Source of the DNA: Bacillaceae bacterium IKA-2
GTDB taxonomy: Bacteria > Bacillota > Bacilli > Bacillales > Anaerobacillaceae
Assembly: GCA_031761875.1 (NCBI GenBank)
Contig: CP134492.1
Location: forward strand, 2,232,001 to 2,296,000
DNA: 64,000 nt
Direction of reading: 5' to 3'
Below the pieces are notes generated by a model. It searched no databases, was not told the DNA's origin, and saw only the letters and a list, made by a program, of their open reading frames with translations. Shown here in pieces: positions 1 to 64,000 of the stretch; within the stretch, counting starts at the first letter, position 1; every line of letters starts with the position of its first letter. The position numbers and the translations under genes are program-made.

Positions 1-343
1 CAATGTACGTAAAGGTTTGGGCAACTGGTACAGGCTCACTAATTCCTGATGATTCAATTAAGATATAATCAATACCGCCCGCATCTACCATTTTAGAAAC
101 CTCATGCATTAAATCTTCACGAAGAGTGCAACAAATACAGCCGTTTTGTAACTCTACTAGTTTTTCTTCTGTTTTCGAAAAACCATTTTTCTTAACTAGC
201 ATCGCGTCGATATTGACCTCACTCATATCATTTACGATTACCGCGACTCTTAATCCATCATTATTATTTAAAATGTGATTTAATAGTGTTGTTTTGCCAG
301 ACCCTAAATAACCACTTAATACAGTAACTGGTACTTTTTTCAT
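1..343 (-). CDS. COG0523/CobW-family GTPase (metallochaperone), 3' part outside window
   Basis: The visible 114 residues are the N-terminal GTPase domain of a CobW/COG0523 metallochaperone. They include the P-loop GYLGSGKTT at about residues 9-17, the metal-binding CxCC motif ([11 protein letters not shown], about residues 70-80) and the ESSGISEP switch motif. The start is ATG at 343 behind a good AGGAGG (355-360). A Zur-box-like sequence at 403-423 lies in its promoter region, so it is probably induced by zinc starvation. Family members deliver or allocate zinc, cobalt or iron to client enzymes. The gene is cut by the window edge, so the C-terminal domain is unseen. A second, different COG0523 gene lies at 2198. 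Confidence 0.9.
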
Positions 344-972
344 TAATTTATGTCCTCCTAATAAAAGTCATAGAAATATTCTAAGATAGGAAACTTCTCA
401 TTAAATAGTAATGCTTCCGATTTGTATTGTATACTTTTTTTTAGATTATATCAAGAAGTATCTCTTAAGTTAGAATCAAGATAAGTAAGACCACCATAAC
501 TGATTATGATAGAATCTTTAACGTCTAGAAATTTGTAAAAGACAAGTTAATTCTATCGTTTAATGGAAATACTTTGAACCAACCAAAGGAACTGTGTTAG
601 GAGTTGAGAAAGATAGTCGACCAGGTCCCTGCAACGGAGTTATTGAGCACCGACCGAAATTATTATACTCGTCAGATCATTCATGCAAGTTCATAAACAA
701 GCTAGTAAGAAAAGCGCAAGCGCCTTGGGAGCTGCGCGTATGTTGGAGACTTCCTATGAAGATGCGTTTGGTTATTGTTATTTCCGCTAGTGAGTTTTTG
801 TGGCTTACAATTGTATGGAGTGTTTTCAGGAGCAACAGAGGGAGGCCCAATTAAAAATTCTATTATACTATCTTTAATTGTATTTCTAATTTCTTATTAT
901 TTGTTCGTAGGCCAACACCAGGAAAATAATGGATCAGTATGATTCGTCATAAAACCCCATAGAGCGCCATTA
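344..972. other. Non-coding stretch between the two divergent zinc genes
   Basis: Apart from the Zur box at 403-423 I see no convincing gene. A GTG-initiated frame at 594-854 has no ribosome binding site and no recognisable protein features. The sequence GCGCAAGCGCC near 715-725 is a short palindrome of a kind scattered in Bacillus genomes. A strong plus-strand terminator at 973 implies that something in this stretch is, or was, transcribed rightward. Confidence 0.4.
403..423. promoter_or_regulatory. Putative Zur box
   Basis: The left arm is AAATAGTAAT, followed by one spacer base and the right arm CTTCCGATTT. It matches the recalled Bacillus Zur consensus (arm AAATCGTAAT and its complement) at 17 of 20 arm positions. 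It lies 60 bp upstream of the minus-strand GTPase start at 343. Confidence 0.75.
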
Positions 973-1034
973 GGGGATCATTCCAGTTGAGTCAACATAT
1001 TCTCAACTAGAATGATCCCCAAATATTTTTTTTA
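973..1034 (+). terminator. Strong rho-independent terminator
   Basis: A 19-bp stem (GGGGATCATTCCAGTTGAG pairs with its complement, one G-U) has a 10-nt loop and ends at 1020. It is followed by AAATATTTTTTTTATT. The U-tract is only on the plus-strand side, although the next gene downstream (1070-1414) is convergent on the minus strand. Confidence 0.8.
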
Positions 1035-1069
1035 TTGATTTGATGAAATTTACTCGATGGTTATTTCTT

Positions 1070-1414
1070 TTATTTAACTGTGATTAACTGAACAGCGCCA
1101 TGATCATCACAATGGTCACCATGAACATGATGAAGGCGTCCGTTAACTAAGTAATCAAAATGATCGCCATGGGGAACTAGTTCATGTCCACAATCTTCTT
1201 CATGATTACACCCGCAATTCATTGGTTTACATTCTGCAGGATTCACTTCCGAAACTTCTATTATACATTCATCCCAATGACCTTCGTGTTCGTGATGCAA
1301 ATGACCATTATGAATATAATCAACGTGGTCATTATGACTGACTTTCGTATGTCCACAAGCGATACTGTGTTTATGACTATGGCTAGTATGAATATGTTGC
1401 TTACTTTCTGTCAC
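1070..1414 (-). CDS. Histidine-rich metal-binding protein with internal duplication
   Basis: This 114-residue soluble protein is extremely rich in His, Asp and Cys. It is built of two homologous halves with the pattern CGHxxVxHxDHxDYxxNGxLHHxHxGHxD, at about residues 20-48 and 75-103. A Cys-rich linker (CKPMNCGCNHEEDCGH) joins them. Such a composition suggests binding of several zinc ions, as a buffer, store or chaperone. It sits among two COG0523 GTPases and Zur-like boxes, which supports a zinc role. The ATG at 1414 follows AAGGAGGGATTTTTGTGAC on the minus strand. I see no Zur box directly in front of it. No signal peptide is visible, so it should be cytosolic. The zinc role is inferred from composition and neighbours. 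Confidence 0.8.
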   Translation of the reverse strand: MTESKQHIHTSHSHKHSIACGHTKVSHNDHVDYIHNGHLHHEHEGHWDECIIEVSEVNPAECKPMNCGCNHEEDCGHELVPHGDHFDYLVNGRLHHVHGDHCDDHGAVQLITVK

Positions 1415-1584
1415 AAAAATCCCTCCTTATCGTCTATATTTAGTATTCCCTTTAACAAAAAATTAAAACATCTTTTACAGCTCTTAAAGAAATTCTAGTT
1501 TTCTAATGTGAGGCGAAAAATCTAACTTAACATTAATTCGAGGTAAGTTTCTTTACATTGCAATTTTTGAGATGTATCATATAT

Positions 1585-1605
1585 AAAACGGAATAATTAC
1601 TATTT
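1585..1605. promoter_or_regulatory. Putative Zur box
   Basis: The arms AAAACGGAAT and ATTACTATTT around one spacer match the recalled Zur consensus at 17 of 20 positions. The box lies 46 bp upstream of the SufU-like start at 1652. It could also influence the divergent His-rich gene. Confidence 0.75.
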
Positions 1606-1651
1606 ACATCATTAAAAAAGTGAAATGTAAAATAACTAAGGAGTGAATGAA

Positions 1652-2077
1652 TTGTTAGATCAAATCTATCGACAGCTTGTAGTTGAGCATGTGAGAAATA
1701 AGCGTAACCACAGACGTCTTGACGGAAAAAATGTAAAGCATATTCATTATAAAAATCCTACTTGTGGAGATGTAATGACTTTATATATACAATTATCAGA
1801 AGAAGCGCTAATTGAAGATATTGCTTTTATTGGTGAGGGCTGCAGTATTAGTATGGCATCTGCATCAATGATGACTGAATTATTAATGGGCATTCCTGTA
1901 GATGAGGCAATGAAACTTAGGAGTGCCATGGAGAAGTTGATTAAGAATGGCGAAAGAGTCGAGGATTGTGATTTAGGAGATGCGGTAGCCTTAGACGGTG
2001 TTTATAAACTTAGAGCACGTCATAATTGTGCATTGATGGCATGGCAAGCTTTTGATCGCATACTGGAAAACTCTTAA
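1652..2077 (+). CDS. SufU/IscU-like Fe-S scaffold paralogue
   Basis: This 141-residue protein has the SufU/NifU-N fold signatures. They are NPTCGD (Cys and Asp ligands, about residues 37-42), GEGCSIS (second Cys, about 61-67) and HNCALMAWQAF (third Cys near the C terminus). In B. subtilis SufU these residues bind zinc and accept sulfur from SufS. The TTG at 1652 is the likely start, because AAGGAG (1638-1643) lies 8 nt upstream; a GTG at 1643 overlaps that site. The gene is not beside sufCDSB. It lies behind a Zur-like box, which suggests a zinc-responsive second copy. Its biochemical role (scaffold or sulfurtransferase) is not decided by sequence. Confidence 0.82.
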   Translation: MLDQIYRQLVVEHVRNKRNHRRLDGKNVKHIHYKNPTCGDVMTLYIQLSEEALIEDIAFIGEGCSISMASASMMTELLMGIPVDEAMKLRSAMEKLIKNGERVEDCDLGDAVALDGVYKLRARHNCALMAWQAFDRILENS

Positions 2078-2147
2078 GTTAGTAGAAATATAAAAACTGT
2101 AATAAGAATGTATAAGCTCTGTTTATTAGGGGAATAACACGTACTAC

Positions 2148-2168
2148 AAATCGAAATGATTACGTTTA
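2148..2168. promoter_or_regulatory. Putative Zur box (covers the false upstream start at 2156)
   Basis: The arms AAATCGAAAT and ATTACGTTTA around one spacer match the recalled consensus at 17 of 20. The ATG at 2156 that would lengthen the downstream GTPase lies inside this box, so the start at 2198 is preferred. Confidence 0.75.
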
Positions 2169-2197
2169 AACAGATTAAGAAATTGGAGGTAAGAAGC

Positions 2198-3187
2198 ATG
2201 GTATTTAATAAATCAAAAAAAATTCCTGTTACCATTCTAACGGGATATTTAGGGGCAGGGAAAACAACACTGTTAAATCGAATACTAACAGAAAAGCATG
2301 ATCAGAAAGTAGCGATTATTGTAAATGAATTTGGAGAAGTTGGAATTGACAATCAACTAGTTGTAAATTCAGAAGAGGAAATAGTAGAAATGAATAATGG
2401 TTGTATTTGTTGTACTGTTCGTGGCGACCTAATTCGTATTTTGCGTACACTCGTTTTTTCAATAGAACAAAATGATGTAACATTTGATCGAGTTCTTATA
2501 GAAACAACTGGACTTGCAGATCCTGCACCAGTGGCGCAAACATTTTTTATGGATGAAATCATTTCGGAAAGATTTGAAGTAGACAGTATTGTAACAGTAG
2601 TTGATAGTATGCATGTCACAAAGCATTTTGATGTTCAAGATGAGGCTCAAGAACAGATTGCTTTTGCCGATATTATTATTCTCAATAAAACTGATTTGGT
2701 AACTGAATCCAAATTGAAAGCTATCGAAACAAGGATTAATCAAATGAATCCAACCGCCAAAAGATTACACGCAGAAAATTGCAATATAAACTTAAAGGAT
2801 ATCCTAGGAATTCATAGTTTCGACCTTGATCTAAAATTAAAAATTAATCCCCATTTCTTAGACGAGCATCATCACCACGATCACAACGACAAAGTGACTT
2901 CGATCGCTTTTCGTGAGGAAAAACCCCTTGATATTAAAAAAGTAGATCAGTGGATGAGCTATTTAGTGCAAGAAAAGGGAGAAGATTTGTTGAGGTATAA
3001 AGGTATTCTTCACATCAAAGACTCAAAGGAAAGAGTCGTCTTTCAAGGAATCCACATGCTTTTTGCTGGAAACGCAGATCGGAAATGGCGTGAAAATGAG
3101 CTTAAAGTTACAGAACTTGTTTTTATCGGGAAAAATTTAAATAAGCTAGAACTAGAGCAACAGTTTAATGATTGTATTGCTAACTAA
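2198..3187 (+). CDS. COG0523/CobW-family GTPase with His-rich loop (YciC/ZagA-like)
   Basis: This is a 329-residue GTP-dependent metallochaperone. It has the P-loop GYLGAGKTT (about residues 14-22), NEFGEVGID switch I, CxCC in [12 protein letters not shown] (about 66-77), ETTGLADP, and NKTD for guanine specificity (about 167-170). The loop HHHHDH lies near residue 226, before the C-terminal CobW domain. In B. subtilis the Zur-regulated YciC (ZagA) has comparable His clusters. The start at 2198 has GGAGG 10 nt upstream. The longer frame from 2156 would begin inside the Zur box. The gene follows the SufU paralogue by 120 bp with its own box, so it is probably a separate zinc-repressed unit. Its client protein is unknown; HPr-like or folate enzymes have been proposed for family members. 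Confidence 0.9.
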
Positions 3188-3216
3188 TATAATTTGAACA
3201 CGTACGTATAGTAATT

Positions 3217-3237
3217 AAATAGTAATGATAACGTTTT
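3217..3237. promoter_or_regulatory. Putative Zur box
   Basis: The arms AAATAGTAAT and ATAACGTTTT around one spacer match the recalled consensus at 17 of 20. The box sits 15 bp before the start at 3252 and covers an in-frame ATG at 3225. Confidence 0.7.
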
Positions 3238-3251
3238 ACGAGGGGGACAAC

Positions 3252-4412
3252 ATGAAAGAATGGCTCATCATCGGGGGAGGCATCCAAGGCTGTACGATGG
3301 CAAGTTACTTAAGAAAAGGCTTATCCGTCCAAGCTGACGAAATGGTAATCATTGACCCAAAAGATAAACCTTTAGACAATTGGCGTAAATTCACAAAAAA
3401 TCTAGAAATGGCCTATTTACGTTCTCCATCCATCCACCATTTGGATCCTAGTTCATTTTCGCTTGAGAAATTCGCCAAAAAACATAGAGATAAAGATTTC
3501 GTCCAATTTTACGCACCATATGATCGTCCTAATATACATCTATTTAATGATCATTGTGAAGCCATTTTTTCCAAAATAGAAATCGAAAAAAGTTGGGTAC
3601 AAGGCAATGTTATTGGTTTAATGAAAACTGCAAAAGGTTGGGTAGTTAATTTAGAAAATGGGGAGGAATTAAAAGCAAAGAATGTTGTCATTGCGATCGG
3701 TCTAAGTGAGCAACTTAATTGGCCTGATTGGGCAAAATTCGCAAAAGAAAATGGAGCAAATATCGATCATGTTTTTGATGAAAAAGATCCTTTAAATGTA
3801 AGCAATTCTGTTGTTATCATCGGCGGAGGAATTAGTGGAGCCCATGCGGCGATCAAGTGGAGCAAAATACTACCGAATAAAGTCACATTGATTACTCGTC
3901 ACCCATTAACTATTCATCAATTCGATTCCGACCCTGGTTGGTTAGGACCAAAATATATGAGTAAATTCAGTAAAATTCAATGTTTTGAGGAACGTCGTAA
4001 AGAAATAAAAGCAGCGAGGTTTCCGGGGTCTTTACCTTCTGAAATAAAAAGAAAACTAGAAAAACTAGAAAAAACAGGTAAAATAAATATATTAATTGAT
4101 GAAGTAATTGAAGCGAATAATGATAAACAGTTCTTATTGCAACTGAAATCAGGTACACAACTGATCGTAGATCAGGTTTTAATAGCGACTGGTTTTGAAC
4201 AAAAACCTCCGGGCATGGATTGGTTAGGAAAGCTTATTCAAACTTATTGCTTACCTTGTGCCACTTGCGGTTATCCAACTCCAAAGCCTTCGTTAGAGTG
4301 GAAGGAAGGTCTTTATTTACTTGGTGCACTAGCAGAACTGCAACTTGGACCAGTAGCTAGAAATATATCGGGAGCAAGAAGAGGAGCAGAGAGGATTATT
4401 TCTTCTTTTTAA
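3252..4412 (+). CDS. FAD/NAD(P)-binding oxidoreductase of the zinc island
   Basis: This 386-residue two-dinucleotide-binding-domain flavoprotein has an N-terminal Rossmann motif LIIGGGIQGCTMA (about residues 5-17). A second motif, VVIIGGGISGAHAA, occurs at about 188-201. The ATGF motif (IATGFEQKPPG) lies near 306. Near the C terminus, CLPCATCGYP contains CxxC plus a further Cys. The layout resembles flavin monooxygenases and pyridine-nucleotide disulfide-type reductases, but the substrate is not deducible. The start ATG at 3252 is preceded by AGGGGG. The upstream ATG at 3225 lies in the Zur box. Its position last in the zinc-responsive island implies a job during zinc limitation. A terminator follows at 4447. 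Confidence 0.82.
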   Translation: MKEWLIIGGGIQGCTMASYLRKGLSVQADEMVIIDPKDKPLDNWRKFTKNLEMAYLRSPSIHHLDPSSFSLEKFAKKHRDKDFVQFYAPYDRPNIHLFNDHCEAIFSKIEIEKSWVQGNVIGLMKTAKGWVVNLENGEELKAKNVVIAIGLSEQLNWPDWAKFAKENGANIDHVFDEKDPLNVSNSVVIIGGGISGAHAAIKWSKILPNKVTLITRHPLTIHQFDSDPGWLGPKYMSKFSKIQCFEERRKEIKAARFPGSLPSEIKRKLEKLEKTGKINILIDEVIEANNDKQFLLQLKSGTQLIVDQVLIATGFEQKPPGMDWLGKLIQTYCLPCATCGYPTPKPSLEWKEGLYLLGALAELQLGPVARNISGARRGAERIISSF

Positions 4413-4446
4413 ATGAATGAATTCATTCTAGTACATACGTTTTTGT

Positions 4447-4475
4447 AAGAGTCAGAGTTTCTGACTCTTTTTTTT
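4447..4475 (+). terminator. Rho-independent terminator after the zinc island
   Basis: The stem AAGAGTCAG/CTGACTCTT has a 5-nt loop and is followed by seven further T residues. Confidence 0.85.
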
Positions 4476-4595
4476 GAGTTCATGCCTGGTAGAGCATCAG
4501 TTCATGTACTTGAAAAGAAAAGGGACTCGCACTTTGTTACTACTCAACAACTTCTCCTGAACCCCTTGAAAGCTATCTTCGTTTTAAAATGCATT

Positions 4596-4642
4596 TATAT
4601 AATTAAAACAAATAGCAAAATAGTATATGTTTTAATTATATA
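4596..4642. repeat. AT-rich 15-bp inverted repeat, possible alternative hairpins
   Basis: TATATAATTAAAACA (4596-4610) pairs perfectly with 4628-4642 around a 17-nt loop. The loop contains AAATAGC, which can instead pair with GCTATTT just downstream (4644-4650). The two structures exclude each other. It lies 160 bp before the catabolic cluster. The function is unknown; it may only be an AT-rich terminator relic. Confidence 0.45.
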
Positions 4643-4771
4643 AGCTATTTTTATTTAAAGCGATATCACATATGATTAAGTCAATATAAATAAATGAATC
4701 AGATGAGATTTTTGCAAGATCAGCTTTCGTGTTTTATTATTACATATTGAAAAATATTATTATTTTTAGAA

Positions 4772-4786
4772 ATGGAAACGCTATTC
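4772..4786. promoter_or_regulatory. cre-like site (CcpA)
   Basis: ATGGAAACGCTATTC matches the recalled cre consensus WTGNAANCGNWWNCA at 13 of 15 positions. It lies directly upstream of the ribosome binding site of the first gene of the sugar cluster, a position compatible with catabolite repression. Confidence 0.55.
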
Positions 4787-4804
4787 TTAGGAGGTTTTAT
4801 TATC

Positions 4805-5560
4805 GTGAAAATTCCAGTAGCTGTACAAATGTATACGTTGCGTGAAGAAGCACAGCAAGACTTTGCAGGAACATTGAAAAAAGTCGCAGAATTAGGTTTC
4901 GATGGTGTAGAATTTGCAGGTTTCGAGGGCTTAAATGCCAAGGAAGTTAAAATCTTATTAGATGAATATGGACTTCAGGCTGCCGCTTGCCACATTCCAA
5001 TAGAAGTTTTGGAAAGAAACTTAAATAAGGTCATTGAAGAACAAAAAATAATCGGAAGTAACTATATAGTCGTTCCATACTTAATACCAGAACGACGTAC
5101 AGGGGCAAATTATCAAGCTTTTATCTCCTTTTTAAACGAAGCTGGGGAAACATGCAAAAAGGAAGGCATTACGCTTTGTTATCACAACCATGATTTTGAG
5201 TTAGAACGTTTTGCAGATGGAAGAACGGTGCTTGAAACGATATTCGAGAACACCGACGCTTGCAATGTGAACGCGGAACTGGATATATATTGGCTTACAA
5301 AAGCAGGTGAAACTCCTACTGAGTGGCTCAAACGCTATAAAAATAGAAGTCCACTCGTTCATTTGAAAGATATGACAACAGATGAGGAACAATTCTTTGC
5401 GGAGCTAGGAACTGGTGGCGTTGATCTTGAAGCAGTCCTAAAAATTGGTGCTGAAACAGGTGTTCAGTGGTGGGTCGTTGAGCAGGATATCTGCCGCCGT
5501 AACCCTTTTGAAAGTATTGAAATTAGTATCAACTATTTAAAAGACTTAGAAAAGAAATAG
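4805..5560 (+). CDS. Sugar phosphate isomerase/epimerase (AP-endonuclease-2-like TIM barrel)
   Basis: This 251-residue protein of the IolE/IolI-type TIM-barrel superfamily begins KIPVAVQMYTLREEA. It carries family metal-ligand segments such as CYHNHDFE (about residue 123), NAELDIYW (about 155) and PLVHLKDM (about 178). The GTG at 4805 is the likely start: TAGGAGGT lies 10 nt upstream, and the ATG at 4772 falls in the cre-like site. It is first in a cluster with a ThuA-like protein and an oxidoreductase, separated by about 20 bp each. Proteins of this kind isomerise or dehydrate keto-sugars or inositol derivatives. The actual substrate is unknown. Confidence 0.85.
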   Translation: MKIPVAVQMYTLREEAQQDFAGTLKKVAELGFDGVEFAGFEGLNAKEVKILLDEYGLQAAACHIPIEVLERNLNKVIEEQKIIGSNYIVVPYLIPERRTGANYQAFISFLNEAGETCKKEGITLCYHNHDFELERFADGRTVLETIFENTDACNVNAELDIYWLTKAGETPTEWLKRYKNRSPLVHLKDMTTDEEQFFAELGTGGVDLEAVLKIGAETGVQWWVVEQDICRRNPFESIEISINYLKDLEKK

Positions 5561-5580
5561 CATTAAGGAGATGATAATTT

Positions 5581-6306
5581 ATGGTTAAAGTAACCGTATG
5601 GAATGAATATCGTCATGAAAAACAAAATCCAGTCGTCCGAGCGATCTACCCAGAGGGGATTCATGGTGCAATTGCTAATTTTTTAAAGGAAGACTTTGAA
5701 ATAAGAACAGCAACATTAGATGAAGACGCACATGGTCTTACTGATGAAGTCTTGAATGAAACAGATGTTCTGATTTGGTGGGGACATACAGCCCACGATG
5801 AGGTTGACGATGCAATTGTCGAAAAAGTAAAACAAAGGGTTCTCGATGGAATGGGTCTGATTGTGCTGCACTCTGGACACTTTTCAAAAATTTTCAAAAC
5901 ATTAATGGGTACGACGTGTGATCTTAAATGGCGAGAAGCAGATGAGAAGGAACGCCTCTGGGTGGTTGATCCAAGCCATCCGATCGCTGAAGGTATTGGT
6001 GAATATATTGAGCTTGAAAAAGAAGAGATGTACGGAGAGCATTTTGATATCCCAGCACCTGATCAACTAATTTTTATGAGCTGGTTTGAAGGAGGAGAAG
6101 TGTTTAGAAGTGGATGTACATTCCAACGTGGTAAAGGGAAAATCTTTTACTTCCGCCCAGGTCACGAAACATATCCAACCTATTATCAGAAGGACATCCA
6201 GCAAGTTATCAAAAATGCGGTTCAATGGGCAAAACCTACGAAACTACCAAAACCTATTTATGGGAATGCAAAACCATTAGAAGAAATCAAACCAAAAGAC
6301 AAATAG
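5581..6306 (+). CDS. ThuA-like domain protein
   Basis: This 241-residue protein is a stand-alone ThuA-like domain of the class I glutamine amidotransferase-like fold. Typical segments are [12 protein letters not shown] at the start, [14 protein letters not shown] (about residue 62), [12 protein letters not shown] (about 92) and the C-terminal [13 protein letters not shown]. ThuA proteins occur in trehalose, sucrose and related sugar utilisation operons; their reaction is poorly defined. The start has AAGGAGATG upstream, and the gene is 20 bp from its neighbours on both sides, so it is co-transcribed. Confidence 0.88.
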
Positions 6307-6324
6307 TATGGGAGAAGATTAAGA

Positions 6325-7350
6325 ATGAGTAAATTAAAAATTGGAGTTATCGGTTGTGGAACTATCGCAAAACAACGCCATTTACTTGAGTATGCAAGTA
6401 ATAAGGAAGTAGAAATTGTCGCTGTCTGTGACATTGTTGAAAAACGTGTCGAAGAATTTGCAACGAAGTACGCGGCAAAAGCTTATACAAGCTATGAGGA
6501 ATTATTAGCGAACCCTGAAATTGATGCTGTTAGTGTTTGTACACCAAACTACTTACACGCCCCAATTTCGATCACTGCATTAAATGCGGGTAAGCATGTT
6601 CTATGTGAAAAGCCAATGGCAACTTCGAAACATGATGCAGAGAAAATGATTGAAGCGGCAGAGGCTGCAGGTAAGAAGTTGATGATCGCTCATAATCAAC
6701 GCTTTGTCCCTGCACATCAAAAAGCGAGACAAATGATTGAAAAAGGCGAGCTCGGGAAAATTTATAGCTTCCGCACTGCTTTTGGTCATGGTGGACCTGA
6801 AGGTTGGAGTGCAGACGGGGCTGATAGCTGGTTCTTTAAAAAGGAAGAAGCATTTATTGGCGCCATGGGCGACCTTGGAGTCCATAAAACTGACTTATTA
6901 CGGTTTCTTTTGGGGGAAGAATTTGTTGAAGTTGCTGCATTTATTGAAACCAGTGCCAAGAAAAATGCCGATGTTGATGATACAGCAGTGTGTGTTTTGA
7001 AAACAGAAAGTGGCATTATTGGTACGCTAGCTGCAAGCTGGTCATACGTGGCTAGCGAAGAAAACTCAACAATTTTTTATGGTGAAAATGGGATTATGCG
7101 CTTATTGGATGATCCAGTCAATTCTCTAATTATCCAATACCAAAATGGAGAAGTTCTTAAATATGAGCTAGGTAGCATTCAAACGAATGAAGCTGAAGGA
7201 CAAAGTAACACGCAAGTCATTGATCGTTTTGTAAAAGCAATCATTGCAAATGAGGAGTCACCGGTATCGGGAGTAGACGCAATGAAATCTTTACAAGTGG
7301 TGTTAGCTGCTCTTGAGTCAAATGAAACGAAAAAGATCGTTGCGATATAG
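6325..7350 (+). CDS. Gfo/Idh/MocA-family NAD(P)-dependent oxidoreductase
   Basis: This 341-residue dehydrogenase has the N-terminal Rossmann motif IGVIGCGTIAKQRH (about residues 6-19). The family signature CEKPMATS (about 93) contains the catalytic Lys of the EKP motif. A C-terminal alpha/beta substrate domain follows, with GDLGVHKTDLLRFL (about 185, carrying the conserved His). The start has GGGAGAAG upstream. It is third in the cluster and probably oxidises a sugar or cyclitol to a keto derivative for the isomerase encoded by the first gene. The substrate cannot be told from sequence. Confidence 0.9.
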   Translation: MSKLKIGVIGCGTIAKQRHLLEYASNKEVEIVAVCDIVEKRVEEFATKYAAKAYTSYEELLANPEIDAVSVCTPNYLHAPISITALNAGKHVLCEKPMATSKHDAEKMIEAAEAAGKKLMIAHNQRFVPAHQKARQMIEKGELGKIYSFRTAFGHGGPEGWSADGADSWFFKKEEAFIGAMGDLGVHKTDLLRFLLGEEFVEVAAFIETSAKKNADVDDTAVCVLKTESGIIGTLAASWSYVASEENSTIFYGENGIMRLLDDPVNSLIIQYQNGEVLKYELGSIQTNEAEGQSNTQVIDRFVKAIIANEESPVSGVDAMKSLQVVLAALESNETKKIVAI

Positions 7351-7467
7351 AAACGTTAAGAAATAATTAAAGTAAAACTAACAATAGTGGCGTTTTGATT
7401 GCTGTAAAAAAGTCGTTAGTTGGACAAGAAATAAATATTTTTAAAAATAACAAGGGGGTTTTCGGTC

Positions 7468-8436
7468 GTGAAATTAGGTGTGTTTACAGTATTATTTTCA
7501 CAAAGTAACTTTGAGGAAATGTTAGATATCGTTCAAAATGCGGGTGTCAGTGCCGTAGAAATCGGAACAGGATGTTATCCGGGAAATGCTCATTGTAACC
7601 TTGATCAGTTGTTGGAAAATGAAGAATTACGTAAGGATTATTTAGAGAAAGTGGAATCGCGTGGCTTACAAATTAGTGCCTTTAGCTGTCACGGAAACCC
7701 GATTTCTCCTCAAAAATCATTTGCAAAAGAGTCTCATGAAACATTAGTAAAAACGATTAAGCTTGCTAGTCTTTTGAATGTTCCTGTTGTCAATTGTTTT
7801 TCAGGAACGGCAGGAGACCATGAAGAAGCGAAATATCCTAACTGGCCAGTCACACCTTGGCCAAATGAATATGGTGATGTCTTGAAGTGGCAGTGGGAAG
7901 AGAAATTGGTTCCTTATTGGAAGGAAGTTGGTCAGTTAGCAGAAGATCATAACGTCAAAATTGGCCTTGAGCTTCACGGAGGATTTTTGGTACATACGCC
8001 ATACACACTTCTGAAACTAAGAGAAGCAACGTGTGATGCAATTGGTGCTAATCTTGATCCAAGTCATCTTTGGTGGCAAGGAATTGATCCAGTTGCAGCA
8101 ATTAAAATTCTTGGTAAAGAAAATGCGATCCACCATTTTCATGCAAAAGATACGTATATTGACCAAGAAAATGTCAATATGTACGGGTTAACAGATATGC
8201 AACCTTATGGCGAGGTGCAAACGAGAGCGTGGACATTCCGCTCTGTAGGTTGTGGTCATAGTATTCAAGAGTGGTCAGACATGATCAGTGCATTACGCAC
8301 ATATGATTACGATTATGTTGTCAGTATTGAACACGAAGATCCGCTTATGTCGATTGAAGAAGGCTTTCAACGCGCGGTTAGTAATTTAAAATCGGTAATC
8401 ATTTCAGAAAAGCCGTCAACTTCTTGGTGGGTGTAA
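7468..8436 (+). CDS. Sugar phosphate isomerase/epimerase (second TIM barrel)
   Basis: This 322-residue TIM-barrel protein of the same superfamily as the 4805 gene belongs to a longer subfamily. Visible signatures are VSAVEIGTGCYPG (about residue 28), LELHGGFLVHTP (about 167), GANLDPSHLWWQGIDP (about 192), HFHAKDTY and SIEHEDP. The GTG start at 7468 has AAGGGGG about 10 nt upstream. A 117-bp gap separates it from the preceding dehydrogenase without a clear terminator, so read-through is possible. It is paired with the dehydrogenase at 8531. Confidence 0.87.
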   Translation: MKLGVFTVLFSQSNFEEMLDIVQNAGVSAVEIGTGCYPGNAHCNLDQLLENEELRKDYLEKVESRGLQISAFSCHGNPISPQKSFAKESHETLVKTIKLASLLNVPVVNCFSGTAGDHEEAKYPNWPVTPWPNEYGDVLKWQWEEKLVPYWKEVGQLAEDHNVKIGLELHGGFLVHTPYTLLKLREATCDAIGANLDPSHLWWQGIDPVAAIKILGKENAIHHFHAKDTYIDQENVNMYGLTDMQPYGEVQTRAWTFRSVGCGHSIQEWSDMISALRTYDYDYVVSIEHEDPLMSIEEGFQRAVSNLKSVIISEKPSTSWWV

Positions 8437-8530
8437 GCGCCGATTACTGGAAGAGGTTGCTCAAAAAGGTAAAAGTTGATCTTTTTTAACAACCTTATAA
8501 GATAAACTTACTAAGGAGAGTGTGATTAGC

Positions 8531-9583
8531 ATGGGAATGAAACTTGGAATCATTGGTTATGGAGGTATGGGTTACTGGCATGGTGAGTATGCACCTAATG
8601 CTGGCGTTGAAGTGGTCGCTGCCTATGATGTCGATCCGAAAAGGTTGGAAATGGCCAAAGCTAATGGTCTTGATGCTTATGATAACCTTGAAGATTTCTA
8701 TAAACACGCTGGCATGAATTTTGTCATCATTGCCACGCCAAATGACGTTCATAAGGAGCTAACGATAAAATCATTACATGCAGGAATGCATGTGATGGTA
8801 GAAAAGCCAGCGACAATGTCAGTCGCCGACTGGGATGAAATGGTTTCAGAAAGTGAGAAGACGGGTCGCATCCTGACTGTTCATCAAAATCGTCGTTGGG
8901 ACAAGGATTACAAGGTGATGCGTAAAGTTGTCGAGGAAGGAAAGATTGGTAAGCTCCAATCGATCGAAAGTCGAGTATTTGGAACTGGAGGTGCCTTCTT
9001 TGGTTGGCGTAGTTTTCCTGAATATGGCGGGGGAATGATTTTGGATTGGGGAGTTCACCTTTTTGATCAATTATTAGATATGTTTCCTGATACAAAGGTA
9101 ACGAGTGTCTATGCAAAACTGATGTCCGTTCTTGACCAAAAGGTAGATGATTACTTCAAAGTTACCCTTACATTGGAAAATGGCCCCTTGTTACAGGTAG
9201 AAGTAGGAACATATGCTTTTTACAAACTGCCACGATGGTATGTAATTGGAAATGATGGGACGCTACAAATTGATGATTTCGACTGTCAAACAGGTGGCTA
9301 TACGAAGCCGCGCTACACTGATACACCTGTCGCAGAAGTTGTTGTGATGACGTCCGCAGGTCCAACGCGAATGATGGCCCCGCGCCCACCAGAAACAAAA
9401 GAAGACTTTCCTTTACCAGAGCTAGAAACAGACTGGACAGAGCTCTATCAAAATTTAGTTGGAGTGATGGAAGGGAAAGAAGAACTGTTAATTAAGCCAC
9501 ACCAGATTCGCAGAGTACTAGAACTAATTGAAGTAATCTTCCAATCAGCAAAAGAATCCCGGTCATTAGAGGTTAGTATCTAA
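8531..9583 (+). CDS. Gfo/Idh/MocA-family oxidoreductase (second)
   Basis: This 350-residue dehydrogenase has the Rossmann motif LGIIGYGGMGYWH (about residues 5-17), VEKPATMS (about 93-100, EKP catalytic motif) and GGGMILDWGVHLFDQLLDMFP (about 167, conserved His). ATG 8531 is chosen because AAGGAG (8514-8519) lies 11 nt upstream; a GTG at 8522 is too close to it. The region between this gene and 8436 holds an imperfect stem (AGGTTG paired with CAACCT, 8453-8496). It is last in the cluster, followed by two hairpins. No transporter gene is present in the cluster. Confidence 0.9.
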   Translation: MGMKLGIIGYGGMGYWHGEYAPNAGVEVVAAYDVDPKRLEMAKANGLDAYDNLEDFYKHAGMNFVIIATPNDVHKELTIKSLHAGMHVMVEKPATMSVADWDEMVSESEKTGRILTVHQNRRWDKDYKVMRKVVEEGKIGKLQSIESRVFGTGGAFFGWRSFPEYGGGMILDWGVHLFDQLLDMFPDTKVTSVYAKLMSVLDQKVDDYFKVTLTLENGPLLQVEVGTYAFYKLPRWYVIGNDGTLQIDDFDCQTGGYTKPRYTDTPVAEVVVMTSAGPTRMMAPRPPETKEDFPLPELETDWTELYQNLVGVMEGKEELLIKPHQIRRVLELIEVIFQSAKESRSLEVSI

Positions 9584-9586
9584 TCA

Positions 9587-9684
9587 ACGGATAGAACACC
9601 CATTACTAGAGTAACGAGTGTTCTATCCGTATATAGAAAAAAAAGTCGCAAATCACTTAGCTAAGTAATTTGCGACTTTTTTTA
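9587..9684. terminator. Two consecutive hairpins; the second is a bidirectional terminator
   Basis: The first hairpin (9587-9630) has a 13-bp perfect stem ACGGATAGAACAC. The second (9637-9684) has a 23-bp stem with one mismatch, bounded by A-runs on the left and T-runs on the right, so it can stop both the plus-strand cluster and the convergent gene at 9755. Confidence 0.88.
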
Positions 9685-9754
9685 TTAAAGCTTGTAGCAA
9701 AACATGTGGTTTCTCTACAAGCTGGACTTAGCTTTTCAGCAAGCTTCCTATTCG

Positions 9755-10018
9755 TTACTCATATGTTTTGTCAAATGCCTTTTGAACTTCTGGGATGAGT
9801 TCATCCCAAATTGCATCTACTGTTTTATTTACGGTAACAAAGTCATTAATTCCGAAAATATTGTCAACCCCTTCAATTGTTAAAAGGGCACTAGCTAATG
9901 GATGATCGGATTCTGCCCCTTTTTTTAGGGAAGTACTTCCTTCAAAAAGTTGTTGATTTGCTGTAAATTTAACGGCATTTGGATTAGGTGTCGACTCTAC
10001 TTTTACTTCAATTGACAT
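9755..10018 (-). CDS. Stand-alone Nfu/NifU N-terminal-domain protein
   Basis: This 87-residue protein begins with the Nfu-N signature VESTPNPNAVKFTAN. It continues through HPLASALLTIEGVDNIFGINDFVTVNK, the scaffold-protein Nfu/NifU N-terminal domain (PF08712). It lacks the CxxC NifU-C domain that carries the cluster, so it is unlikely to be a complete Fe-S carrier. Such solo domains are common in Bacillaceae, and their role is not established. A GAGGAGTG site precedes the ATG at 10018. Confidence 0.88.
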   Translation of the reverse strand: MSIEVKVESTPNPNAVKFTANQQLFEGSTSLKKGAESDHPLASALLTIEGVDNIFGINDFVTVNKTVDAIWDELIPEVQKAFDKTYE

Positions 10019-10200
10019 ATTATCACTCCTCGTATAGTGTGTGTTTCTATTCTAATTAGATGGTAAATTGCCCCGATGACTTATGATATCATTTTTCACA
10101 CCCATATGAAAATTATTGATTTAAGATCTCCAAAGAGAGGGCCTTTATAAAGTTATAATTGTTCCCTGCTTCTTTGCAGACCACCCCTCTCGATAGTATA

Positions 10201-11373
10201 TTAATTTAGTCCTAACGCTTCTTTTTTTTCTCTTGCAATATAAAAATAACGGTAAATTAATGAACTAATTAATCCAATCAGTGAAAGACCGAACATAACC
10301 GTATAAAGACTTCGAACATCAAACGCATTGATAATAGTGCCCCCAATAATTGAACCAATTACACCAGAAATGCCGAAAAATACAGAAATAAATAATAAAT
10401 GGCCTGTAGATTCTAACTCCCTTGGTACTAGCTTAGAGACAAATTGAAAGGCCATTAAATAAAAGGTTGCAAAAGATAGGCCATGAAGAATTTGAATAAA
10501 AAGCACATATGTCGGATCCGGTGCAATCGACATCAACAACCACCTAAAAACATAGATTGATGCCGCGATTGAAATGTAGGTTAAAGGATGGAACTTTCTA
10601 AACAGATACACACTAAATGCAAAAACTACTGCTTCCGTGAACACACCAATAAACCAGGCAACGCCAATCATCGATTCGTCACCGCCCATTTCCACAATGT
10701 ATAACCCGATAAACGAATCGTTCATACGATGGCTCAAACTAATTGATAAAATCAACAAGAAAAAGATCATTAATTTTTTGTCTTTCAATAATTTAAAGGC
10801 ACTTGTTAGTTTCACCGGTTTTTTCGAAGGTTCACTGTCAGGTGCAAAGAATGTGAAAACAAGAGCAATAATAATGAACGTCGCAAACACATAATATATA
10901 TGTACAATACCAATTGCACTTAAAATATATCCGCCTACTAAAGACGCCGAAGCAAAACCTAACGAGCCCCACATCCGAATGCTCCCAAATGAAACATTTC
11001 GCTGCACTGATACTTTTTGGGCAAGGCTATCACTTAATCCACCTGCTGGTGACATAAAAGAAAAAAATAAATAAAATAATGGTAGCAACAAAATAAATTC
11101 ATCGACTCGGAATACAAGGAACCCAATGGCCAATGTACTGGACAAGCAGAGTATCAAAATTCGTTTAACTGTTTTCCATCGATCACTCATAAAGCCCCAA
11201 AAAGGTTGAGCGATGATCGCAGCCGCTGGTCCTACAGCGAGTAAAAGACCAATTTCGGATCCTGTCAATCCTAGGTACTGAAAATAAACAGGTAAATAAC
11301 TGATCATGATTGTCATTGAAGCGTGAAAAAAGAACAACATTCCTTTAAGTTTCCATACTGATTTCATTTTCAT
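10201..11373 (-). CDS. MFS transporter (MFS_1-like / phenylpropionate-permease type)
   Basis: This 390-residue protein has about 12 hydrophobic segments. Between segments 2 and 3 it has the MFS loop motif GFMSDRWKTVKR (about residues 60-71), and a long basic central loop follows segment 6 (DSEPSKKPVKLTSAFKLLKDKK). The N terminus (FFFHASMTIMISYLPVYFQYLGLTGSEIGLLLAVGP) resembles the LacY/nucleoside and 3-phenylpropionate permease branch. The start is ATG 11373 with GGAAGG upstream; ATG 11367 is also possible. It stands alone between the Nfu-N gene and the divergent pspA operon. The substrate is unknown. Confidence 0.85.
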   Translation of the reverse strand: MKMKSVWKLKGMLFFFHASMTIMISYLPVYFQYLGLTGSEIGLLLAVGPAAAIIAQPFWGFMSDRWKTVKRILILCLSSTLAIGFLVFRVDEFILLLPLFYLFFSFMSPAGGLSDSLAQKVSVQRNVSFGSIRMWGSLGFASASLVGGYILSAIGIVHIYYVFATFIIIALVFTFFAPDSEPSKKPVKLTSAFKLLKDKKLMIFFLLILSISLSHRMNDSFIGLYIVEMGGDESMIGVAWFIGVFTEAVVFAFSVYLFRKFHPLTYISIAASIYVFRWLLMSIAPDPTYVLFIQILHGLSFATFYLMAFQFVSKLVPRELESTGHLLFISVFFGISGVIGSIIGGTIINAFDVRSLYTVMFGLSLIGLISSLIYRYFYIAREKKEALGLN

Positions 11374-11681
11374 AATCCTTCCATTTTAAGAAGGTACAAA
11401 TGTCGCACCCATATCAAATTCTTTTATATTTTATCATTTTCATCCTGCCTTGTCATGAATTGCGGAAAAGGGTGGGACTAGGGACAGCTTTGTTGTCACA
11501 GCAGGCGAGTATAACGTCGCTAACTGAATATTCTCAGCGTGACACCACTAATTAAAGTCTGTGGAAAATATACGCTTATGGAGTGATATTTAATTTAAAA
11601 AAATAATGGTAAAGAAGCTTTTATTATGATATCGTTTACTGGAAGAATTTGAAAATTATGACAAAATAAGAAGGTGAAGTT
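11374..11681. other. Divergent intergenic region, MFS gene / pspA
   Basis: I see no gene here. B. subtilis pspA is driven by SigW, but a convincing SigW promoter (TGAAAC with CGTA) was not found by eye. Confidence 0.3.
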
Positions 11682-12353
11682 TTGGATATTTTAATAAGAT
11701 TCAGAGATATTATGGCAAGCAACATTAATTCACTATTAGATAAAGTTGAAAATCCTGAAAAGATGATCGATCAATGTTTGAGAAATCTTAATAGTGATTT
11801 AGGCAAGGTTAAGTCAGAAACAGCTGCTATTATGGCAGAAGAACAGAGGGCTAAAAGAAGACTGAATGAATGTATAGCAGAGATGAATAAACTGCAAAAT
11901 TATGCGATAAAGGCATTAGAATCACATAATGAAGAAGATGCCAGAAAGTTCTTAGAGAGAAAATCCACGTTAGCAACTAAAGTAACTGGATTAAAAGAAG
12001 CCTATGAATTAGGAGCTTCCAATGCAAGTAAGATGAGAGAAATGCATGATAAACTTGTTACAGATATTAGAGAGTTAGAATCCCGTAAGGTTATAATTAA
12101 GGGAAAGCTAACAGTTGCCAAAACCAAAGAAAGAATTAACAACATTAGATCTTCCGTAGGTAGTGCTAATCATTTTGATAGAATGGAAGAGAAGGCAAAT
12201 AAGGCAATTTATTTGGCAGATGCCATGGCAGAGCTATATTCAGGACCAGAGGATGACATAAAAGATTTAATGACTAAATATAGTAGTAAAGATACAAACA
12301 TAGATCATCAACTTGAAGCTCTAAAAGAAGATTTAAAGAAAAATAATTTATAA
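11682..12353 (+). CDS. pspA: PspA/IM30-family phage shock protein
   Basis: This 223-residue protein is predicted to be almost entirely alpha-helical coiled coil. It carries the PspA N-terminal signature (RFRDIMASNINSLLDKVENPEKMID). PspA is an ESCRT-III-like peripheral protein that assembles on stressed membranes. The TTG at 11682 is the start: AAGGTGA precedes it and it gives the expected amphipathic helix, whereas the first ATG (11712) would delete it. It is followed by homologues of ydjG, ydjH and ydjI in the same order as in B. subtilis, so the four should form one membrane-stress operon. A hairpin between pspA and ydjG may lower expression of the distal genes. Confidence 0.92.
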   Translation: MDILIRFRDIMASNINSLLDKVENPEKMIDQCLRNLNSDLGKVKSETAAIMAEEQRAKRRLNECIAEMNKLQNYAIKALESHNEEDARKFLERKSTLATKVTGLKEAYELGASNASKMREMHDKLVTDIRELESRKVIIKGKLTVAKTKERINNIRSSVGSANHFDRMEEKANKAIYLADAMAELYSGPEDDIKDLMTKYSSKDTNIDHQLEALKEDLKKNNL

Positions 12354-12388
12354 TAAAAGCTGTAGCTATTGGCTGCAGCTTTTATTTG
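12354..12388 (+). terminator. Intra-operon hairpin after pspA (partial terminator)
   Basis: AAAAGCTG (12355-12362) pairs with CAGCTTTT (12376-12383), with TAGC/GGCT extending inward, and is followed by ATTTG. The U-run is weak, which fits attenuation rather than full stop. Confidence 0.6.
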
Positions 12389-12428
12389 AATGTTTTACAA
12401 GACCTAAATTAGTTGGGAGGTAGAAGCG

Positions 12429-13454
12429 ATGTTAATCCATTATAAGTGTGCTGATTGTGGCGCTGATATGTCGTTTGATAGTGATTCAGGAAAAATAGCT
12501 TGTCATAGCTGTGGGAGAAAAGACGATATAGAAACTTTTCCAAAAGCTTTAATATCCAATGTGTTTTCAGAAGGCGAAGCTGTAGAGTACCATTGTAAAA
12601 ATTGTGGTGCAGTTATTCTTACCGATGCAGATACTACAGCGACTACTTGTAGCTTTTGTAGTGCAGGTGTAGTACTTGGAGATAGATTATCTGGGAATTT
12701 GGCTCCTTCCTTAGTAATTCCATTTACGATTAGCAAAGAAAAGGCAAAGGAAGCATTCAAGGCATGGTGCAAAAATGGACTTTTGACTCCAAAGCGATTT
12801 ATGACGGCCAATAGAATAAAGAGCATAACTGGGATATACGTTCCGTTTTGGTTGTATGATTTGAATTGCAAAGGTAATGTAGATGCGGTTTGTACGAAGG
12901 TCAGGAGCTATACTAGAGGAGATTATATTTATACTGAGACTAGCTATTATGACGTTCATCGCAGTGTAAATCTTAATTATTTAAAGGTACCAGCAGATGC
13001 CTCTGAAAAAATGGATGATAAATTAATGGATAAGCTAGAGCCCTATGATTACGGAAGTTTAAAGGATTTTAGTACCCCTTATTTGGCAGGATATATTGCA
13101 GAAAAATACAACTATGACGAAAAACAATTATTTCCAAGAATAAAGTCTAGAACAGACAATTATGTTGATTCCTATATTCGCTCGACAATCAGCGGCTATA
13201 GTTCCACCGTGTATAAGAATAAGCAAATTGACACTAAGCAGAAAGAAACCCATTATACGCTCATTCCAGTCTGGATGGTCTGTTATGACTATAATCAAAC
13301 AGAACATATTTTCGCTATGAATGGTCAGACTGGAAAGGTAGTAGGAAAGCCGCCTATTAGTAAATCCAAAGTAGCTGCTTGGTTTTTTGGTATTGCGAGT
13401 TCTTCATTTATCGTCGTGAAATCAGTGGCCTTGTTGATTGGAGGTGGCTTATAG
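12429..13454 (+). CDS. ydjG: Zinc-ribbon protein YdjG
   Basis: This 341-residue protein has two N-terminal zinc ribbons: CADCGAD with CHSCGRK (about residues 6-32) and CKNCGAV with CSFCSAG (about 56-78). A long soluble domain follows, and then a single C-terminal hydrophobic segment near residues 317-340 that can anchor it in the membrane. In B. subtilis YdjG belongs to the membrane complex that recruits PspA. GGGAGGT precedes the ATG. Its stop codon overlaps the GTG start of ydjH by one base, so the two are translationally coupled. Confidence 0.88.
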   Translation: MLIHYKCADCGADMSFDSDSGKIACHSCGRKDDIETFPKALISNVFSEGEAVEYHCKNCGAVILTDADTTATTCSFCSAGVVLGDRLSGNLAPSLVIPFTISKEKAKEAFKAWCKNGLLTPKRFMTANRIKSITGIYVPFWLYDLNCKGNVDAVCTKVRSYTRGDYIYTETSYYDVHRSVNLNYLKVPADASEKMDDKLMDKLEPYDYGSLKDFSTPYLAGYIAEKYNYDEKQLFPRIKSRTDNYVDSYIRSTISGYSSTVYKNKQIDTKQKETHYTLIPVWMVCYDYNQTEHIFAMNGQTGKVVGKPPISKSKVAAWFFGIASSSFIVVKSVALLIGGGL

Positions 13455-14320
13455 TGAAAAGTAAGTTATTGAAAAAGACATTTTCAATCATGATCTTGTT
13501 TATATTCATTATTCAAAGTGGATACCCAGTAATGGCACAAATAAATCAAAAAATTTATGATTACGCTGAACTTTTAACTACAGAAGAACTGAAAGAACTA
13601 GAATCGTTATCAAATCAATACAGTGAAAATAGACAGGTAGATATCATCATATTAACCACGAAAGATACGGCAGGTTTGGAAGTCGAAAGCTATATGCAGG
13701 ACTTTTATGATGAGATGGGATTAGGATATGATAAGAGCCATGGAAATACGGTAATTTTGACGATAGATATGGAGCAGCGAGAAGTTTACGTTGCTGGTTT
13801 TTATAAAGGTGAGGAATATATAGACAATAATAGGGCTGATTTGATTCGAGAAAAAATAACCTCGGATTTATCTGGTGGCTATTATTTTGATGCGTTTCGT
13901 TCTTATATTGAATTATCAAATGAATACCTAGGCATAAGTCCAGAAGTAAATTCAGGACCAGAACCAGGGGTAAATCCAGGTGAAAGTTCAGGGATAAGTT
14001 CAGGGGTAAGTCCAGGTTTAAGCTCAGAAAAAACTCCAGACAATATTTTACTCAAATTATGGTTTCAAATCCTTGTTTCTATTTTGATTGCAGGTGTCAT
14101 TGTTTTTATTATGATTTACCGATCAGGTGGAAGGGTTACCACTAGCGCCGGAACTTACTTAGATGCAAGTAATTCAAAAGTTACCAAAAGAAGAGATACT
14201 TATGTAAGAACAACTATTACTAAAGTAAAAAAACCATCTAATAAGAATAATAGTAGCGGTGGTGGGGGTGGAATGACAATGGGAGGTCATTCCCATAGTG
14301 GAAGTAAAGGGAAGTTCTAA
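13454..14320 (+). CDS. ydjH: TPM-domain membrane protein YdjH
   Basis: This 288-residue protein has a signal peptide (KSKLLKKTFSIMILFIFIIQ, cleavage near VMA). A TPM domain covers about residues 30-165 (YDYAELLTTEELKELESLS, VDIIILTTKD, YFDAFRSYIELS). Next comes a Ser/Gly/Pro-rich linker with repeated GVSPG/GISSG-type units, one transmembrane helix near 200-220, and a Gly-rich C-terminal tail (SGGGGGMTMGGHSHSG). Start GTG 13454 overlaps the ydjG stop and has GGAGGTGG upstream. The TPM domain should lie outside the membrane, consistent with a membrane partner of PspA. Confidence 0.88.
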   Translation: MKSKLLKKTFSIMILFIFIIQSGYPVMAQINQKIYDYAELLTTEELKELESLSNQYSENRQVDIIILTTKDTAGLEVESYMQDFYDEMGLGYDKSHGNTVILTIDMEQREVYVAGFYKGEEYIDNNRADLIREKITSDLSGGYYFDAFRSYIELSNEYLGISPEVNSGPEPGVNPGESSGISSGVSPGLSSEKTPDNILLKLWFQILVSILIAGVIVFIMIYRSGGRVTTSAGTYLDASNSKVTKRRDTYVRTTITKVKKPSNKNNSSGGGGGMTMGGHSHSGSKGKF

Positions 14321-14342
14321 ATTTATAAGGGGGAAGATATCA

Positions 14343-15317
14343 ATGTTCTTTAGAAAACAATTTGCTAATGTAGTTGAATGGGAAGAATTTAGAGATGATA
14401 TGATTTTTTGGAAATGGAGCAATAGAGAAATAAAAAAAGGCAGTAAGTTAATCATTCAAGCAGGACAAGATGCTATATTTTTAAATTCTGGAAGAATGGA
14501 AGGGATATTCAAAGATGCTGGAGATTACGATATAGAATCGCAAATCATCCCTTTTTTATCGACAATGAAGGGGTTTAAATTTGGATTTAACAGTGGAATG
14601 CGTGCAGAAGTATTGTTTGTAAATACTAAGGAGTTTGTTATAAAGTGGGGTACTAAAAATGCAGTTAATATTCCTCATCCACAACTTCCAGGAGGTATTC
14701 CAATTAGGGCCAATGGAACTTTTACTTTTAAAGTAAATGATTATATAGCGCTAATAGACAAAATTGCAGGGGTAAAAAAAAGCTATCTTGTAGAGGATGT
14801 AAAACTAAGAATGACATCCTCTTTAGATCAACTTTTAATGAAATGGATTAGTAAAGAAGGAAAAGATCTGTTTAATCTACAAACCAATGCCTTTGATATT
14901 TCTAAAGGGATAAAGCAAGATTTAGATATGAGTATCTTTGATGATGGACTTACTATTACAGGATTTAATGTTATGAGCTTTAGTTATCCTGAAGAAATAC
15001 AAAAAACAATCAACAAAACTGCTTCCCACAGCATGATCGGAGATTTAGGAAAATATCAGCAAGTGGAAATGGTCGATGGAATAGCATCTGGGAAAGTAAA
15101 AGGGGGAGGTGCAGCCGCTGACATGGCAGGTATGATGATGGGAATGAACGTGGCTAATAAAATGATCAATCAAATCGATCCGAAGCAAAAGGATCAAATT
15201 CAAATGAATCAGAATCAACAAGCTACTCCCCAAACAAGATCCAATTTTTGTCCCAACTGTGGTACAAAAACGGCTGAAAGCAATTTTTGTTCTAACTGCG
15301 GGCATAAATTAGTGTAA
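14343..15317 (+). CDS. ydjI: SPFH-domain/zinc-ribbon protein YdjI
   Basis: This 324-residue protein has an SPFH/band-7-like region at about residues 30-230 (KKGSKLIIQAGQDAIFLNSG, FNVMSFSYPEEIQKTINKTA). A Gly/Met-rich stretch (GGGAAADMAGMMMGMNVA) and a Gln-rich linker come next. The C terminus is a double-CxxC zinc ribbon (CPNCGTKTAESNFCSNCG). The ATG at 14343 has GGGGGAAG upstream, 22 bp after ydjH. In B. subtilis YdjI is soluble and bridges YdjGH and PspA. A perfect-stem terminator follows at 15341. Confidence 0.9.
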   Translation: MFFRKQFANVVEWEEFRDDMIFWKWSNREIKKGSKLIIQAGQDAIFLNSGRMEGIFKDAGDYDIESQIIPFLSTMKGFKFGFNSGMRAEVLFVNTKEFVIKWGTKNAVNIPHPQLPGGIPIRANGTFTFKVNDYIALIDKIAGVKKSYLVEDVKLRMTSSLDQLLMKWISKEGKDLFNLQTNAFDISKGIKQDLDMSIFDDGLTITGFNVMSFSYPEEIQKTINKTASHSMIGDLGKYQQVEMVDGIASGKVKGGGAAADMAGMMMGMNVANKMINQIDPKQKDQIQMNQNQQATPQTRSNFCPNCGTKTAESNFCSNCGHKLV

Positions 15318-15334
15318 GGATAGGAGGAGTTCTA

Positions 15335-15442
15335 TTGAGAAAAAAACGAATGAGTATATACTCATTCGTTTTTCCATGTGAATTGCCTGCTTGCACCTTT
15401 GAAGTGAACCCGTTACTAAAATCGATGATGTACCGCTACTAA
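15335..15442 (+). CDS. Possible 35-codon small ORF spanning the ydj terminator
   Basis: A TTG at 15335 lies 7 nt after AGGAGGAG (15322-15329). It opens a 35-residue frame beginning MRKKRMSIYSFVFPC that runs through the terminator stem and stops at 15440-15442, overlapping the mscS stop. The site is better than most in the window, but no homology is recognised. It may be a relic. Confidence 0.2.
   Translation: MRKKRMSIYSFVFPCELPACTFEVNPLLKSMMYRY
15341..15374. terminator. Bidirectional terminator, ydjI / mscS
   Basis: This is a perfect palindromic stem ACGAATGAGTAT/ATACTCATTCGT bounded by A-runs and T-runs. It serves the convergent ydj operon and the mscS gene. Confidence 0.88.
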
Positions 15443-16236
15443 TTATGCTTTTGATTTACATGAACATCCATTTGTGGATATGGAATTGAGATTTTTTCTT
15501 CATCAAAACGATTTTTTACTTCTTCTAGTATGTCAAAATGCACGGTCCAGTAATCTTCTGTACTGACCCAGACTCTTACAGTATAGAACACTGCGCTATC
15601 TCCGTGTTCTGAAAGTCGGATAAATGGTTCGGGATCTTGCAAGACTAATGAATTGCTTTGGACAATACCATTTAATGTTGCAAGAACATGCTTCGTATCT
15701 GCCTCATATCCTGTTCCAAACTTGAAATCGACACGTCTCGTATCCTTGACTGTATAATTCACTATCCCTGAATTAGATAAAACACCATTTGGAATAAAAA
15801 TAACTTTGTTGTCTGGTGTAATTAACTCTGTGTAAAGAATTTGAACTCCTTTTACAGTTCCGCTAAATCCACCACCTTCTATATAATCTCCAATTTTGAA
15901 GGGCCGCAATGATAATAACAATATACCACCCGCAAAATTCGCAAGCGATCCTTGAAAAGCTAAACCAATTGCAAAACCTGCTGCAGCAATAAGTGCTACA
16001 AAAGAAGTGGTGTCAACGCCTAATATGGTTATAATAGATACAATTAGTAAGATTTTAAGTATAACTCCGATTAAAGATATCAAAAACGGCTTCAAGGTAT
16101 CATCCGTTTTAGATAGTTCAATTCTGTTTCCAATCATGTTTGTAATTGACTTAATCACGATTGACCCGACAATTAGAACAATAATTGCTAGTGTAATGTT
16201 TTTTATGATAGGTAGTGCAATTTCCATCCATTCCAT
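15439..16236 (-). CDS. mscS: Small-conductance mechanosensitive channel, MscS family
   Basis: This 265-residue protein has three N-terminal transmembrane helices. The pore-lining TM3 (AAAGFAIGLAFQGSLANFAGGILLLSLRPF, about residues 85-114) has the family's Ala/Gly pattern. The beta domain KIGDYIEGGGFSGTVKGVQILYTELITPDN and the FIPNG motif follow. The length is typical of minimal MscS. It releases solutes on hypo-osmotic shock. It is monocistronic on the minus strand and convergent with ydjI. Confidence 0.92.
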   Translation of the reverse strand: MEWMEIALPIIKNITLAIIVLIVGSIVIKSITNMIGNRIELSKTDDTLKPFLISLIGVILKILLIVSIITILGVDTTSFVALIAAAGFAIGLAFQGSLANFAGGILLLSLRPFKIGDYIEGGGFSGTVKGVQILYTELITPDNKVIFIPNGVLSNSGIVNYTVKDTRRVDFKFGTGYEADTKHVLATLNGIVQSNSLVLQDPEPFIRLSEHGDSAVFYTVRVWVSTEDYWTVHFDILEEVKNRFDEEKISIPYPQMDVHVNQKHN

Positions 16237-16673
16237 ACAAGCTATACCAACTTTCTTTTTTTGATCCTTATTATTTTACAAACTGCTTAATATTTGAGGA
16301 TTACTCAGAGAAATTTATCATCTTTAATAAATCTAGTCAACCACGATGATTTATTTTTTTCCACGTCTTGAAGAAAAAAATCGGTTTCGAACTTGAAGAG
16401 TCGACCTTAGAATAGAGTCCGGTTCCTTTTCCATAGTAATTAACGAGGAGCTAGAAAATGTTAAAAAATTGTCTAGAAGTAATTCCAAATCATAGCAAAA
16501 ACTGCCTTGATTAGGATTTCTTTTTAATAATAATAATAATAATAACAACGATAAATATAAACTGAAAGTTAATTGATATAATAGGTATAAAAAGAATTAA
16601 AATTAGGAGAGCAAGAACCACGTGAAATTTAATTTCACCATTTTTAAAACCAATTTAAAGGAGTAGAAGCAGT
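16237..16673. other. Intergenic region with triplet repeat and palindrome
   Basis: The region contains about seven tandem ATA/TAA triplets at 16525-16545. It also contains a 16-bp perfect palindrome GTGAAATTTAATTTCAC-type (16622-16638) about 40 bp before the ATPase start. A leucine-run frame at 16351-16548 on the minus strand is produced by the triplets and has no ribosome binding site. Confidence 0.4.
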
Positions 16674-19349
16674 ATGTCAGAAAAAAAATGGTTCCATCTC
16701 GATGGGGAGGAAGTTGTCGGTGAATTAAATACTGACGTGAAAAAGGGACTATCAGAAAATGAGGCGGTTCTCCGACAAAAAAAATGGGGGAAGAATGAAC
16801 TGCCGGAAGCTGAAAAAGAATCCAGTTTAATTAAATTTTTGAGGCACTTTCAAGACGTATTAATTTATGTTTTATTGGTAGCGGCTGTAGTAACGGCTGT
16901 TCTCGGTCATTATATCGATACGGTAGTTATTTTATTTGTAGCGATTATAAACGCGTCGATAGGATATATACAAGAGAATAAGGCTGAAAGAGCACTTGAA
17001 GGCATTCGGGAAATGTTGTCTTTACAGGCCAATGTTATTCGTGATGGAGCAAGAACAGACATTCCTTCTGCTGATGTTGTACCAGGGGATATGGTTGTGT
17101 TAAGTGCAGGTGATAAAATCCCTGCTGATATTCGAATTATTAATGCGGAAAATTTAAAAGTAGAAGAATCGCCCCTGACTGGGGAATCAACTTCTGTTGA
17201 GAAGAACCGCGATCCATTACCAGAGAATACGGTTTTAGGTGATCGGATAAATATGGCGTTCTCGGGGACATCTGTTGCTTCTGGATCCGGGTTGGGTGTT
17301 GTTATCAGTACGGGAGTAAACACGGAAATTGGAAAGATAAATACGTCTATTTCTAAAGTCGATCAAATTCAAACACCATTACTGAAACAAACAGCAAAGT
17401 TTGGAAAAATGATTTCTATAATTATTATTTTCGCTGCTTTGGCATTGTTTTTATTTGGTTATATTTTCCATGATTATCAGACATCAGAATTATTACTTGC
17501 AGTAATAGGTTTGACGGTCGCAGCAATTCCAGAAGGCCTTCCTGCAATCTTATCAATCATTCTTGCGATTGGTGTTCAGAAAATGGCGAGTAATAACGCA
17601 ATCGTCCGCAATTTGCCATCTGTCGAGACGTTAGGTGCTGTTTCCGTTATCTGTTCTGACAAAACAGGAACGTTAACCAAAAATGAGATGACGGTAAAAT
17701 CGGTCGTATTGGCAGATAAGGAGTATGAAGTAGTCGGGACTGGCTATTCGCCACAGGGAAGTATTTTGGATAACGGAGATGAAATTGAACTATCGGAACA
17801 TCAGACACTCATGCAATTCCTTACTTGTATTAAGACAGTAAATGAAGCTAGTTTACGGCGTAATGATGAAGGACAATGGGTAATAAGTGGAGAACCGACA
17901 GAAGGTTGTTTAATTACTTTGGCGGAAAAAGCAAATAAACCTGTTGAAAAATTAGAGGCAATCGCAAAGATACCCTTTGACTCCTCATATAAATATATGG
18001 CTGTTCTAGTAGAAGAGAACGGAGAGAAAATAATTTATGTGAAAGGGGCTGTCGATCGGCTTGTTGAGATGACAAGTTTAAAGCAAGGATCAGAGAAGTA
18101 TAAACTATGGCATAGTAAAGTGAAAGCACATGCACAAAAAGGAGAACGAATTATTGGGGCAGCTATGAAAAAAGTCGATCCTTCTCTGACGGAAATTGAT
18201 CATAGCGATGTGGAAACCGGACTAACTTTATTAGGACTTGCTGGCATTATCGATCCTCCACGTGAAGAAGCGATTGCAGCTATAAAAGAATGTGCAAAAG
18301 CAGGTATTAAAGTAAAAATGATTACTGGTGACCATAAGGATACGGCAATCGCGATAGGATCTCAAATGGGAATTGGTGATGGTCTCAAAGCTGTTGAAGG
18401 AAGAGATTTAGATTTAATGACGGATGAAGAATTGGTTAAAGCTGCGATGGAGTTTGATATTTTTGCCCGAACAAGTCCGAATAATAAACTAAAGCTTGTA
18501 CAAGTATTGCAGCAGCAAGGACATATTTGTGCTATGACAGGCGATGGGGTAAATGATGCTCCAGCATTAAAGCAAGCAGATATTGGGATAGCTATGGGAA
18601 TTAAAGGGACGGAAGTGGCGAAAGATTCATCGCAAATGATTCTTATTGATGATAATTTTAAAACAATTGTTGATGCCGTAAGGGAAGGAAGACGGGTATA
18701 TGATAATTTAAAAAAGACTATTTTATTCATTTTACCAACGAATGGAGCAGAAGCATTTTTAATTTTTGCAAGTATTTTATTAGGTACGATGATGCCATTA
18801 ACGCCTGTTCAAATATTGTGGGTGAATATGGTTACTTCAGTTACAATCTCTTTGGCTATCGCATTCGAAAAGTTGGAAGCGGGCACGATGAAACGCCCTC
18901 CCCGAAAACCAAATACGAAGTTATTAAGCGGATATTTTATATTCCGGATCGGATTTGTCTCCCTGATTATTAGTGGAGGGATATTATTAATGAATATTGA
19001 CTTAATAAACAGTGGTTATGATCAAGCTATCGTAAACACAGTAACCTTACAAACGCTCGTCATTGCACAATTGTTTTATTTATTCAATTGTCGAAGTGAA
19101 CGCAACTTTGCCTTGAATCGGAATTTCTTTTCTAATAAAGCAGCTTTCCTTGTATCAGGTATATTGATATTAATTCAATTAGCTGTTACCTATGTTCCGT
19201 TTATGAATGTCTTATTAGGCACGGTGCCTATTAAAATTGAATATTGGATATTTCCAGTGGTAATAGGTTTGATTGTATTTATCCTGGTAGAAATTGAAAA
19301 GTGGGTAACTCAGAAAATTGTTATCCTACAAACTAAAAGGCATGCCTAA
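16674..19349 (+). CDS. P2-type cation-transporting ATPase
   Basis: This 891-residue P-type ATPase has the N-terminal cation-ATPase domain, the TGES actuator motif (LTGESTSVEK, about residue 167), the DKTGTLT phosphorylation site (about 328), TGD near 552 and TGDGVNDAPAL (about 622). About ten transmembrane helices are present, with the PEGLP motif in M4. M6 reads LWVNMVTSVTISLA, which lacks the Asp of canonical SERCA/PMR1 calcium pumps (usually LWVNLVTD). The ion may therefore be sodium or another cation rather than calcium. AAAGGAG precedes the ATG. It is monocistronic. The family assignment is sure; the specificity is not. Confidence 0.9.
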   Translation: MSEKKWFHLDGEEVVGELNTDVKKGLSENEAVLRQKKWGKNELPEAEKESSLIKFLRHFQDVLIYVLLVAAVVTAVLGHYIDTVVILFVAIINASIGYIQENKAERALEGIREMLSLQANVIRDGARTDIPSADVVPGDMVVLSAGDKIPADIRIINAENLKVEESPLTGESTSVEKNRDPLPENTVLGDRINMAFSGTSVASGSGLGVVISTGVNTEIGKINTSISKVDQIQTPLLKQTAKFGKMISIIIIFAALALFLFGYIFHDYQTSELLLAVIGLTVAAIPEGLPAILSIILAIGVQKMASNNAIVRNLPSVETLGAVSVICSDKTGTLTKNEMTVKSVVLADKEYEVVGTGYSPQGSILDNGDEIELSEHQTLMQFLTCIKTVNEASLRRNDEGQWVISGEPTEGCLITLAEKANKPVEKLEAIAKIPFDSSYKYMAVLVEENGEKIIYVKGAVDRLVEMTSLKQGSEKYKLWHSKVKAHAQKGERIIGAAMKKVDPSLTEIDHSDVETGLTLLGLAGIIDPPREEAIAAIKECAKAGIKVKMITGDHKDTAIAIGSQMGIGDGLKAVEGRDLDLMTDEELVKAAMEFDIFARTSPNNKLKLVQVLQQQGHICAMTGDGVNDAPALKQADIGIAMGIKGTEVAKDSSQMILIDDNFKTIVDAVREGRRVYDNLKKTILFILPTNGAEAFLIFASILLGTMMPLTPVQILWVNMVTSVTISLAIAFEKLEAGTMKRPPRKPNTKLLSGYFIFRIGFVSLIISGGILLMNIDLINSGYDQAIVNTVTLQTLVIAQLFYLFNCRSERNFALNRNFFSNKAAFLVSGILILIQLAVTYVPFMNVLLGTVPIKIEYWIFPVVIGLIVFILVEIEKWVTQKIVILQTKRHA

Positions 19350-19502
19350 TAAAGTACGCTAGTATGTGACCAAAAAGATTGATCCTAATCGCATTTCACT
19401 TAAATCTAAGCGAGTTTTAGCATAGAAAAAGTGATTAAGAGCACGATAACAATAGAGAATTCATTCAAGTAACAAATAATAATTATTGGAGGTTTTTGTT
19501 TT

Positions 19503-19913
19503 ATGACACAACTAAATCAGCCGTTACAATTACCACAGGTGGCTCAGTCTGTTCTAGCAGCACAACTTGCAGTGCAACAAGCACAATCTAGTGCAAGCCA
19601 ACAGCAAGTTCAACTAGCACAACAAGCTGTGCAACAAGCAGACCAACAATTACAACATATTCAAACTTCTAATCATCAGGAACTACAACAGTTGGAACAA
19701 TTGCAACAAGACGTTCAAAAGGCATACCAGCAGTTACAATTAGAAAACCAACAATTACTAGAAGCTCAGCAACTGCTCCAAACGGAAACTCAACAATTGC
19801 AGCAAGCACAACAACAAGTTAAACAGGAACAACAAGATGTTGAGAAGGCGCAACAAAAATTTCAACAGACACAAGCTACTACAATTGCATTCCAAAATAA
19901 TCGTCAACACTAA
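19503..19913 (+). CDS. Glutamine-rich coiled-coil protein of unknown function
   Basis: This 136-residue protein has about 53 Gln residues (roughly 39%), many Leu, Ala and Glu, and no Cys, Gly or Trp. From about residue 20 to 125 the spacing of Leu/Val/Ala suggests a long helix or coiled coil made of Q-Q-L-x and A-Q-Q-V repeats. There is no signal peptide or membrane segment. TTGGAGG precedes the ATG. I do not recognise a family. Gln-rich helical proteins occur among spore coat and other structural proteins, but nothing here proves that. The neighbours give no clue. Confidence 0.75.
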   Translation: MTQLNQPLQLPQVAQSVLAAQLAVQQAQSSASQQQVQLAQQAVQQADQQLQHIQTSNHQELQQLEQLQQDVQKAYQQLQLENQQLLEAQQLLQTETQQLQQAQQQVKQEQQDVEKAQQKFQQTQATTIAFQNNRQH

Positions 19914-19994
19914 AATTAAGTTGCAGCGAAACAGGGGCAGGTTCCTCGTCCCCGAAGATAAGTAACACTTATTGGAGAAGAGAGGGAATACGTT

Positions 19995-20066
19995 ATGAAC
20001 AAAACAGAAATTATTGGGCGTAAATTTTTTGGTTGGAAGTTAAGTAAACCGAACAATAGTTTTTAA
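19995..20066 (+). CDS. Possible 23-residue small ORF
   Basis: ATG at 19995 follows GAGAGGGAATACGTT. The product begins MNKTEIIGRKFFGWKL and ends 4 nt before a terminator-like hairpin. That arrangement (RBS, short ORF, terminator) is what a small-protein gene would look like. It is also compatible with the relic of an IS200/IS605-type right end. Confidence 0.3.
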   Translation: MNKTEIIGRKFFGWKLSKPNNSF

Positions 20067-20070
20067 GAAT

Positions 20071-20116
20071 GCTCCTCCACTTACGATTTCATCGTTGAAG
20101 TGGGGGAGCTATTTTT
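20071..20116 (+). terminator. Hairpin terminator (or IS200/IS605-type end relic)
   Basis: GCTCCTCCACTT pairs with AAGTGGGGGAGC (one G-U), with ACGAT/ATCGT pairing in the loop, followed by TATTTTT. Confidence 0.6.
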
Positions 20117-20359
20117 ATGATTAATGGTAAATAATTTCACTTGAGGTTGAAAAAGAGGGATTTGTAATTTAAGGTCAACTGTCAACTGAGCTAAAGACTT
20201 AGTGGGCTTCCTGTGGAATAATATTTTTCAGTGAGTGACGTGCAGCGGAATTTAAAGATACTTATTACTGGATATTTTCCATGTAAGCAGTTAAGTTTGT
20301 TTCCAGTTTTCTAACTGCTACAATAGAATTTAAACTTCTTCAAGAAAGGATAAATTTAA

Positions 20360-21361
20360 ATGTCAAATATAAAAATACCTGTATCGGTCTTAAATCTGGC
20401 ACCGATTCGCGAAGGGCAGGGGACTAAAGGTGCCATCGATGCAATGGTCGATTTAGCACAAGCAACTGAGCAAATGGGCTATACAAGATATTGGATTGCT
20501 GAACACCATAATACACCTACCCTAGTGAGCTCAGCTACTTCTATTTTAATTAAACATACATTGGAACATACAGAACACATACGTGTTGGGTCTGGTGGAA
20601 TTATGCTACCTAACCATTCTCCTTTGATAGTAGCCGAACAATTTGGAACCATGGCAACAATCTATCCTAATCGTTTGGACTTGGGTCTTGGCCGAGCTCC
20701 AGGTACAGATATGCTGACCGCAAGTGCACTAAGACGATCGCAAAACAATTCTATCTATACATTTCCAGAGGATATAAAAGCTTTGCTAACGTATTTTGGG
20801 CCTGAAGAGATCCAAGATAATATAAAAGCTTATCCAGGTGTTGGCACGGATGTTCCGATTTATATCCTCGGTTCATCAACGGACTCAGCTATTTTAGCTG
20901 CAAAATTAGGTTTGCCATATGTATTTGCGGCCCATTTTGCACCAAGACATTTAGATGAAGCCATTTCGATATATCGTAATCAATTCCAGCCATCAGAATA
21001 CCTAAAGTCTCCATATATGATCGTATGTATTAATGTGATTGCAACAGAAAACGATGAAGAGGCTAAATTTGAGTTGACAACGATGCAGCAATTTTTCTTG
21101 AATGTTGTACGTGGCTCTCGAGAGCCGTTAAGTCCTCCAGTTGAAAACATGGAGCAGATTTGGAGTCAGCACGAGAAAGAAATATCTACATCAATGTCCA
21201 GTATGACTATGTTGGGGGATAAAGATTCGATACGAGAACAGTTGGTGAATTTTCAAGAAAAGTATAACGTCGACGAAATCATGGCCGTATCTTATATTTA
21301 TGACCAAGACAAACAAAAACGTTCTTATCAACTTTTCAAAGAAGTCGTTGATGGCAATTAA
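20360..21361 (+). CDS. LLM-class flavin-dependent oxidoreductase (luciferase-like)
   Basis: This 333-residue protein has the bacterial luciferase-like monooxygenase TIM barrel. Segments typical of the MsnO8/group-1 luciferase family are [15 protein letters not shown] at the N terminus, YWIAEHHN (about residue 44), [24 protein letters not shown] (about 74) and [11 protein letters not shown]. It should use FMNH2 or F420-type cofactor; FMN is the likely one in this group. AAGAAAGG lies before the ATG. It is monocistronic, with a terminator at 21373. Confidence 0.9.
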
Positions 21362-21372
21362 AGAGTGAATCT

Positions 21373-21414
21373 AAAAAGCAAAACCCTGTCTTCGCGATAG
21401 GGCTTTGCTTTTTA
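21373..21414 (+). terminator. Rho-independent terminator
   Basis: AAAAGCAAAACCCT pairs with AGGGCTTTGCTTTT around a TTCG-containing loop and is followed by a T-run. Confidence 0.85.
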
Positions 21415-21560
21415 TCATTCAATGGGAGAACAAGGGCACAGTTTCTTGCTCCCGAAGAGAAGGAGACACGCTAGCGACTTGACGTATGAAGCAAATCAGA
21501 TAATCATTTGCAAAATTTAACGCTTGAAAAAAGTTGGTAGGTACTGTACTTTGCCCTGAT

Positions 21561-22163
21561 TTAATTAACCATTTGCTTAGGATTCTTTTTGAAATAATAT
21601 TTATAAAGATAATAAGCTAGAATGATGATAAATGAGAATATTCCTAAAATGTAATAATCAACTTCCAATGTAACGATACCTAATGGAATAAGTCCTAATA
21701 AACTAAAAAAAAGAAGGTTACCCACACTTGTTGCTATTAAAAAATGTATGAATTGGATTGAGCTTACACCAGCTATAATATTGACCATACTAGTAGGCAT
21801 AAACGGAAAAATTCTACCTATAAACACAAACAGTAATCCATTTTTTTCTATTTTTTCTTTAAATGCTTCATTTATTCTCTTTAGTAGAAGGTCTTGAAAA
21901 AAGTAGCGTACACTAATAAAAACGATTACCGCAGCAATAATACTCGTCATCCAACTCCATAATATACCGTAAATAAAACCAAATAACATAATGTTCAGGG
22001 TAATTAATAAGATAAGCGGAATAATTGTAAAAGAATTCTGGAGAACCATCATTACTAATGTAATGAAAAGGATAGAAACTATATTTTCATTCAGCAATAA
22101 CTGGATTTCTTCAAGATCACCTTGCAAGACAAAAGTGAAAATTTCCATTCTTTGAAAAATCAT
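21561..22163 (-). CDS. TVP38/TMEM64 family (VTT-domain) membrane protein
   Basis: This protein of 200 residues from ATG 22163 has five or so hydrophobic segments. It carries the VTT/SNARE-associated signature GRIFPFMPTSMVNIIAGVSSIQFIHFLIATSVGN (written here as the span about residues 110-143). In-frame sequence continues upstream of this ATG for 20 codons, to a stop at 22224-22226. That extension encodes a hydrophobic helix (SWIKVFLFVSAITISV) like the first helix of homologues, but contains no ATG, GTG or TTG. The true start may be ATT near 22223-22212, downstream of AGAGGTTGGTGA, or the original start is lost. These proteins are lipid-scramblase-like. Confidence 0.83.
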   Translation of the reverse strand: MIFQRMEIFTFVLQGDLEEIQLLLNENIVSILFITLVMMVLQNSFTIIPLILLITLNIMLFGFIYGILWSWMTSIIAAVIVFISVRYFFQDLLLKRINEAFKEKIEKNGLLFVFIGRIFPFMPTSMVNIIAGVSSIQFIHFLIATSVGNLLFFSLLGLIPLGIVTLEVDYYILGIFSFIIILAYYLYKYYFKKNPKQMVN

Positions 22164-22663
22164 TACGCTAATTGTAATAGCACTTACAAATAAAAATACT
22201 TTGATCCAAGAGTTAATATTAATTCACCAACCTCTGTGGCCGAGATAGCTTTAGCATCACCGGCTATTATTGAAAAAATTCCTTCTAGTTTTATTTTAGA
22301 GTTATGATCGTGGGCACTCATGCATTTAAACCAATTACTTTCGCTATTTTAAGTATAAACAATGATTATGAACTGGATATGAACAAGAAAAAATTATCGG
22401 CCAGATTAGGGTGACGACAAGTTAAAGGACGTGATCATGGTGAGGTTTGTGTGGAAGAAAGTTTAACTACTTATCAACAAAAAGTAGATTACAAAACTAC
22501 GAAAGCTCATCTCCTTTAGGTGTGGGAGTATCAGAATAAGTAAATACATTTTTTTCTAATGAGAAGGTAGTTTACTAAAGCCTTGGATTTTTATGGTAAA
22601 ATATATGTAAATGAAACCAAATATATATAGAAATAGAGAGAAAAAAAGAGGAGATGAATACAT
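22164..22663. other. Region between the VTT gene and tnaA
   Basis: The region holds the putative N-terminal extension of the VTT protein (22164-22223). A 9-codon ORF with one Trp lies at 22437-22466 (MVRFVWKKV, AAAGGA upstream). The left copy of an inverted repeat whose partner lies beyond tnaA is at 22512-22535. I could not place a confident promoter; TAAAAT near 22596 is a candidate -10 for tnaA. Confidence 0.4.
22512..22535 (+). repeat. Left copy of inverted repeat flanking tnaA
   Basis: The core CCTTTAGGTGTGGGAGTAT matches the reverse complement of 24174-24197 at 22 of 24 positions. The CCTTTAGG-GTGGGAG pattern recalls IS200/IS605-type right ends. Confidence 0.55.
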
Positions 22664-24043
22664 ATGAAACGCATCGCAGAACCTTTTAAAATAAAAATGG
22701 TAGAAACAATCAAAATGATCTCGAGAGAAGAACGAGAAATTACATTAATTGAAGCAGGATACAATCCATTTTCTTTAAAGTCAGATGATGTCTATATTGA
22801 TTTGCTAACTGATAGCGGAACAGGGGCTATGAGTGACAACCAATGGGCTGGTATCATGATGGGTGATGAATCTTATGCTGGAAGCCGAAACTTTTATCAT
22901 TTAAAGGCGGCAGTAGAGGATATTATTGGTTATCCTCATGTTATTCCAACACATCAAGGACGTGGGGCAGAGCAAGTTCTTTTTCCGTTAGTTATTAAAA
23001 AAGGACAATATGTATTAAGTAACTGGCATTTTGATACGACACGTGCTCATGTAGATATATCAGGAGGCAAAGCAATTGATATCGTAACCGAAAGAGCCTT
23101 GGATACAACTACTCCATATGATTTTAAAGGAAACTTCAACCTTGAAAAGTTAGAAAGAGTAATCAAAGAAAAACAACCTGAAAATATCGGAATGATCATT
23201 ATTACGATTACAAACAACAGTGCAGGCGGGCAACCAGTTTCTATGGAGAATATTAAAGAGGTTTCTCGTATCGCTAAGAAATATGGAATTTTAGCCATCA
23301 TGGATGCTGCACGATTTGCTGAAAATGCGTACTTTATTAAAAAGCGCGAGCCTGGATTTGAAAATCATTCAATCACTGAAATTATCAGGGAAATGTTTTC
23401 TTATACAGAAGCATTTACGATGAGTGCCAAAAAAGATGGACTTGTTAACATTGGTGGAATTTTAGCTTTCAATGAAAATAGAAAAGAATTATTTGATCAA
23501 GCACGTTCAAGAGTAGTACCTCTTGAAGGTTTTCCAACATACGGCGGCTTAGCTGGCCGAGATATGGAGGCACTAGCGCGCGGTCTATACGAAGGTGTTG
23601 ATGAAGATTTTCTTGCCTATCGTATCCACCAAGTTGAATATTTAGGTTACCATTTAACGAAAGGTGGAGTTCCGATTCAGTTACCTACAGGAGGGCATGC
23701 TGTTTTTGTTGATGCGAAAAAATTCTTGCCTCACATACCAAATGATCAATTCCCAGCCCAAGTTTTAACGAATGAATTATATTTAGAATCGGGCGTTCGG
23801 GGCGTCGAAATTGGGTCATTATTAATGGGAAGAGATGCAGTTACAGGTGAACAGTTAGAAAGTCCACTTGAGTTACTTCGTCTAACGATTCCTCGTCGGG
23901 TATATACCTATAACCATATGGACGTAGTTGCAGAAGGTTTAATTGCAATTAAGGATCGAGCGAGTACGTTAAAAGGATTAACCTTTTCATATGAACCGGA
24001 AGTATTGCGCCATTTCACAGCACGATTGAAGCCAGTTGAATAG
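22664..24043 (+). CDS. tnaA: Tryptophanase (beta-eliminating lyase)
   Basis: This 459-residue PLP enzyme splits tryptophan into indole, pyruvate and ammonia. The family motifs are [14 protein letters not shown] (about residue 45), THQGRGAEQ (about 96) and the PLP lysine in MSAKKDG (Lys257). It ends with [13 protein letters not shown] and RHFTARLKP. Tyrosine phenol-lyase has an Arg (Arg381 in the Citrobacter enzyme) that binds the phenol. Here the aligned residue is Ile383 in GVRGVEIGS, as in E. coli TnaA (VEIGS), so tryptophanase is favoured. AGAGGAG precedes the ATG. No tnaB permease is adjacent. Confidence 0.88.
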
Positions 24044-24126
24044 AAACAACTGGCGATAGCGCAAAGTATAAAGGAAAAAATATTTCTAGTAGATATGCTG
24101 ATTCAAGCATCAAATAAAGGAAAGTT

Positions 24127-24150
24127 AGCCACTCTTTTGAGTGGTTTTTT
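24127..24150 (+). terminator. Terminator after tnaA
   Basis: CCACTC/GAGTGG stem with a short loop, followed by TTTTTTCTTTTTT. Confidence 0.8.
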
Positions 24151-24173
24151 CTTTTTTGCGGAAATTTAATGTA

Positions 24174-24197
24174 TCTAATACTCCCACACATAAAGGA
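24174..24197 (-). repeat. Right copy of inverted repeat flanking tnaA
   Basis: This is the reverse-complement partner of 22512-22535 (22 of 24 identical), 1.64 kb apart. From here to 24548 no gene is seen. A GC-rich hairpin (TCCGCC/GGCGGA, 24248-24274) is present but unexplained. Confidence 0.55.
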
Positions 24198-24548
24198 AAT
24201 GGGTTTTCCCGTTCGAATAATTATCTAATAAATTGAAGAATCGTCCGCCTGTAGGGATATTTGTGGGCGGATAGTCTACCTCCTAAGTCGCTTAAATTGA
24301 CCTTTCTTTTTTTAACATGTTATATTTTATTGTAATTCTTATCTAGGATTGGTGCAGCTAGAAAAGCATTTAAAACTCCATTAAGAAGTGAAAAACCGCG
24401 AATGAAAACCTCGACTATCGGAAAAGGTAATAAATGGTTTTAGAATAATATCTTTTATGCTATGAGTGATAGAAAAGGCATGTGATCTTCAAATAAATTC
24501 ATTAGACATGCTTTAATGGTAAGAATGTGAACAAGAAAAGGAGATACA

Positions 24549-26021
24549 ATGAAAAAGAAAATAGCAATAATGGAAACAGGATGGAATTTAGACAACAGTT
24601 ATGCTCGTCTGCCGAAATCATTTTTTTCTAGCCTTCACGAAACACCTGTACGTTCACCGAAGTTAGTCGTTCTCAATGATCCGTTGGCAACATCCTTGGG
24701 GTTAAACGTCGCGGCACTAGAAAGTGAAGATGGCGTCGCTGTGCTTGCTGGTAACCGAATTCCTGAAGGCGCTTTGCCGCTTGCTCAAGCCTATGCGGGG
24801 CATCAATTTGGACATTTCACGATGTTAGGAGACGGTCGGGCTCTGCTGCTTGGCGAGCAGATAACTCCCAAAGGTGAACGGATTGATATTCAGCTCAAGG
24901 GTTCAGGTAGAACACCATACTCCCGTGGGGGCGATGGTCGAGCGGGACTTGGACCGATGCTGCGTGAATACATCATCAGCGAAGCCGTGCATGCACTTGG
25001 TATTGCTACTAACCGCAGTCTAGCGGTAGTGACGACTGGAGAGTCTGTCATTCGTGAAACTAACCAGCCTGGTGCAATTATGACTCGTGTGGCTGCCAGT
25101 CATCTTCGCGTTGGCACCTTTCAATATGTTTCAAAATGGGGCACTGCCCAGGATCTGCAGGTGCTAGCTGATTATACATTGCAACGACATTTTCCAGGTG
25201 TTGGTGCTGTCTCGAACCGTTATCTTTTACTTCTTCAGGAAGTGATCAAGCGTCAGGCCGAACTTATTGCCAAATGGCAACTTGTTGGCTTTATTCACGG
25301 AGTGATGAACACCGACAACATGGCTCTTAGTGGAGAAACCATTGATTATGGTCCTTGCGCTTTCATGGATGCCTATGACAAGGCAACGGTATTCAGTTCC
25401 ATTGACGTTCATGGCCGCTATGCCTATGACAACCAGCCAAAAATTGCCGGGTGGAATCTGGCTCGTTTTGCTGAAACCCTATTGCCGCTACTACACGACA
25501 ATCAGGAACAGGCCGTCGAACTAGCCCAGGAAGCGATTTCAAATTATACTGAGTTATTTCACTCTAATTGGCTCGCGGGAATGAGATCTAAACTGGGGAT
25601 TTTTAACGAAGAGGAAGAGGATAAATCACTGATTGAAGACCTCCTCAAGATGATGCAGAAGTATCGTGCTGACTATACCAATACCTTCCGGGCATTAACT
25701 TTTGAAAGACATGAAGATACGATCCTGTTTAGTACTCCAGAATTTGCTCAGTGGGATAAGCTATGGCAGGAGAGACTAAGCCGGCAGCAGGAACCGAAAG
25801 CCTCTTCGCATCAGTTGATGAAAAACAGCAATCCTGCGTTAATCCCTCGTAATCACCGGGTAGAAGAGGCACTAAAAGCCGCGGTGAAACAAGGAGACTA
25901 CAGCGTGATGAAGCAACTTCTTGAAGTTCTTGCTAATCCTTATGCGCATTCTGCTGAGCAGGCTGATTACAGCGCACCGACGTTATCAAGCCGTCCTTAC
26001 CAAACCTTTTGCGGCACCTGA
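24549..26021 (+). CDS. selO: Protein adenylyltransferase SelO (YdiU family)
   Basis: This 490-residue pseudokinase-fold enzyme transfers AMP from ATP to Ser/Thr/Tyr of target proteins. Family segments are [23 protein letters not shown] (about residues 80-102), [22 protein letters not shown] (ATP-binding Lys, about 112-133) and the catalytic [19 protein letters not shown] (Asn/Asp metal ligands, about 257-275). The C terminus is YQTFCGT, with Cys where eukaryotic SelO has selenocysteine. The length is typical. AAAGGAG precedes ATG 24549. The coding sequence is visibly more GC-rich than its neighbours, which suggests acquisition from elsewhere. Confidence 0.93.
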
Positions 26022-26057
26022 TTGATATAGAAGGATTAGGGTCGGTTCTTAAGTGAA

Positions 26058-26162
26058 ATGAAAGCAACAATCCAAATATTCATCATTTTATCAATATGGG
26101 TTGCACTAGAACGGTCACTTAGAGGTGATCGTTTTTTTGATATGATTATCACTACCCGTTCT
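26058..26162 (+). pseudogene. Small ORF interrupted at its last codon by the composite transposon
   Basis: ATG 26058 opens a frame starting MKATIQIFIILSIWVALERS that runs to the transposon boundary. If the transposon and one GTTCT copy are removed, it ends CGT TCT TAG using 36298-36305, giving a 35-residue product. The ribosome binding site is weak and a terminator-like hairpin (26109-26138) lies within it. It may be only a fortuitous frame, so confidence is low. Confidence 0.25.
26109..26138 (+). terminator. Terminator downstream of selO
   Basis: AACGGTCAC pairs with GGTGATCGTT (one mismatch) across a TTAGA loop and is followed by a T-run. Confidence 0.7.
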
Positions 26163-26686
26163 GGGGTCTGTGTAGTAATGGAACAGAAAACAGGAATAAG
26201 CCATCCATTATATTACAATTAGGATGATATAGGAGAAGTTTAATTTCTTTCCCCTATATCATTTATTATTTTATCTGTTGATAACAATGATCTTAAACCC
26301 CCATGCTCAATTTCCTCAGGAAGAATAAAAGAGTACTTTCCCATAATATTGATATGTTCATATCCTAAAGGAGATAAACGTTGAATATCTAAGCCAAGAG
26401 CTGGTTGTCCAGCTGCATTAATTGCATCAGAAGCAATTTCTATGTATTCCATATTACAATAGCGTTTACCACTAAACCAAGTGCTCCTAACTGATCTTCC
26501 TGTCCTTCTCGATATGATTGATGAAATTTGCCTCTTTTTCCATAGAAGACAGTTCGTGCTAAGCTATGTCTAGATTCTCCACGGTTTAACTGGGTAAGAA
26601 TTATTCGGCGCTAATATGGATCATCCAAGTAAGTTAAAAGATAGATTGCTTATTCTGGTTTTCTGTTCCGTTACTACACACACCCC
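26163..26686 (-). mobile_element. Internally deleted Tn3-family copy (left arm of composite)
   Basis: This is a 524-bp element with 38-bp terminal inverted repeats at 26163-26200 and 26649-26686. It retains only the last roughly 135 codons of a transposase nearly identical to the one at 33155-36220. The deletion joins the resolvase-side end directly to the transposase 3' part. It is non-autonomous but has two intact ends. Confidence 0.85.
26240..26645 (-). pseudogene. tnpA: Tn3 transposase, C-terminal fragment
   Basis: The minus strand encodes the transposase C terminus (IQRLSPLGYEHINIMGKYSF, LSTDKIINDIGERN), matching the intact copy almost residue for residue. The upstream part (to about 26645) corresponds to intact nucleotides from about 35815. 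A small deletion near 26453 and substitutions break the frame. It lacks the catalytic aspartates. Confidence 0.88.
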
Positions 26687-26693
26687 ATATAGA

Positions 26694-26726
26694 AAAACGT
26701 TAGAAAGGGAACCTTCCTAACGTTTT
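26694..26726 (-). terminator. Terminator of the amidase fragment
   Basis: AAAACGTTAG pairs with CTAACGTTTT around a 13-nt loop. On the minus strand it is followed by TTTC. Confidence 0.7.
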
Positions 26727-26731
26727 ATTAA

Positions 26732-27298
26732 CTATTGAACTTTTTTAAGTTCAATCAGATCAGCTACTCCTAAATGTTCACTCACGATATTTAATATATT
26801 TTCCTTATTACTTAAATCTTGAATTTGAATGTTATCCACGAAAATACGATAGATGTCTTTCTCAACAGGCGTTTTCTTTTGGAAATTAAAAATGCGAGCA
26901 AAACCGTTCACATGACCCCTGGCAATACATTCAATAAAAGCAGGGTCTTTTAAAAGTTGTGCGTTGCTAGTGTTATCAATAAATCCATTCTCAGTTAAGA
27001 TAGCACTCATAGCTGTTTCCCTTAATACAACAAAGTTCGCTTTCTTTGTACCACGATTACGGAAACCTGTGGTTTTAACGATCTCTTCATTCATAATTTT
27101 TTGATATTGTGCAGTCGTGCTAGTATCAGAAAGAGTACTATGAATGTAATCTTCATACCCATCTCCACCACCAGCATTGATATGAATGGAACAGAAATAG
27201 TTCGCACCCCAAGCATTCGCCATTCTTGCCCGCTCTGACAATTCTACAAATGTATCTGTTTTACGACTTAGTTGAACTTGAACATCAGAGCTTTTCAA
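26732..27298 (-). pseudogene. N-acetylmuramoyl-L-alanine amidase, 5'-truncated (CwlC-like)
   Basis: The frame encodes the C-terminal two thirds of an Amidase_3 domain. It covers LSRKTDTFVELSERARMANA, FCSIHINAGGG with the zinc-ligand His, and the LTENGFIDN motif with the catalytic Glu. A C-terminal tail of about 45 residues follows. The N-terminal strand carrying the first zinc-binding His and Glu (DPGHGG-type motif) is absent. At about 27298 the sequence switches to a transposase fragment, so the gene was cut by an insertion or recombination. The nine residues before the join belong to another frame of the IS fragment. The product should be inactive. Confidence 0.8.
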
Positions 27299-27540
27299 TA
27301 CTGTCGATGTGGTCGAGGCATACACTCATTTTATCTGCTTGCGGTTCCGTCAAGTGCCCTTGAATGGATTCTACAATCGTATCTGTTTTGTGTTTCATCT
27401 TTCCGTGTAGCATCGATGAAACATCAAAATCCATATCATCAGGATGATCTAAGATATGGTTAATAATTCGCATAGAACTGACACCAAAAGTATCCGAAAC
27501 TACACTGGAAATCATAATGTTGGAAACGGTAAGAGAGTTT
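27290..27540 (-). pseudogene. IS110-family transposase fragment
   Basis: About 75 codons encode SVVSDTFGVSSMRIINHILD and HLTEPQADKMSVCLDHIDSI. This resembles the central region of IS110-type transposases, between the DEDD and Transposase_20 domains. Both ends of the transposase are missing. It abuts the truncated amidase and is unrelated in detail to the intact IS110-type element at 46.4 kb. Confidence 0.65.
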
Positions 27541-27667
27541 TGAAAACAGAGAATTTGTTTTAGGGAATGGAGGCTCAGTATATACCAGTCATTTAAAGGG
27601 CATCTCGCACCCTCCCTAAAACGATTATTTAAGGGTACTCTTAATTATTTATCAAGGGTTTTCGTCT

Positions 27668-27706
27668 TAGCGTGGGAAATGTGATAAATGGTTGGCGGTA
27701 CCCCAT
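27668..27706 (-). repeat. Tn3-family terminal repeat of Tn4430/Tn1546 type (solo)
   Basis: Read on the minus strand it starts GGGGTACCGCCA and ends CCCACGCTAAG, the two conserved blocks of Tn4430/TnXO1-type 38-bp ends, with a diverged middle. No partner end was found nearby, so this marks an older, decayed transposon. Confidence 0.65.
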
Positions 27707-27724
27707 TTTTAAGTTCGCAGAAGA

Positions 27725-27829
27725 AAAAGCATCCTAAATGAGCAATTTACTACATTATATAAGAACGGCAACGTGCTCAATTTAGTAATAACTGTCCTAT
27801 GGATGTTTTTTACACGAAACGTTGCCGTA
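27725..27829. repeat. Interleaved inverted repeats (possible structured RNA)
   Basis: AAAAAGCATCC (27725-27735) pairs with 27802-27812. TAAATGAGCA (27736-27745) pairs with 27775-27785 through one bulge. ACGGCAACGT (27766-27775) pairs perfectly with 27820-27829. The last stem crosses the first, so they can form a pseudoknot or exclude each other. Confidence 0.5.
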
Positions 27830-28108
27830 CCCTGATTTCTCTTATTCCCCCTTTTCGGGGGGATGGGCAAAAACACCCAAAATGTAGTAATTAATGATTT
27901 TCCAATAAAAGGTATTGATTCTGATGACAGCTATGTTCTTCATACCCGTTTAAAGGGGGATACTATATTTTTTATAGTACCCCTACTGTAAAAAATATAG
28001 TAAGTTCGTAACGGCTTTAGGGCGATTTAATGTTTTCTTGATTATCAAACTAGCTAATTCAGCAGGTGTCATATCACACAAAATAGCTAGTTTTTTTAAT
28101 TTTAACTC

Positions 28109-28381
28109 TTAAGGGTTAAGATTAGTAGCCGTAAAAAAATATAGAAATAATACACTTAGTAATATAACCAAAACGGAAATAATCAAAGATGTAATAGATA
28201 TTTTTTTTGAAGTTTCATTCTTAGAAGAATATAAAGAACCTATAGAAGAAACTGTTCCGATAATAGCCAAAAATATCCCTACGGGTGCAAAGATAATAAC
28301 AAAAATTGAAGATACTAACGCCACTCCCAAGGATACAAAAGAAAACATAATACTAGGTTCACTATACTTTACGTATTCCAA
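28109..28381 (-). CDS. Small three-helix membrane protein
   Basis: This 90-residue protein has three hydrophobic segments, at about residues 12-28, 29-48 and 62-85, separated by a short polar loop (SSKNETSKKIS). GAGGGTGG lies about 11 nt before ATG 28381. It starts 3 nt after the stop of the secreted-protein gene upstream, so the two are surely co-transcribed. No family is recognised. An immunity or anchoring role for the exported partner is a guess from the pairing. Confidence 0.7.
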   Translation of the reverse strand: MEYVKYSEPSIMFSFVSLGVALVSSIFVIIFAPVGIFLAIIGTVSSIGSLYSSKNETSKKISITSLIISVLVILLSVLFLYFFTATNLNP

Positions 28382-28384
28382 TGT

Positions 28385-28927
28385 TTACCACCCTCTACTA
28401 TAAGTATAACTTCCTCCTCTTTGGACATCAAATGAAATCCAAGGATAAGAGTTTTGGATATCCCAACCACCTGTACCAAAAGAAAAATGAGCTTGACGCT
28501 TACTAAAATAACTACGATTACTATTGTAATACCATCCGTCATTAGTAGTTAAACCATTATATTTCCATCCAATTGTATATACTGAAGGGCTAGAACTTCT
28601 AGTAACTCTTGTAATTTTAGTGCTATCCCATTCCCATTCAATTACATGAGTAAATCTAAATAAATGTACATCTGCTTTACTATATGCATCTTGCCACCAT
28701 GTAACTCTTTTCCACCCTGTACTGTTAGTAGACTCTGTTAACAAAGGGCTAAAACTCTTAGAACCTAGAAAACTATTATCTACCTCTGAAGATTCTTCTA
28801 TAAAAGAATCTTTATAATATGCAACCTCCTCTAAATCTTCTGAAGATTCTTCTTCTGCTAATACAAAAGATGGGATAAGAAACAATAATGTAGAGAATAA
28901 CATCAAACAAAATAAACGTTTTTTCAT
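28385..28927 (-). CDS. Secreted Trp/Tyr-rich protein of unknown function
   Basis: This 180-residue protein has a clear Sec signal peptide (MKKRLFCLMLFSTLLFLIPS, cleavage near VLA-EEE). An acidic pro-like stretch follows to about residue 50. The C-terminal domain is rich in Trp, Tyr and Ser (VTWWQDAYSKADVHLFRF, VIEWEWDS, NDGWYYNSNRSYFSKRQAH). ATG 28927 has GGAGGAG upstream; an earlier in-frame codon at 28945 does not. It pairs with the membrane protein downstream. The layout (signal, acidic leader, aromatic domain, companion membrane protein) recalls bacteriocin/immunity pairs such as lactococcin 972, but no homology is proven. Confidence 0.7.
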   Translation of the reverse strand: MKKRLFCLMLFSTLLFLIPSFVLAEEESSEDLEEVAYYKDSFIEESSEVDNSFLGSKSFSPLLTESTNSTGWKRVTWWQDAYSKADVHLFRFTHVIEWEWDSTKITRVTRSSSPSVYTIGWKYNGLTTNDGWYYNSNRSYFSKRQAHFSFGTGGWDIQNSYPWISFDVQRGGSYTYSRGW

Positions 28928-28974
28928 ACTAACTCCTCCATTCAAATACTAACTATTTTTATTTCTTGCTCATT

Positions 28975-29252
28975 GGGGTTTAGCCGAGATACATGTAATT
29001 TCGGGTCATGAATTGTATATTATATCCAAATATACAAAAATGGCTTTCTCTATTGCCAAAAACAGTACTTTTGTAATCATTTTGTCTGTCTCAATGATTG
29101 CTGTTTCTATTAAATTTGTTTATTACCAAGAAATATATCTAAACAGATTACCAAATAATTTTATAAAAATACTGGAATAGCATGGGATAAACAGTGTTTA
29201 GTAAATAATGTATCACTGTGACCTATTTTCACATGTATCTCGGTCGTACCCC
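28975..29252. mobile_element. MITE-like element with GGGGT...CCGAGATACATGT ends
   Basis: The left end at 28975 and the reverse complement of the right end at 29252 share GGGGT, four variable bases and CCGAGATACATGT, with scattered identity for about 15 further bases. The GGGG start and the length suggest Tn3-type ends. There is no coding sequence inside and no matching 5-bp flanks. Confidence 0.55.
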
Positions 29253-29844
29253 TAATAAAGGTCGAACTAGGAAATTACCATAAGTACTATAGATCACATC
29301 CTCTTTTTTCATAGTTTTTTAGTGAAATACAAACAACCCTCCTTGAAATATATGACTTTGTATAGCTTTGTATAGAAGAGACGGTTATATAACGGAAAAG
29401 GTTCCAATTTTCTGAAAAAAGCTTTACACTAAATAATAAAAAATAAACAAATTACTGTAACATCTATAAAAGACACAAACGAATAAGGTGTACACCCAGG
29501 TGTGGTAAGATTTTGAGATGTGGTGCCAAAAGCATCGGTTTGCCACTTTACCTGCCTTTCTGGAAACTATCGTCCTATACATAACGGTTTTAAGTAAAAG
29601 CAACAAACCGGCCACGATCAAAAAGAAGACGGCTGCCATATCGTAAGCCCATAAAACGGCGGCCTATCCAGCCCCATTGAAAATGAATTCGTTCGGAAAA
29701 CCTTTCGAGAAGAGTCCGTTACTTTTGGATGATCTACAGGAGATCTTATGTCTTATTCCCAATACAAAGAGGGACTACGAGATCACTTCCTGTTGATTAT
29801 CGGGTTTGTGGGGGCCCCCCCGCTTAAGAATCAAGTGAAGATTT

Positions 29845-29886
29845 CGTTCCCATTATTTTATCGTAAAAGCGGGAACGATTTTTTCA
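29845..29886 (+). terminator. Terminator-like hairpin upstream of the DUF6147 gene
   Basis: CGTTCCC pairs with GGGAACG across a 20-nt loop, followed by ATTTTTT. The gene it once ended is not identifiable. Confidence 0.5.
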
Positions 29887-29929
29887 AACCTCTCGTCTTT
29901 ATTAATAAGAATGAAAGGGGAGTATGAAT

Positions 29930-30421
29930 ATGGTAAAAAAAGTTGCATTTCTCTTACTAGCTATGATTATTATGATGACAAGTATAACGATGTTAACGGG
30001 GGTGAGTTTAGCATCCGAGACTAAAGAACCAACAGAGGGTACTCGATCTTTACATCCAGATGAGGGAACTTCTTCAGACGAGAATCCTTTTATGATTGAA
30101 TCCACACAATATATAAAAGTGTGGGAATCATTAATAAGTAGAACAGGTAATAATATCAGAGTTTCTGGATTTTCAGAAACTTACTCAACAGTAGACACAA
30201 TTGGTGTTAAGCTTTTTATTCAATATTGGAATGGTCAAAAATGGATAGATTTAGAATCCGTTGGTGATTTCAAAAAAAACAACACTAATTACGTAAATGG
30301 AATAGGCCACTTTACAGTTTCTAGTGGATTTTATTATCGAACTAGAGGTGTCCATTACGTTCGTCATAATGGACTTACAGAGCAAGTCAACTCTTATACT
30401 AGCTACATTTATGTACCCTAA
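29930..30421 (+). CDS. Secreted DUF6147-like protein
   Basis: This 163-residue protein has a signal peptide (VKKVAFLLLAMIIMMTSITM) with cleavage near SLA-SE. A low-complexity linker rich in Glu/Thr/Ser follows, then a beta-rich domain of about 110 residues with segments typical of DUF6147 (SGFSETYSTVDTIGVKLF, IQYWNGQKWIDLES, SGFYYRTRGVHYV). ATG 29930 is preferred over ATG 29924 because GGGGAG ends only 2 nt before the latter. It probably acts in the cell wall or medium. The terminator at 30440 also serves the convergent anti-sigma gene. Confidence 0.75.
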   Translation: MVKKVAFLLLAMIIMMTSITMLTGVSLASETKEPTEGTRSLHPDEGTSSDENPFMIESTQYIKVWESLISRTGNNIRVSGFSETYSTVDTIGVKLFIQYWNGQKWIDLESVGDFKKNNTNYVNGIGHFTVSSGFYYRTRGVHYVRHNGLTEQVNSYTSYIYVP

Positions 30422-30439
30422 ATAAAGATAAGCGTTAAT

Positions 30440-30474
30440 AAAGAGGGTGTCCTTTAGCGGATACCCTCTTTTAC
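30440..30474. terminator. Bidirectional terminator
   Basis: AAAGAGGGTGTCC pairs with GGATACCCTCTTT around TTTAGC (one G-U), with T-rich sequence to the right and A-rich to the left. Confidence 0.8.
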
Positions 30475-31238
30475 ATGTTTATTGCAATTTTTATTTTTTC
30501 TTCTTCTGATAATTGACTGTCTATTATAAACTGTACTTCTTGTACCACCCAAATTAACTTCTTTGAACCGTCTTTAAATACTAGTAATGTCCCTTTATTT
30601 CCTTGAATATCAACTTCTTCTATTAGATCAGTATCCTCATTATCAACACCCATCGAATAACCTGTTTGTTCTTGTATATTCGTTTCCCTTATCGTTAAGG
30701 TTTCTTCTCCTTTAACGTAATTAAGAATCATCTGATCACTCTTCTTATCATCGATAAGCTCCACGGTTATATCTCTAAATTTAAAACCTTCAGGCACATA
30801 GCTTGGAATAACTATATCAAAACTTGCTACTTCATTCGCCTCTTCAATACTCATTCTGACAACATTAATTTCAGGTAAATGTCTTTCTATTTCAGGAATA
30901 GGCTGATTTTCATCTGGTGGAGGAGAATTACCTAATGTACCCATTAGTTGTGTAACTGTTCCTTGAGCTTTTGTAAAAAAATTTGTAACCCAATTGAAAG
31001 CCGAAGTACTTTGTGGTTTGAACAATGATAGAGATATTACAGTCATAATAATTGCTGCAACAACAACCCGTTTCATATATTTTTTAGGTCTATCTGATTT
31101 TTGTGGTTCCTTTTTTTTCTGGATTTCCTCCCAGGAAGCCTCTTTTGATAAGAGGGGATCAGGTACATTATCAAAATTCTCTTTAATAGCTTCTTCAATT
31201 AATTGTTCATTATCTTTATTCCATTTATTGTTTTTCAT
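30471..31238 (-). CDS. Anti-sigma factor-like membrane protein with DUF4367 domain
   Basis: This 255-residue protein has an N-terminal cytosolic part of about 60 residues that begins KNNKWNKDNEQLIEEAIKEN. One transmembrane helix follows (about 57-72, VVVAAIIMTVISLSLF), then an extracellular domain with DUF4367 features (IVIPSYVPEGFKFRDITVE, GNKGTLLVFKDGSKKLIWVV). Its ATG overlaps the sigma factor stop as ATGA, the usual coupling of a sigma with its anti-sigma. The N-terminal region lacks a clear HxxxCxxC zinc motif, so it is not a ZAS-type anti-sigma. It presumably senses a wall or membrane signal. Confidence 0.82.
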   Translation of the reverse strand: MKNNKWNKDNEQLIEEAIKENFDNVPDPLLSKEASWEEIQKKKEPQKSDRPKKYMKRVVVAAIIMTVISLSLFKPQSTSAFNWVTNFFTKAQGTVTQLMGTLGNSPPPDENQPIPEIERHLPEINVVRMSIEEANEVASFDIVIPSYVPEGFKFRDITVELIDDKKSDQMILNYVKGEETLTIRETNIQEQTGYSMGVDNEDTDLIEEVDIQGNKGTLLVFKDGSKKLIWVVQEVQFIIDSQLSEEEKIKIAINM

Positions 31239-31804
31239 AAAAATTCACCCTTTAATTCCTCAACCTCTTTTATAGAAGATATCATTTTATATTTCGCTCG
31301 ATGTAACCTTGATTTAACTGTTCCAACTTTTATATTAAGATAATCTGAAATTTCTTGATCTTTCATCTCATGTATGTATTTTAAAACTATGACAACTCGA
31401 TACTCTGAAGGTAGTTGATCAATATGATCCCATATTTTTTCCTTTAAAATATTTCTTTCTACTTCCTGTTCAACTGAGCTTATTCTTTGTTCATTTACAG
31501 ACTTTTTATCAAATAAGCTGTTTTCTAGTGGTAAATAAGCCCTTCTTTTCTTACTCCTAAGAGCATCAATTGCTGTACGTGCTGCAATACTTGAAAGCCA
31601 TGCCCCTACTTTTTCTTTATCTTTTAAGTCATCATAGCGATTAAATGCTTTTATAAATGTTTCTTGTAAAATATCTTGAGAGAGATGGATATCTTTTGTA
31701 ATGAAATAAGCTGTTTTATATACTCTTAAATAGTACATATCATACAATAGTCTTTGAACCTCATTATCTTGTTTACTAAATTTATTTATTATTTTTTTAA
31801 ACAA
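31235..31804 (-). CDS. ECF RNA polymerase sigma factor
   Basis: This sigma70-family ECF factor has 189 residues from TTG 31804. Region 2 includes AYFITKDIHLSQDILQETFIKAFNRYDDL and the -10 recognition stretch KVGAWLSSIAARTAIDALRS. Region 4 includes LPSEYRVVIVLKYIHEMKDQEISDYLNIKVGTVKSRLHRAK with the HTH. These spans are cited in pieces at about residues 32-95 and 130-172. GGGGG lies 7 nt before TTG 31804; a GTG at 31822 overlaps it. It is followed by its presumed anti-sigma with ATGA overlap. A pair of direct repeats in its promoter region may be its own target or an operator. Confidence 0.88.
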   Translation of the reverse strand: MFKKIINKFSKQDNEVQRLLYDMYYLRVYKTAYFITKDIHLSQDILQETFIKAFNRYDDLKDKEKVGAWLSSIAARTAIDALRSKKRRAYLPLENSLFDKKSVNEQRISSVEQEVERNILKEKIWDHIDQLPSEYRVVIVLKYIHEMKDQEISDYLNIKVGTVKSRLHRAKYKMISSIKEVEELKGEFL

Positions 31805-31838
31805 ACCTATTCCCCCACACAATAAATCTATTAAATTC

Positions 31839-31866
31839 TAACATACTACCAAGTTTAACATACTAC
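31839..31866 (-). promoter_or_regulatory. Direct repeat in the promoter region of the ECF operon
   Basis: Two copies of GTAGTATGTTA (minus strand) lie 17 bp apart start to start (31839-31849 and 31856-31866), 35-62 bp upstream of the TTG. TTGTAG followed after 17 bp by TATGTT could also serve as a vegetative-type promoter. Confidence 0.4.
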
Positions 31867-31960
31867 AAACAAATGAGTCCTACTGTCATCACATACATTG
31901 TAATAAATATATATTTAATTATTATTAACTAACAACTAAAGACAACTCTTTAGGGGTATG

Positions 31961-32022
31961 TGATCGTCAAGTAGAAATGAACACTTTTCGCCAATTAATT
32001 TTGAACACTTTCGCCACCAAAA
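31961..32022. repeat. IS21-like terminal repeat remnant
   Basis: Two direct copies of TGAACACTTTTCGCCA-like sequence (about 31978-31993 and 32001-32015) resemble the multiple terminal repeats of IS21-family ends. No istA/istB genes are present. GGGGTATGTG just before (31961-31970) equals the first ten bases of the Tn3 end at 32061. Confidence 0.4.
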
Positions 32023-32109
32023 ATGGAAGATCGGTGCTTCATTCGATAACTGTCATTATCGGGGTATGTGTAGTAACAGAACAGAAAACCAGAATAAGCA
32101 ATCCTTAAT

Positions 32110-32994
32110 TCACCAGTTTAATTCAAGCTTTTCACATCTTACATCTGCTTCAATAAAACAGTTGTTTAAATCAGCTTCATTTTCTAAATCTCGGAGTATT
32201 TCATGCACTGTATTATCTAAATTATCAATGGTTACGTATTTAACAAATAATAAATAATCGTTTTGCTGTTGATCTAGTTTATTCATGGTGTAATAAGATT
32301 TTAGATACCTTTCGATGTTTTCCCTAGTCTTTTTCTTCCCCCTAACAAATTTGTTGTTATTCTCTATCATAAGACTCATATGGATTTCAGCTATTTTATC
32401 TACCTTAGAAGTTGCCATATTGTCAGTAGTCGATTTTATTTTTTCTAAATACCGGTATAATGTTGCTTGGCTTACTCCTGACATTTCTACAATTTCACTA
32501 ATGCTATATTCTTTAGAATGATATAGTTTTAGTGCTTTTTCAATATTTTTATCTTTGACTTTTGGTCGTCCACCTTTTCTGCCCCTAGCTCTCGCACTAA
32601 TTAATCCTTCCTTAGTTCTTTGAACGATTAAATCTCTTTCAAACTGACTGAATGCTTGGAATACTGTAAGCATTAGTTTGCCGTGAGGGGTATAAGTATC
32701 AAATTGCTCTTTAATACTTATTAATTTCACACCTTTATTCTCAAAGTACTCCACTAGTTCAATAAGGTCTTTTGTGCTTCTACCTAATCTTGAAAAACTT
32801 TCTATGACGAGTGTATCACCAGGTCTAACTTTATCTCTTAACCGAATTAATTCAGGTCTGTCAGCTTTCACACCTGACATTTTTTCTGTCAAAATCTCTT
32901 GGCAGTTATATTCTTTTATCAAATCAAGTTGTCGAATCAAATCTTGCTGAGTTGTGCTTACTCTTGCGTATCCATAGATGTAGTTAATAGTCAT
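32110..32994 (-). CDS. tnpR: Serine resolvase/invertase with C-terminal extension
   Basis: This 294-residue protein has the N-terminal resolvase domain, with catalytic Ser in YGYARVSTTQQD (about residue 13), the Arg cluster ESFSRLGRSTKDL, and the E-helix region. The HTH of the DNA-binding domain (YSISEIVEMSGVSQATLYRYL) ends near residue 187. About 105 additional residues follow, which ordinary TnpR proteins (about 185 residues) lack; they begin near DNMATSKVDKIAEIHM and are charged and helical. Start ATG 32994 has AGGGGG 8 nt upstream. It should resolve cointegrates at the res site next to it. Confidence 0.9.
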   Translation of the reverse strand: MTINYIYGYARVSTTQQDLIRQLDLIKEYNCQEILTEKMSGVKADRPELIRLRDKVRPGDTLVIESFSRLGRSTKDLIELVEYFENKGVKLISIKEQFDTYTPHGKLMLTVFQAFSQFERDLIVQRTKEGLISARARGRKGGRPKVKDKNIEKALKLYHSKEYSISEIVEMSGVSQATLYRYLEKIKSTTDNMATSKVDKIAEIHMSLMIENNNKFVRGKKKTRENIERYLKSYYTMNKLDQQQNDYLLFVKYVTIDNLDNTVHEILRDLENEADLNNCFIEADVRCEKLELNW

Positions 32995-33000
32995 TGAAGC

Positions 33001-33150
33001 AACCCCCTATTCGTGATAATATTATCATAAAGGGAAGTTATTGTAAATTTGATTTTGATAATGATTTTGATAATGATTTTTGAGCTATTTACTGCTAAAA
33101 ATAAGATAAATATATAGTTATCATATACCATCGTTTTTGATAGGAGTTGT
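33001..33150. promoter_or_regulatory. Presumed res/promoter region of the transposon
   Basis: The AT-rich gap between divergent tnpR and tnpA contains the 14-bp palindrome TGATAATATTATCA (33014-33027). Repeated GATTTTGATAATGATTTT follows (about 33049-33081), then TATAGTTATCATATA. The inverted TGATAAT-type half-sites are plausible resolvase subsites. Confidence 0.5.
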
Positions 33151-33154
33151 TGTG

Positions 33155-36100
33155 ATGCCAGTTAATTTTTTAACCTCTGAACAGGAAGCTAGATATGGAC
33201 AATATCTTGATGATCCCACTACAGAACAGCTCGCTAAATATTTTTGGCTTGATGATCCCACTACAGAACAGCTCGCTAAATATTTTTGGCTTGATGATCA
33301 AGACAAGAAAAATGTTTATATACATCGTGGAAACCATAATCGTCTTGGTTATGCTATTCAGCTTGGAACGGTTCGCTTTTTAGGTACTTTCCTATCTGAT
33401 CCTACAGCAATACCTGATAATATTAAATATTATATTGCACAGCAGTTACAATTGGATCCAAGTAGTTTTGATAAATATCGATTAAGTGAAAGCCGTTGGG
33501 ATCATACAAGAGAAATTCGTAATACGTATGGATATCATGATTTTACTGAGCAGCCATACCACTTCAGATTGATACGCTGGTTATTTACTCGTGCATGGTT
33601 AACTGCAGAGCGTCCTAGTATATTATTTGACCTTGCCACAGCTAAGTGTGTAGAAAATAAAATATTATTACCTGGAGTTAGTGTATTGACTAGACTAATA
33701 TCTCAAATAAGAGATCGATCTTCATTAAAATTATGGAATAAGTTATCAAGTCTACCAGATAACAATCAATTACAGTTATTGGAAAAACTTCTTGAGGTTG
33801 ATTCAAATACATATAAATCTAATTTAGACATATTAAGACAACCTCCTATTAGACTAACATCAAATGGAATTATAAAGGCTATAGATAGACTTGAGAGTAT
33901 TCGTATACTAGGGGCTTCTCAATGGGATATATCAGGAATTCCTATTGGTCGTATTCGTACTTTAGCTAGGTACTCCTCAATGACAAGAGCACAGACAATT
34001 AAAAGAATGTCTCATGATCGTCGCATTGCTACCCTTGCTGCATTTGCAATTATATTCACAGTTAGTTCTCAGGATGATGTCATTGATATGGCTGAAAGAT
34101 TTTTTTCTGAATTATTTACCAAATCAAACCGAAAAGGACAGAAAAAAAGATTGCGTACCCTGAAAGACTTAGATAAAGCAGCTAGAAAGCTTCGTGAAGT
34201 ATGTGCTATTATTCTTGATAACTCGAATTCGAGCGATGATATACGTACTGAAATCTTTTCCCGAATATCTATAGATGATTTAACATTAGCAATTCAGAAA
34301 GTTGATTTACTTACAAAATCTCCTGATCATACTATTGAATTTGAAGAACTTTTTAGATATTTTAGTACTATAAGAAGATTCTTGCCAAAACTTATGAAAG
34401 CTATTGAATTTCAATCAACCCCTGCAGGACAACCTGCTCTTATGGCATGGAACTTTCTTAAAGACACGGAATCAAATGGCCGTAAAAACAAGTTTAAGAA
34501 TGCCCCTACCGTAGGTATCTCATCTAATTGGAATAAAGTTGTTATTACAGGCTCTGTCAATAAGATTAATCCTTGTGCTTATAATTTTTGGGTCGTAATG
34601 AAAATAATTGAAGGGATCAAAAATCATGATATATATGTAGCTGATAGTGAAAAATACGGTGATCCCAGAGAGCAATTACTTCAAGGAATTGCATGGGATG
34701 CAGTACGACCTCAAATATTAAGAACTCTTAATTGGCATCCATCTGCTGATGATGTAGTAAGAATATTATCTAATGAACTTCACACAGCATATATGAATAC
34801 AGCAAACAGTTGGAATAGCAATCTTTCAGTCCGTATAGAAACATTTGCAGGACAAGAACGTCTCGTATTATCTCCTTTAGATAAGTTAGAAGAACCAAAG
34901 TCCTTAAAAATATTAAGAAAACGTGTACAATCTCTTCTTCCTCATACTGATCTACCAGAATTATTGATTGAAATCAGTAGATGGACAAGCTTTACAGATA
35001 CTTTTACTCATATAAGTGAAGCTAATTCAAGAATAAATGATTTAGATATCAGCATATGTGCAGTACTTATTTCTCAGGCTTGTAACATAGGTTTATCTCC
35101 AGTTGTTCAACCAGGAATCCCAGCCCTTGAATATGACAGACTTACTTGGGTAGAACAAAACTACTTTAGGACAGAAACCCTTTCACAAGCTAATTCTGCT
35201 TTAGTCAATTATCATTCAAAATTAAATTTGTCAAAAATATGGGGTGGGGGTGAAGTTGCCTCGGCCGATGGACTACGGTTTGTTACACCAGTTAAGTCAA
35301 TAAATTCTGGACCGAATTCTAAGTATTTTGGAGCAGGCAGGGGGATTACGTACTATAATTTTACTAGCGATCAGTTCACCGGGTTCCATGGTATAGTAAT
35401 TCCTGGTACAATTAGAGATTCATTGTATTTGTTGGAAGGTATTTTAGAGCAGCAGTCTAATTTAAAACCTCGCGAAATTATGACAGACACTGCAGGGTAT
35501 AGCGATATAATATTCGGTCTATTTGGGCTTCTTGGGTATCAGTTTAGTCCTAGACTTGCAGATATTGGCTCATCAAGATTTTGGAGAATAGATCGTGAAG
35601 CTGATTATGGTGTATTAAATAATTTAGCGCGTAACAGAATCCGAAAAGATGTAATCAGTCGATATTGGGAAGATATGTTGCGTGTTGCCGGTTCTCTTAA
35701 ACTAGGTACTGTCAATCCAACTCACCTTATACAGATGCTACAGAAAGGTGGAAAGCCCACGATGCTAGGGCGTGCAATTGGAGAGTTTGGGCGTATATAT
35801 AAGACTCAATATCTATTAACTTACTTGGATGATCCAGATTACCGCCGAAGAATTCTTACCCAGTTAAACCGTGGAGAATCTAGACATAGCTTAGCACGAG
35901 CTGTCTTCTATGGAAAAAGAGGCGAATTGCATCAATCATATCGAGAAGGACAGGAAGATCAGTTAGGAGCACTTGGTTTAGTGGTAAACGCTATTGTAAT
36001 ATGGAATACAAAGTATATGGAAATTGCTCTTGATGCAATTAATGCAGCTGGACAACCAACTCATGACTCAGATATTCAACGTTTATCTCCTTTAGGATAT

Positions 36101-36220
36101 GAACATATCAATATTATGGGAAAGTACTCTTTTATTCTTCCTGAGGAAATTGAGCATGGGGGTTTAAGATCATTGTTATCAACAGATAAAATAATAAATG
36201 ATATGGGGGAAAGAAATTAA
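33155..36220 (+). CDS. tnpA: Tn3-family transposase
   Basis: This protein of about 1021 residues begins MPVNFLTSEQEARYG, as Tn3 transposases do. The RNase-H-like catalytic residues are visible: Asp in ASADGLRF, Asp in IMTDTAGYSD, and Glu in LNRGESRHSLARAVFYGKRG. The first ATG (33137) lacks a proper ribosome binding site; GGAGTTGTTGTG precedes ATG 33155. Codons near the start carry a perfect 42-bp tandem duplication (33206-33289). The frame is otherwise intact, so the element may be active. Confidence 0.93.
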   Translation: MPVNFLTSEQEARYGQYLDDPTTEQLAKYFWLDDPTTEQLAKYFWLDDQDKKNVYIHRGNHNRLGYAIQLGTVRFLGTFLSDPTAIPDNIKYYIAQQLQLDPSSFDKYRLSESRWDHTREIRNTYGYHDFTEQPYHFRLIRWLFTRAWLTAERPSILFDLATAKCVENKILLPGVSVLTRLISQIRDRSSLKLWNKLSSLPDNNQLQLLEKLLEVDSNTYKSNLDILRQPPIRLTSNGIIKAIDRLESIRILGASQWDISGIPIGRIRTLARYSSMTRAQTIKRMSHDRRIATLAAFAIIFTVSSQDDVIDMAERFFSELFTKSNRKGQKKRLRTLKDLDKAARKLREVCAIILDNSNSSDDIRTEIFSRISIDDLTLAIQKVDLLTKSPDHTIEFEELFRYFSTIRRFLPKLMKAIEFQSTPAGQPALMAWNFLKDTESNGRKNKFKNAPTVGISSNWNKVVITGSVNKINPCAYNFWVVMKIIEGIKNHDIYVADSEKYGDPREQLLQGIAWDAVRPQILRTLNWHPSADDVVRILSNELHTAYMNTANSWNSNLSVRIETFAGQERLVLSPLDKLEEPKSLKILRKRVQSLLPHTDLPELLIEISRWTSFTDTFTHISEANSRINDLDISICAVLISQACNIGLSPVVQPGIPALEYDRLTWVEQNYFRTETLSQANSALVNYHSKLNLSKIWGGGEVASADGLRFVTPVKSINSGPNSKYFGAGRGITYYNFTSDQFTGFHGIVIPGTIRDSLYLLEGILEQQSNLKPREIMTDTAGYSDIIFGLFGLLGYQFSPRLADIGSSRFWRIDREADYGVLNNLARNRIRKDVISRYWEDMLRVAGSLKLGTVNPTHLIQMLQKGGKPTMLGRAIGEFGRIYKTQYLLTYLDDPDYRRRILTQLNRGESRHSLARAVFYGKRGELHQSYREGQEDQLGALGLVVNAIVIWNTKYMEIALDAINAAGQPTHDSDIQRLSPLGYEHINIMGKYSFILPEEIEHGGLRSLLSTDKIINDMGERN
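33206..33289 (+). repeat. Perfect 42-bp tandem duplication within tnpA
   Basis: Two identical 42-bp units each encode LDDPTTEQLAKYFW. The third partial unit continues as LDDQDKK. The duplication is in frame and adds 14 residues to the N-terminal DNA-binding region. Confidence 0.9.
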
Positions 36221-36410
36221 ACTTCTCCTATATCATCCTAATTGTAATATAATGGATGGCTTATTCCTGTTTTCTGTTCCATTACTACACAGACCCCGTT
36301 CTTAGATCTGTGCGTTGCTATTTTAATTTTACGAATCGTTGTTTTGATTATTTGCAGGAAAAACCGTCTTTTTTGTCGAATAATATTGATAAAAGGAGGT
36401 ATTAATAAAA

Positions 36411-36821
36411 ATGGAATTTCCCCAAATCAAAGTAGTTACTCCTAATCTTAATTGTCCAGATATTATCATTCCTACTAATCCTAATTTGGCAAGTGAATCT
36501 TTTGAAGGTTTAGTAAAAATGATTAATGAATTTGATCAAAAGTTGGATGAACATCATGAAGTTGGAATGCGTTTAGTTTCATTTGGTAAGAGTATTCAAT
36601 TTCACGTTGAGGATTTAGGTTATTATAATCCAAGTTTAATTATATTTTACGGCAGAACTGAAGATGGACAACCTTTGGAGTTAATTCAGCATGTATCACA
36701 AATCAGTTTTTTGTTAATGGCTGTAAAGAGATTAAGTCCTGAAGAACCAAAAAAACGCATCGAAAAACGGATCGGGTTTAACGTTGAAAAAGATAAAGAG
36801 GAAGAGCATCCTAAACCTTGA
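36411..36821 (+). CDS. DUF6173-like protein
   Basis: This 136-residue soluble protein has the segments HHEVGMRLVSFGKSIQFHVEDLGYYNPSLIIFYG (about residues 48-81), QPLELIQHVSQISFLLMAV and PKKRIEKRIGF. They fit my recollection of the DUF6173 family. AAAGGAGG precedes the ATG. The charged C terminus (VEKDKEEEHPKP) is probably disordered. It lies just outside the transposon boundary, with its promoter region within about 110 bp of the insertion. The function is unknown. Confidence 0.72.
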   Translation: MEFPQIKVVTPNLNCPDIIIPTNPNLASESFEGLVKMINEFDQKLDEHHEVGMRLVSFGKSIQFHVEDLGYYNPSLIIFYGRTEDGQPLELIQHVSQISFLLMAVKRLSPEEPKKRIEKRIGFNVEKDKEEEHPKP

Positions 36822-36871
36822 GTATCTGGACTTCGCAGCGTTTAATAATTATTGTTGATGACTGGTCGTTG

Positions 36872-36916
36872 AAAAAAAAGAAGCATTGGGAAAATGATTC
36901 CCGATGCTTCTTTTTA
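36872..36916. terminator. Bidirectional terminator, DUF6173 gene / phaC
   Basis: AAAAAGAAGCATTGGGAA pairs with TTCCCGATGCTTCTTTTT around a short loop, with A-run and T-run flanks. Confidence 0.87.
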
Positions 36917-36929
36917 ATTCTTATCAAGC

Positions 36930-38012
36930 TTAATTTGAACGTTCAGCTAACCAGTTTCCGACAGTTGGATAAGTAATTTTTATTGCTTTGGGACCAAATG
37001 TAATTGATACATGACCTGTTGGTATGCAAACATACTCTTTATCCTTACTAGAAATCTTTTCCATTATCGCTTCTACTTGTTGTGGCATAGCGATATGGTC
37101 CCGTTTTCCAGCAATATTTAATACGTTAGCCTTAATAGTGCTCAGGTCAACTTTACGTCCGCGAATAACGAGTTCATCATTGATTAGCTTATTTTGTTGG
37201 TAAAAATCACGAATCCATTGACGGTAAGCTTCACCAGGGAAGGGAATACCATCGGAAAGCCATTTTTGCAATAATTTCCAACTTTCTACAAATTCCGGAT
37301 TGTCTGATCGTTCAAGTAAGCTAGTATATGGACCAGAGAAATTTGTAAGTGGCTTCAATAACTTGTTGCCAAAGTCAATCATTTCAGGCGGAATATTGCC
37401 TAAAGTCTCGACAACTTTATCAACGTCAAAGTAACGCTCATTAAGGAAAGAGGCATACAAACCAGTTTCTGAAAAATCGAAAGGACTTGCCATAAAGACT
37501 AGATTTTTAATTGGTAAGTCAGGATGAAGGGCTGCAGCGATTGATGTAATCGTTCCACCCATGCAATAGCCTAAAACAGATACATCTTTTACTTTTGATG
37601 TACGAATAACTTTATTAACTGCTCGAGGAATATAGTCTAATATATAATCATCAAGCTTCATGTTCCGATCTTCGTAGCTAGGTGTACCCCAATCTAGCAT
37701 GTATACATCAAAGCCTTGATTAAGAAGGTATTCAACCAAACTATTTCCTTTTGTTAAGTCTAAAATATATGGTTTATTGATTAGTGCATAAACCATTAGG
37801 ATTGGAGTTTTATATTTTTTCGGATGCTCTGAAATATAACGATATAACTTTGTTTTATTTTTCGTCCAAATAACTTCTTTAGGAGTTAAGCCAACTTCAG
37901 GTTCAGGCTCAGTAGTTAATACTGCCATTGTTCTTTTGAAACGATTATAAGTGTTTTTAGTTTCATCAGGCAGTAAATCAATCATATTTTCTAATTCTTT
38001 TTCTGCAATCAT
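36930..38012 (-). CDS. phaC: Class IV poly(R)-hydroxyalkanoate synthase, catalytic subunit
   Basis: This 360-residue alpha/beta-hydrolase polymerises (R)-3-hydroxyacyl-CoA into PHA at granule surfaces, together with PhaR. The lipase-like box GYCMGG carries the catalytic Cys (about residue 150). RDHIAMP gives the Asp (about 305) and TGHVSITFGP the His (about 333). Much of the sequence (PEVGLTPKEVIW, TPILMVYALINKPYILDLT) matches B. megaterium PhaC as I recall it. ATG 38012 follows GAAAGGTGGG by 10 nt; a GTG at 38027 overlaps that site. It is last in phaR-phaB-phaC. Confidence 0.95.
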   Translation of the reverse strand: MIAEKELENMIDLLPDETKNTYNRFKRTMAVLTTEPEPEVGLTPKEVIWTKNKTKLYRYISEHPKKYKTPILMVYALINKPYILDLTKGNSLVEYLLNQGFDVYMLDWGTPSYEDRNMKLDDYILDYIPRAVNKVIRTSKVKDVSVLGYCMGGTITSIAAALHPDLPIKNLVFMASPFDFSETGLYASFLNERYFDVDKVVETLGNIPPEMIDFGNKLLKPLTNFSGPYTSLLERSDNPEFVESWKLLQKWLSDGIPFPGEAYRQWIRDFYQQNKLINDELVIRGRKVDLSTIKANVLNIAGKRDHIAMPQQVEAIMEKISSKDKEYVCIPTGHVSITFGPKAIKITYPTVGNWLAERSN

Positions 38013-38048
38013 ATAGTTCGTTCCCACCTTTCAAGGTTTAGAGATTAA

Positions 38049-38792
38049 TTACATAAATAGACCACCATTAATATTTAATTGCTGTCCTGTTATATAAGCA
38101 CCATCGCTACATAAGTAAAGGACACCACTGGCAATTTCTTCGGCCTGTCCAAAACGCTTTTGTGGGATTTTCGCTTGAATTTGTTCGCGTATATTCTCTG
38201 GAACTTCTGAGATCATGGATGTTTCGATAAATCCAGGACAAATTGCATTGACAGTAACACCAGTTTTAGCTAGTTCAAGTGCTAAAGATTTAGTGAAACC
38301 AATCATACCTGCTTTCGCAGCTGCATAATTACTTTGCCCAAAACCACCTGTTTGACCAATAATAGATGAAATATTTATAATTCTTCCTGATTCTGATTTG
38401 ATAAGATGATTTAGAGCTGGTGCAGTGGTGTTATAAACGCTATTTAAGTTGACATCAATAACTTTTCTCCAATCCTCTTCTGTTAACTTTTTGAATGATC
38501 GGTCTCTGGTAATTCCAGCGTTGTTAACTAAGAAATCTAACTGACCGTATCTATCAATTGCTTCATTAATCAGCTTTGATGCCTCATCGGAATTAGAAAC
38601 GTCAGCTTGGATTGCAATTGCTTCGCCACCATTTTCGATAATAAATGAAACAACTTCTTGCGCGGCTTGACTACTATTATTATAGTTAACTAGCACTTTA
38701 GCTCCATTTTGTGCCAACTTCTTTGAAATGGCGGCTCCAATTCCGACGCCACCACCAGTAACGATGGCAACCTTTCCTTGTATAATACTCAT
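38049..38792 (-). CDS. phaB: Acetoacetyl-CoA reductase
   Basis: This 247-residue short-chain dehydrogenase reduces acetoacetyl-CoA to (R)-3-hydroxybutyryl-CoA with NADPH. It has the TGGGVGIGAAISKKL cofactor motif (about residues 11-25), NNAG (about 88), Ser in INISSIIGQTGG, the YAAAK catalytic Tyr-Lys (about 153-157) and the CPGFIETSM loop. ATG 38792 is chosen over 38798 because AGGAGAG ends only 3 nt before the latter. It lies between phaR and phaC with short gaps. Confidence 0.93.
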   Translation of the reverse strand: MSIIQGKVAIVTGGGVGIGAAISKKLAQNGAKVLVNYNNSSQAAQEVVSFIIENGGEAIAIQADVSNSDEASKLINEAIDRYGQLDFLVNNAGITRDRSFKKLTEEDWRKVIDVNLNSVYNTTAPALNHLIKSESGRIINISSIIGQTGGFGQSNYAAAKAGMIGFTKSLALELAKTGVTVNAICPGFIETSMISEVPENIREQIQAKIPQKRFGQAEEIASGVLYLCSDGAYITGQQLNINGGLFM

Positions 38793-38827
38793 AGTCATCT
38801 ACTCTCCTAAAAATATTCTAGTTAATC

Positions 38828-39298
38828 CTATTGCTCAATGTTATTTTTGTTGCTTTTGTTGTTAGTGCTATTTTTTGTTTCTTGATTTTCTTTAATATAC
38901 TCGAAAATAGCATCTAATTTATTACCAATCTCCTTAACATCTTTTTTTAAAGTAGTAATATCTTTCTTAACAACGACTGAGGATATTTCGTTTTTGCTAT
39001 CAAGATTTTCTTCTAAAAGTTCTTCCAAATCATCAACTTTTGCATCTAAATTTACAATTAATGTCGATAAATTTGATAAATCCTCACGAGATGGGATGTT
39101 CATTTGCTCTAAATAATGCTTAGCAGATTTATCAGCAACCTGCTTATACATCAAATTCACATCAACAACTTTCCCAAGCCACTCCGAAAATTCATCAGAT
39201 TTCATTTTTTCTTCCATTATGCGTCCCCAATGAGACTCAGTGTTCTTTTGATACTCTTTCCAAAGTAAATATGGATCAAATGTTTTTTGGTTAGACAA
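38828..39298 (-). CDS. phaR: Class IV PHA synthase subunit PhaR
   Basis: This 156-residue protein begins SNQKTFDPYLLWKEYQKN and continues SHWGRIMEEKMKSDEFSEWLGKVVD, hallmarks of PhaR. A coiled-coil segment (about residues 80-135) and an Asn/Lys-rich tail follow. PhaR is needed with PhaC for synthase activity in Bacillus. TTG 39298 is the start, with AGGGGAG 7 nt upstream. It is the first gene of the minus-strand operon and is driven by the promoter at 39334-39362. Confidence 0.93.
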   Translation of the reverse strand: MSNQKTFDPYLLWKEYQKNTESHWGRIMEEKMKSDEFSEWLGKVVDVNLMYKQVADKSAKHYLEQMNIPSREDLSNLSTLIVNLDAKVDDLEELLEENLDSKNEISSVVVKKDITTLKKDVKEIGNKLDAIFEYIKENQETKNSTNNKSNKNNIEQ

Positions 39299-39333
39299 TT
39301 TTAAACTCCCCTTCTATATTTCTTTACCTTCAT

Positions 39334-39362
39334 ATTATAAATAAAATAATAGTCATAAACAA
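39334..39362 (-). promoter_or_regulatory. Promoter of phaRBC
   Basis: On the minus strand, TTGTTT, a 17-bp spacer and TATAAT match a SigA promoter. It lies about 36 bp upstream of the phaR TTG. Confidence 0.7.
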
Positions 39363-39460
39363 TTGAAATAATTCCAAAAATTTCTAGTTATATCTACAGA
39401 AATCTTTGTTTTAATTTATTAAATTGGCGAATAATAGGGAATTTTATCCAAACTTTTCAT

Positions 39461-39492
39461 TTGACTATTTCTCCATATAGGTGTAAATTACA
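39461..39492 (+). promoter_or_regulatory. Promoter and palindromic operator of phaQPJ
   Basis: TTGACT, a 17-bp spacer and TAAATT (39484-39489) form a SigA-like promoter. The -10 box is embedded in the perfect palindrome TGTAAATTACA (39482-39492), a likely operator. PhaQ, a PadR-like repressor encoded next, is the natural candidate to bind it. Confidence 0.6.
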
Positions 39493-39527
39493 TATATAAG
39501 AAAAAGTAACTTATGCGAGGTTAAATT

Positions 39528-39962
39528 ATGACAGATAACGATTTGAACAAAACAAGAAAAAAAATACTTGAAAAGAATTTTGGAGGATCACCAAAAAATT
39601 TTATGATCCCATTTTTACTGCTTAGCCTTCGAGGTGGTTTTAGTATCCATGGCTATAAACTGATTCAAGAACTTACTAATTTTGGTTTCGATGCAATTGA
39701 TCAAGGAAACGTGTATCGAATTCTAAGGCAATTAGAAAAAGATAACCTAGTTTGTTCAGAATGGGATACTTCAAGTGGTGGTCCAGCGAAACGGATCTAT
39801 ACATTAACTGAAGCTGGTAGCGATTATTTAGATTTATGGGTTAATCCTCTCGAACAGTATCAATCGATGTTAGATAGTTTTTTTACTATCTATTCTGACT
39901 TCATGATGCCTTCAGTTTCTAGTAATGAGGATGATGAGGATGATCCTAACAACAAAAAGTAA
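39528..39962 (+). CDS. phaQ: PHA-responsive PadR-family repressor
   Basis: This 144-residue protein has a winged-helix domain with PadR features (FMIPFLLLSLRGGFSIHGYKLIQEL, NVYRILRQLEKDNLV, KRIYTLTEAG; about residues 24-105). An acidic tail rich in Asp/Glu/Asn follows. B. megaterium PhaQ represses the phaQP operon and is released by PHA. Gene order phaQ-phaP-phaJ, divergent from phaRBC, supports the same role. GAGG precedes the ATG. Confidence 0.9.
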   Translation: MTDNDLNKTRKKILEKNFGGSPKNFMIPFLLLSLRGGFSIHGYKLIQELTNFGFDAIDQGNVYRILRQLEKDNLVCSEWDTSSGGPAKRIYTLTEAGSDYLDLWVNPLEQYQSMLDSFFTIYSDFMMPSVSSNEDDEDDPNNKK

Positions 39963-40018
39963 TAATGCAGTTTATACTGCAACAAAATAAGCTTTAAAAA
40001 TTAAAGGAGGATTTATCT

Positions 40019-40552
40019 ATGCAAATGCCAACTAATGTTGAAACGAAAAAAATGGTCGATTGGATGTGGGGAAATTGGGAAATTGGGTTTCAGAAGGTTT
40101 CTGATTCTCAACAACAATTTGGAAAAACATCACTTGAATTATTAAAAAAACAGCAAGATATGTTTTCAGTAGTAGCAACACAACTTAATCAATCTGAAGA
40201 AGAAATGAAAAATAATTTATCTAAGATGACAAAAAGTTTTAAAGACAATAATAAAATTGTTGAGAGTGAGACTCTACAAGTATTCGAAACATGGAATGAG
40301 AAAATGAACGAGATTGTCAAACGCCTTCAGCAAATATCTGCTACTCCTAGCAAAGAGATGCTAGCTATGCTAGAGCAATCTCATGGAGAAATGTATGAAT
40401 CAGCAAAGAAGGTTGTTTTGGAGCAGACTAAGATGCAAACTGGAACGAAAGAAATAATTGAAAATTTTATGGGTAAGGTAAAAGAGTCTCAGTACAATTT
40501 AGTAAATATGATGGAAGAACAAACGAGCCAAACACAAGAAAAACCGAAATGA
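40019..40552 (+). CDS. phaP: PHA granule-associated phasin
   Basis: This 177-residue protein is largely helical, without Cys. Its N terminus (METKKMVDWMWGNWEIGF-like segment, residues 5-25) and Gln/Lys-rich amphipathic helices are typical of Bacillus PhaP. It coats PHA granules. AAAGGAGG lies 8 nt before the ATG. The gene sits between phaQ and phaJ, 57 bp after phaQ. Confidence 0.88.
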   Translation: MQMPTNVETKKMVDWMWGNWEIGFQKVSDSQQQFGKTSLELLKKQQDMFSVVATQLNQSEEEMKNNLSKMTKSFKDNNKIVESETLQVFETWNEKMNEIVKRLQQISATPSKEMLAMLEQSHGEMYESAKKVVLEQTKMQTGTKEIIENFMGKVKESQYNLVNMMEEQTSQTQEKPK

Positions 40553-40567
40553 AAGCACCTTTTGGGG

Positions 40568-41041
40568 ATGAATAAAGAGAAACCCCAATATTTTAAGTTA
40601 CTTGAACAATCAAAAACGATAAATGAAATATCTTTTAATGAAATTATCGTTGGCGATTCTGATTCATTTACCAGAACTGTTACAAGTCAAGATGTTCTTG
40701 ACTTTGCGACACTTACTGAAGACGTAAACCCTATTCATATTGACGAGGAATTTGCTGAAAACACGATGTTTAAGGGTAGAATTGCTCACGGAATGTTAAC
40801 AGCAGCATTTATTTCAACCTTACTTGGTACAATTCTACCTGGTAAAAATGTGATTTATTTATCACAAAGTTGCAAATTTATTGCTCCAGTAAGGATTGGG
40901 GATACATTAAAAGTTGTAGGAGAGGTTATCAAAAAACAAGAAAATAAAAAACTTTTAACGATACAAACGAATATCTATAATCAAAAAGGTAAATTAGTAC
41001 TTGAAGGTATTGCTATAGTAATGAAAAATGAGCAGTCATAG
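40568..41041 (+). CDS. phaJ: (R)-specific enoyl-CoA hydratase (MaoC-like)
   Basis: This 157-residue hot-dog-fold hydratase supplies (R)-3-hydroxyacyl-CoA from beta-oxidation. The hydratase-2 motif is present, with DVNPIHIDEEFA carrying the catalytic Asp and His (about residues 54-65), and GRIAHGMLTAAFIS follows. The start is ATG 40568, or TTG 40562 in the same frame; neither has a strong ribosome binding site. The gap to phaP is only 15 bp, so coupling is likely. The stop codon lies inside the loop of the terminator hairpin. Confidence 0.9.
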   Translation: MNKEKPQYFKLLEQSKTINEISFNEIIVGDSDSFTRTVTSQDVLDFATLTEDVNPIHIDEEFAENTMFKGRIAHGMLTAAFISTLLGTILPGKNVIYLSQSCKFIAPVRIGDTLKVVGEVIKKQENKKLLTIQTNIYNQKGKLVLEGIAIVMKNEQS

Positions 41042-41057
41042 ACTGCTCATTTTTTTT
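41025..41057 (+). terminator. Terminator of phaQPJ (overlaps the phaJ stop)
   Basis: AATGAGCAGTC pairs with GACTGCTCATT around the ATA loop and is followed by TTTTTT. Confidence 0.88.
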
Positions 41058-41196
41058 CAAGAGAATTTTTTTTATTTTCATGCAGCAACAAACTAATTTC
41101 ATATACATTTTGACCAATCGACTCAATTTTTTCCTTTTCTAAAACATCCTCCATTAGTAAACCAATTTCATAGATTGAATTTTCTTGTAAGCGCAC
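41047..41196 (-). CDS. Small ORF (49 residues), convergent to phaJ
   Basis: GTG 41196 lies 8 nt downstream of GGAG in ATGAGGAGAACC (minus strand). It opens a 49-codon frame beginning MRLQENSIYEIGLLMEDVLE and ending NKKNSLEKK, with codon use like its neighbours. The stop lies in the T-run of the phaJ terminator, which read from this side starts with an A-run. It is predicted to be a helical soluble peptide. No family is recognised. Confidence 0.55.
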   Translation of the reverse strand: MRLQENSIYEIGLLMEDVLEKEKIESIGQNVYEISLLLHENKKNSLEKK

Positions 41197-41557
41197 AGTT
41201 GGTTCTCCTCATTTCTAATTTTAAATTTCCGGACAGTAGATTAATTTTTTTCTTTTCAAATATAATTTTCCCATAATAAGTAAGTATTAAACATTGATCA
41301 AAGAATAATTGGGCCCAATAGCTACTTACCTTGTTTACAGGAATGAGGGTAGGGTTGTTTGAGGTGGTAGTTTAGGTGAATGATTGTCAGTAATAAAAAA
41401 TTTACTGATATTCCCATATATTTCGTGTATAATCTTTGAGTGTGAAGATTAGTTAATTACTAAGGTGGAATGAATGGGATTAATTTTAGAATAATAAATT
41501 CCCCTAATTTAATTAAAGTAACGTTTGCATAGTTCAAGTTGAAATGGAGTTGAGGTA
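41197..41557. other. Intergenic region upstream of the DUF418 gene
   Basis: No gene is seen. CTGATA, a 17-bp spacer and TATAAT (about 41410-41438) form a possible promoter for the DUF418 gene. It would leave an untranslated leader of roughly 110 nt. Confidence 0.35.
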
Positions 41558-42769
41558 ATGGAAGCACGACCAATTAAACCGACTCAACGAGGGGAACGGA
41601 TTATCACGTTGGATGTGATACGAGGATTTTCACTTTTAGGTATTTTATTGGTAAACATGCAATTTTTTATCGCACCAAAGCTATTTTTAATGCTGTCAGG
41701 TGTTAGCTTGTTTGAAGGGCCGGCGAGCAATACAGCAAATTGGTTTATTACTATTTTTGCAACGGGGAAATTTTTTACGACCTTTTCCTTTTTATTTGGG
41801 ATAGGATTTTTCCTATTTATGGAGCGCATAAAGGCGAAAGGGCTATCCGTAGGCAAAGTATATATAAGAAGGCTATTTTTTCTTTTATTGCTAGGTCTTA
41901 TTCATGCTTTCCTATTTTGGAGTGGCGACATCTTACTTAATTATGCAATTGCAGGATTTTTCTTATTGTTATTTAGAAAATCATCAATTGAGAAAATCAA
42001 GAAATGGGCGATCGGACTATTTAGTGTAGTTATTTTTCTAACCGGATTTTTAACCTTCCTTTCAACTCTCGTGGAAAACGTATTAGATGAAGATATTGCA
42101 CCTATGAATGATTGGACAAATTTAGTAGATGAAGCTATTGTCATTTTTCAAAATGGAAGTTTCTCAGAAATTTTAGCATTTCGTTTAGCGGAAGAAATAC
42201 CGTTAATTATAGCTAACTTTATCATTACTGTACCTATGGTCTTGTTTATTTTTCTTATTGGCTTATACGTTGGCAAAAAAGGGGTTTTACTGAATATCGC
42301 TAGCCACTTTGAGTGGATTCGAAAAGTATCGAAAAATAGTCTTATCTATGGAACTGTTTTGACTCTTCTTTTTATAATTTTAAAAACGGAACTCTTTATC
42401 GTACCGTTTTATTTGCATGAAGCTGCGGTGGAGGTACTTTCCCTAGTGTCTGGGCTTGTTATTTCCTTCTTTTACATCAGCTCGATTACCTTATTATGTC
42501 AACAGGAACAATGGAGGGAGCGGCTTAAATTTTTGGCCCCAGTAGGTCAGATGGCGTTAACAAACTATCTACTTCAAACTGTCATTTGTTTATTGTTATT
42601 TAATGGATATGGCCTTGGATTTTACGGTAAGGTTACCCCTGAAGTAGGGATTCTCAGCACGTTCGTTATTTTTACTTTTCAAATTTTCTTAAGTAAATTT
42701 TGGATGTCAAGATTTAAGTATGGACCGCTCGAGCACGTTTGGAGATCTTTTACGTACAAAGGGATTTAA
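41558..42769 (+). CDS. DUF418/YeiB-family membrane protein
   Basis: This 403-residue polytopic protein has about ten hydrophobic segments. Its N terminus (RIITLDVIRGFSLLGILLVN, about residues 14-33) and C-terminal GQMALTNYLLQT and GPLEHVWRSFTY stretches are hallmarks of the DUF418 family related to acyltransferase-3-like membrane enzymes. Its biochemical role is not known; some members are resistance or envelope-modification proteins. GGAG lies about 10 nt before the ATG. It is monocistronic. Confidence 0.87.
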   Translation: MEARPIKPTQRGERIITLDVIRGFSLLGILLVNMQFFIAPKLFLMLSGVSLFEGPASNTANWFITIFATGKFFTTFSFLFGIGFFLFMERIKAKGLSVGKVYIRRLFFLLLLGLIHAFLFWSGDILLNYAIAGFFLLLFRKSSIEKIKKWAIGLFSVVIFLTGFLTFLSTLVENVLDEDIAPMNDWTNLVDEAIVIFQNGSFSEILAFRLAEEIPLIIANFIITVPMVLFIFLIGLYVGKKGVLLNIASHFEWIRKVSKNSLIYGTVLTLLFIILKTELFIVPFYLHEAAVEVLSLVSGLVISFFYISSITLLCQQEQWRERLKFLAPVGQMALTNYLLQTVICLLLFNGYGLGFYGKVTPEVGILSTFVIFTFQIFLSKFWMSRFKYGPLEHVWRSFTYKGI

Positions 42770-42918
42770 ATTATTGATGCTTGTAGTCTACACCATGAAC
42801 ACAAATCAAACGAATTCACCAGTTACTTACCTCATGAACGCTTCATGAAGAGATGATCATTTGTTAATTTTAATGTATAATTCAATTTTAGAAGCTAATT
42901 AGGACGGTGAGTATCAAT

Positions 42919-43866
42919 ATGAAAAAAATAACAGTAGCAGACTTGGTTCGAAAGTTTTCATTGAAGGTATTGGCTGGTGAAAACAAGCTCCAAAAAACGA
43001 TTACGCAACCTCGGGTACATCGTCCAGGCCTTGAGTTTGTTGGTCACTTTGATTTTTTCCCGACAGAACGAATTCAAATTTTAGGAAAAAAAGAAATTAA
43101 TTATTTACATAAGTTAGGTAAAGAGGAACGTAAAATCCGAATCGGTAATATTGTCCAATATCACCCACCATGTTTTATCGGTACAGCTGGTAAAGAAGGA
43201 CTTACATATTTAACTCAATATTGTACAGAAGAGAGGATCCCTTTGCTAATCACAAATAGACCTGAGGTGACTTCAGACTTTATTACAAAATTGGATGCAT
43301 ATATGGTGAAGGAATTAGCACCAGAACTTTCCGTGCATGGGGTATGTGTAAATGTGTTTGGCGTTGGTATCTTGCTTCGAGGTAATTCCGGAGTAGGGAA
43401 AAGCGAGACAGCGCATACGTTAATTGGTCGAGGACACAGGCTAGTCGCTGATGATATCGTCGTCTTAAAGAAGCTTAGTCCACAAACACTTCTGGGTACT
43501 TATGAAGAGAAGACAAAGGAATTTTTGGCTCTTCGCAGTATTGGATTGTTAAATGTGGTTCGCCTATACGGGCAAAAGTCTTTTCAAAGTGAAACACGAA
43601 TTTCACTTGATATTAATTTAACAAAATGGCAGAAAGATGACTTGAATAATCAATTAGAACATGAACCTAAATTCATAGAATATATGGGTGTTAAAATTCC
43701 CTCAATTGAAATCCAACTTCACCCCGGACGTGACGTAGCGGGCTTAATTGAAGCAGCTGCAAATAACTGGTATTTAAAGCAACAAGGATATAGCGCTGCA
43801 GAAGAGTTCATTAGCAGGATTGAGGCTGAGCTTTTGGATTCAAACGAGGAGTACATTGGTCAGTAA
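42919..43866 (+). CDS. hprK: HPr kinase/phosphorylase homologue, outside the usual hprK-lgt context
   Basis: This 315-residue protein has the HPrK N-terminal domain (PRVHRPGLEFVGHFDFFPTE, about residues 31-50) and a His140 equivalent. It has the Walker A GNSGVGKSETA (about 155-165), LVADDIVVL, and a diverged version of the C-terminal signature (HPGRDVAGLIEAAANNW). HPrK phosphorylates HPr on Ser46 and so governs catabolite repression. In Bacillus hprK is normally followed by lgt and ppaX; here neither is present, and pcp follows. It could therefore be a second, specialised copy. ATG 42919 has AGGACGGTGA upstream. Confidence 0.85.
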   Translation: MKKITVADLVRKFSLKVLAGENKLQKTITQPRVHRPGLEFVGHFDFFPTERIQILGKKEINYLHKLGKEERKIRIGNIVQYHPPCFIGTAGKEGLTYLTQYCTEERIPLLITNRPEVTSDFITKLDAYMVKELAPELSVHGVCVNVFGVGILLRGNSGVGKSETAHTLIGRGHRLVADDIVVLKKLSPQTLLGTYEEKTKEFLALRSIGLLNVVRLYGQKSFQSETRISLDINLTKWQKDDLNNQLEHEPKFIEYMGVKIPSIEIQLHPGRDVAGLIEAAANNWYLKQQGYSAAEEFISRIEAELLDSNEEYIGQ

Positions 43867-44020
43867 TACTAAGGTTCACGGAAACGAAGATATGATGACT
43901 GATCAGAAAAATGCGGAAGATACCATGTCCCTACATAGAACACTTCTTTTACCCAAGGTCTGAATGGCGAAGAAATTTGTTGTACGAAGACCATAAATAA
44001 ACATATAGGGGGAATTATTC

Positions 44021-44629
44021 TTGAAAACACTTTTACTTACGGGATTTATGCCTTTTCTGGAGAATAATACTAATCCAACAGAAAAAATAGTCCAAGAACT
44101 TAATGAAAGAGAAATTGGTGGATATAAAGTGATCGGTAAAGTGCTACCGGTAGATTTTTCTGAATCAGGAAAACAGTTAATTGCTATTTATGAACAAGTT
44201 AAGCCAGATGTGGTCATTTCTTTAGGACTTGCTTCTGGAAGACATCTGATTACACCAGAACGCATCGCAATAAATTGTAATGATGGGGAACCAGATAATA
44301 ATGGTGTCCGTCTTCAAGACCACAGGATTCAAGAAGATGGTCCAGCTGGATATTTTTCAACACTGCCAATCAGACGTTTTGTTGAAACTTTAAAAGAAAA
44401 TGAGCTACCTGCTGAAATATCCAATACTGCTGGAACATACCTTTGCAACAATGTTATGTATAACCTGCTTCACCACATTGATCTTTGTGGAACGAAGGTT
44501 CGTTCAGGTTTTGTTCATATTCCAGCATCATTTGAGTTGTCTGTCATTAATTCGAGATTACCTGGGTGGTCGCATCGTGATTTAATATTTGCAATCGAAC
44601 GGATGATCGAGGTATTGGATGTAGACTAA
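44021..44629 (+). CDS. pcp: Pyroglutamyl-peptidase I
   Basis: This 202-residue cysteine peptidase of family C15 removes N-terminal pyroglutamate. The N terminus KTLLLTGFMPFLENNTNPTEK is typical. The catalytic Glu lies in TPERIAIN (about residue 80), the Cys in AGTYLCNNVMY (about 141) and the His in SGFVHIPAS (about 165). TTG 44021 has GGGGGAA upstream and is the only start that keeps the first strand. It is monocistronic. Confidence 0.93.
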   Translation: MKTLLLTGFMPFLENNTNPTEKIVQELNEREIGGYKVIGKVLPVDFSESGKQLIAIYEQVKPDVVISLGLASGRHLITPERIAINCNDGEPDNNGVRLQDHRIQEDGPAGYFSTLPIRRFVETLKENELPAEISNTAGTYLCNNVMYNLLHHIDLCGTKVRSGFVHIPASFELSVINSRLPGWSHRDLIFAIERMIEVLDVD

Positions 44630-44674
44630 TAAGTTACGTCTCGATTGAAGAAACCTTTACAAAGGAGAAAAATA

Positions 44675-44738
44675 AAAAAGCAACAGCGCCATGATACGTG
44701 ATCACGAGCTGGTGCTTTTTGTTGCTTCTACGATTCAT
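44675..44738 (+). terminator. Probable terminator after pcp
   Basis: Nested complementarity is present: AGCAAC with GTTGCT, and AAAAAG..GCGCCA with TGGTGCTTTTT. T-rich sequence follows. Confidence 0.55.
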
Positions 44739-44791
44739 GCTTATTTTTCTCGAACCATTTTTGATTAATAAACTGATTTAGATCCCTTAGA

Positions 44792-45301
44792 TCAGCTCAC
44801 TCTCGCTAGACGCCATTTTTTATAAATGAATTTTAAAGTATCTATTCGATATTTCTTAAATATAAAATAGCTTAAAGTGTAGGTTACTATGCCAAATAAA
44901 AGCATATTAACGACCATACCTATAAAAAAAACTTTACCGATTTTTAAACTTGCAACAAGTAACTCTACAGGTTCAGAAAAAACTACTTCAATTTCATCTA
45001 CAATTATGTCTATTTTTGTTTCAATTTTTATCGGAAGTATAGCTTCACCAACAATAATATTTAAATAGAAGAGGATCGGGAAAGCCCAAATAAACACTAT
45101 TCCACCAATGAAACCTGCAACAGAATTCCCTTTAAATAGTTTTGCTCCTACAGTTGACAGAAATGGTCCAATGCCAAATGTTGGCATAAAGTTAATGATA
45201 AGACCTATAGTAAATCCAAGGGCAATATGATGAGTCCTGTCCTTAAGTCTCCAGAGCCTTATGAACAAATATTTAAGCTTTCGTAGTTGTTTCGTTATCA
45301 T
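44792..45301 (-). CDS. DUF2062 membrane protein
   Basis: This 169-residue protein has DUF2062 features: a basic N terminus, then HHIALGFTIGLIINFMPTFGIGPFL (about residues 24-48) and NSVAGFIGGIVFIWAFP. Three to four hydrophobic segments are present. The function is not established; members are often linked to glycosyltransferases or ComEC-like contexts. It is monocistronic and divergent from the methyltransferase gene. Confidence 0.88.
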   Translation of the reverse strand: MITKQLRKLKYLFIRLWRLKDRTHHIALGFTIGLIINFMPTFGIGPFLSTVGAKLFKGNSVAGFIGGIVFIWAFPILFYLNIIVGEAILPIKIETKIDIIVDEIEVVFSEPVELLVASLKIGKVFFIGMVVNMLLFGIVTYTLSYFIFKKYRIDTLKFIYKKWRLARVS

Positions 45302-45536
45302 AATTCACCAACCCAAAAAATATGTACTACAAGAAAAGTGTTAGAACTAGATAGGACATCATTAAAATTAAGGAATTAATATTCATCTCTTAAAAAATAA
45401 TATACCTTTAATGGAAATGTTACAATTGTTTTTTTTCAAGTTCTCATGGATTATTTTGGTTCGAAAAAGAACTATCGCAATAAATTCTTTCCAAGTTATA
45501 ATAGATTGCATGAAGCTATCCAAAGGAGGAATCGCA

Positions 45537-46118
45537 TTGGATCCAAAAAGTAAATGGAATGGTAAACACAATGATCGTTTAAATAGTATTGAGCAACCAA
45601 CTCCGAATGCAAGATTAAAGGGTCAGTTGCAACATCTAACAGGAGGTTCAGCTCTTGATTTTGCCTGTGGCCTTGGTGCAAACAGTCTTTTTCTTGCAGA
45701 AATAGGTTACGAAGTACAAGCGCTCGATATCTCTGACGTCGCTATTCAACACATTAAAGAAGAAGCAAAAAAACAGAAGCTCCCAGTCCATGCATGTGTT
45801 GGTGACCTTACAGATTGGAGCAACCTTAATCTACAAAAGAGCTCATTTGACCTAGTCGTCATCACTTATTACCTTGATCGATTAACTTTCCCATTTGTAA
45901 AGTCAATTATTAAGGAGGACGGTTATTTGTTCATGGAAACCTTCTATTTATCCCCACGTAATGAGACTAAAGGAGTGTCCGATCAGTACAAGCTCCGTTC
46001 TAGCGAGTTGCTTTCTGTATTTGGAGATTGGCAAGTTCTCTATTATGAAGAAAATGTACAAGAGGGACGTCAAACGGTCTTTGTCAGAAATAGATCGACA
46101 AAACTAACTAAACTATAG
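45537..46118 (+). CDS. Class I SAM-dependent methyltransferase (TehB-like)
   Basis: This 193-residue protein has motif I ALDFACGLGANSLFLAE (about residues 36-52), the acidic residue of motif II in VQALDISD and motif IV DLVVITYYLDRL. TTG 45537 is the start: AAAGGAGG lies 6-7 nt upstream. Longer in-frame sequence to 45411 lacks such a site and encodes an implausible hydrophobic stretch. It resembles tellurite-resistance-type (TehB/UbiE-like) methyltransferases; the substrate is unknown. Confidence 0.85.
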   Translation: MDPKSKWNGKHNDRLNSIEQPTPNARLKGQLQHLTGGSALDFACGLGANSLFLAEIGYEVQALDISDVAIQHIKEEAKKQKLPVHACVGDLTDWSNLNLQKSSFDLVVITYYLDRLTFPFVKSIIKEDGYLFMETFYLSPRNETKGVSDQYKLRSSELLSVFGDWQVLYYEENVQEGRQTVFVRNRSTKLTKL

Positions 46119-46133
46119 ACATTCAGATATACG

Positions 46134-46199
46134 ATGAATTGCCGTCTGATTATTGGGGATATTGTAGGTTCTAGAGATATTAAAAACAGTGCTATCTAA
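46134..46199 (+). pseudogene. N-terminal fragment of a SatD-family gene
   Basis: Twenty-one codons encode MNCRLIIGDIVGSRDIKNSA and then stop. IGDIVGSR is the characteristic start of SatD-family proteins as I recall them. Nothing similar follows, either before or after the insertion element. It is a truncated remnant or a chance match. Confidence 0.35.
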
Positions 46200-46400
46200 T
46201 CAATCCAATAGATAATAGGAATTTACATTCAGTGTCATACATTCGGTGCCTGGTGTATGAAATAATAAATGTCGAAAGATCTTTTAAAGAGGAGAAAGGA
46301 GAAAAAAGGACAAAAAAAGACCCCAGCGACTACATGTAGTAAGATAAAACTACCTGACGGGAAGCCTCATCACAAACTACAAAATTGGAGCGTGAGTCAC

Positions 46401-47801
46401 ATGGGGCAAAAACATAAATCTAAGTCTAATAATATTAGAGGAAGAAAAGGAAGTCAATTCCGATCTGAGCTAAGAGGTACAGATCTGGAGCGAGTATTAA
46501 TTGTAGCCATTGATGCAGCGAAGTTTTATCAGAAAGCGATGGTGTGTAATTATTTTGGTGATGTACTAGTGAAACCTACATTTTTTGGTGTTAATAAAAA
46601 AGGTATTAGCCAACTTCACGAAAAGATCGAGCATGCAAGCAAGGAAGTTGACGCAGAGCGGATTTTTGTTGGTATTGAGGCAACGGGGCATTACTATGAG
46701 GATATTGTGAGGGAATTAGCAGCTTTAGGATACGGTGTAACGATTATCAATGCGGCAACGACACACGAAGAAAGATCAAGTTCGTTGAACTGGACTAAGA
46801 CCGATGACCTCGATCTCAAGGCTATTGCCCAAGTCATTATTCAAAATAAAGGGACGGAGAGTAAGTTGCCGACGGGAACTCATCAAGAGTTAATAACGTT
46901 AACGAGAGCACGTAGGAGTGAAGTTAGAAAGAGATCCAGAGTCAAGGTAGAGATCCGGACGTTAATGGACAAAATTTGGAGAGAGTTCCAAGGGCACGTT
47001 ATAGTAAATGGTCATACGCCAAATAAAGTAGAATTATTTAGTGATTTTTGGGGCAAGTCCTCCCTCTTTTTTATGGAAAACTTCCCGCACCCAGAAGATC
47101 TTCTATCAATGAGTGAAGAAGATCTTCGAAACCTATCGATTGAACATAATTTGAAGTTACGAGATTTAACCATCAAGAACCTGTTATATATCGCTAAGGA
47201 AAGCCTATGCAGGCCTAAAAGAGACGTTCGAGCTGAGCTACTATTACTAAAGCTAGCCTTACCAAACTTTCGAAATCTGAATGCCAATATAAAGGTGTTA
47301 GATCGAGAAATTGAGCGTATTTTATTAGAAACAGATGGGCGTCTCCTTCTCAGTATTCCAGGAATTGGAGTGACAACGGCAGCGGAATTCTACTGTGAGG
47401 TAGGCGATGTACTGGCCTTTGAGCATGCAGGGCAAATTATCAAAAAAGCAGGAACCAATCCAATTGTCATTCAATCAGGGGGTCTAGAAGGGTTCTATGG
47501 GAAAATATCGAAACAAGGAAATAAGAATTTACGCTATGTCGTCTATAATATTGGAAAGAGCTTAGCACAGCACAATAAAGATGTACGTCCGTATTACGAG
47601 AACCTCAGAGCGAAAGGCAAACATCAAAGAAAAGCGTATATTGCCTTAGGGAATAAGTTCATTCGAATAGCATTTGCGATGCTTACGAATCGAACCGTGT
47701 ATCAGACAAATGATGAGTCTTACCAGTATTTACGAATGATGAAAGCAAAGTTACGACATACAAAAATGTCGGAGTTTTCTCGGATCATTAGTGCAGCATA
47801 G
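46401..47801 (+). CDS. IS110-family transposase
   Basis: This protein has 466 residues from ATG 46401 (GGAG 10 nt upstream). The frame is open to ATG 46269, which lacks a ribosome binding site. The N-terminal DEDD RuvC-like domain has VAIDAAKFYQKAMV and VGIEATGHYYED. The C-terminal Transposase_20 domain has LLSIPGIGVTTAAEFYCEVGD and the Ser-containing IVIQSGGLEGFYGKISKQGNK. The frame is intact, so it may be active. Family members recombine a circular intermediate with a target site chosen by an element-encoded RNA. Confidence 0.92.
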   Translation: MGQKHKSKSNNIRGRKGSQFRSELRGTDLERVLIVAIDAAKFYQKAMVCNYFGDVLVKPTFFGVNKKGISQLHEKIEHASKEVDAERIFVGIEATGHYYEDIVRELAALGYGVTIINAATTHEERSSSLNWTKTDDLDLKAIAQVIIQNKGTESKLPTGTHQELITLTRARRSEVRKRSRVKVEIRTLMDKIWREFQGHVIVNGHTPNKVELFSDFWGKSSLFFMENFPHPEDLLSMSEEDLRNLSIEHNLKLRDLTIKNLLYIAKESLCRPKRDVRAELLLLKLALPNFRNLNANIKVLDREIERILLETDGRLLLSIPGIGVTTAAEFYCEVGDVLAFEHAGQIIKKAGTNPIVIQSGGLEGFYGKISKQGNKNLRYVVYNIGKSLAQHNKDVRPYYENLRAKGKHQRKAYIALGNKFIRIAFAMLTNRTVYQTNDESYQYLRMMKAKLRHTKMSEFSRIISAA

Positions 47802-48120
47802 TGAAATAACAGTAAAAATATGAGTCTCCTCCTCTGGGACTGAGGGAAAATCGATTCGGTGCCGGAGGCTGTAGACCTCGAGTGTCAGCATGATTTACCT
47901 CGTCCTACAAATACGAATTGTACGTTAAGATAAAATCCTGAACTAACCAGGTTGTATCCCTGTAGTATGAAAAACGAGGTTAAGGTTCATTTCAAGTTCG
48001 AGAGGAGAAAGGCTCAATAATAAGCTTCCTGTCAGTCGATTATTGGAATTATTTGTATATTATTACATGAGTTTATTAAGTTTGCTCATTTTATTGAAAA
48101 AACTAATTGACATAGTACGC
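47802..48120 (+). ncRNA. Candidate bridge/seek RNA of the IS element (3' non-coding end)
   Basis: In IS1111-group elements the guide RNA is encoded downstream of the transposase. This 320-bp stretch has no ORF and can form hairpins. Examples are ACCTCGT (47896-47902) with ACGAGGT (about 47974-47980), and TACAA/TTGTA (about 47907-47923) inside it. The assignment is by position and structure only. Confidence 0.45.
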
Positions 48121-48132
48121 TGACACTGAATG

Positions 48133-48264
48133 CATGATATTTGTCATGTCCTAGACTTGACGTTTATGTCTTATATGCATGGTTGTTATTTTATATACTT
48201 CACATAGTATAAATAGTTTAAATGATCAAACCATAAAAAGATAATAACGTACAAAGGCGGCGGA
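48133..48264 (+). promoter_or_regulatory. Promoter/DesR region of des
   Basis: This short stretch between the insertion element and des holds GTCATGTC and TTATGTC half-sites around CTAGACTTGACG (48152-48180), where a DesR operator would be expected. TTGTCA followed after 17 bp by TTATGT is a weak promoter candidate. The IS end lies within about 20 bp of it. Confidence 0.35.
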
Positions 48265-49332
48265 ATGACCATGAATAATTCAAATAAAATTTCCCAACTA
48301 AAGAAAGATGTTGCCCTATATGAAAAAATTGATACTAAAGCAAGTGTCATTCAAATTATAAACACTTTATTACCATTATTTTTGTTATGGTATGGAGCTT
48401 TTTTAAGCCTTTCTGTTTCGTATTGGCTAACGCTTCCAATTATAATAGTGACTGCTGGATTTGTGGTCAGAACATTTATTTTATTTCATGACTGCTGTCA
48501 TCAATCGTTTTTTAAAAGCCGTACCGCAAATGATATCTTAGGAACAATTACAGGTATTTTGACACTTGTTCCATATCAACAATGGAAAAACACTCATAAT
48601 ATTCACCATGCATCAAGTGGGAATCTTGATAAAAGAGGCATCGGCGATATGTGGCTTCTAACGGTAGAAGAATATAAATCTTCTCCGCTATTGCGACGTA
48701 TCTATTACCGCATCTATCGGCATCCACTCGTGATGCTTGGCGTTGGTCCAATTGCTGTGTTTCTCATGGAATACCGCTTTAATCGCAAAGGTGCTAAACG
48801 AAAAGAACGGCTAAATACCTATCTTACAAACGGATCTATCGTGGCATTGTATACGCTACTTGGATTGATGATTGGCTGGAAAGCCCTTTTGCTCATTCAA
48901 GGTCCAATTTTATTCATTGCAAGTTTATTAGGAATTTGGTTATTCTACGTTCAACATCAGTTCGAGGACGCTTATTTCGAGAATGAATCTGAATGGAGCT
49001 ATATTCAAGCTGCAGTTGAAGGAAGTTCTTATTACAAGTTGCCAAGGGTGTTACAATGGATCACTGGTAATATCGGTTTCCACCATGTTCATCATTTAAG
49101 TCCACGAGTACCAAACTATAACTTAGAAAAGGTCCACAATGCGACGGTCGACTTACAAAAAGCTACAACAATAAATATCCGTACAAGCTTTAAGTCGCTT
49201 CAATATCGACTTTGGGACGAGAAAAATAAGAAGCTAATTAGTTTTAAACAATTGAAGCAGTACAATAGTACGTTTGATGTGATGGAAGAACTTATCGCTG
49301 ATAAAGTTAAAAAAGAAACGTACAATTTGTAA
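48265..49332 (+). CDS. des: Membrane acyl-lipid desaturase (Des, delta-5 type)
   Basis: This 355-residue membrane enzyme introduces a double bond into phospholipid acyl chains on cooling. The three His boxes are HDCCHQ (about residue 76), HNIHHASSGNLDKRG (about 111) and HHVHHLSP (about 275). Four or more membrane helices are present. Length and sequence follow B. subtilis Des closely. AAAGG lies 7 nt before ATG 48265; ATG 48271 is an alternative. It is followed by desK and desR in the same order as in B. subtilis. Confidence 0.95.
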   Translation: MTMNNSNKISQLKKDVALYEKIDTKASVIQIINTLLPLFLLWYGAFLSLSVSYWLTLPIIIVTAGFVVRTFILFHDCCHQSFFKSRTANDILGTITGILTLVPYQQWKNTHNIHHASSGNLDKRGIGDMWLLTVEEYKSSPLLRRIYYRIYRHPLVMLGVGPIAVFLMEYRFNRKGAKRKERLNTYLTNGSIVALYTLLGLMIGWKALLLIQGPILFIASLLGIWLFYVQHQFEDAYFENESEWSYIQAAVEGSSYYKLPRVLQWITGNIGFHHVHHLSPRVPNYNLEKVHNATVDLQKATTINIRTSFKSLQYRLWDEKNKKLISFKQLKQYNSTFDVMEELIADKVKKETYNL

Positions 49333-49483
49333 AAGAATAGATTTAGAAAAAATAGGTTGGTTGGTGGATAACACTAATTTACCTATTTTTTTGATCTGAA
49401 ATGGAAAGAAAAAGGCTAAATTTAATGAATTTCATAATATATGATAAAATAAAGGATATAAATTCAAAAAGAAGGGGCTATTC

Positions 49484-50620
49484 ATGAAAAATTTAAGAGA
49501 GAAAATCCGTAAAAATACCGGACTTAGTCCATATGTTTGGATCGTTTTTTACATTCTGCCCTTTTATTTTATTTTTGAATCATCATCAACTGCACAAATT
49601 GTTTTCGGGATTATCATGATTATCGGATATTTAATCTGTTACGTACTATCCTTTGCTTCTAAGGGCTGGCTTGTCTATTTTTGGACAAGTATTCAAATTG
49701 CCATTGCTACTGCGATGAGTCTCTTATTTGGCTATATTTATTTTTTTCTATTTTTAGCATTTTTTATTGGTAATCTCAAAAATAAAATTACATTTTTTAT
49801 CTTATATTCGGTTCTACTAGTCAGTACATTTTCAACTATTTACTATGGCTTTGTAACCATTCACAATAGTGTCCTGATTACTCAATTACCATTTGTTGTC
49901 CTTAGTGTAATTGCGGTTATTCTTCTTCCAGTTAGCACTTATAATAAAAATAAAGAAGATAAGCTACAAGGTCAGTTAGAAGATGCAAATAAACGGATTT
50001 CTGAGTTGGTTAAATTAGAAGAACGACAAAGAATATCAAGAGATTTGCATGATACGCTTGGTCAAAAGCTTTCTTTAATTGGTTTGAAGAGTGATTTGGC
50101 AGGCAAGTTAATTGTTAAAGACCCAAGTCAAGCTCGTCTAGAATTAGTTGATGTTCAGAAAACAGCTAGGCTCGCGTTGAAGGAAGTGCGGCAAATGGTT
50201 ACCAAGATGCGCGGAACGAAGCTAGAGGACGAAATATATCGAGTCGAACAAATTTTAAAAGCTGCACATATTAAATTTAGATTAGAAGGAAGTCCAAAAC
50301 TAAAAAATATCTCGTTGATTGCTGAAAATGTCGTGAGTATGTGTATTAAAGAAGCTGTCACAAACATTGTCAGGCATAGCAGTGCGACTAACTGTTCGAT
50401 AAAAATTGAACAAACTAGTACAGAGCTGATAGTAGATGTCGTCGACAATGGAACTGGGATTAATTTTGAAAATTATTTACAAGGTAATGGGCTTCAAGGA
50501 ATGAAAGAACGGTTAGAATTCGTTAATGGAAGTTTAGAAATTGTCTCGGATTCAGGAACAACGCTCATTATTAAATTACCAAATGCTTATAAACAAGCAG
50601 AACAGGAGGTCGGACTATGA
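49484..50620 (+). CDS. desK: Thermosensor histidine kinase DesK
   Basis: This 378-residue kinase has about five transmembrane helices in residues 15-152, a linker coiled coil, and the HisKA_3 motif RISRDLHDTLGQKLS with phosphoacceptor His189 (His188 in B. subtilis). The HATPase domain has N-box CIKEAVTNIVRHS and VDVVDNGTGINFENYLQGNGLQGMKERL. It senses membrane order and controls DesR. AAGAAGGGG lies before the ATG. Its stop overlaps the desR start (ATGA). Confidence 0.94.
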   Translation: MKNLREKIRKNTGLSPYVWIVFYILPFYFIFESSSTAQIVFGIIMIIGYLICYVLSFASKGWLVYFWTSIQIAIATAMSLLFGYIYFFLFLAFFIGNLKNKITFFILYSVLLVSTFSTIYYGFVTIHNSVLITQLPFVVLSVIAVILLPVSTYNKNKEDKLQGQLEDANKRISELVKLEERQRISRDLHDTLGQKLSLIGLKSDLAGKLIVKDPSQARLELVDVQKTARLALKEVRQMVTKMRGTKLEDEIYRVEQILKAAHIKFRLEGSPKLKNISLIAENVVSMCIKEAVTNIVRHSSATNCSIKIEQTSTELIVDVVDNGTGINFENYLQGNGLQGMKERLEFVNGSLEIVSDSGTTLIIKLPNAYKQAEQEVGL

Positions 50621-51216
50621 TTAGCATTGTCATTGCTGAGGACCAGAAAATGCTCTTAGGAGCACTTGCTTCATTACTTGATTTAGAAGATGATATGTCT
50701 GTTGTCGGAAGAGCTAATAATGGCGAAGATGCCATCAAATTAGTCAAGCTACATAATCCAGAAATATGTATCATGGATATTGAAATGCCTCTTAAAAACG
50801 GGCTTGAGGCCGCTGAAGAACTAAAAGGTTCAAGCTGTAAAGTAATTATTTTAACAACGTTTGCAAGGTCTGGGTATTTTGAACGCGCCGTTAAAGCAGG
50901 GGTGAATGGCTATATGTTAAAAGACAGTTCTAGCGATGAATTAGCAAGTTCTATCCGCAGTGTTATGGAAGGAAGAAGAATTTACGCTTCAGAGTTGGTC
51001 GATGAAGTTTATAGTGAAGAAAACCCGTTAACCGAACGAGAAAATGAAGTACTTATCTTAATGTCGGAAGGTAAGAGTACGAAGGATATTGCAACTCAGC
51101 TTTTTATTACAGCAGGGACAGTCCGTAACTATATTTCCTCGATCCTTGATAAATTGGAAGCCAGTAATCGTATCGAAGCAATTACGCGCTTTAAAGAAAA
51201 AGGCTGGTATAAATAA
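50617..51216 (+). CDS. desR: Response regulator DesR (NarL/LuxR type)
   Basis: This 199-residue regulator has an N-terminal receiver domain with the phosphoacceptor Asp54 (CIMDIEMP), Thr in ILTTFA and Lys in YMLKDSS. The C-terminal LuxR-type HTH is LTERENEVLILMSEGKSTKDIATQLFI (about residues 137-163). In B. subtilis phospho-DesR activates des at low temperature. It overlaps the desK stop by four bases and has GGAGGT upstream. Confidence 0.94.
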   Translation: MISIVIAEDQKMLLGALASLLDLEDDMSVVGRANNGEDAIKLVKLHNPEICIMDIEMPLKNGLEAAEELKGSSCKVIILTTFARSGYFERAVKAGVNGYMLKDSSSDELASSIRSVMEGRRIYASELVDEVYSEENPLTERENEVLILMSEGKSTKDIATQLFITAGTVRNYISSILDKLEASNRIEAITRFKEKGWYK

Positions 51217-51322
51217 TATTTTGCACTCCTCGATAAATGGCGGGGAGTGCTTTTAAATAGTAGATACTGATACTGTGATATTATATTCTTAAGTAATAGG
51301 TGTCACTATGGAGGTATGGTAT

Positions 51323-51742
51323 ATGTGGAAGTGGATTTTTATCACACTATCTGCGATTGGAATTTTAGGATATTTTGGATATAACTTCGCTATTAGTAAA
51401 GCATCCGATTTAATGGTAGATCAAATTGCTATTCAAGTTTTAAATAATGAAGATGAGTTCAATAAGTTAATGAATGAACCGGAGATACAAAAAATAATCA
51501 AAGAAGTAGAAGATATTAGTATTGATAAAGAGTTGGCTTTTGAAACAAAAGAAGAAGCAATCAAAATAGTCGTTAAAGAATTTTCGATTGCAGAAATTAC
51601 CGATATTTCTAACAAGGCACAAAACGGTGAATTAAATGCTGAGGAAATTCTACTTATTTTACAAGACCGACTTAGTGAACAAGAGATGGAAGCCATAAAA
51701 ATCATAGCAGTAAGAGAATTACAAAATATACAAGGTAATTGA
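51323..51742 (+). CDS. Single-helix membrane-anchored protein of unknown function
   Basis: This 139-residue protein has one N-terminal hydrophobic helix (WIFITLSAIGILGYFGYNFAI, about residues 4-24). A predominantly acidic helical domain with many Glu/Ile/Lys follows. The start is ATG 51323, 7 nt after GGAGGT; ATG 51308 overlaps that site. The helix could be a signal anchor or a cleaved signal peptide. I recognise no family. It stands between desR and the cold-shock gene. Confidence 0.72.
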   Translation: MWKWIFITLSAIGILGYFGYNFAISKASDLMVDQIAIQVLNNEDEFNKLMNEPEIQKIIKEVEDISIDKELAFETKEEAIKIVVKEFSIAEITDISNKAQNGELNAEEILLILQDRLSEQEMEAIKIIAVRELQNIQGN

Positions 51743-51925
51743 GTGAATTTCACCATACTAATAAATAAATTAATGACTTGATTAGCACTTAATTAAAAAA
51801 AAAATAGCGACTTGCAAAAAAAAATTATTTTAGTGGATAAGCCGTAATATTAGGCTTAATCTACCAAATGAAGAAAAATTTATCAAGAAAATACTTTTTA
51901 TTAAGAAGAAATATTGAAATACTAT

Positions 51926-51954
51926 TTGCAATTACTAATTACATCTGTTATTCT
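51926..51954 (+). promoter_or_regulatory. Putative promoter of the cold-shock gene
   Basis: TTGCAA, a 17-bp spacer and TATTCT. It would give a transcript with about 120 nt of untranslated leader. Confidence 0.45.
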
Positions 51955-51961
51955 AAAGAAG

Positions 51962-52082
51962 AATTATTTTTGTTCGGTCTGACGTAAGGAAAGAATAAGT
52001 GTTTAAACTTTTCGCCTTTGATATCTAATTGAGCAACTATAGTAATAAATCGTGGAAATGATCCACACAGGAGGAAACACAC
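51962..52082 (+). promoter_or_regulatory. Long 5' leader of csp
   Basis: Cold-shock mRNAs usually carry long structured leaders. This one contains a small stem GTGGA/TCCAC (52052-52066) ending 3 nt before the AGGAGG, where it could modulate ribosome access. Confidence 0.4.
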
Positions 52083-52283
52083 ATGCAAGAAGGTACAGTA
52101 AAATGGTTTAACGCAGAAAAAGGATTCGGTTTCATTGAAATTGAAGGAGGAGAAGATGTATTCGTACATTTCTCAGCTATCCAAGGCGAAGGCTTTAAAT
52201 CTTTAGACGAAGGTCAAAAAGTTACATTTGACACTGAGCAAGGCCAACGCGGACTTCAAGCTACTAACGTTAACAAAGCATAA
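52083..52283 (+). CDS. cspB: Cold-shock protein (CspA/CspB family)
   Basis: This 66-residue single OB-fold RNA/DNA-binding protein has RNP1 ([10 protein letters not shown]) and RNP2 (VFVHFSAIQ). It is the typical size of Bacillus Csp proteins. AGGAGG lies 8-9 nt before the ATG. Proximity to des-desKR makes this a cold-adaptation neighbourhood. Which Csp paralogue it is cannot be decided from one copy. Confidence 0.94.
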
Positions 52284-52291
52284 TAATTATG

Positions 52292-52320
52292 AAAGGACTC
52301 TATTATAGAGTCCTTTTTTA
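52292..52320 (+). terminator. Terminator of csp
   Basis: AAAGGACTCTA pairs with TAGAGTCCTTT around TTA and is followed by TTTT. Confidence 0.9.
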
Positions 52321-52469
52321 TTTCTATTAAAGTTAGAAAGCAAACAGACTCGCAGGAACAGCGCCTAGCTTATTATAATACAACAAGTTTTGGGATATTT
52401 TCCTTCATCAGAAAGACATGATTAATGTTATAATGAATGGATAGATTTTATGAAAGGAGTTAAATTCGT

Positions 52470-52661
52470 ATGAAGTACGCGAAATCACAAATGAAGGAAC
52501 TAGTCAAAGAAAATAAAGAATTACAATTACGCTTAAAAGAAGTAATGAAAGAACACGATCTCGAAAAAAAGTTTGCTCTTAAGGCTTTATACCATTCAGA
52601 AGTTGCAGATGGTGGAAAGTATCAGTCAGCATACCAAGCACTTGACTTGCCCAATGGGTAG
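52470..52661 (+). CDS. Small coiled-coil protein of unknown function
   Basis: This 63-residue protein has an N-terminal two thirds rich in Lys/Glu with Leu heptads (MKELVKENKELQLRLKEVMK), i.e. a short coiled coil. The tail ends YQSAYQALDLPNG. AAAGGAG precedes the ATG at a suitable distance. It is cytosolic. No family is recognised. Confidence 0.68.
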   Translation: MKYAKSQMKELVKENKELQLRLKEVMKEHDLEKKFALKALYHSEVADGGKYQSAYQALDLPNG

Positions 52662-52692
52662 GTCATTTTTTGTGTGCAATGAAAGATTTCGA

Positions 52693-53185
52693 TTAATTGA
52701 GAATAACCCTGATTTTTGCCCGAGCATTTAATCCTTTCGCAACTGTCCAAATTTCAATATCAAATTCTTCGTCTTCAAGTGAACTAAAAACATCACGAAA
52801 ATCAACATTTACTATATATTCCTCATTTGGTCCAATTGTTTTGTACATCATTGCTTGAGTAAAAAAATTTTCCTTACTGTATTGATACAATTCATTTTCG
52901 TCTAGATCACTAATAACATAATCAATTTCCTGCGAACTAGAAAACACCAATTCTATTGGTTTGTTGTTGGAGCTTACATTTTTAAGTGTATAATAAAATA
53001 GTCCATCGATATTTTCTTCTTGTTCAAAAGAAAATGTAAAAGAATTTTCCTCAATCATTGTTACATCACCGTCCGTTTCTGTTGGGTCGCTAACTGGTGC
53101 TTTTTGTTCAGTATCCCCGCTTTTTTGTATCTGGCGTTCCGCAAGCGCTGAGTAACCCTAATATAAGAATTGAAATTATTATCAA
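52693..53185 (-). pseudogene. BsuPI-domain lipoprotein with a frameshift in an A6 tract
   Basis: The minus-strand frame from about 53120 to 52693 encodes a BsuPI (intracellular proteinase inhibitor) domain (FTFSFEQEENIDGLFYYTLK, FSSSQEIDYVISD, KTIGPNEEYIVNVDF). Immediately upstream, but in another frame, TTG 53185 opens a lipoprotein signal peptide with lipobox LLSAC-GT. The two join if one base is removed from the six A residues at 53121-53126 (minus strand). Without that correction only the ATG at 53058 remains, and export is lost. A true mutation, phase variation or a sequence error would all look alike here. Confidence 0.72.
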
Positions 53186-53349
53186 TGTTTAGTTAACAAA
53201 AATATATATATACAAAACTTATAAAAAAGGTATACATTTTTCTGATAAGTGATATTATTTTTATTATATGTTTGAGGGGACTTCACCTTAAAAAAAAACA
53301 GTTTGTTCAAGTATTTATGAACACAATAGTTTGAAAGTAGGAGGCCAAT

Positions 53350-56300
53350 ATGTTCCAAGCAATTATCCGGAAACCTAAAATTACGATGATGTTTGTATCT
53401 ATTCTAGTGGTAGTTGGACTATTAACATTATTTCAACTTCCACAACGAGAAATTCCTGAGTTTTCATTTGATATTGGGATCGTTTCGACCGTTTATCCAG
53501 GTGGAGCTCCTGAAGAAGTTGAGCAGCAAGTGACTATACCTTTAGAAAGTGCGATTGAAAATATTGCTGGAATTAGTAAAATGAATTCTGTGTCCACATC
53601 TGGATTTTCTAATATTATCATTGAAATAGATGATGGAGCAGATAAAAATGAAGTGTTTACAAGTATTCAGCAAGCGATTTCGCAAGTGGACGCTATCCTC
53701 CCAGAACAGGCATTAACACCGGATTTTTCACAAATTGCAAGTTTGGGTGCCTTATCTAACTATCATATTCTCCATGAAGATCGTGAAGAGTTATATGAGT
53801 TAAAAAATATGCTTTATGACTGGCAGAGCAAGGTAGAATCTATTCCAGGTGTGGAGAGAACGATAGTAAAAGGTTTTCCTGATCAGTATTTTCTAATTAA
53901 CGTTGACTCCGAAAAAATGTCTTCAAAAGGATTGCAAATTCCTGATGTAATTCAGGCAGTCGATGGAGAACTTAACACGGCTCCTTTAGGAGTTCAGCAA
54001 ATAAATAAGCAAAATATCCAGTTAGCTTTAACTACACTTAAGGATGAGGCAAAAATTGGTTCCATTTTTGTTGGATTAGATTTCAATAATATTCCGGTTT
54101 ATTTAGATGATATTGCTGACGTCGGGAGAATTAATGAAACCCCTGAAGACTTAATTACTTTTGAGGGGCAGCCAGCAGTGTCATTTACTGTTGTTCCCGG
54201 TAGTGGTGTTAATATCCCTAAGCTCCATGATCAGGTTGATAAGCGGATCATGAGCCTTGCAGAAGAGTTACCAACAGAGATGTCATTTGATCTTTTTTAT
54301 ACGCAAAAAACGGTTGTCGATGAAATCTTTGGCGATTTAACGTTATCCTTTGCATTAGCCGGGCTATCGGTCGTGATTGTGACGCTTTTGGGATTAAGTC
54401 TATCCTCGGCAATTATCGTTGCACTTGCGATCCCGACCTCTGTTTTGATTGGATTAATTCCATTACCATTTTTCGGTGTCGATTTGAATCAAATTTCAAT
54501 TATTGGGATGATTATAGCTCTTGGGATTCTAGTTGACGATGCGATTGTCGTTAGTGACAATATTCGTAATAAATATCGTGAAGGATTATCGCCCTTGAAG
54601 GGCGCTCTTGTAGGCAGCAAGGAAGTTCGCGTATCGATCATTACGTCTACGTTAACGGTTGTATTTACATTTTTACCGTTAGTATTTATTTCGGGAGGGG
54701 GCGGTGATTTCATTCGCGCCTTGCCGACAGTGTTAATTATGACGATTTTAGCATCGACCATTGTAGCGCTAACATTTGTACCTATTTTCATGGTCTGGAG
54801 ACAGACGCAATGGCAGCGAAACAAAAAAATATCTCAGCCTGAACCAAAAGACGGCTTACTTGGAAAACAGTTAGATTCGCTGTCTAACTGGTATAGTGAA
54901 TCGATTTTGCGACGAGTGGTACGACACCCATGGAAAGTAGCAATCTTTGGTTTTATTGTTACGACCAGTTTTTATGGACTGATCCCGTTTATTCCAGTTG
55001 AATTTTTCCCATCAACAGACCGAGCCGAAGTAACGGTAGAGGTACGAATGCCAGCAGGAACGACGATTGAAGATACAGAAGAGACACTGCTGAGCATGAG
55101 AACGTTCGTTTTGGCAGAGGATGAACATATTTTAGAAACGGCGATTTATGCGGGATCGGGTCTGCCCCCATTATTTGGTGAGGGCATATCAAACAGCGGT
55201 GAAGAAACCGGAAACTTACTTTTACGAATTGATCGTGATCAGCAATCAGCAGTGGAGACTATTGCAAGGTGGTCAAATCCACTCCAAAAGGAATTTCCCG
55301 ATGCGGAGATTGAGTTGACGACAATTGAATCTGGTCCTCCAGTAGGGGCACCGATTGCAATTAAGCTGCAAGGATCAGACGTGGAAACGTTAATCAAGCT
55401 TAGTAATCAAATTCAAGACCAAATTAGAGAGTTACCTGCAAGTGGAACGGTCTTGGATGATATGGGGCCACTCCGTCCAACAATCGTTTATGAACCCGTA
55501 CGTGAAGAGTTAGAAAAAAACGGAATTACCTTGAAAAATCTAAGTGAACAAATTGGGATCCGAACTAACGGAATCCCTTTACAGACGTTCCGAACCGCAG
55601 GGGATGCGACTAATCTGAAATTAACTTTAGATAAAGTAGCAAAAAACGGTGAACTTGATTTATCAAAAATATTTCTTCCTAGCCAAATTAGTGGATTTTT
55701 AGATGAAGGTCGACCTGAATTAATTGGATTGGATGTATTACTAACGACATCGGAAGGAAAAGAAATCCCTCAAGTTTTAAGGAAAGATGGAATTAGAACA
55801 ATTACCGTACGGGTTTATCCGACAAATGATAATGACGCAGAACTAGATTCGGAGATTAAGGCAATCACTGATGATGTTCGGGCAACAGTGAGTGATGATT
55901 ATATTATTAGTCTTGGCGGAGAAACAGAAGCGAGAACCGACTTCATTCTAGAATTATTTACACTTTTCCTTGTCGTATTGTTCCTAATTTATATTGTCAT
56001 GGCGATACAATTCAATTCCTTGACAATACCATTCTTGATCATGAGTACCGTGCACATAGCAGGAGCAGGTGCTGTGATCGGATTGTTCTTAACCCAAACC
56101 GGACTAGGATTCATGGCGCTTATGGGGATTGTTTCCTTAGCTGGGATTGTCGTGCGGAACTCGATTGTGTTGCTTGACTTTATTAAACAGCGTCGAGCGG
56201 AGGGAATGTCAATTGAAGATTCAGTAATTGAAGCCGGTCGTGTCCGGTTGCGTCCGATTTTGCTTACAGCATTTACGGCAATTGGTGCTTTAACACCAGT

Positions 56301-56433
56301 GGCATTTAGTGGTGATGTCTTGTTTGTACCACTAGCCATCTCGATCATTTCTGGATTGCTGTTCTCAGCGGTGTTAACGGTGGTGATAGTGCCAGCTACT
56401 TACACAGCCTTTGCAACGAAATTCGGAAAATAA
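53350..56433 (+). CDS. swrC: RND-family efflux permease (SwrC/AcrB type)
   Basis: This 1027-residue protein has the RND topology: one N-terminal helix, a large porter loop (about residues 32-330), a TM2-6 block, a second large loop (about 555-860) and TM8-12. TM4 carries the proton-relay Asp pair in GILVDDAIVV. PGGAPEEVEQQVT and VTIPLESAIENI are typical of AcrB/SwrC. In B. subtilis SwrC exports surfactin and aids swarming. No periplasmic-adaptor-like gene is adjacent. GTAGGAGG precedes the ATG. The symbol is by similarity only. Confidence 0.87.
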   Translation: MFQAIIRKPKITMMFVSILVVVGLLTLFQLPQREIPEFSFDIGIVSTVYPGGAPEEVEQQVTIPLESAIENIAGISKMNSVSTSGFSNIIIEIDDGADKNEVFTSIQQAISQVDAILPEQALTPDFSQIASLGALSNYHILHEDREELYELKNMLYDWQSKVESIPGVERTIVKGFPDQYFLINVDSEKMSSKGLQIPDVIQAVDGELNTAPLGVQQINKQNIQLALTTLKDEAKIGSIFVGLDFNNIPVYLDDIADVGRINETPEDLITFEGQPAVSFTVVPGSGVNIPKLHDQVDKRIMSLAEELPTEMSFDLFYTQKTVVDEIFGDLTLSFALAGLSVVIVTLLGLSLSSAIIVALAIPTSVLIGLIPLPFFGVDLNQISIIGMIIALGILVDDAIVVSDNIRNKYREGLSPLKGALVGSKEVRVSIITSTLTVVFTFLPLVFISGGGGDFIRALPTVLIMTILASTIVALTFVPIFMVWRQTQWQRNKKISQPEPKDGLLGKQLDSLSNWYSESILRRVVRHPWKVAIFGFIVTTSFYGLIPFIPVEFFPSTDRAEVTVEVRMPAGTTIEDTEETLLSMRTFVLAEDEHILETAIYAGSGLPPLFGEGISNSGEETGNLLLRIDRDQQSAVETIARWSNPLQKEFPDAEIELTTIESGPPVGAPIAIKLQGSDVETLIKLSNQIQDQIRELPASGTVLDDMGPLRPTIVYEPVREELEKNGITLKNLSEQIGIRTNGIPLQTFRTAGDATNLKLTLDKVAKNGELDLSKIFLPSQISGFLDEGRPELIGLDVLLTTSEGKEIPQVLRKDGIRTITVRVYPTNDNDAELDSEIKAITDDVRATVSDDYIISLGGETEARTDFILELFTLFLVVLFLIYIVMAIQFNSLTIPFLIMSTVHIAGAGAVIGLFLTQTGLGFMALMGIVSLAGIVVRNSIVLLDFIKQRRAEGMSIEDSVIEAGRVRLRPILLTAFTAIGALTPVAFSGDVLFVPLAISIISGLLFSAVLTVVIVPATYTAFATKFGK

Positions 56434-56434
56434 C

Positions 56435-56497
56435 AAGATGCGTGCACGCATCTTAAAAAATCCCTGTCAGACTATGAGAGTCCGACGGGGATTTTTT
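56435..56497 (+). terminator. Palindrome and terminator after the RND gene
   Basis: A perfect palindrome AAGATGCGTGCACGCATCTT (56435-56454) is followed by a second hairpin. There AAAAAATCCC pairs with GGGGATTTTTT (56455-56497). Confidence 0.8.
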
Positions 56498-56523
56498 AAC
56501 ACTAAAATAGAGAATTCTTTAGC

Positions 56524-57138
56524 TTAGTTTGATTCTGATTTATTTTCATTTTTTTCCTGACCCCATTTATCAAGCTTATCCATGATTAAATCATACGTTT
56601 TAAGTGATACTTCTGGTAACTCACCAACAATATCCTTCACAGCATCAAAGCCTGCATCAATCGCATTTTTGATCGTTTCTAATCGAGAAGGATCTCCACC
56701 TGATAAGGCGATTGCGAATTTTACGATGCGCTCACTAACAGCTTCGGCACCAAGTGGACCGTCATCAGCAACCAGCGCTGCAGCTTCGGCGCGTGTTTTG
56801 TCATCAACTTCAATGTCACGCAGGTCAATTTCACCGCTTTGAAAGTCTTGAAATGAAAAGCCTTGTTGTTGCAATAACTTTTCAACAAGTGTTTTCATTG
56901 AATTGTAGAGCTTTTCTGTTTCTTTTTTTAATTCAGCAATTATATTATTACGCTCTTTTTCTGACATATTTCCATAAGCACCCGGTTTTTTTGCTTCTTT
57001 TTCTGAAGGTTTATAAACTTCTTTTTCTGACTTTAATGCAATCGGATGCTCTTTTTGCTTTTTTTCCTCATTTGCTTCAATAGGTTGTTTCGGTAAGGGA
57101 CGAACAGTATTTGCTTGGGAAACTTGTGAAATCCTCAT
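56524..57138 (-). CDS. Conserved hypothetical protein, hydrophilic
   Basis: This 204-residue protein has an N-terminal half that is charged and probably disordered (KSEKEVYKPSEKEAKKPGAY). The C-terminal half is folded, with segments RAEAAALVADDGPLGAEAVSERIVKFAIALSGGDPSRLETI and AIDAGFDAVKDIVGELPEVS (about residues 115-182). No signal peptide is seen. AAGGAGGG precedes the ATG. I recall similar C-terminal segments in proteins of other bacteria but cannot name the domain with confidence. Confidence 0.72.
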   Translation of the reverse strand: MRISQVSQANTVRPLPKQPIEANEEKKQKEHPIALKSEKEVYKPSEKEAKKPGAYGNMSEKERNNIIAELKKETEKLYNSMKTLVEKLLQQQGFSFQDFQSGEIDLRDIEVDDKTRAEAAALVADDGPLGAEAVSERIVKFAIALSGGDPSRLETIKNAIDAGFDAVKDIVGELPEVSLKTYDLIMDKLDKWGQEKNENKSESN

Positions 57139-57289
57139 TTTTCTTTCCCTCCTTTTCCTTTATATCGAAAAGTTTGCAAAGAATCTTAATAGTAATAGAA
57201 TATTTATTTTACTTATTATCAAAGTCTTATAAGGAAATTTATTATACAATAGTGATTACTCAATGCAAAATAAAGGTGGTAGCAGAATA

Positions 57290-57595
57290 ATGTTATTTCA
57301 ATTATGTGGCACGTGTGCCATCGAACAGAATTTATCGTTAGAAGATCGCAAAAGATTAGCAGGGAAAATTATCTCTGATCAAGTTTATAAGTGCCCTTCT
57401 TGCGATATTCACTTTGGCTTGTTTAACAGCCAGTATGCAAGTAACCAAGACAAGATGGAGCTACCTTTTGTTGAAAATAAGGTCCTTGAAAAGAAAGAAG
57501 TAAAAGAAGTAAAAGAAGTAAAAGAAGTAAAAGAAGTAAAACAAATAAAGAAAGAAGTAAAATCAAAAACAGTAGTTCAAACAAGTTTATTTTAG
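57290..57595 (+). CDS. Zinc-ribbon-like protein with EVK repeats
   Basis: This 101-residue protein has two cysteine pairs, CGTC near residue 6 and CPSC near residue 36, which may bind zinc. A short linker follows, then five exact 9-bp repeats (57497-57541) encoding EVK-type triplets, and a tail ending VQTSLF. The start is ATG 57290, with AAAGGTGG 11 nt upstream; ATG 57263 lies before that site. The function is unknown. The terminal SLF resembles the end of clamp-binding or PCNA-like motifs, but that is speculative. Confidence 0.72.
   Translation: MLFQLCGTCAIEQNLSLEDRKRLAGKIISDQVYKCPSCDIHFGLFNSQYASNQDKMELPFVENKVLEKKEVKEVKEVKEVKEVKQIKKEVKSKTVVQTSLF
57497..57541 (+). repeat. Five tandem 9-bp units (GAAGTAAAA)
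   Basis: Five identical copies lie in frame and encode EVK five times. Copy number could vary by slippage without breaking the frame. Confidence 0.92.
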
Positions 57596-57604
57596 GTAAC
57601 TAAC

Positions 57605-57641
57605 CGCCACTTACGAAAGATAAGTGGCGTCTTCTTTTTTA
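57605..57641 (+). terminator. Terminator after the zinc-ribbon gene
   Basis: CGCCACTTA pairs with TAAGTGGCG around ACGAAAGA... and is followed by TCTTCTTTTTT. It lies directly at the 3' end of the convergent hydrolase gene. Confidence 0.82.
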
Positions 57642-57642
57642 T

Positions 57643-58122
57643 TTAAGATAAAAAAAGTAACTTCCCATACCAAATTGAAACTCCGATAAATAGAATCAAC
57701 AAGAGCTGTTCAATTCCACCTCCTGTTTTAAATGTCAGCGGAAATCTGATATTCCAGGGGATGGGATAAAGCAATTTAATCCCACGATGTGTCATCATAT
57801 CACCGATAATATGACTAGCAGTTCCAAGCAATAATCCATAAACAAATGAGGCCGGCGCTAAGTCGCGTAAAATAATCGCTAACAAAACGATAAATAACAA
57901 ACTGTGAAAAAAAGCGCGGTGTCCAAACAGCCCGTTAATAATCCTTGAAAGAATTGGAAGAACTCGTCCTATTTTGCTCCTCATATGATCTATGTCTGGA
58001 AGTAATCCTCCTAGAATTAATCCTCCACTATAAAGTAATAACTCAGGTTCCATAGATGGAAAAAAGTTCAATGCCGCAATTCCGATTGTGATACTAAGTG
58101 CTACATGTGTCTTATACTGCAT
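57643..58122 (-). CDS. YdjM-family membrane-bound metal-dependent hydrolase
   Basis: This 159-residue protein has the PF04307 signatures: YKTHVALSITIGIA (metal-ligand His), GGLLPDIDHMRSKIGR (Asp ligands, about residues 38-53), FGHRAFFHSLL (about 66-76) and GTASHIIGDMMTHRGIKLLYP. Several hydrophobic segments place it in the membrane. In other Gram-positives such proteins bind LexA or help with cell-surface processes; the substrate is unknown. Confidence 0.87.
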   Translation of the reverse strand: MQYKTHVALSITIGIAALNFFPSMEPELLLYSGGLILGGLLPDIDHMRSKIGRVLPILSRIINGLFGHRAFFHSLLFIVLLAIILRDLAPASFVYGLLLGTASHIIGDMMTHRGIKLLYPIPWNIRFPLTFKTGGGIEQLLLILFIGVSIWYGKLLFLS

Positions 58123-58355
58123 TTTACATTCCCCACCTCAGCTTGCGACTGACTGTTGCTTTTAAAAAAAAACAACTCAGAAGTAAATTAAACTATACAT
58201 GAAAATAGACATCTATGGATATAAGGGATTGAAATGATTTATGTTGGTAGTGGAATTGTAGTCAAATAAGGTAATTCCTAGACTAGGAACTTTTCTTATT
58301 GTAATATTATAATCCTAAGGCATCCAACTAAACTTTGAGTGACAGGAGAATTAAA

Positions 58356-58652
58356 ATGGAATCTAACAAGACAAATAAAGCTTTTCATCCAATTAGAGAT
58401 TGGCGGCAACGAAAACGCAAATTTTTAATTCCAGATATCATTTTTTCAATCATTACGGTTGTTATTGTTTTCGTGTCGCTTTATTCAGGACAAAAAATTC
58501 TTTTATCGATCGCCCTTATTTTTCTTGGATTAACTTTTTTTAATCGAGGTTTGGAATATGAGCAACAGGGAGAGAAAACATTTTATAAAGTAAACAGCTT
58601 TATCGGAGTGTTTCTTATTATTTTAGGAATCCTTTCCTTTTGGCTAAATTAA
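58356..58652 (+). CDS. Small membrane protein (DUF3953-like)
   Basis: This 98-residue protein has a polar N terminus of 28 residues followed by three hydrophobic segments (IIFSIITVVIVFVSLYSG, ILLSIALIFLGLTFFNRG, FIGVFLIILGILSFWLN). The pattern with FFNRGLEYEQQG resembles the YczI/DUF3953 family. ATG 58356 has CAGGAG 8 nt upstream; an earlier start at 58335 does not. It stands 81 bp before the LtaS-like gene and may be co-transcribed. Confidence 0.72.
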   Translation: MESNKTNKAFHPIRDWRQRKRKFLIPDIIFSIITVVIVFVSLYSGQKILLSIALIFLGLTFFNRGLEYEQQGEKTFYKVNSFIGVFLIILGILSFWLN

Positions 58653-58733
58653 AGGTTTAAGGTTTGCGGTATAAGATTAGGAAATAGATTTGAACATGAC
58701 TATAATCTCCATCCAAAAGGTGGTGAGTTTGCA

Positions 58734-60569
58734 TTGAAAGCATTTCTCGAAAATCATCGCTTTATGATGGTTTGTATGTTTCTCATTTGGTTGAAAACAT
58801 TCATCGTATCTGAAGCTACATTTCAAATAAATATTAATCAATTTTTTGAAGCACTTATTTTTGCGTTGAACCCGTTAATATTCCTTTTTTCAATTTATTG
58901 TTTAGGTTTGTTATTCAAAGTGAAAATGCAGTTGATTTATTATTTTTCGATAAGTTTGCTATTATCTGTGATTCTTTATTCGAATGTAGTCTATTATCGC
59001 GAGTTTAGCGATATCATTACCCTCCCGATGTTGTTAATGACTTCAAACGCTGGGGATTTAAGTATCAGTTTTTTTGAACTTGTCTCATGGACTGACATTC
59101 TTTACTTTATTGATCTCGCCGTAATCGGATTTCTAATTTATAAAAAGTATCCATCGCTTACAGTAACGAAAATAAAATATAATCAGGTGAAAGCCGCGAC
59201 GATTACTCTGATTGTATTATTAGCTATAGGGCTAGTGCAATTGAAAGCAATCGATCAAAAATACTCATTTAATCGTGAACAGCTAATTCAAACGTTAGGG
59301 ATTTATAACTTTTATATTTATGATGGCTATATTCAGGCTATAACAAGTACGCAAACGACTTCGTCCGAAGAAGATGATTGGTCATCAATAAATGAGCATT
59401 TGGAGAAAAGTCGTCACTCACCGAATCCTGACTATTTTGGGGTGGCTGAAAATATGAATGTGATTGTCGTTTCTTTGGAATCTGTTGAAAGGTTTGTTAT
59501 TGATGAAACGTTAAATGGACAAGAAATAACACCATTTTTAAATGAATTAATTGAAGAAAGCTATTACTTCGAAAACTTTTATTATCAGACGGGGCAAGGG
59601 AAAACATCAGATGCTGAGTTTATCATTAATAACTCTTTATATCCCTTAGGTCGGGGGGCCGTTTTTCTCACACATGCTGAAAATGAATATCAGGCTTTGC
59701 CTGAAATATTGACGAACCATGGTTATCATACCTCAACTTTTCATGCCAACAACCAATCTTTTTATAATCGTGATGTGATGTATGATCGTTTAGGATACGA
59801 GGATGTTTATTCTTTTAGTGACTATCAAATTTCAATAATCAACTCCGTTGGTTGGGGAATGAAGGATATTGATTTTATTGAGCAATCACTCGATTATATG
59901 AGCGAACTTCCTGAGCCATTTTACGGAACGGTTTTAACGTTAACGAACCACTTCCCATATTTATTAGATGAAGAAGACCGCTTTATTGATGAATATGATT
60001 CCGAGAGTATAATTGTTAATCGTTATTTTCCAACGGTCAGGTATACAGACGAAGCGATGCGTGTTCTTGTGAACGGGTTGAAGGAAGAAGGGATTTACGA
60101 AAATACTATGTTTGTATTCTACGGGGATCATTATGGTATTGCTAATAGCCACTATGATGAGCTCGGTGAGTTTTTAGAAAAAGATATTGATTTGTATGAA
60201 GCGATCAAGCTTGAAAGAGTGCCGTTGATTATACACATCCCCGGAATGGAAGGGCAAACGATCGAGACGATTTCAGGGCAAATTGATGTCATGCCAACAC
60301 TTTTAAATCTACTCGGTATTTCGGAAGAAGAGTATACGATGTTTGGAACGGACCTCTTTTCTAGCAACCGAAAAGACTTTGCTATACTTCGAAATGGCAG
60401 TGTTATCACGAGCGACTTTATTTATGCAAATGAACGCTGCTTTGACTATACAACTGGAGAAGAGCTTTCACTTGAACCCTGTCAATCACTCAGAGAACAA
60501 GGAGCACGTGAATTGAATTATTCAGACGAAATTATCTACGGGGATTTGTTTAGATTCTTAGATTACTAG
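58734..60569 (+). CDS. LtaS-family lipoteichoic acid synthase / phosphoglycerol transferase
   Basis: This 611-residue protein has five N-terminal transmembrane helices (about residues 10-175) and an extracellular sulfatase-fold domain. Mn/active-site residues are visible: Glu in VVSLESVE (about 247), the nucleophile Thr in GQGKTSDAEF (about 291), and Asp-His in FYGDHYG (about 464). TTG 58734 follows GGTGGTGAG. It polymerises glycerophosphate from phosphatidylglycerol onto a glycolipid or acts as primase. Which LtaS paralogue (LtaS, YfnI, YqgS, YvgJ) cannot be said. Confidence 0.92.
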   Translation: MKAFLENHRFMMVCMFLIWLKTFIVSEATFQININQFFEALIFALNPLIFLFSIYCLGLLFKVKMQLIYYFSISLLLSVILYSNVVYYREFSDIITLPMLLMTSNAGDLSISFFELVSWTDILYFIDLAVIGFLIYKKYPSLTVTKIKYNQVKAATITLIVLLAIGLVQLKAIDQKYSFNREQLIQTLGIYNFYIYDGYIQAITSTQTTSSEEDDWSSINEHLEKSRHSPNPDYFGVAENMNVIVVSLESVERFVIDETLNGQEITPFLNELIEESYYFENFYYQTGQGKTSDAEFIINNSLYPLGRGAVFLTHAENEYQALPEILTNHGYHTSTFHANNQSFYNRDVMYDRLGYEDVYSFSDYQISIINSVGWGMKDIDFIEQSLDYMSELPEPFYGTVLTLTNHFPYLLDEEDRFIDEYDSESIIVNRYFPTVRYTDEAMRVLVNGLKEEGIYENTMFVFYGDHYGIANSHYDELGEFLEKDIDLYEAIKLERVPLIIHIPGMEGQTIETISGQIDVMPTLLNLLGISEEEYTMFGTDLFSSNRKDFAILRNGSVITSDFIYANERCFDYTTGEELSLEPCQSLREQGARELNYSDEIIYGDLFRFLDY

Positions 60570-60601
60570 ATTATTAGTGAAAAACCATAACATATTGATA
60601 T

Positions 60602-60649
60602 GCTCCCCCTTAAGTAGGCAGATAAAAACTTAAAGTGGGGGCTTTTTTG
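60602..60649 (+). terminator. Terminator of the ltaS-like gene
   Basis: GCTCCCCCTTAAGT pairs with ACTTAAAGTGGGGGC (one bulge) and is followed by TTTTTT. Confidence 0.88.
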
Positions 60650-60736
60650 TGTCTAATAGGAGTTGGTTCAAAGAATAATTTTCCTTGCTGTGACAAAAAG
60701 TAAAAGGGAATTCGCTTTGGAGGAAGGAGTCATCAT

Positions 60737-61606
60737 ATGACGAAGGAACAATATTATCCATCCGGTCAACCACCCCAACATCAAGATCATCAACCTGGTT
60801 TTGAGAATGAAATGATACCCCTGCCTATTGCAGAGGACCCTGATTACAGAGGAAATGGAAAACTACAAGGAAAAGTAGCTTTGATTACTGGTGGAGATAG
60901 CGGGATCGGACGGGCAGTAGCAATTGCCTTTGCAAAAGAAGGTGCGACTGTTGTCATCAATTATTTAGATGAACATGAGGATGCCGAAGAAACGAAAAGG
61001 CAAGTGGAAGAAGAAGAGCAACAATGCTTTCTTTTCCCTGGTGACATCGGTCAAGAAGAATTTTGTAAAGAGTTGATTCAGAAAGTCATCCAAATGTGCT
61101 CAAAGATTGATGTACTAGTCAATAATGCCGCTGAACAGAATCCGATAAAAGGGATTGCTTTTATTACTGCTAAGCAGCTAGAACGAACATTTCGAACAAA
61201 TGTCTTCTCAATGTTCTACCTTGTCCAAGCAGCGCTGCCTTTTTTAAAGCAAGGTTCAACAATTATTAATACTTCTTCCGTTACGGCTTACAAAGGGCAT
61301 GAACAGTTGCTTGATTATTCAGCAACAAAAGGTGCTGTTACAACCTTTACTCGCTCTTTATCGCTTTCATTAGTTAGTCAGGGGATCCGTGTTAATGGTG
61401 TTGCACCAGGACCAATATGGACTCCGCTGATCACTTCAACATTTAATAAAGCGGAAGTTCATGTGTTTGGGATGAATACACCGATGAAGCGTGCAGGCCA
61501 ACCTGAGGAATTAGCTGCAGCTTATGTTTACTTGGCTTGTGATGATTCATCGTATATGACTGGGCAAATGTTACACATTAATGGTGGGGAAATTATCAAT
61601 GGATAA
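60737..61606 (+). CDS. SDR-family oxidoreductase (general stress protein 39-like)
   Basis: This 289-residue short-chain dehydrogenase has the long N-terminal extension (PSGQPPQHQDHQPG) typical of the YdaD/YhdF/YghA group. The core motifs are TGGDSGIGRAVAIAFA (about residues 50-65), NNAAEQ (about 130), NTSSVTAYKGHE, YSATKGA (catalytic Tyr-Lys, about 195) and VAPGPIWTPL. B. subtilis relatives belong to the SigB general stress regulon. GGAGGAAGGAG precedes the ATG. The substrate is unknown. Confidence 0.9.
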   Translation: MTKEQYYPSGQPPQHQDHQPGFENEMIPLPIAEDPDYRGNGKLQGKVALITGGDSGIGRAVAIAFAKEGATVVINYLDEHEDAEETKRQVEEEEQQCFLFPGDIGQEEFCKELIQKVIQMCSKIDVLVNNAAEQNPIKGIAFITAKQLERTFRTNVFSMFYLVQAALPFLKQGSTIINTSSVTAYKGHEQLLDYSATKGAVTTFTRSLSLSLVSQGIRVNGVAPGPIWTPLITSTFNKAEVHVFGMNTPMKRAGQPEELAAAYVYLACDDSSYMTGQMLHINGGEIING

Positions 61607-61627
61607 TAAGTGAAAGGGTGTAGTGAA

Positions 61628-61939
61628 ATGAATTTCTTACCGCGAGAACAGATCATTCGAGAAATGACTGGGACATTACAAATAATGATCGATGTTTATC
61701 AATTAGAAGATGCCGGAATTTTTGAAGAGGAAGGAGAAGGAGAAGCGTATTATGTCGGTTATACGGTTCGTAAGAATGGTGATGTATATATGATCCATAA
61801 GCCATTCATGAAAAATGAAGCAGGAGAGCTTGCTCCTAAAAATTTAGAATGGGTTGTCGAAACAGGTGAAGAGGACTACCATAAATATAAATCATTAGAT
61901 GATGTATTCACAGCAATTACGCAAAGGCAGATTCATTAA
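61628..61939 (+). CDS. DUF5634-like protein
   Basis: This 103-residue acidic soluble protein has segments that match my recollection of DUF5634 from Bacillaceae: FLPREQIIREMTGTLQIMID, GIFEEEGEGEAYYVGYTVRK and YMIHKPFMKNEAGELAPKNLEW. ATG 61628 has AAAGGGTG upstream; the frame is open to 61610. It is 21 bp from the SDR gene and probably in the same transcript. The function is unknown. Confidence 0.7.
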   Translation: MNFLPREQIIREMTGTLQIMIDVYQLEDAGIFEEEGEGEAYYVGYTVRKNGDVYMIHKPFMKNEAGELAPKNLEWVVETGEEDYHKYKSLDDVFTAITQRQIH

Positions 61940-61960
61940 TAGTAGTTTATATTAAATAAA

Positions 61961-62006
61961 GAGACGGTGTATGGGTGAAATAATAAACTCGAACCCGTCT
62001 TTTTTA
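61961..62006 (+). terminator. Terminator-like hairpin after the DUF5634 gene
   Basis: AGACGG pairs with CCGTCT, with inner TGGGT/ACCC, and is followed by TTTTTT. Confidence 0.65.
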
Positions 62007-62141
62007 CTATCAATTTATAAGAACCTCATAAATAGCGGCATTAGGAGTTGTTCAGAACACGGGATCGGACTTCTAAACACATTAATCCGACTTGACTAAT
62101 TGGAATAGTGAGGATATTATAATTTAATAGAACCAGTAACA

Positions 62142-62256
62142 GAATGAATTTCATAATACCAAAAATTAGCCACATCATTCTACTAAGTTGAAGATGTTTT
62201 AATTCAACTAAATGTAGTATCCTAGTGGCGTAAAATCTGCATTATGAAATTTATTC
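62142..62256. repeat. 115-bp long imperfect palindrome upstream of cysJ
   Basis: GAATGAATTTCATAAT (62142-62157) is the reverse complement of 62241-62256 with one mismatch. Inside, GCCAC (62169-62173) pairs with GTGGC (62225-62229), and CTAAGTTGAA with TTCAACTA. The whole can fold into one long hairpin, like a small MITE or a leader structure of cysJ. Confidence 0.6.
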
Positions 62257-62297
62257 AATTATTGATAAAATTATTATCCTATGTGAGGTGGATATCA

Positions 62298-64000
62298 TTG
62301 CAACTTAAGGTTATCAACAGTCCTTTTAATCAGGAGCAGGTAGAGCTTCTTAATCGTATTCTACCAACCTTAACAGAAACACAAAAAGTCTGGCTGAGCG
62401 GTTATCTGGCCGCGTCTCAATCATTTTCTGTTCCACAAACATCAGGATCTCTAGTGCCAGAACTTCAGGCAAAGAGAACTGAGAAGACACTCTCAAAAGA
62501 AGTGATCATTCTTTACGGGTCACAAACTGGCAACGCCGAGGGACTTGCAGTAAGTATGGGTAAGACACTTGAAACGCGAGGTTTTCAGGTAACGGTCTCA
62601 TCGATGAGCGATTTTAAGTCGAACACTTTGAAGAAAAGTCAAAATCTTCTTATTGTTGTAAGCACACATGGTGAAGGAATTCCACCAGATAACGCGCTAA
62701 CATTTCATGAGTATCTCCAAGGAAATCGGGCACCAAAGCTTGACGAGCTTCACTTTTCAGTTTTGTCGCTAGGAGACAGCTCGTATGAGTATTTCTGTCA
62801 GACAGGAAAAGAATTTGATGCTCGGCTAGCAGAGTTAGGTGGAACAAGGCTTTATCCGCGTGTTGACTGTGATCTTGATTATGATGATCCGGCAGCCGAA
62901 TGGCTTGAAGGAGTCTTTGCAAGCTTAAGTGATGCTGACGGCAGTAGTCGTGTAGTAGCTGTAGCTTCGGCATTGGCGCCCCAAGCACCATCAAGCGAAG
63001 CTGCGTATTCTAGAACCCATCCATTTCAAGCAGAAGTACTTGAAAATTTAAATTTGAATGGTCGAGGCTCAAATAAAGAAACACATCATCTTGAGTTATC
63101 TCTTGAAGGGTCTGGCCTCACATTTGAACCGGGTGACAGCCTCGGTATCTATCCCAAAAACGATCTGGTTCTTGTAAATATGCTTATTGAGGAGATGAAA
63201 TGGGATCCAAAAGAAATTGTGACGGTCAATAAACTGGGAGACGTTCTTCCGCTTAAAGAGGCACTCAGCTCTCACTTTGAAATTACCGTTTTAACAAAGT
63301 CACTTCTTGAGGTGGTCGCGTCGCACTCGACAAATGAACAGTTACGTGAGCTTGTATCTACTAACAACAAAGAAAAATTATCTACGTATCTTAACGGACG
63401 AGATTTACTCGATTTAGTCCGTGATTTTGGACCGTGGAGTGCCTCAGCTCAAGAATTCGTCTCTATGCTACGCAAATTGCCAGCCCGACTTTATTCGATT
63501 GCGAGCAGCCTTTCAGCAAATCCGGATGAAGTACATGTAACGATCGGTGCTGTCCGATACGAGGCATATGGACGCGAACGAAAAGGGGTCTGCTCGATTT
63601 TATGTGCCGAACATCTACAACCAGGGGACACACTACCAGTTTACATTCAGCATAATCAAAATTTTAAATTACCTATTAGCACTGATACGCCGATCGTTAT
63701 GGTTGGTCCAGGAACAGGTATTGCACCGTTCCGCGCCTTTATGCAGGAGCGTGAAGAAATCGGAGCAGGAGGAAAATCATGGCTGTTCTTCGGCGATCAG
63801 CATTTTGTGACAGATTTTCTTTACCAGATCGAGTGGCAAAAATGGCTAAAAAATGGTGTGCTAACGAAAATGGATGTCGCATTTTCACGTGATACGGCTG
63901 AAAAAGTCTATGTCCAACACCGTATTTTTGAACATCGTAAAGAACTGTTCGAGTGGATTCAAGATGGAGCGATCGTTTACGTCTGTGGAGATGAGAAAAA
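62298..64000 (+). CDS. cysJ: Assimilatory sulfite reductase (NADPH) flavoprotein, 3' end outside window
   Basis: At least 567 codons are visible. The N-terminal linker is followed by a flavodoxin domain (YGSQTGNAEGLA, about residues 74-85; STHGEGIPPDN, about 122; SLGDSSYEYFC). An FAD-binding domain follows (LEPGDSLGIYPKND-type stretch about 275, and RLYSIASS about 396). The NADPH domain has GPGTGIAPFRAFMQER (about 470) and ends the window at YVCGDEK. TTG 62298 has GAGGTGG 6-7 nt upstream. It passes electrons from NADPH to the CysI hemoprotein, which is expected just downstream. Confidence 0.93.
   Translation, partial: MQLKVINSPFNQEQVELLNRILPTLTETQKVWLSGYLAASQSFSVPQTSGSLVPELQAKRTEKTLSKEVIILYGSQTGNAEGLAVSMGKTLETRGFQVTVSSMSDFKSNTLKKSQNLLIVVSTHGEGIPPDNALTFHEYLQGNRAPKLDELHFSVLSLGDSSYEYFCQTGKEFDARLAELGGTRLYPRVDCDLDYDDPAAEWLEGVFASLSDADGSSRVVAVASALAPQAPSSEAAYSRTHPFQAEVLENLNLNGRGSNKETHHLELSLEGSGLTFEPGDSLGIYPKNDLVLVNMLIEEMKWDPKEIVTVNKLGDVLPLKEALSSHFEITVLTKSLLEVVASHSTNEQLRELVSTNNKEKLSTYLNGRDLLDLVRDFGPWSASAQEFVSMLRKLPARLYSIASSLSANPDEVHVTIGAVRYEAYGRERKGVCSILCAEHLQPGDTLPVYIQHNQNFKLPISTDTPIVMVGPGTGIAPFRAFMQEREEIGAGGKSWLFFGDQHFVTDFLYQIEWQKWLKNGVLTKMDVAFSRDTAEKVYVQHRIFEHRKELFEWIQDGAIVYVCGDEK

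Follow-up and report, generated by a model that had tools for sequence, protein, structure and literature searches.

An IS110-family insertion sequence of Bacillaceae bacterium IKA-2 very probably steered into a REP-like palindrome by a bridge RNA from its own tail

The 64,000-nucleotide stretch of the Bacillaceae bacterium IKA-2 genome analysed here (contig CP134492.1, positions 2,232,001 to 2,296,000; hereafter referred to as the window) carries an insertion sequence with a transposase that, judging from the sequence, is very probably directed to a single type of palindromic repeat by an RNA encoded in the tail of the element itself. The guiding sequences are directly readable and match the insertion sites of the window element and of about 30 related elements. 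The original prediction that the region 47802-48120 encodes a bridge (seek) RNA is strongly supported, since the guides match the joined flanks and the fold is conserved in relatives. In all likelihood, the element belongs to the IS110 family and moves by recombination guided by a bridge RNA (Table 1), and it is clearly a further example, with mixed features, of a kind of RNA-guided insertion that is already known.

Table 1. Positions of the element, its RNA and the adjoining target sequences in the window
Feature	Position	Strand	Description
Complete insertion sequence	46250..48119	+	1870 bp; starts with core CT 46250-46251; four copies diverge exactly at both ends
Second core CT	48120-48121		Directly after the insertion sequence
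Left half of target palindrome, host DNA	46240..46249	+	CATTC-GGTGC; GGTGC or GGTGT here in the four copies
Second core CT and right half of target palindrome, host DNA	48120..48132	+	GACACTGAATG; GACAC(C/T) in the four copies
Left 12-mer of the original prediction	46226..46237	+	Additional repeat half-arm within the flank; not present in the other three copies
Transposase	46401..47801	+	466 aa; DEDD = D38 E93 D135 D138; S359 in GT-P----SG
-35 box TTGACA	48107..48112	+	Right end; promoter only upon joining of the ends, 18-bp spacer to 46261
-10 box AATAAT	46261..46266	+	Left end; conserved in close relatives
Structured leader	46321..46406	+	46321-46331 (CCCCAGCGACT) pairs with 46395-46406 (AGTCAC-ATGGGG); start codon covered
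Bridge (seek) RNA core	47840..47982	+	Covariance model R1, 133.5 bits
Probable full RNA span	47826..48007	+	Closing helix CTCCTC 47826-47831 / GAGGAG 48002-48007; deduced ends
Left target guide	47854..47863	+	ATTCGGTGCC; identical to left flank 46241-46250, 10 contiguous nt
Right target guide	47881..47888	+	AGTGTCAG; reverse complement of right flank 48120-48127, 8 contiguous nt
Left donor guide	47920..47924	+	GTACG; identical to element right end 48115-48119; matches in 29/29 elements
Right donor guide	47946..47950	+	ACCAG; reverse complement of element left end 46250-46254 (CTGGT)

The genome of the window consists of one 4.42-Mb contig with four full copies of the element. Aligned in one orientation, these have 1870 bp (46250-48119) in common while their flanks diverge on both sides, and the three other copies, which are 99% identical to the window element, fix its ends. 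The span originally proposed, 46226-48132, was thus too wide by 24 bp and 13 bp, respectively. Likewise, the exactly complementary 12-mers 46226-46237 and 48121-48132, which had been taken for 12-bp subterminal inverted repeats, are located outside the ends, are missing in the other three copies and represent arms of the target palindrome, the right 12-mer being its right arm and the left one an additional half-arm just upstream. As a feature of the element this repeat is ruled out by the four-copy alignment, in which both 12-mers are flank. As expected for the IS110 superfamily, all copies occupy the same type of site in the same orientation around a CT core, with CT at the start and another CT directly after the end, and without a long target duplication. 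Between the window copy and the other three there are 19-20 differences, the majority of which fall within the last 140 bp; among themselves, the other three differ at no more than one position, and from this near-identity the movement of the element looks recent. The differences accumulated in the window copy might indicate a dead relic in which the features are real and the copy no longer moves, but this appears unlikely given that the ORF, the catalytic residues, the guides, the core and the promoter boxes are all intact. A 59-bp remnant of a left end (90%; L005, G000:C1:4096009-4096067) resides between REP-like GGTGCCTGTCCC sequences. A fatty acid desaturase gene begins about 145 bp downstream of the window element and is followed by that of a DesK-like kinase (48265-50620); the insertion may separate the desaturase gene from the promoter region it originally had.

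In each of the four copies, the insertion point is the CT within a REP-like palindrome, GGTGY[CT]GACAC(C/T). The joined flanks read GGTGC-CT-GACACT in the window copy (in full, CATTCAGTGTCA-TA-CATTCGGTGC-CT-GACACTGAATG) and GGTGT-CT-GACACC, GGTGC-CT-GACACC and GGTGC-CT-GACACC in the other three. The motif GGTGYCTGACACY occurs about 95 times in the window genome (it was counted twice, first with a slightly different pattern) as opposed to 0 occurrences of a reversed-pattern control, and the palindrome is interspersed in the genome, often in pairs with 50-140 bp between them. The location of the four copies, together with the approximately 95 motif copies, indicates that the element inserts into this REP-like repeat at the CT core. 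The target of the window element reads GGTGCCTGACACC / GGTGYCTGACACC; the Evansella clarkii version is GGTGCCTGTCACC. In the same genome, a gene for a RAYT-like Y1 transposase of 194 aa (L156 1266-2172, contig ~4072232) is flanked by the target repeat of the element, with two copies on each side, and other Y1 genes of this genome and of relatives (L153, L155, L164, L166, L169, L170, L178) adjoin sibling versions of the repeat. The REPs may be spread by such RAYT-like Y1 genes.

The transposase had been recognised as an intact member of the IS110 family, and matches to Pfam (DEDD_Tnp_IS110, 4e-20; Transposase_20, 4e-21) and NCBIfam ('IS110 family RNA-guided transposase', 2.4e-55) agree with this. 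Its closest PDB entries, both by sequence and by predicted fold, are IS621 and ISCro4, the complexes of which are matched by the predicted structure (pLDDT 82; Foldseek 1.6e-12). In an alignment of 25 sequences, D38, E93, D135 and D138 of the RuvC-like DEDD domain, which together with Transposase_20 characterises the IS110 superfamily, are invariant, and the motif GTNP----SG, which as in the IS110 group has no L after the G, is invariant or nearly so. The ORF finder placed the start at 46269, yielding 510 aa. Since this position overlaps the probable junction promoter region and the alignment with relatives sets in only near 46401, with GGAG 10 nt before the ATG, translation probably starts at 46401 and results in a protein of 466 aa.

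The non-coding 3' side, originally described as about 320 bp of structured sequence, comprises 318 conserved bp, and the evidence for its structure is comparative. Folded alone, the RNA is weakly more stable than shuffled sequences (z -1.54). In an alignment of 31 sequences (A5), 96.5-96.6% of cells were paired in the structures tested, and two-sided changes numbered 72-76 versus 22-23 after shuffling (72 versus 21.9 for one structure); the covariation signal was lost when the partner was shifted by 1 to 3 columns. Such compensatory changes bear out the expectation that the fold is conserved in related elements. The segment 47896-47900 (TACCT, alignment columns 65-69) pairs with 47843-47847 in the 5' strand of the target arm and also, with comparable covariation, with 47977-47981 in the 3' strand of the donor arm. 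These two helices are mutually exclusive, and the double pairing may represent a conformational switch or a consequence of repeated sequence. A common scaffold is present downstream of the gene in all relatives with an intact 3' side and consists of a variable stretch, a hairpin GAGG...CCTC, another variable stretch with AGC at its end and, finally, an arm with (G/A)(T/A)ACG and a (C/T)AG motif. The probable full span of the RNA was taken from the fold of the window RNA together with similar pairing in the sequences of relatives. In the window genome, the covariance model identified exactly four RNAs, one for each of the four transposase genes, and no orphan guide RNAs; searched against Rfam, neither the window nor the RNA region matched any family. 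Another IS110-family element of this genome (L027, L029, L032, L035; 429 aa, identity about 25%) is represented by five matches, one of them with an internal stop, and to this element the RNA covariance model gave no match. Among distant IS110 loci, the model gave only one weak match (18 bits, E 0.044), upstream of an IS110 transposase gene in Pisciglobus halotolerans (L081 2317-2462); this scaffold could be identical but placed at the opposite end of the element, and we do not rely on it.

As described for bridge and seekRNAs, the target guides are complementary to both strands of the target and the donor guides to the joined ends of the element. In IS1111-type elements, the seekRNA follows tnp and its first target segment is the one that pairs with the top strand; their subterminal repeats usually measure 11-13 bp, and their motif is GL-P----S(T)G. 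In the IS110 type, the RNA is mainly upstream and the target segments are in reverse order (PMC11187229). Of the original classification as IS1111-like, the position of the RNA holds: 47840-47982 is downstream of tnp, as in the IS1111 group, and not upstream as is usual for the IS110 group, for which exceptions exist (PMC11187229). The other features point in the opposite direction. The segment pairing with the bottom strand (47854-47863) precedes its counterpart (47881-47888), which is the IS110 order according to PMC11187229, the serine motif is GT-P----SG in place of GL-P----S(T)G, and the alignment with the transposase of IS4321, the one compared for the IS1111 branch, is confined to the C-terminal third. 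The 12-mers belong to the flank, and the longest end repeat has 6 bp with one mismatch, whereas the same procedure returned 12 bp of perfect repeat for the IS4321 control. Thus, even though several relatives have imperfect subterminal repeats of about 10 bp in a fixed register, a standard IS1111-group element, with its long subterminal repeats and with the seekRNA segments in the IS1111 order, is rather improbable, and we file the element as IS110-family with a bridge RNA and not under IS1111. In PMC11187229, IS110-type elements with a downstream non-coding region are reported (the 'green group'), the guides of which are not decoded there; the window element probably is one of these.

Relatives were obtained from one scan of genome contigs and a search of 397 genomes of the order, 13 of which, including the own genome, have a close relative. 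This yielded 35 distinct elements in 53 distinct insertions, with 42-79% identity of the relatives' transposases, in Evansella, Anoxybacillus, Neobacillus, Cytobacillus, Siminovitchia, Paenibacillus, Sporosarcina, Filibacter and other hosts. A search for plasmid relatives found none, and phage matches were all less than 60% identical, mostly 23-34%. For the target guides, the five bases next to the core were scored against the element's own flank, with flanks permuted among elements as control. The right target guide matches at 86% (54% permuted, z 8.9) and the left one at 85% (58% permuted, z 8.6); the left donor guide matches at 100% (88% permuted) and the right donor guide, with wobble, at 99% (91% permuted). 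All four guides hence co-vary with their DNA partners across the 35 elements (permutation z 6.4-8.9, 0/10,000 for each guide), in figures from which relatedness among the elements is not removed. As the elements are related by ancestry, guide switches between close relatives are the stronger evidence. Among element pairs with a transposase alignment score >0.70, 70 of 84 guide differences, which are not independent of each other, follow the target. The nearest relative, from Evansella clarkii (L047, 79%), has guide GTGAC and flank GTCAC, compared to GTGTC and GACAC in the window. Similarly, GTACG, ATACG or AAACG in the RNA recurs with the same letters at the right end of the respective element in 29 of 29 cases, and the right donor guides ACCAG, GCCAG, ACTAG and AATAG pair with the left ends CTGGT, CTGGC, CTAGT and CTATT (G-U included). 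The anticipated match between loops and joined flanks was therefore found in the window copy and across elements. A poor match of right guide and right flank (1-2/5) occurs in elements of Paenibacillus (L051, L052, L053, L057) and Cytobacillus (L055), for which we have no explanation. Since guides and target switch together between close relatives, an asymmetric target (GGTAC-CT-GTCCC, L098) is matched by its own guides and the donor guides co-vary with the element ends, it is very hard to credit that the transposase alone recognises a folded REP hairpin and that the 3' region plays no guiding part and is simply an untranslated tail, even with a palindrome as target and REP targeting known before guide RNAs (PMC1525189).

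Judged by motif counts, the guide follows the host's own version of the REP. Genomes with GTGAC guides mostly carry the repeat GGTGYCTGTCACY, which outnumbers the GACAC version by 26 to 1 in Evansella clarkii, 85 to 3 in Neobacillus niacini, 51 to 0 in G243 and 59 to 0 in G023. Genomes with GTGTC guides carry GGTGYCTGACACY (95 versus 1 of the other version in the window genome; 57 versus 11 in G004). One genome (G268), in which one of the elements has the guides GGAAC/GGGAC, contains 24 copies of GGWACCTGTCCCY and 0 of the other two versions; another (G002) is mixed (16 versus 12). In Filibacter tadaridae (L068 ~83-97), the left flank consists of TTGACATAGTACG and the core CT, corresponding to the right end of an IS, as would be seen in a tandem copy or after insertion beside the end of another element.

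Joining of the element ends would create the predicted circle junction ...ATAGTACG-CT-GGTGTATG... and a probable promoter, TTGACA-18 bp-AATAAT, the equivalent of which in Paenibacillus relatives such as L051 is TTGACA-18-TATAAT. In the leader, the T and G of the start codon are always paired when each sequence is folded separately (30/30 elements, median z -3.95), and several pair types occur per position of the helix in a pair table across elements. The arms differ by clade (CCCCAGCGACT/AGTCACATGGGG here, CCACCGTTTTCAT/ATGAAAACGATGG elsewhere), and because their lengths differ as well, an RNAalifold consensus of the leader alignment contained no pairs; the leader structure was accordingly taken from the separate folds. 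A leader of similar kind lowers translation in ISPpu9 (PMC8450116), and by analogy the helix over the start codon probably keeps translation of the transposase low.

The ends, the core, the target, the four co-varying guides and the RNA scaffold are evident from the aligned sequences; for transcription, RNA binding, catalysis and circle formation we infer the steps from experiments on IS621 and ISEc21/ISEc11 (PMC11208160, PMC11187229). Accordingly worded as a model, the excised circle would join the element ends and thereby form the promoter, from which transcription would proceed through the transposase gene into the RNA of the right end. The first loop of the RNA (guides GGTGCC and GTGTCAG) would pair with both strands of the palindrome GGTGY-CT-GACAC, the bases at issue for insertion at GGTGYCTGACACC being 47858-47862 and 47882-47888, and the second loop (guides GTACG and ACCAG) with the joined ends ATAGTACG-CT-GGTG. 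The DEDD/serine transposase would exchange strands at the CT core common to target and donor, so that the element would land in REP copies in one orientation, leaving a CT at each end.

The element thus offers a fully readable guide RNA, with four segments for donor and target, in a Gram-positive group, and its retargeted relatives form a natural series of examples that are ready-made for programming. The mixture of features is relevant to the divergence of IS110 and IS1111, and the match between guide and host REP version makes the tracking of repeat families by such elements directly testable. As a more tentative idea, possible if somewhat doubtful, it might be speculated that these elements form a distinct IS110 subtype, mainly of Bacillales here, with an RNA at the right end in IS110 guide order, a two-state RNA, a self-masking start codon and guides that repeatedly evolve after the host REP version spread by RAYT-like transposases.

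Among known systems, IS621 and ISCro4 (PMC11208160; PDB 8wt6-8wt9, 9t56) have in common with the window element the DEDD and serine transposase, the CT core and a two-loop RNA with left-then-right target guides and donor guides, and IS621 also targets REPs; here, in contrast, the RNA is downstream of the gene and has no Rfam model, and the transposase has 466 aa versus about 330-340. ISEc21 of the IS110 group, which uses a seekRNA, has the same order of the two target-matching segments, but its non-coding region is upstream and its target is a conserved site within the transposase genes of the IS3 family (PMC11187229). Conversely, ISPa11, ISEc11 and ISKpn4 of the IS1111 group share the guide RNA downstream of the gene, and ISPa11 targets REPs, whereas the order of the target segments is opposite and the subterminal repeats are usually 11-13 bp (PMC11187229). 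ISPpu9 of Pseudomonas putida (PMC8450116) resembles the window element in its long leader hiding the translation start, in a small RNA downstream of tnp and in its insertion into REPs; an antisense RNA, Asr9, is additionally known of ISPpu9.
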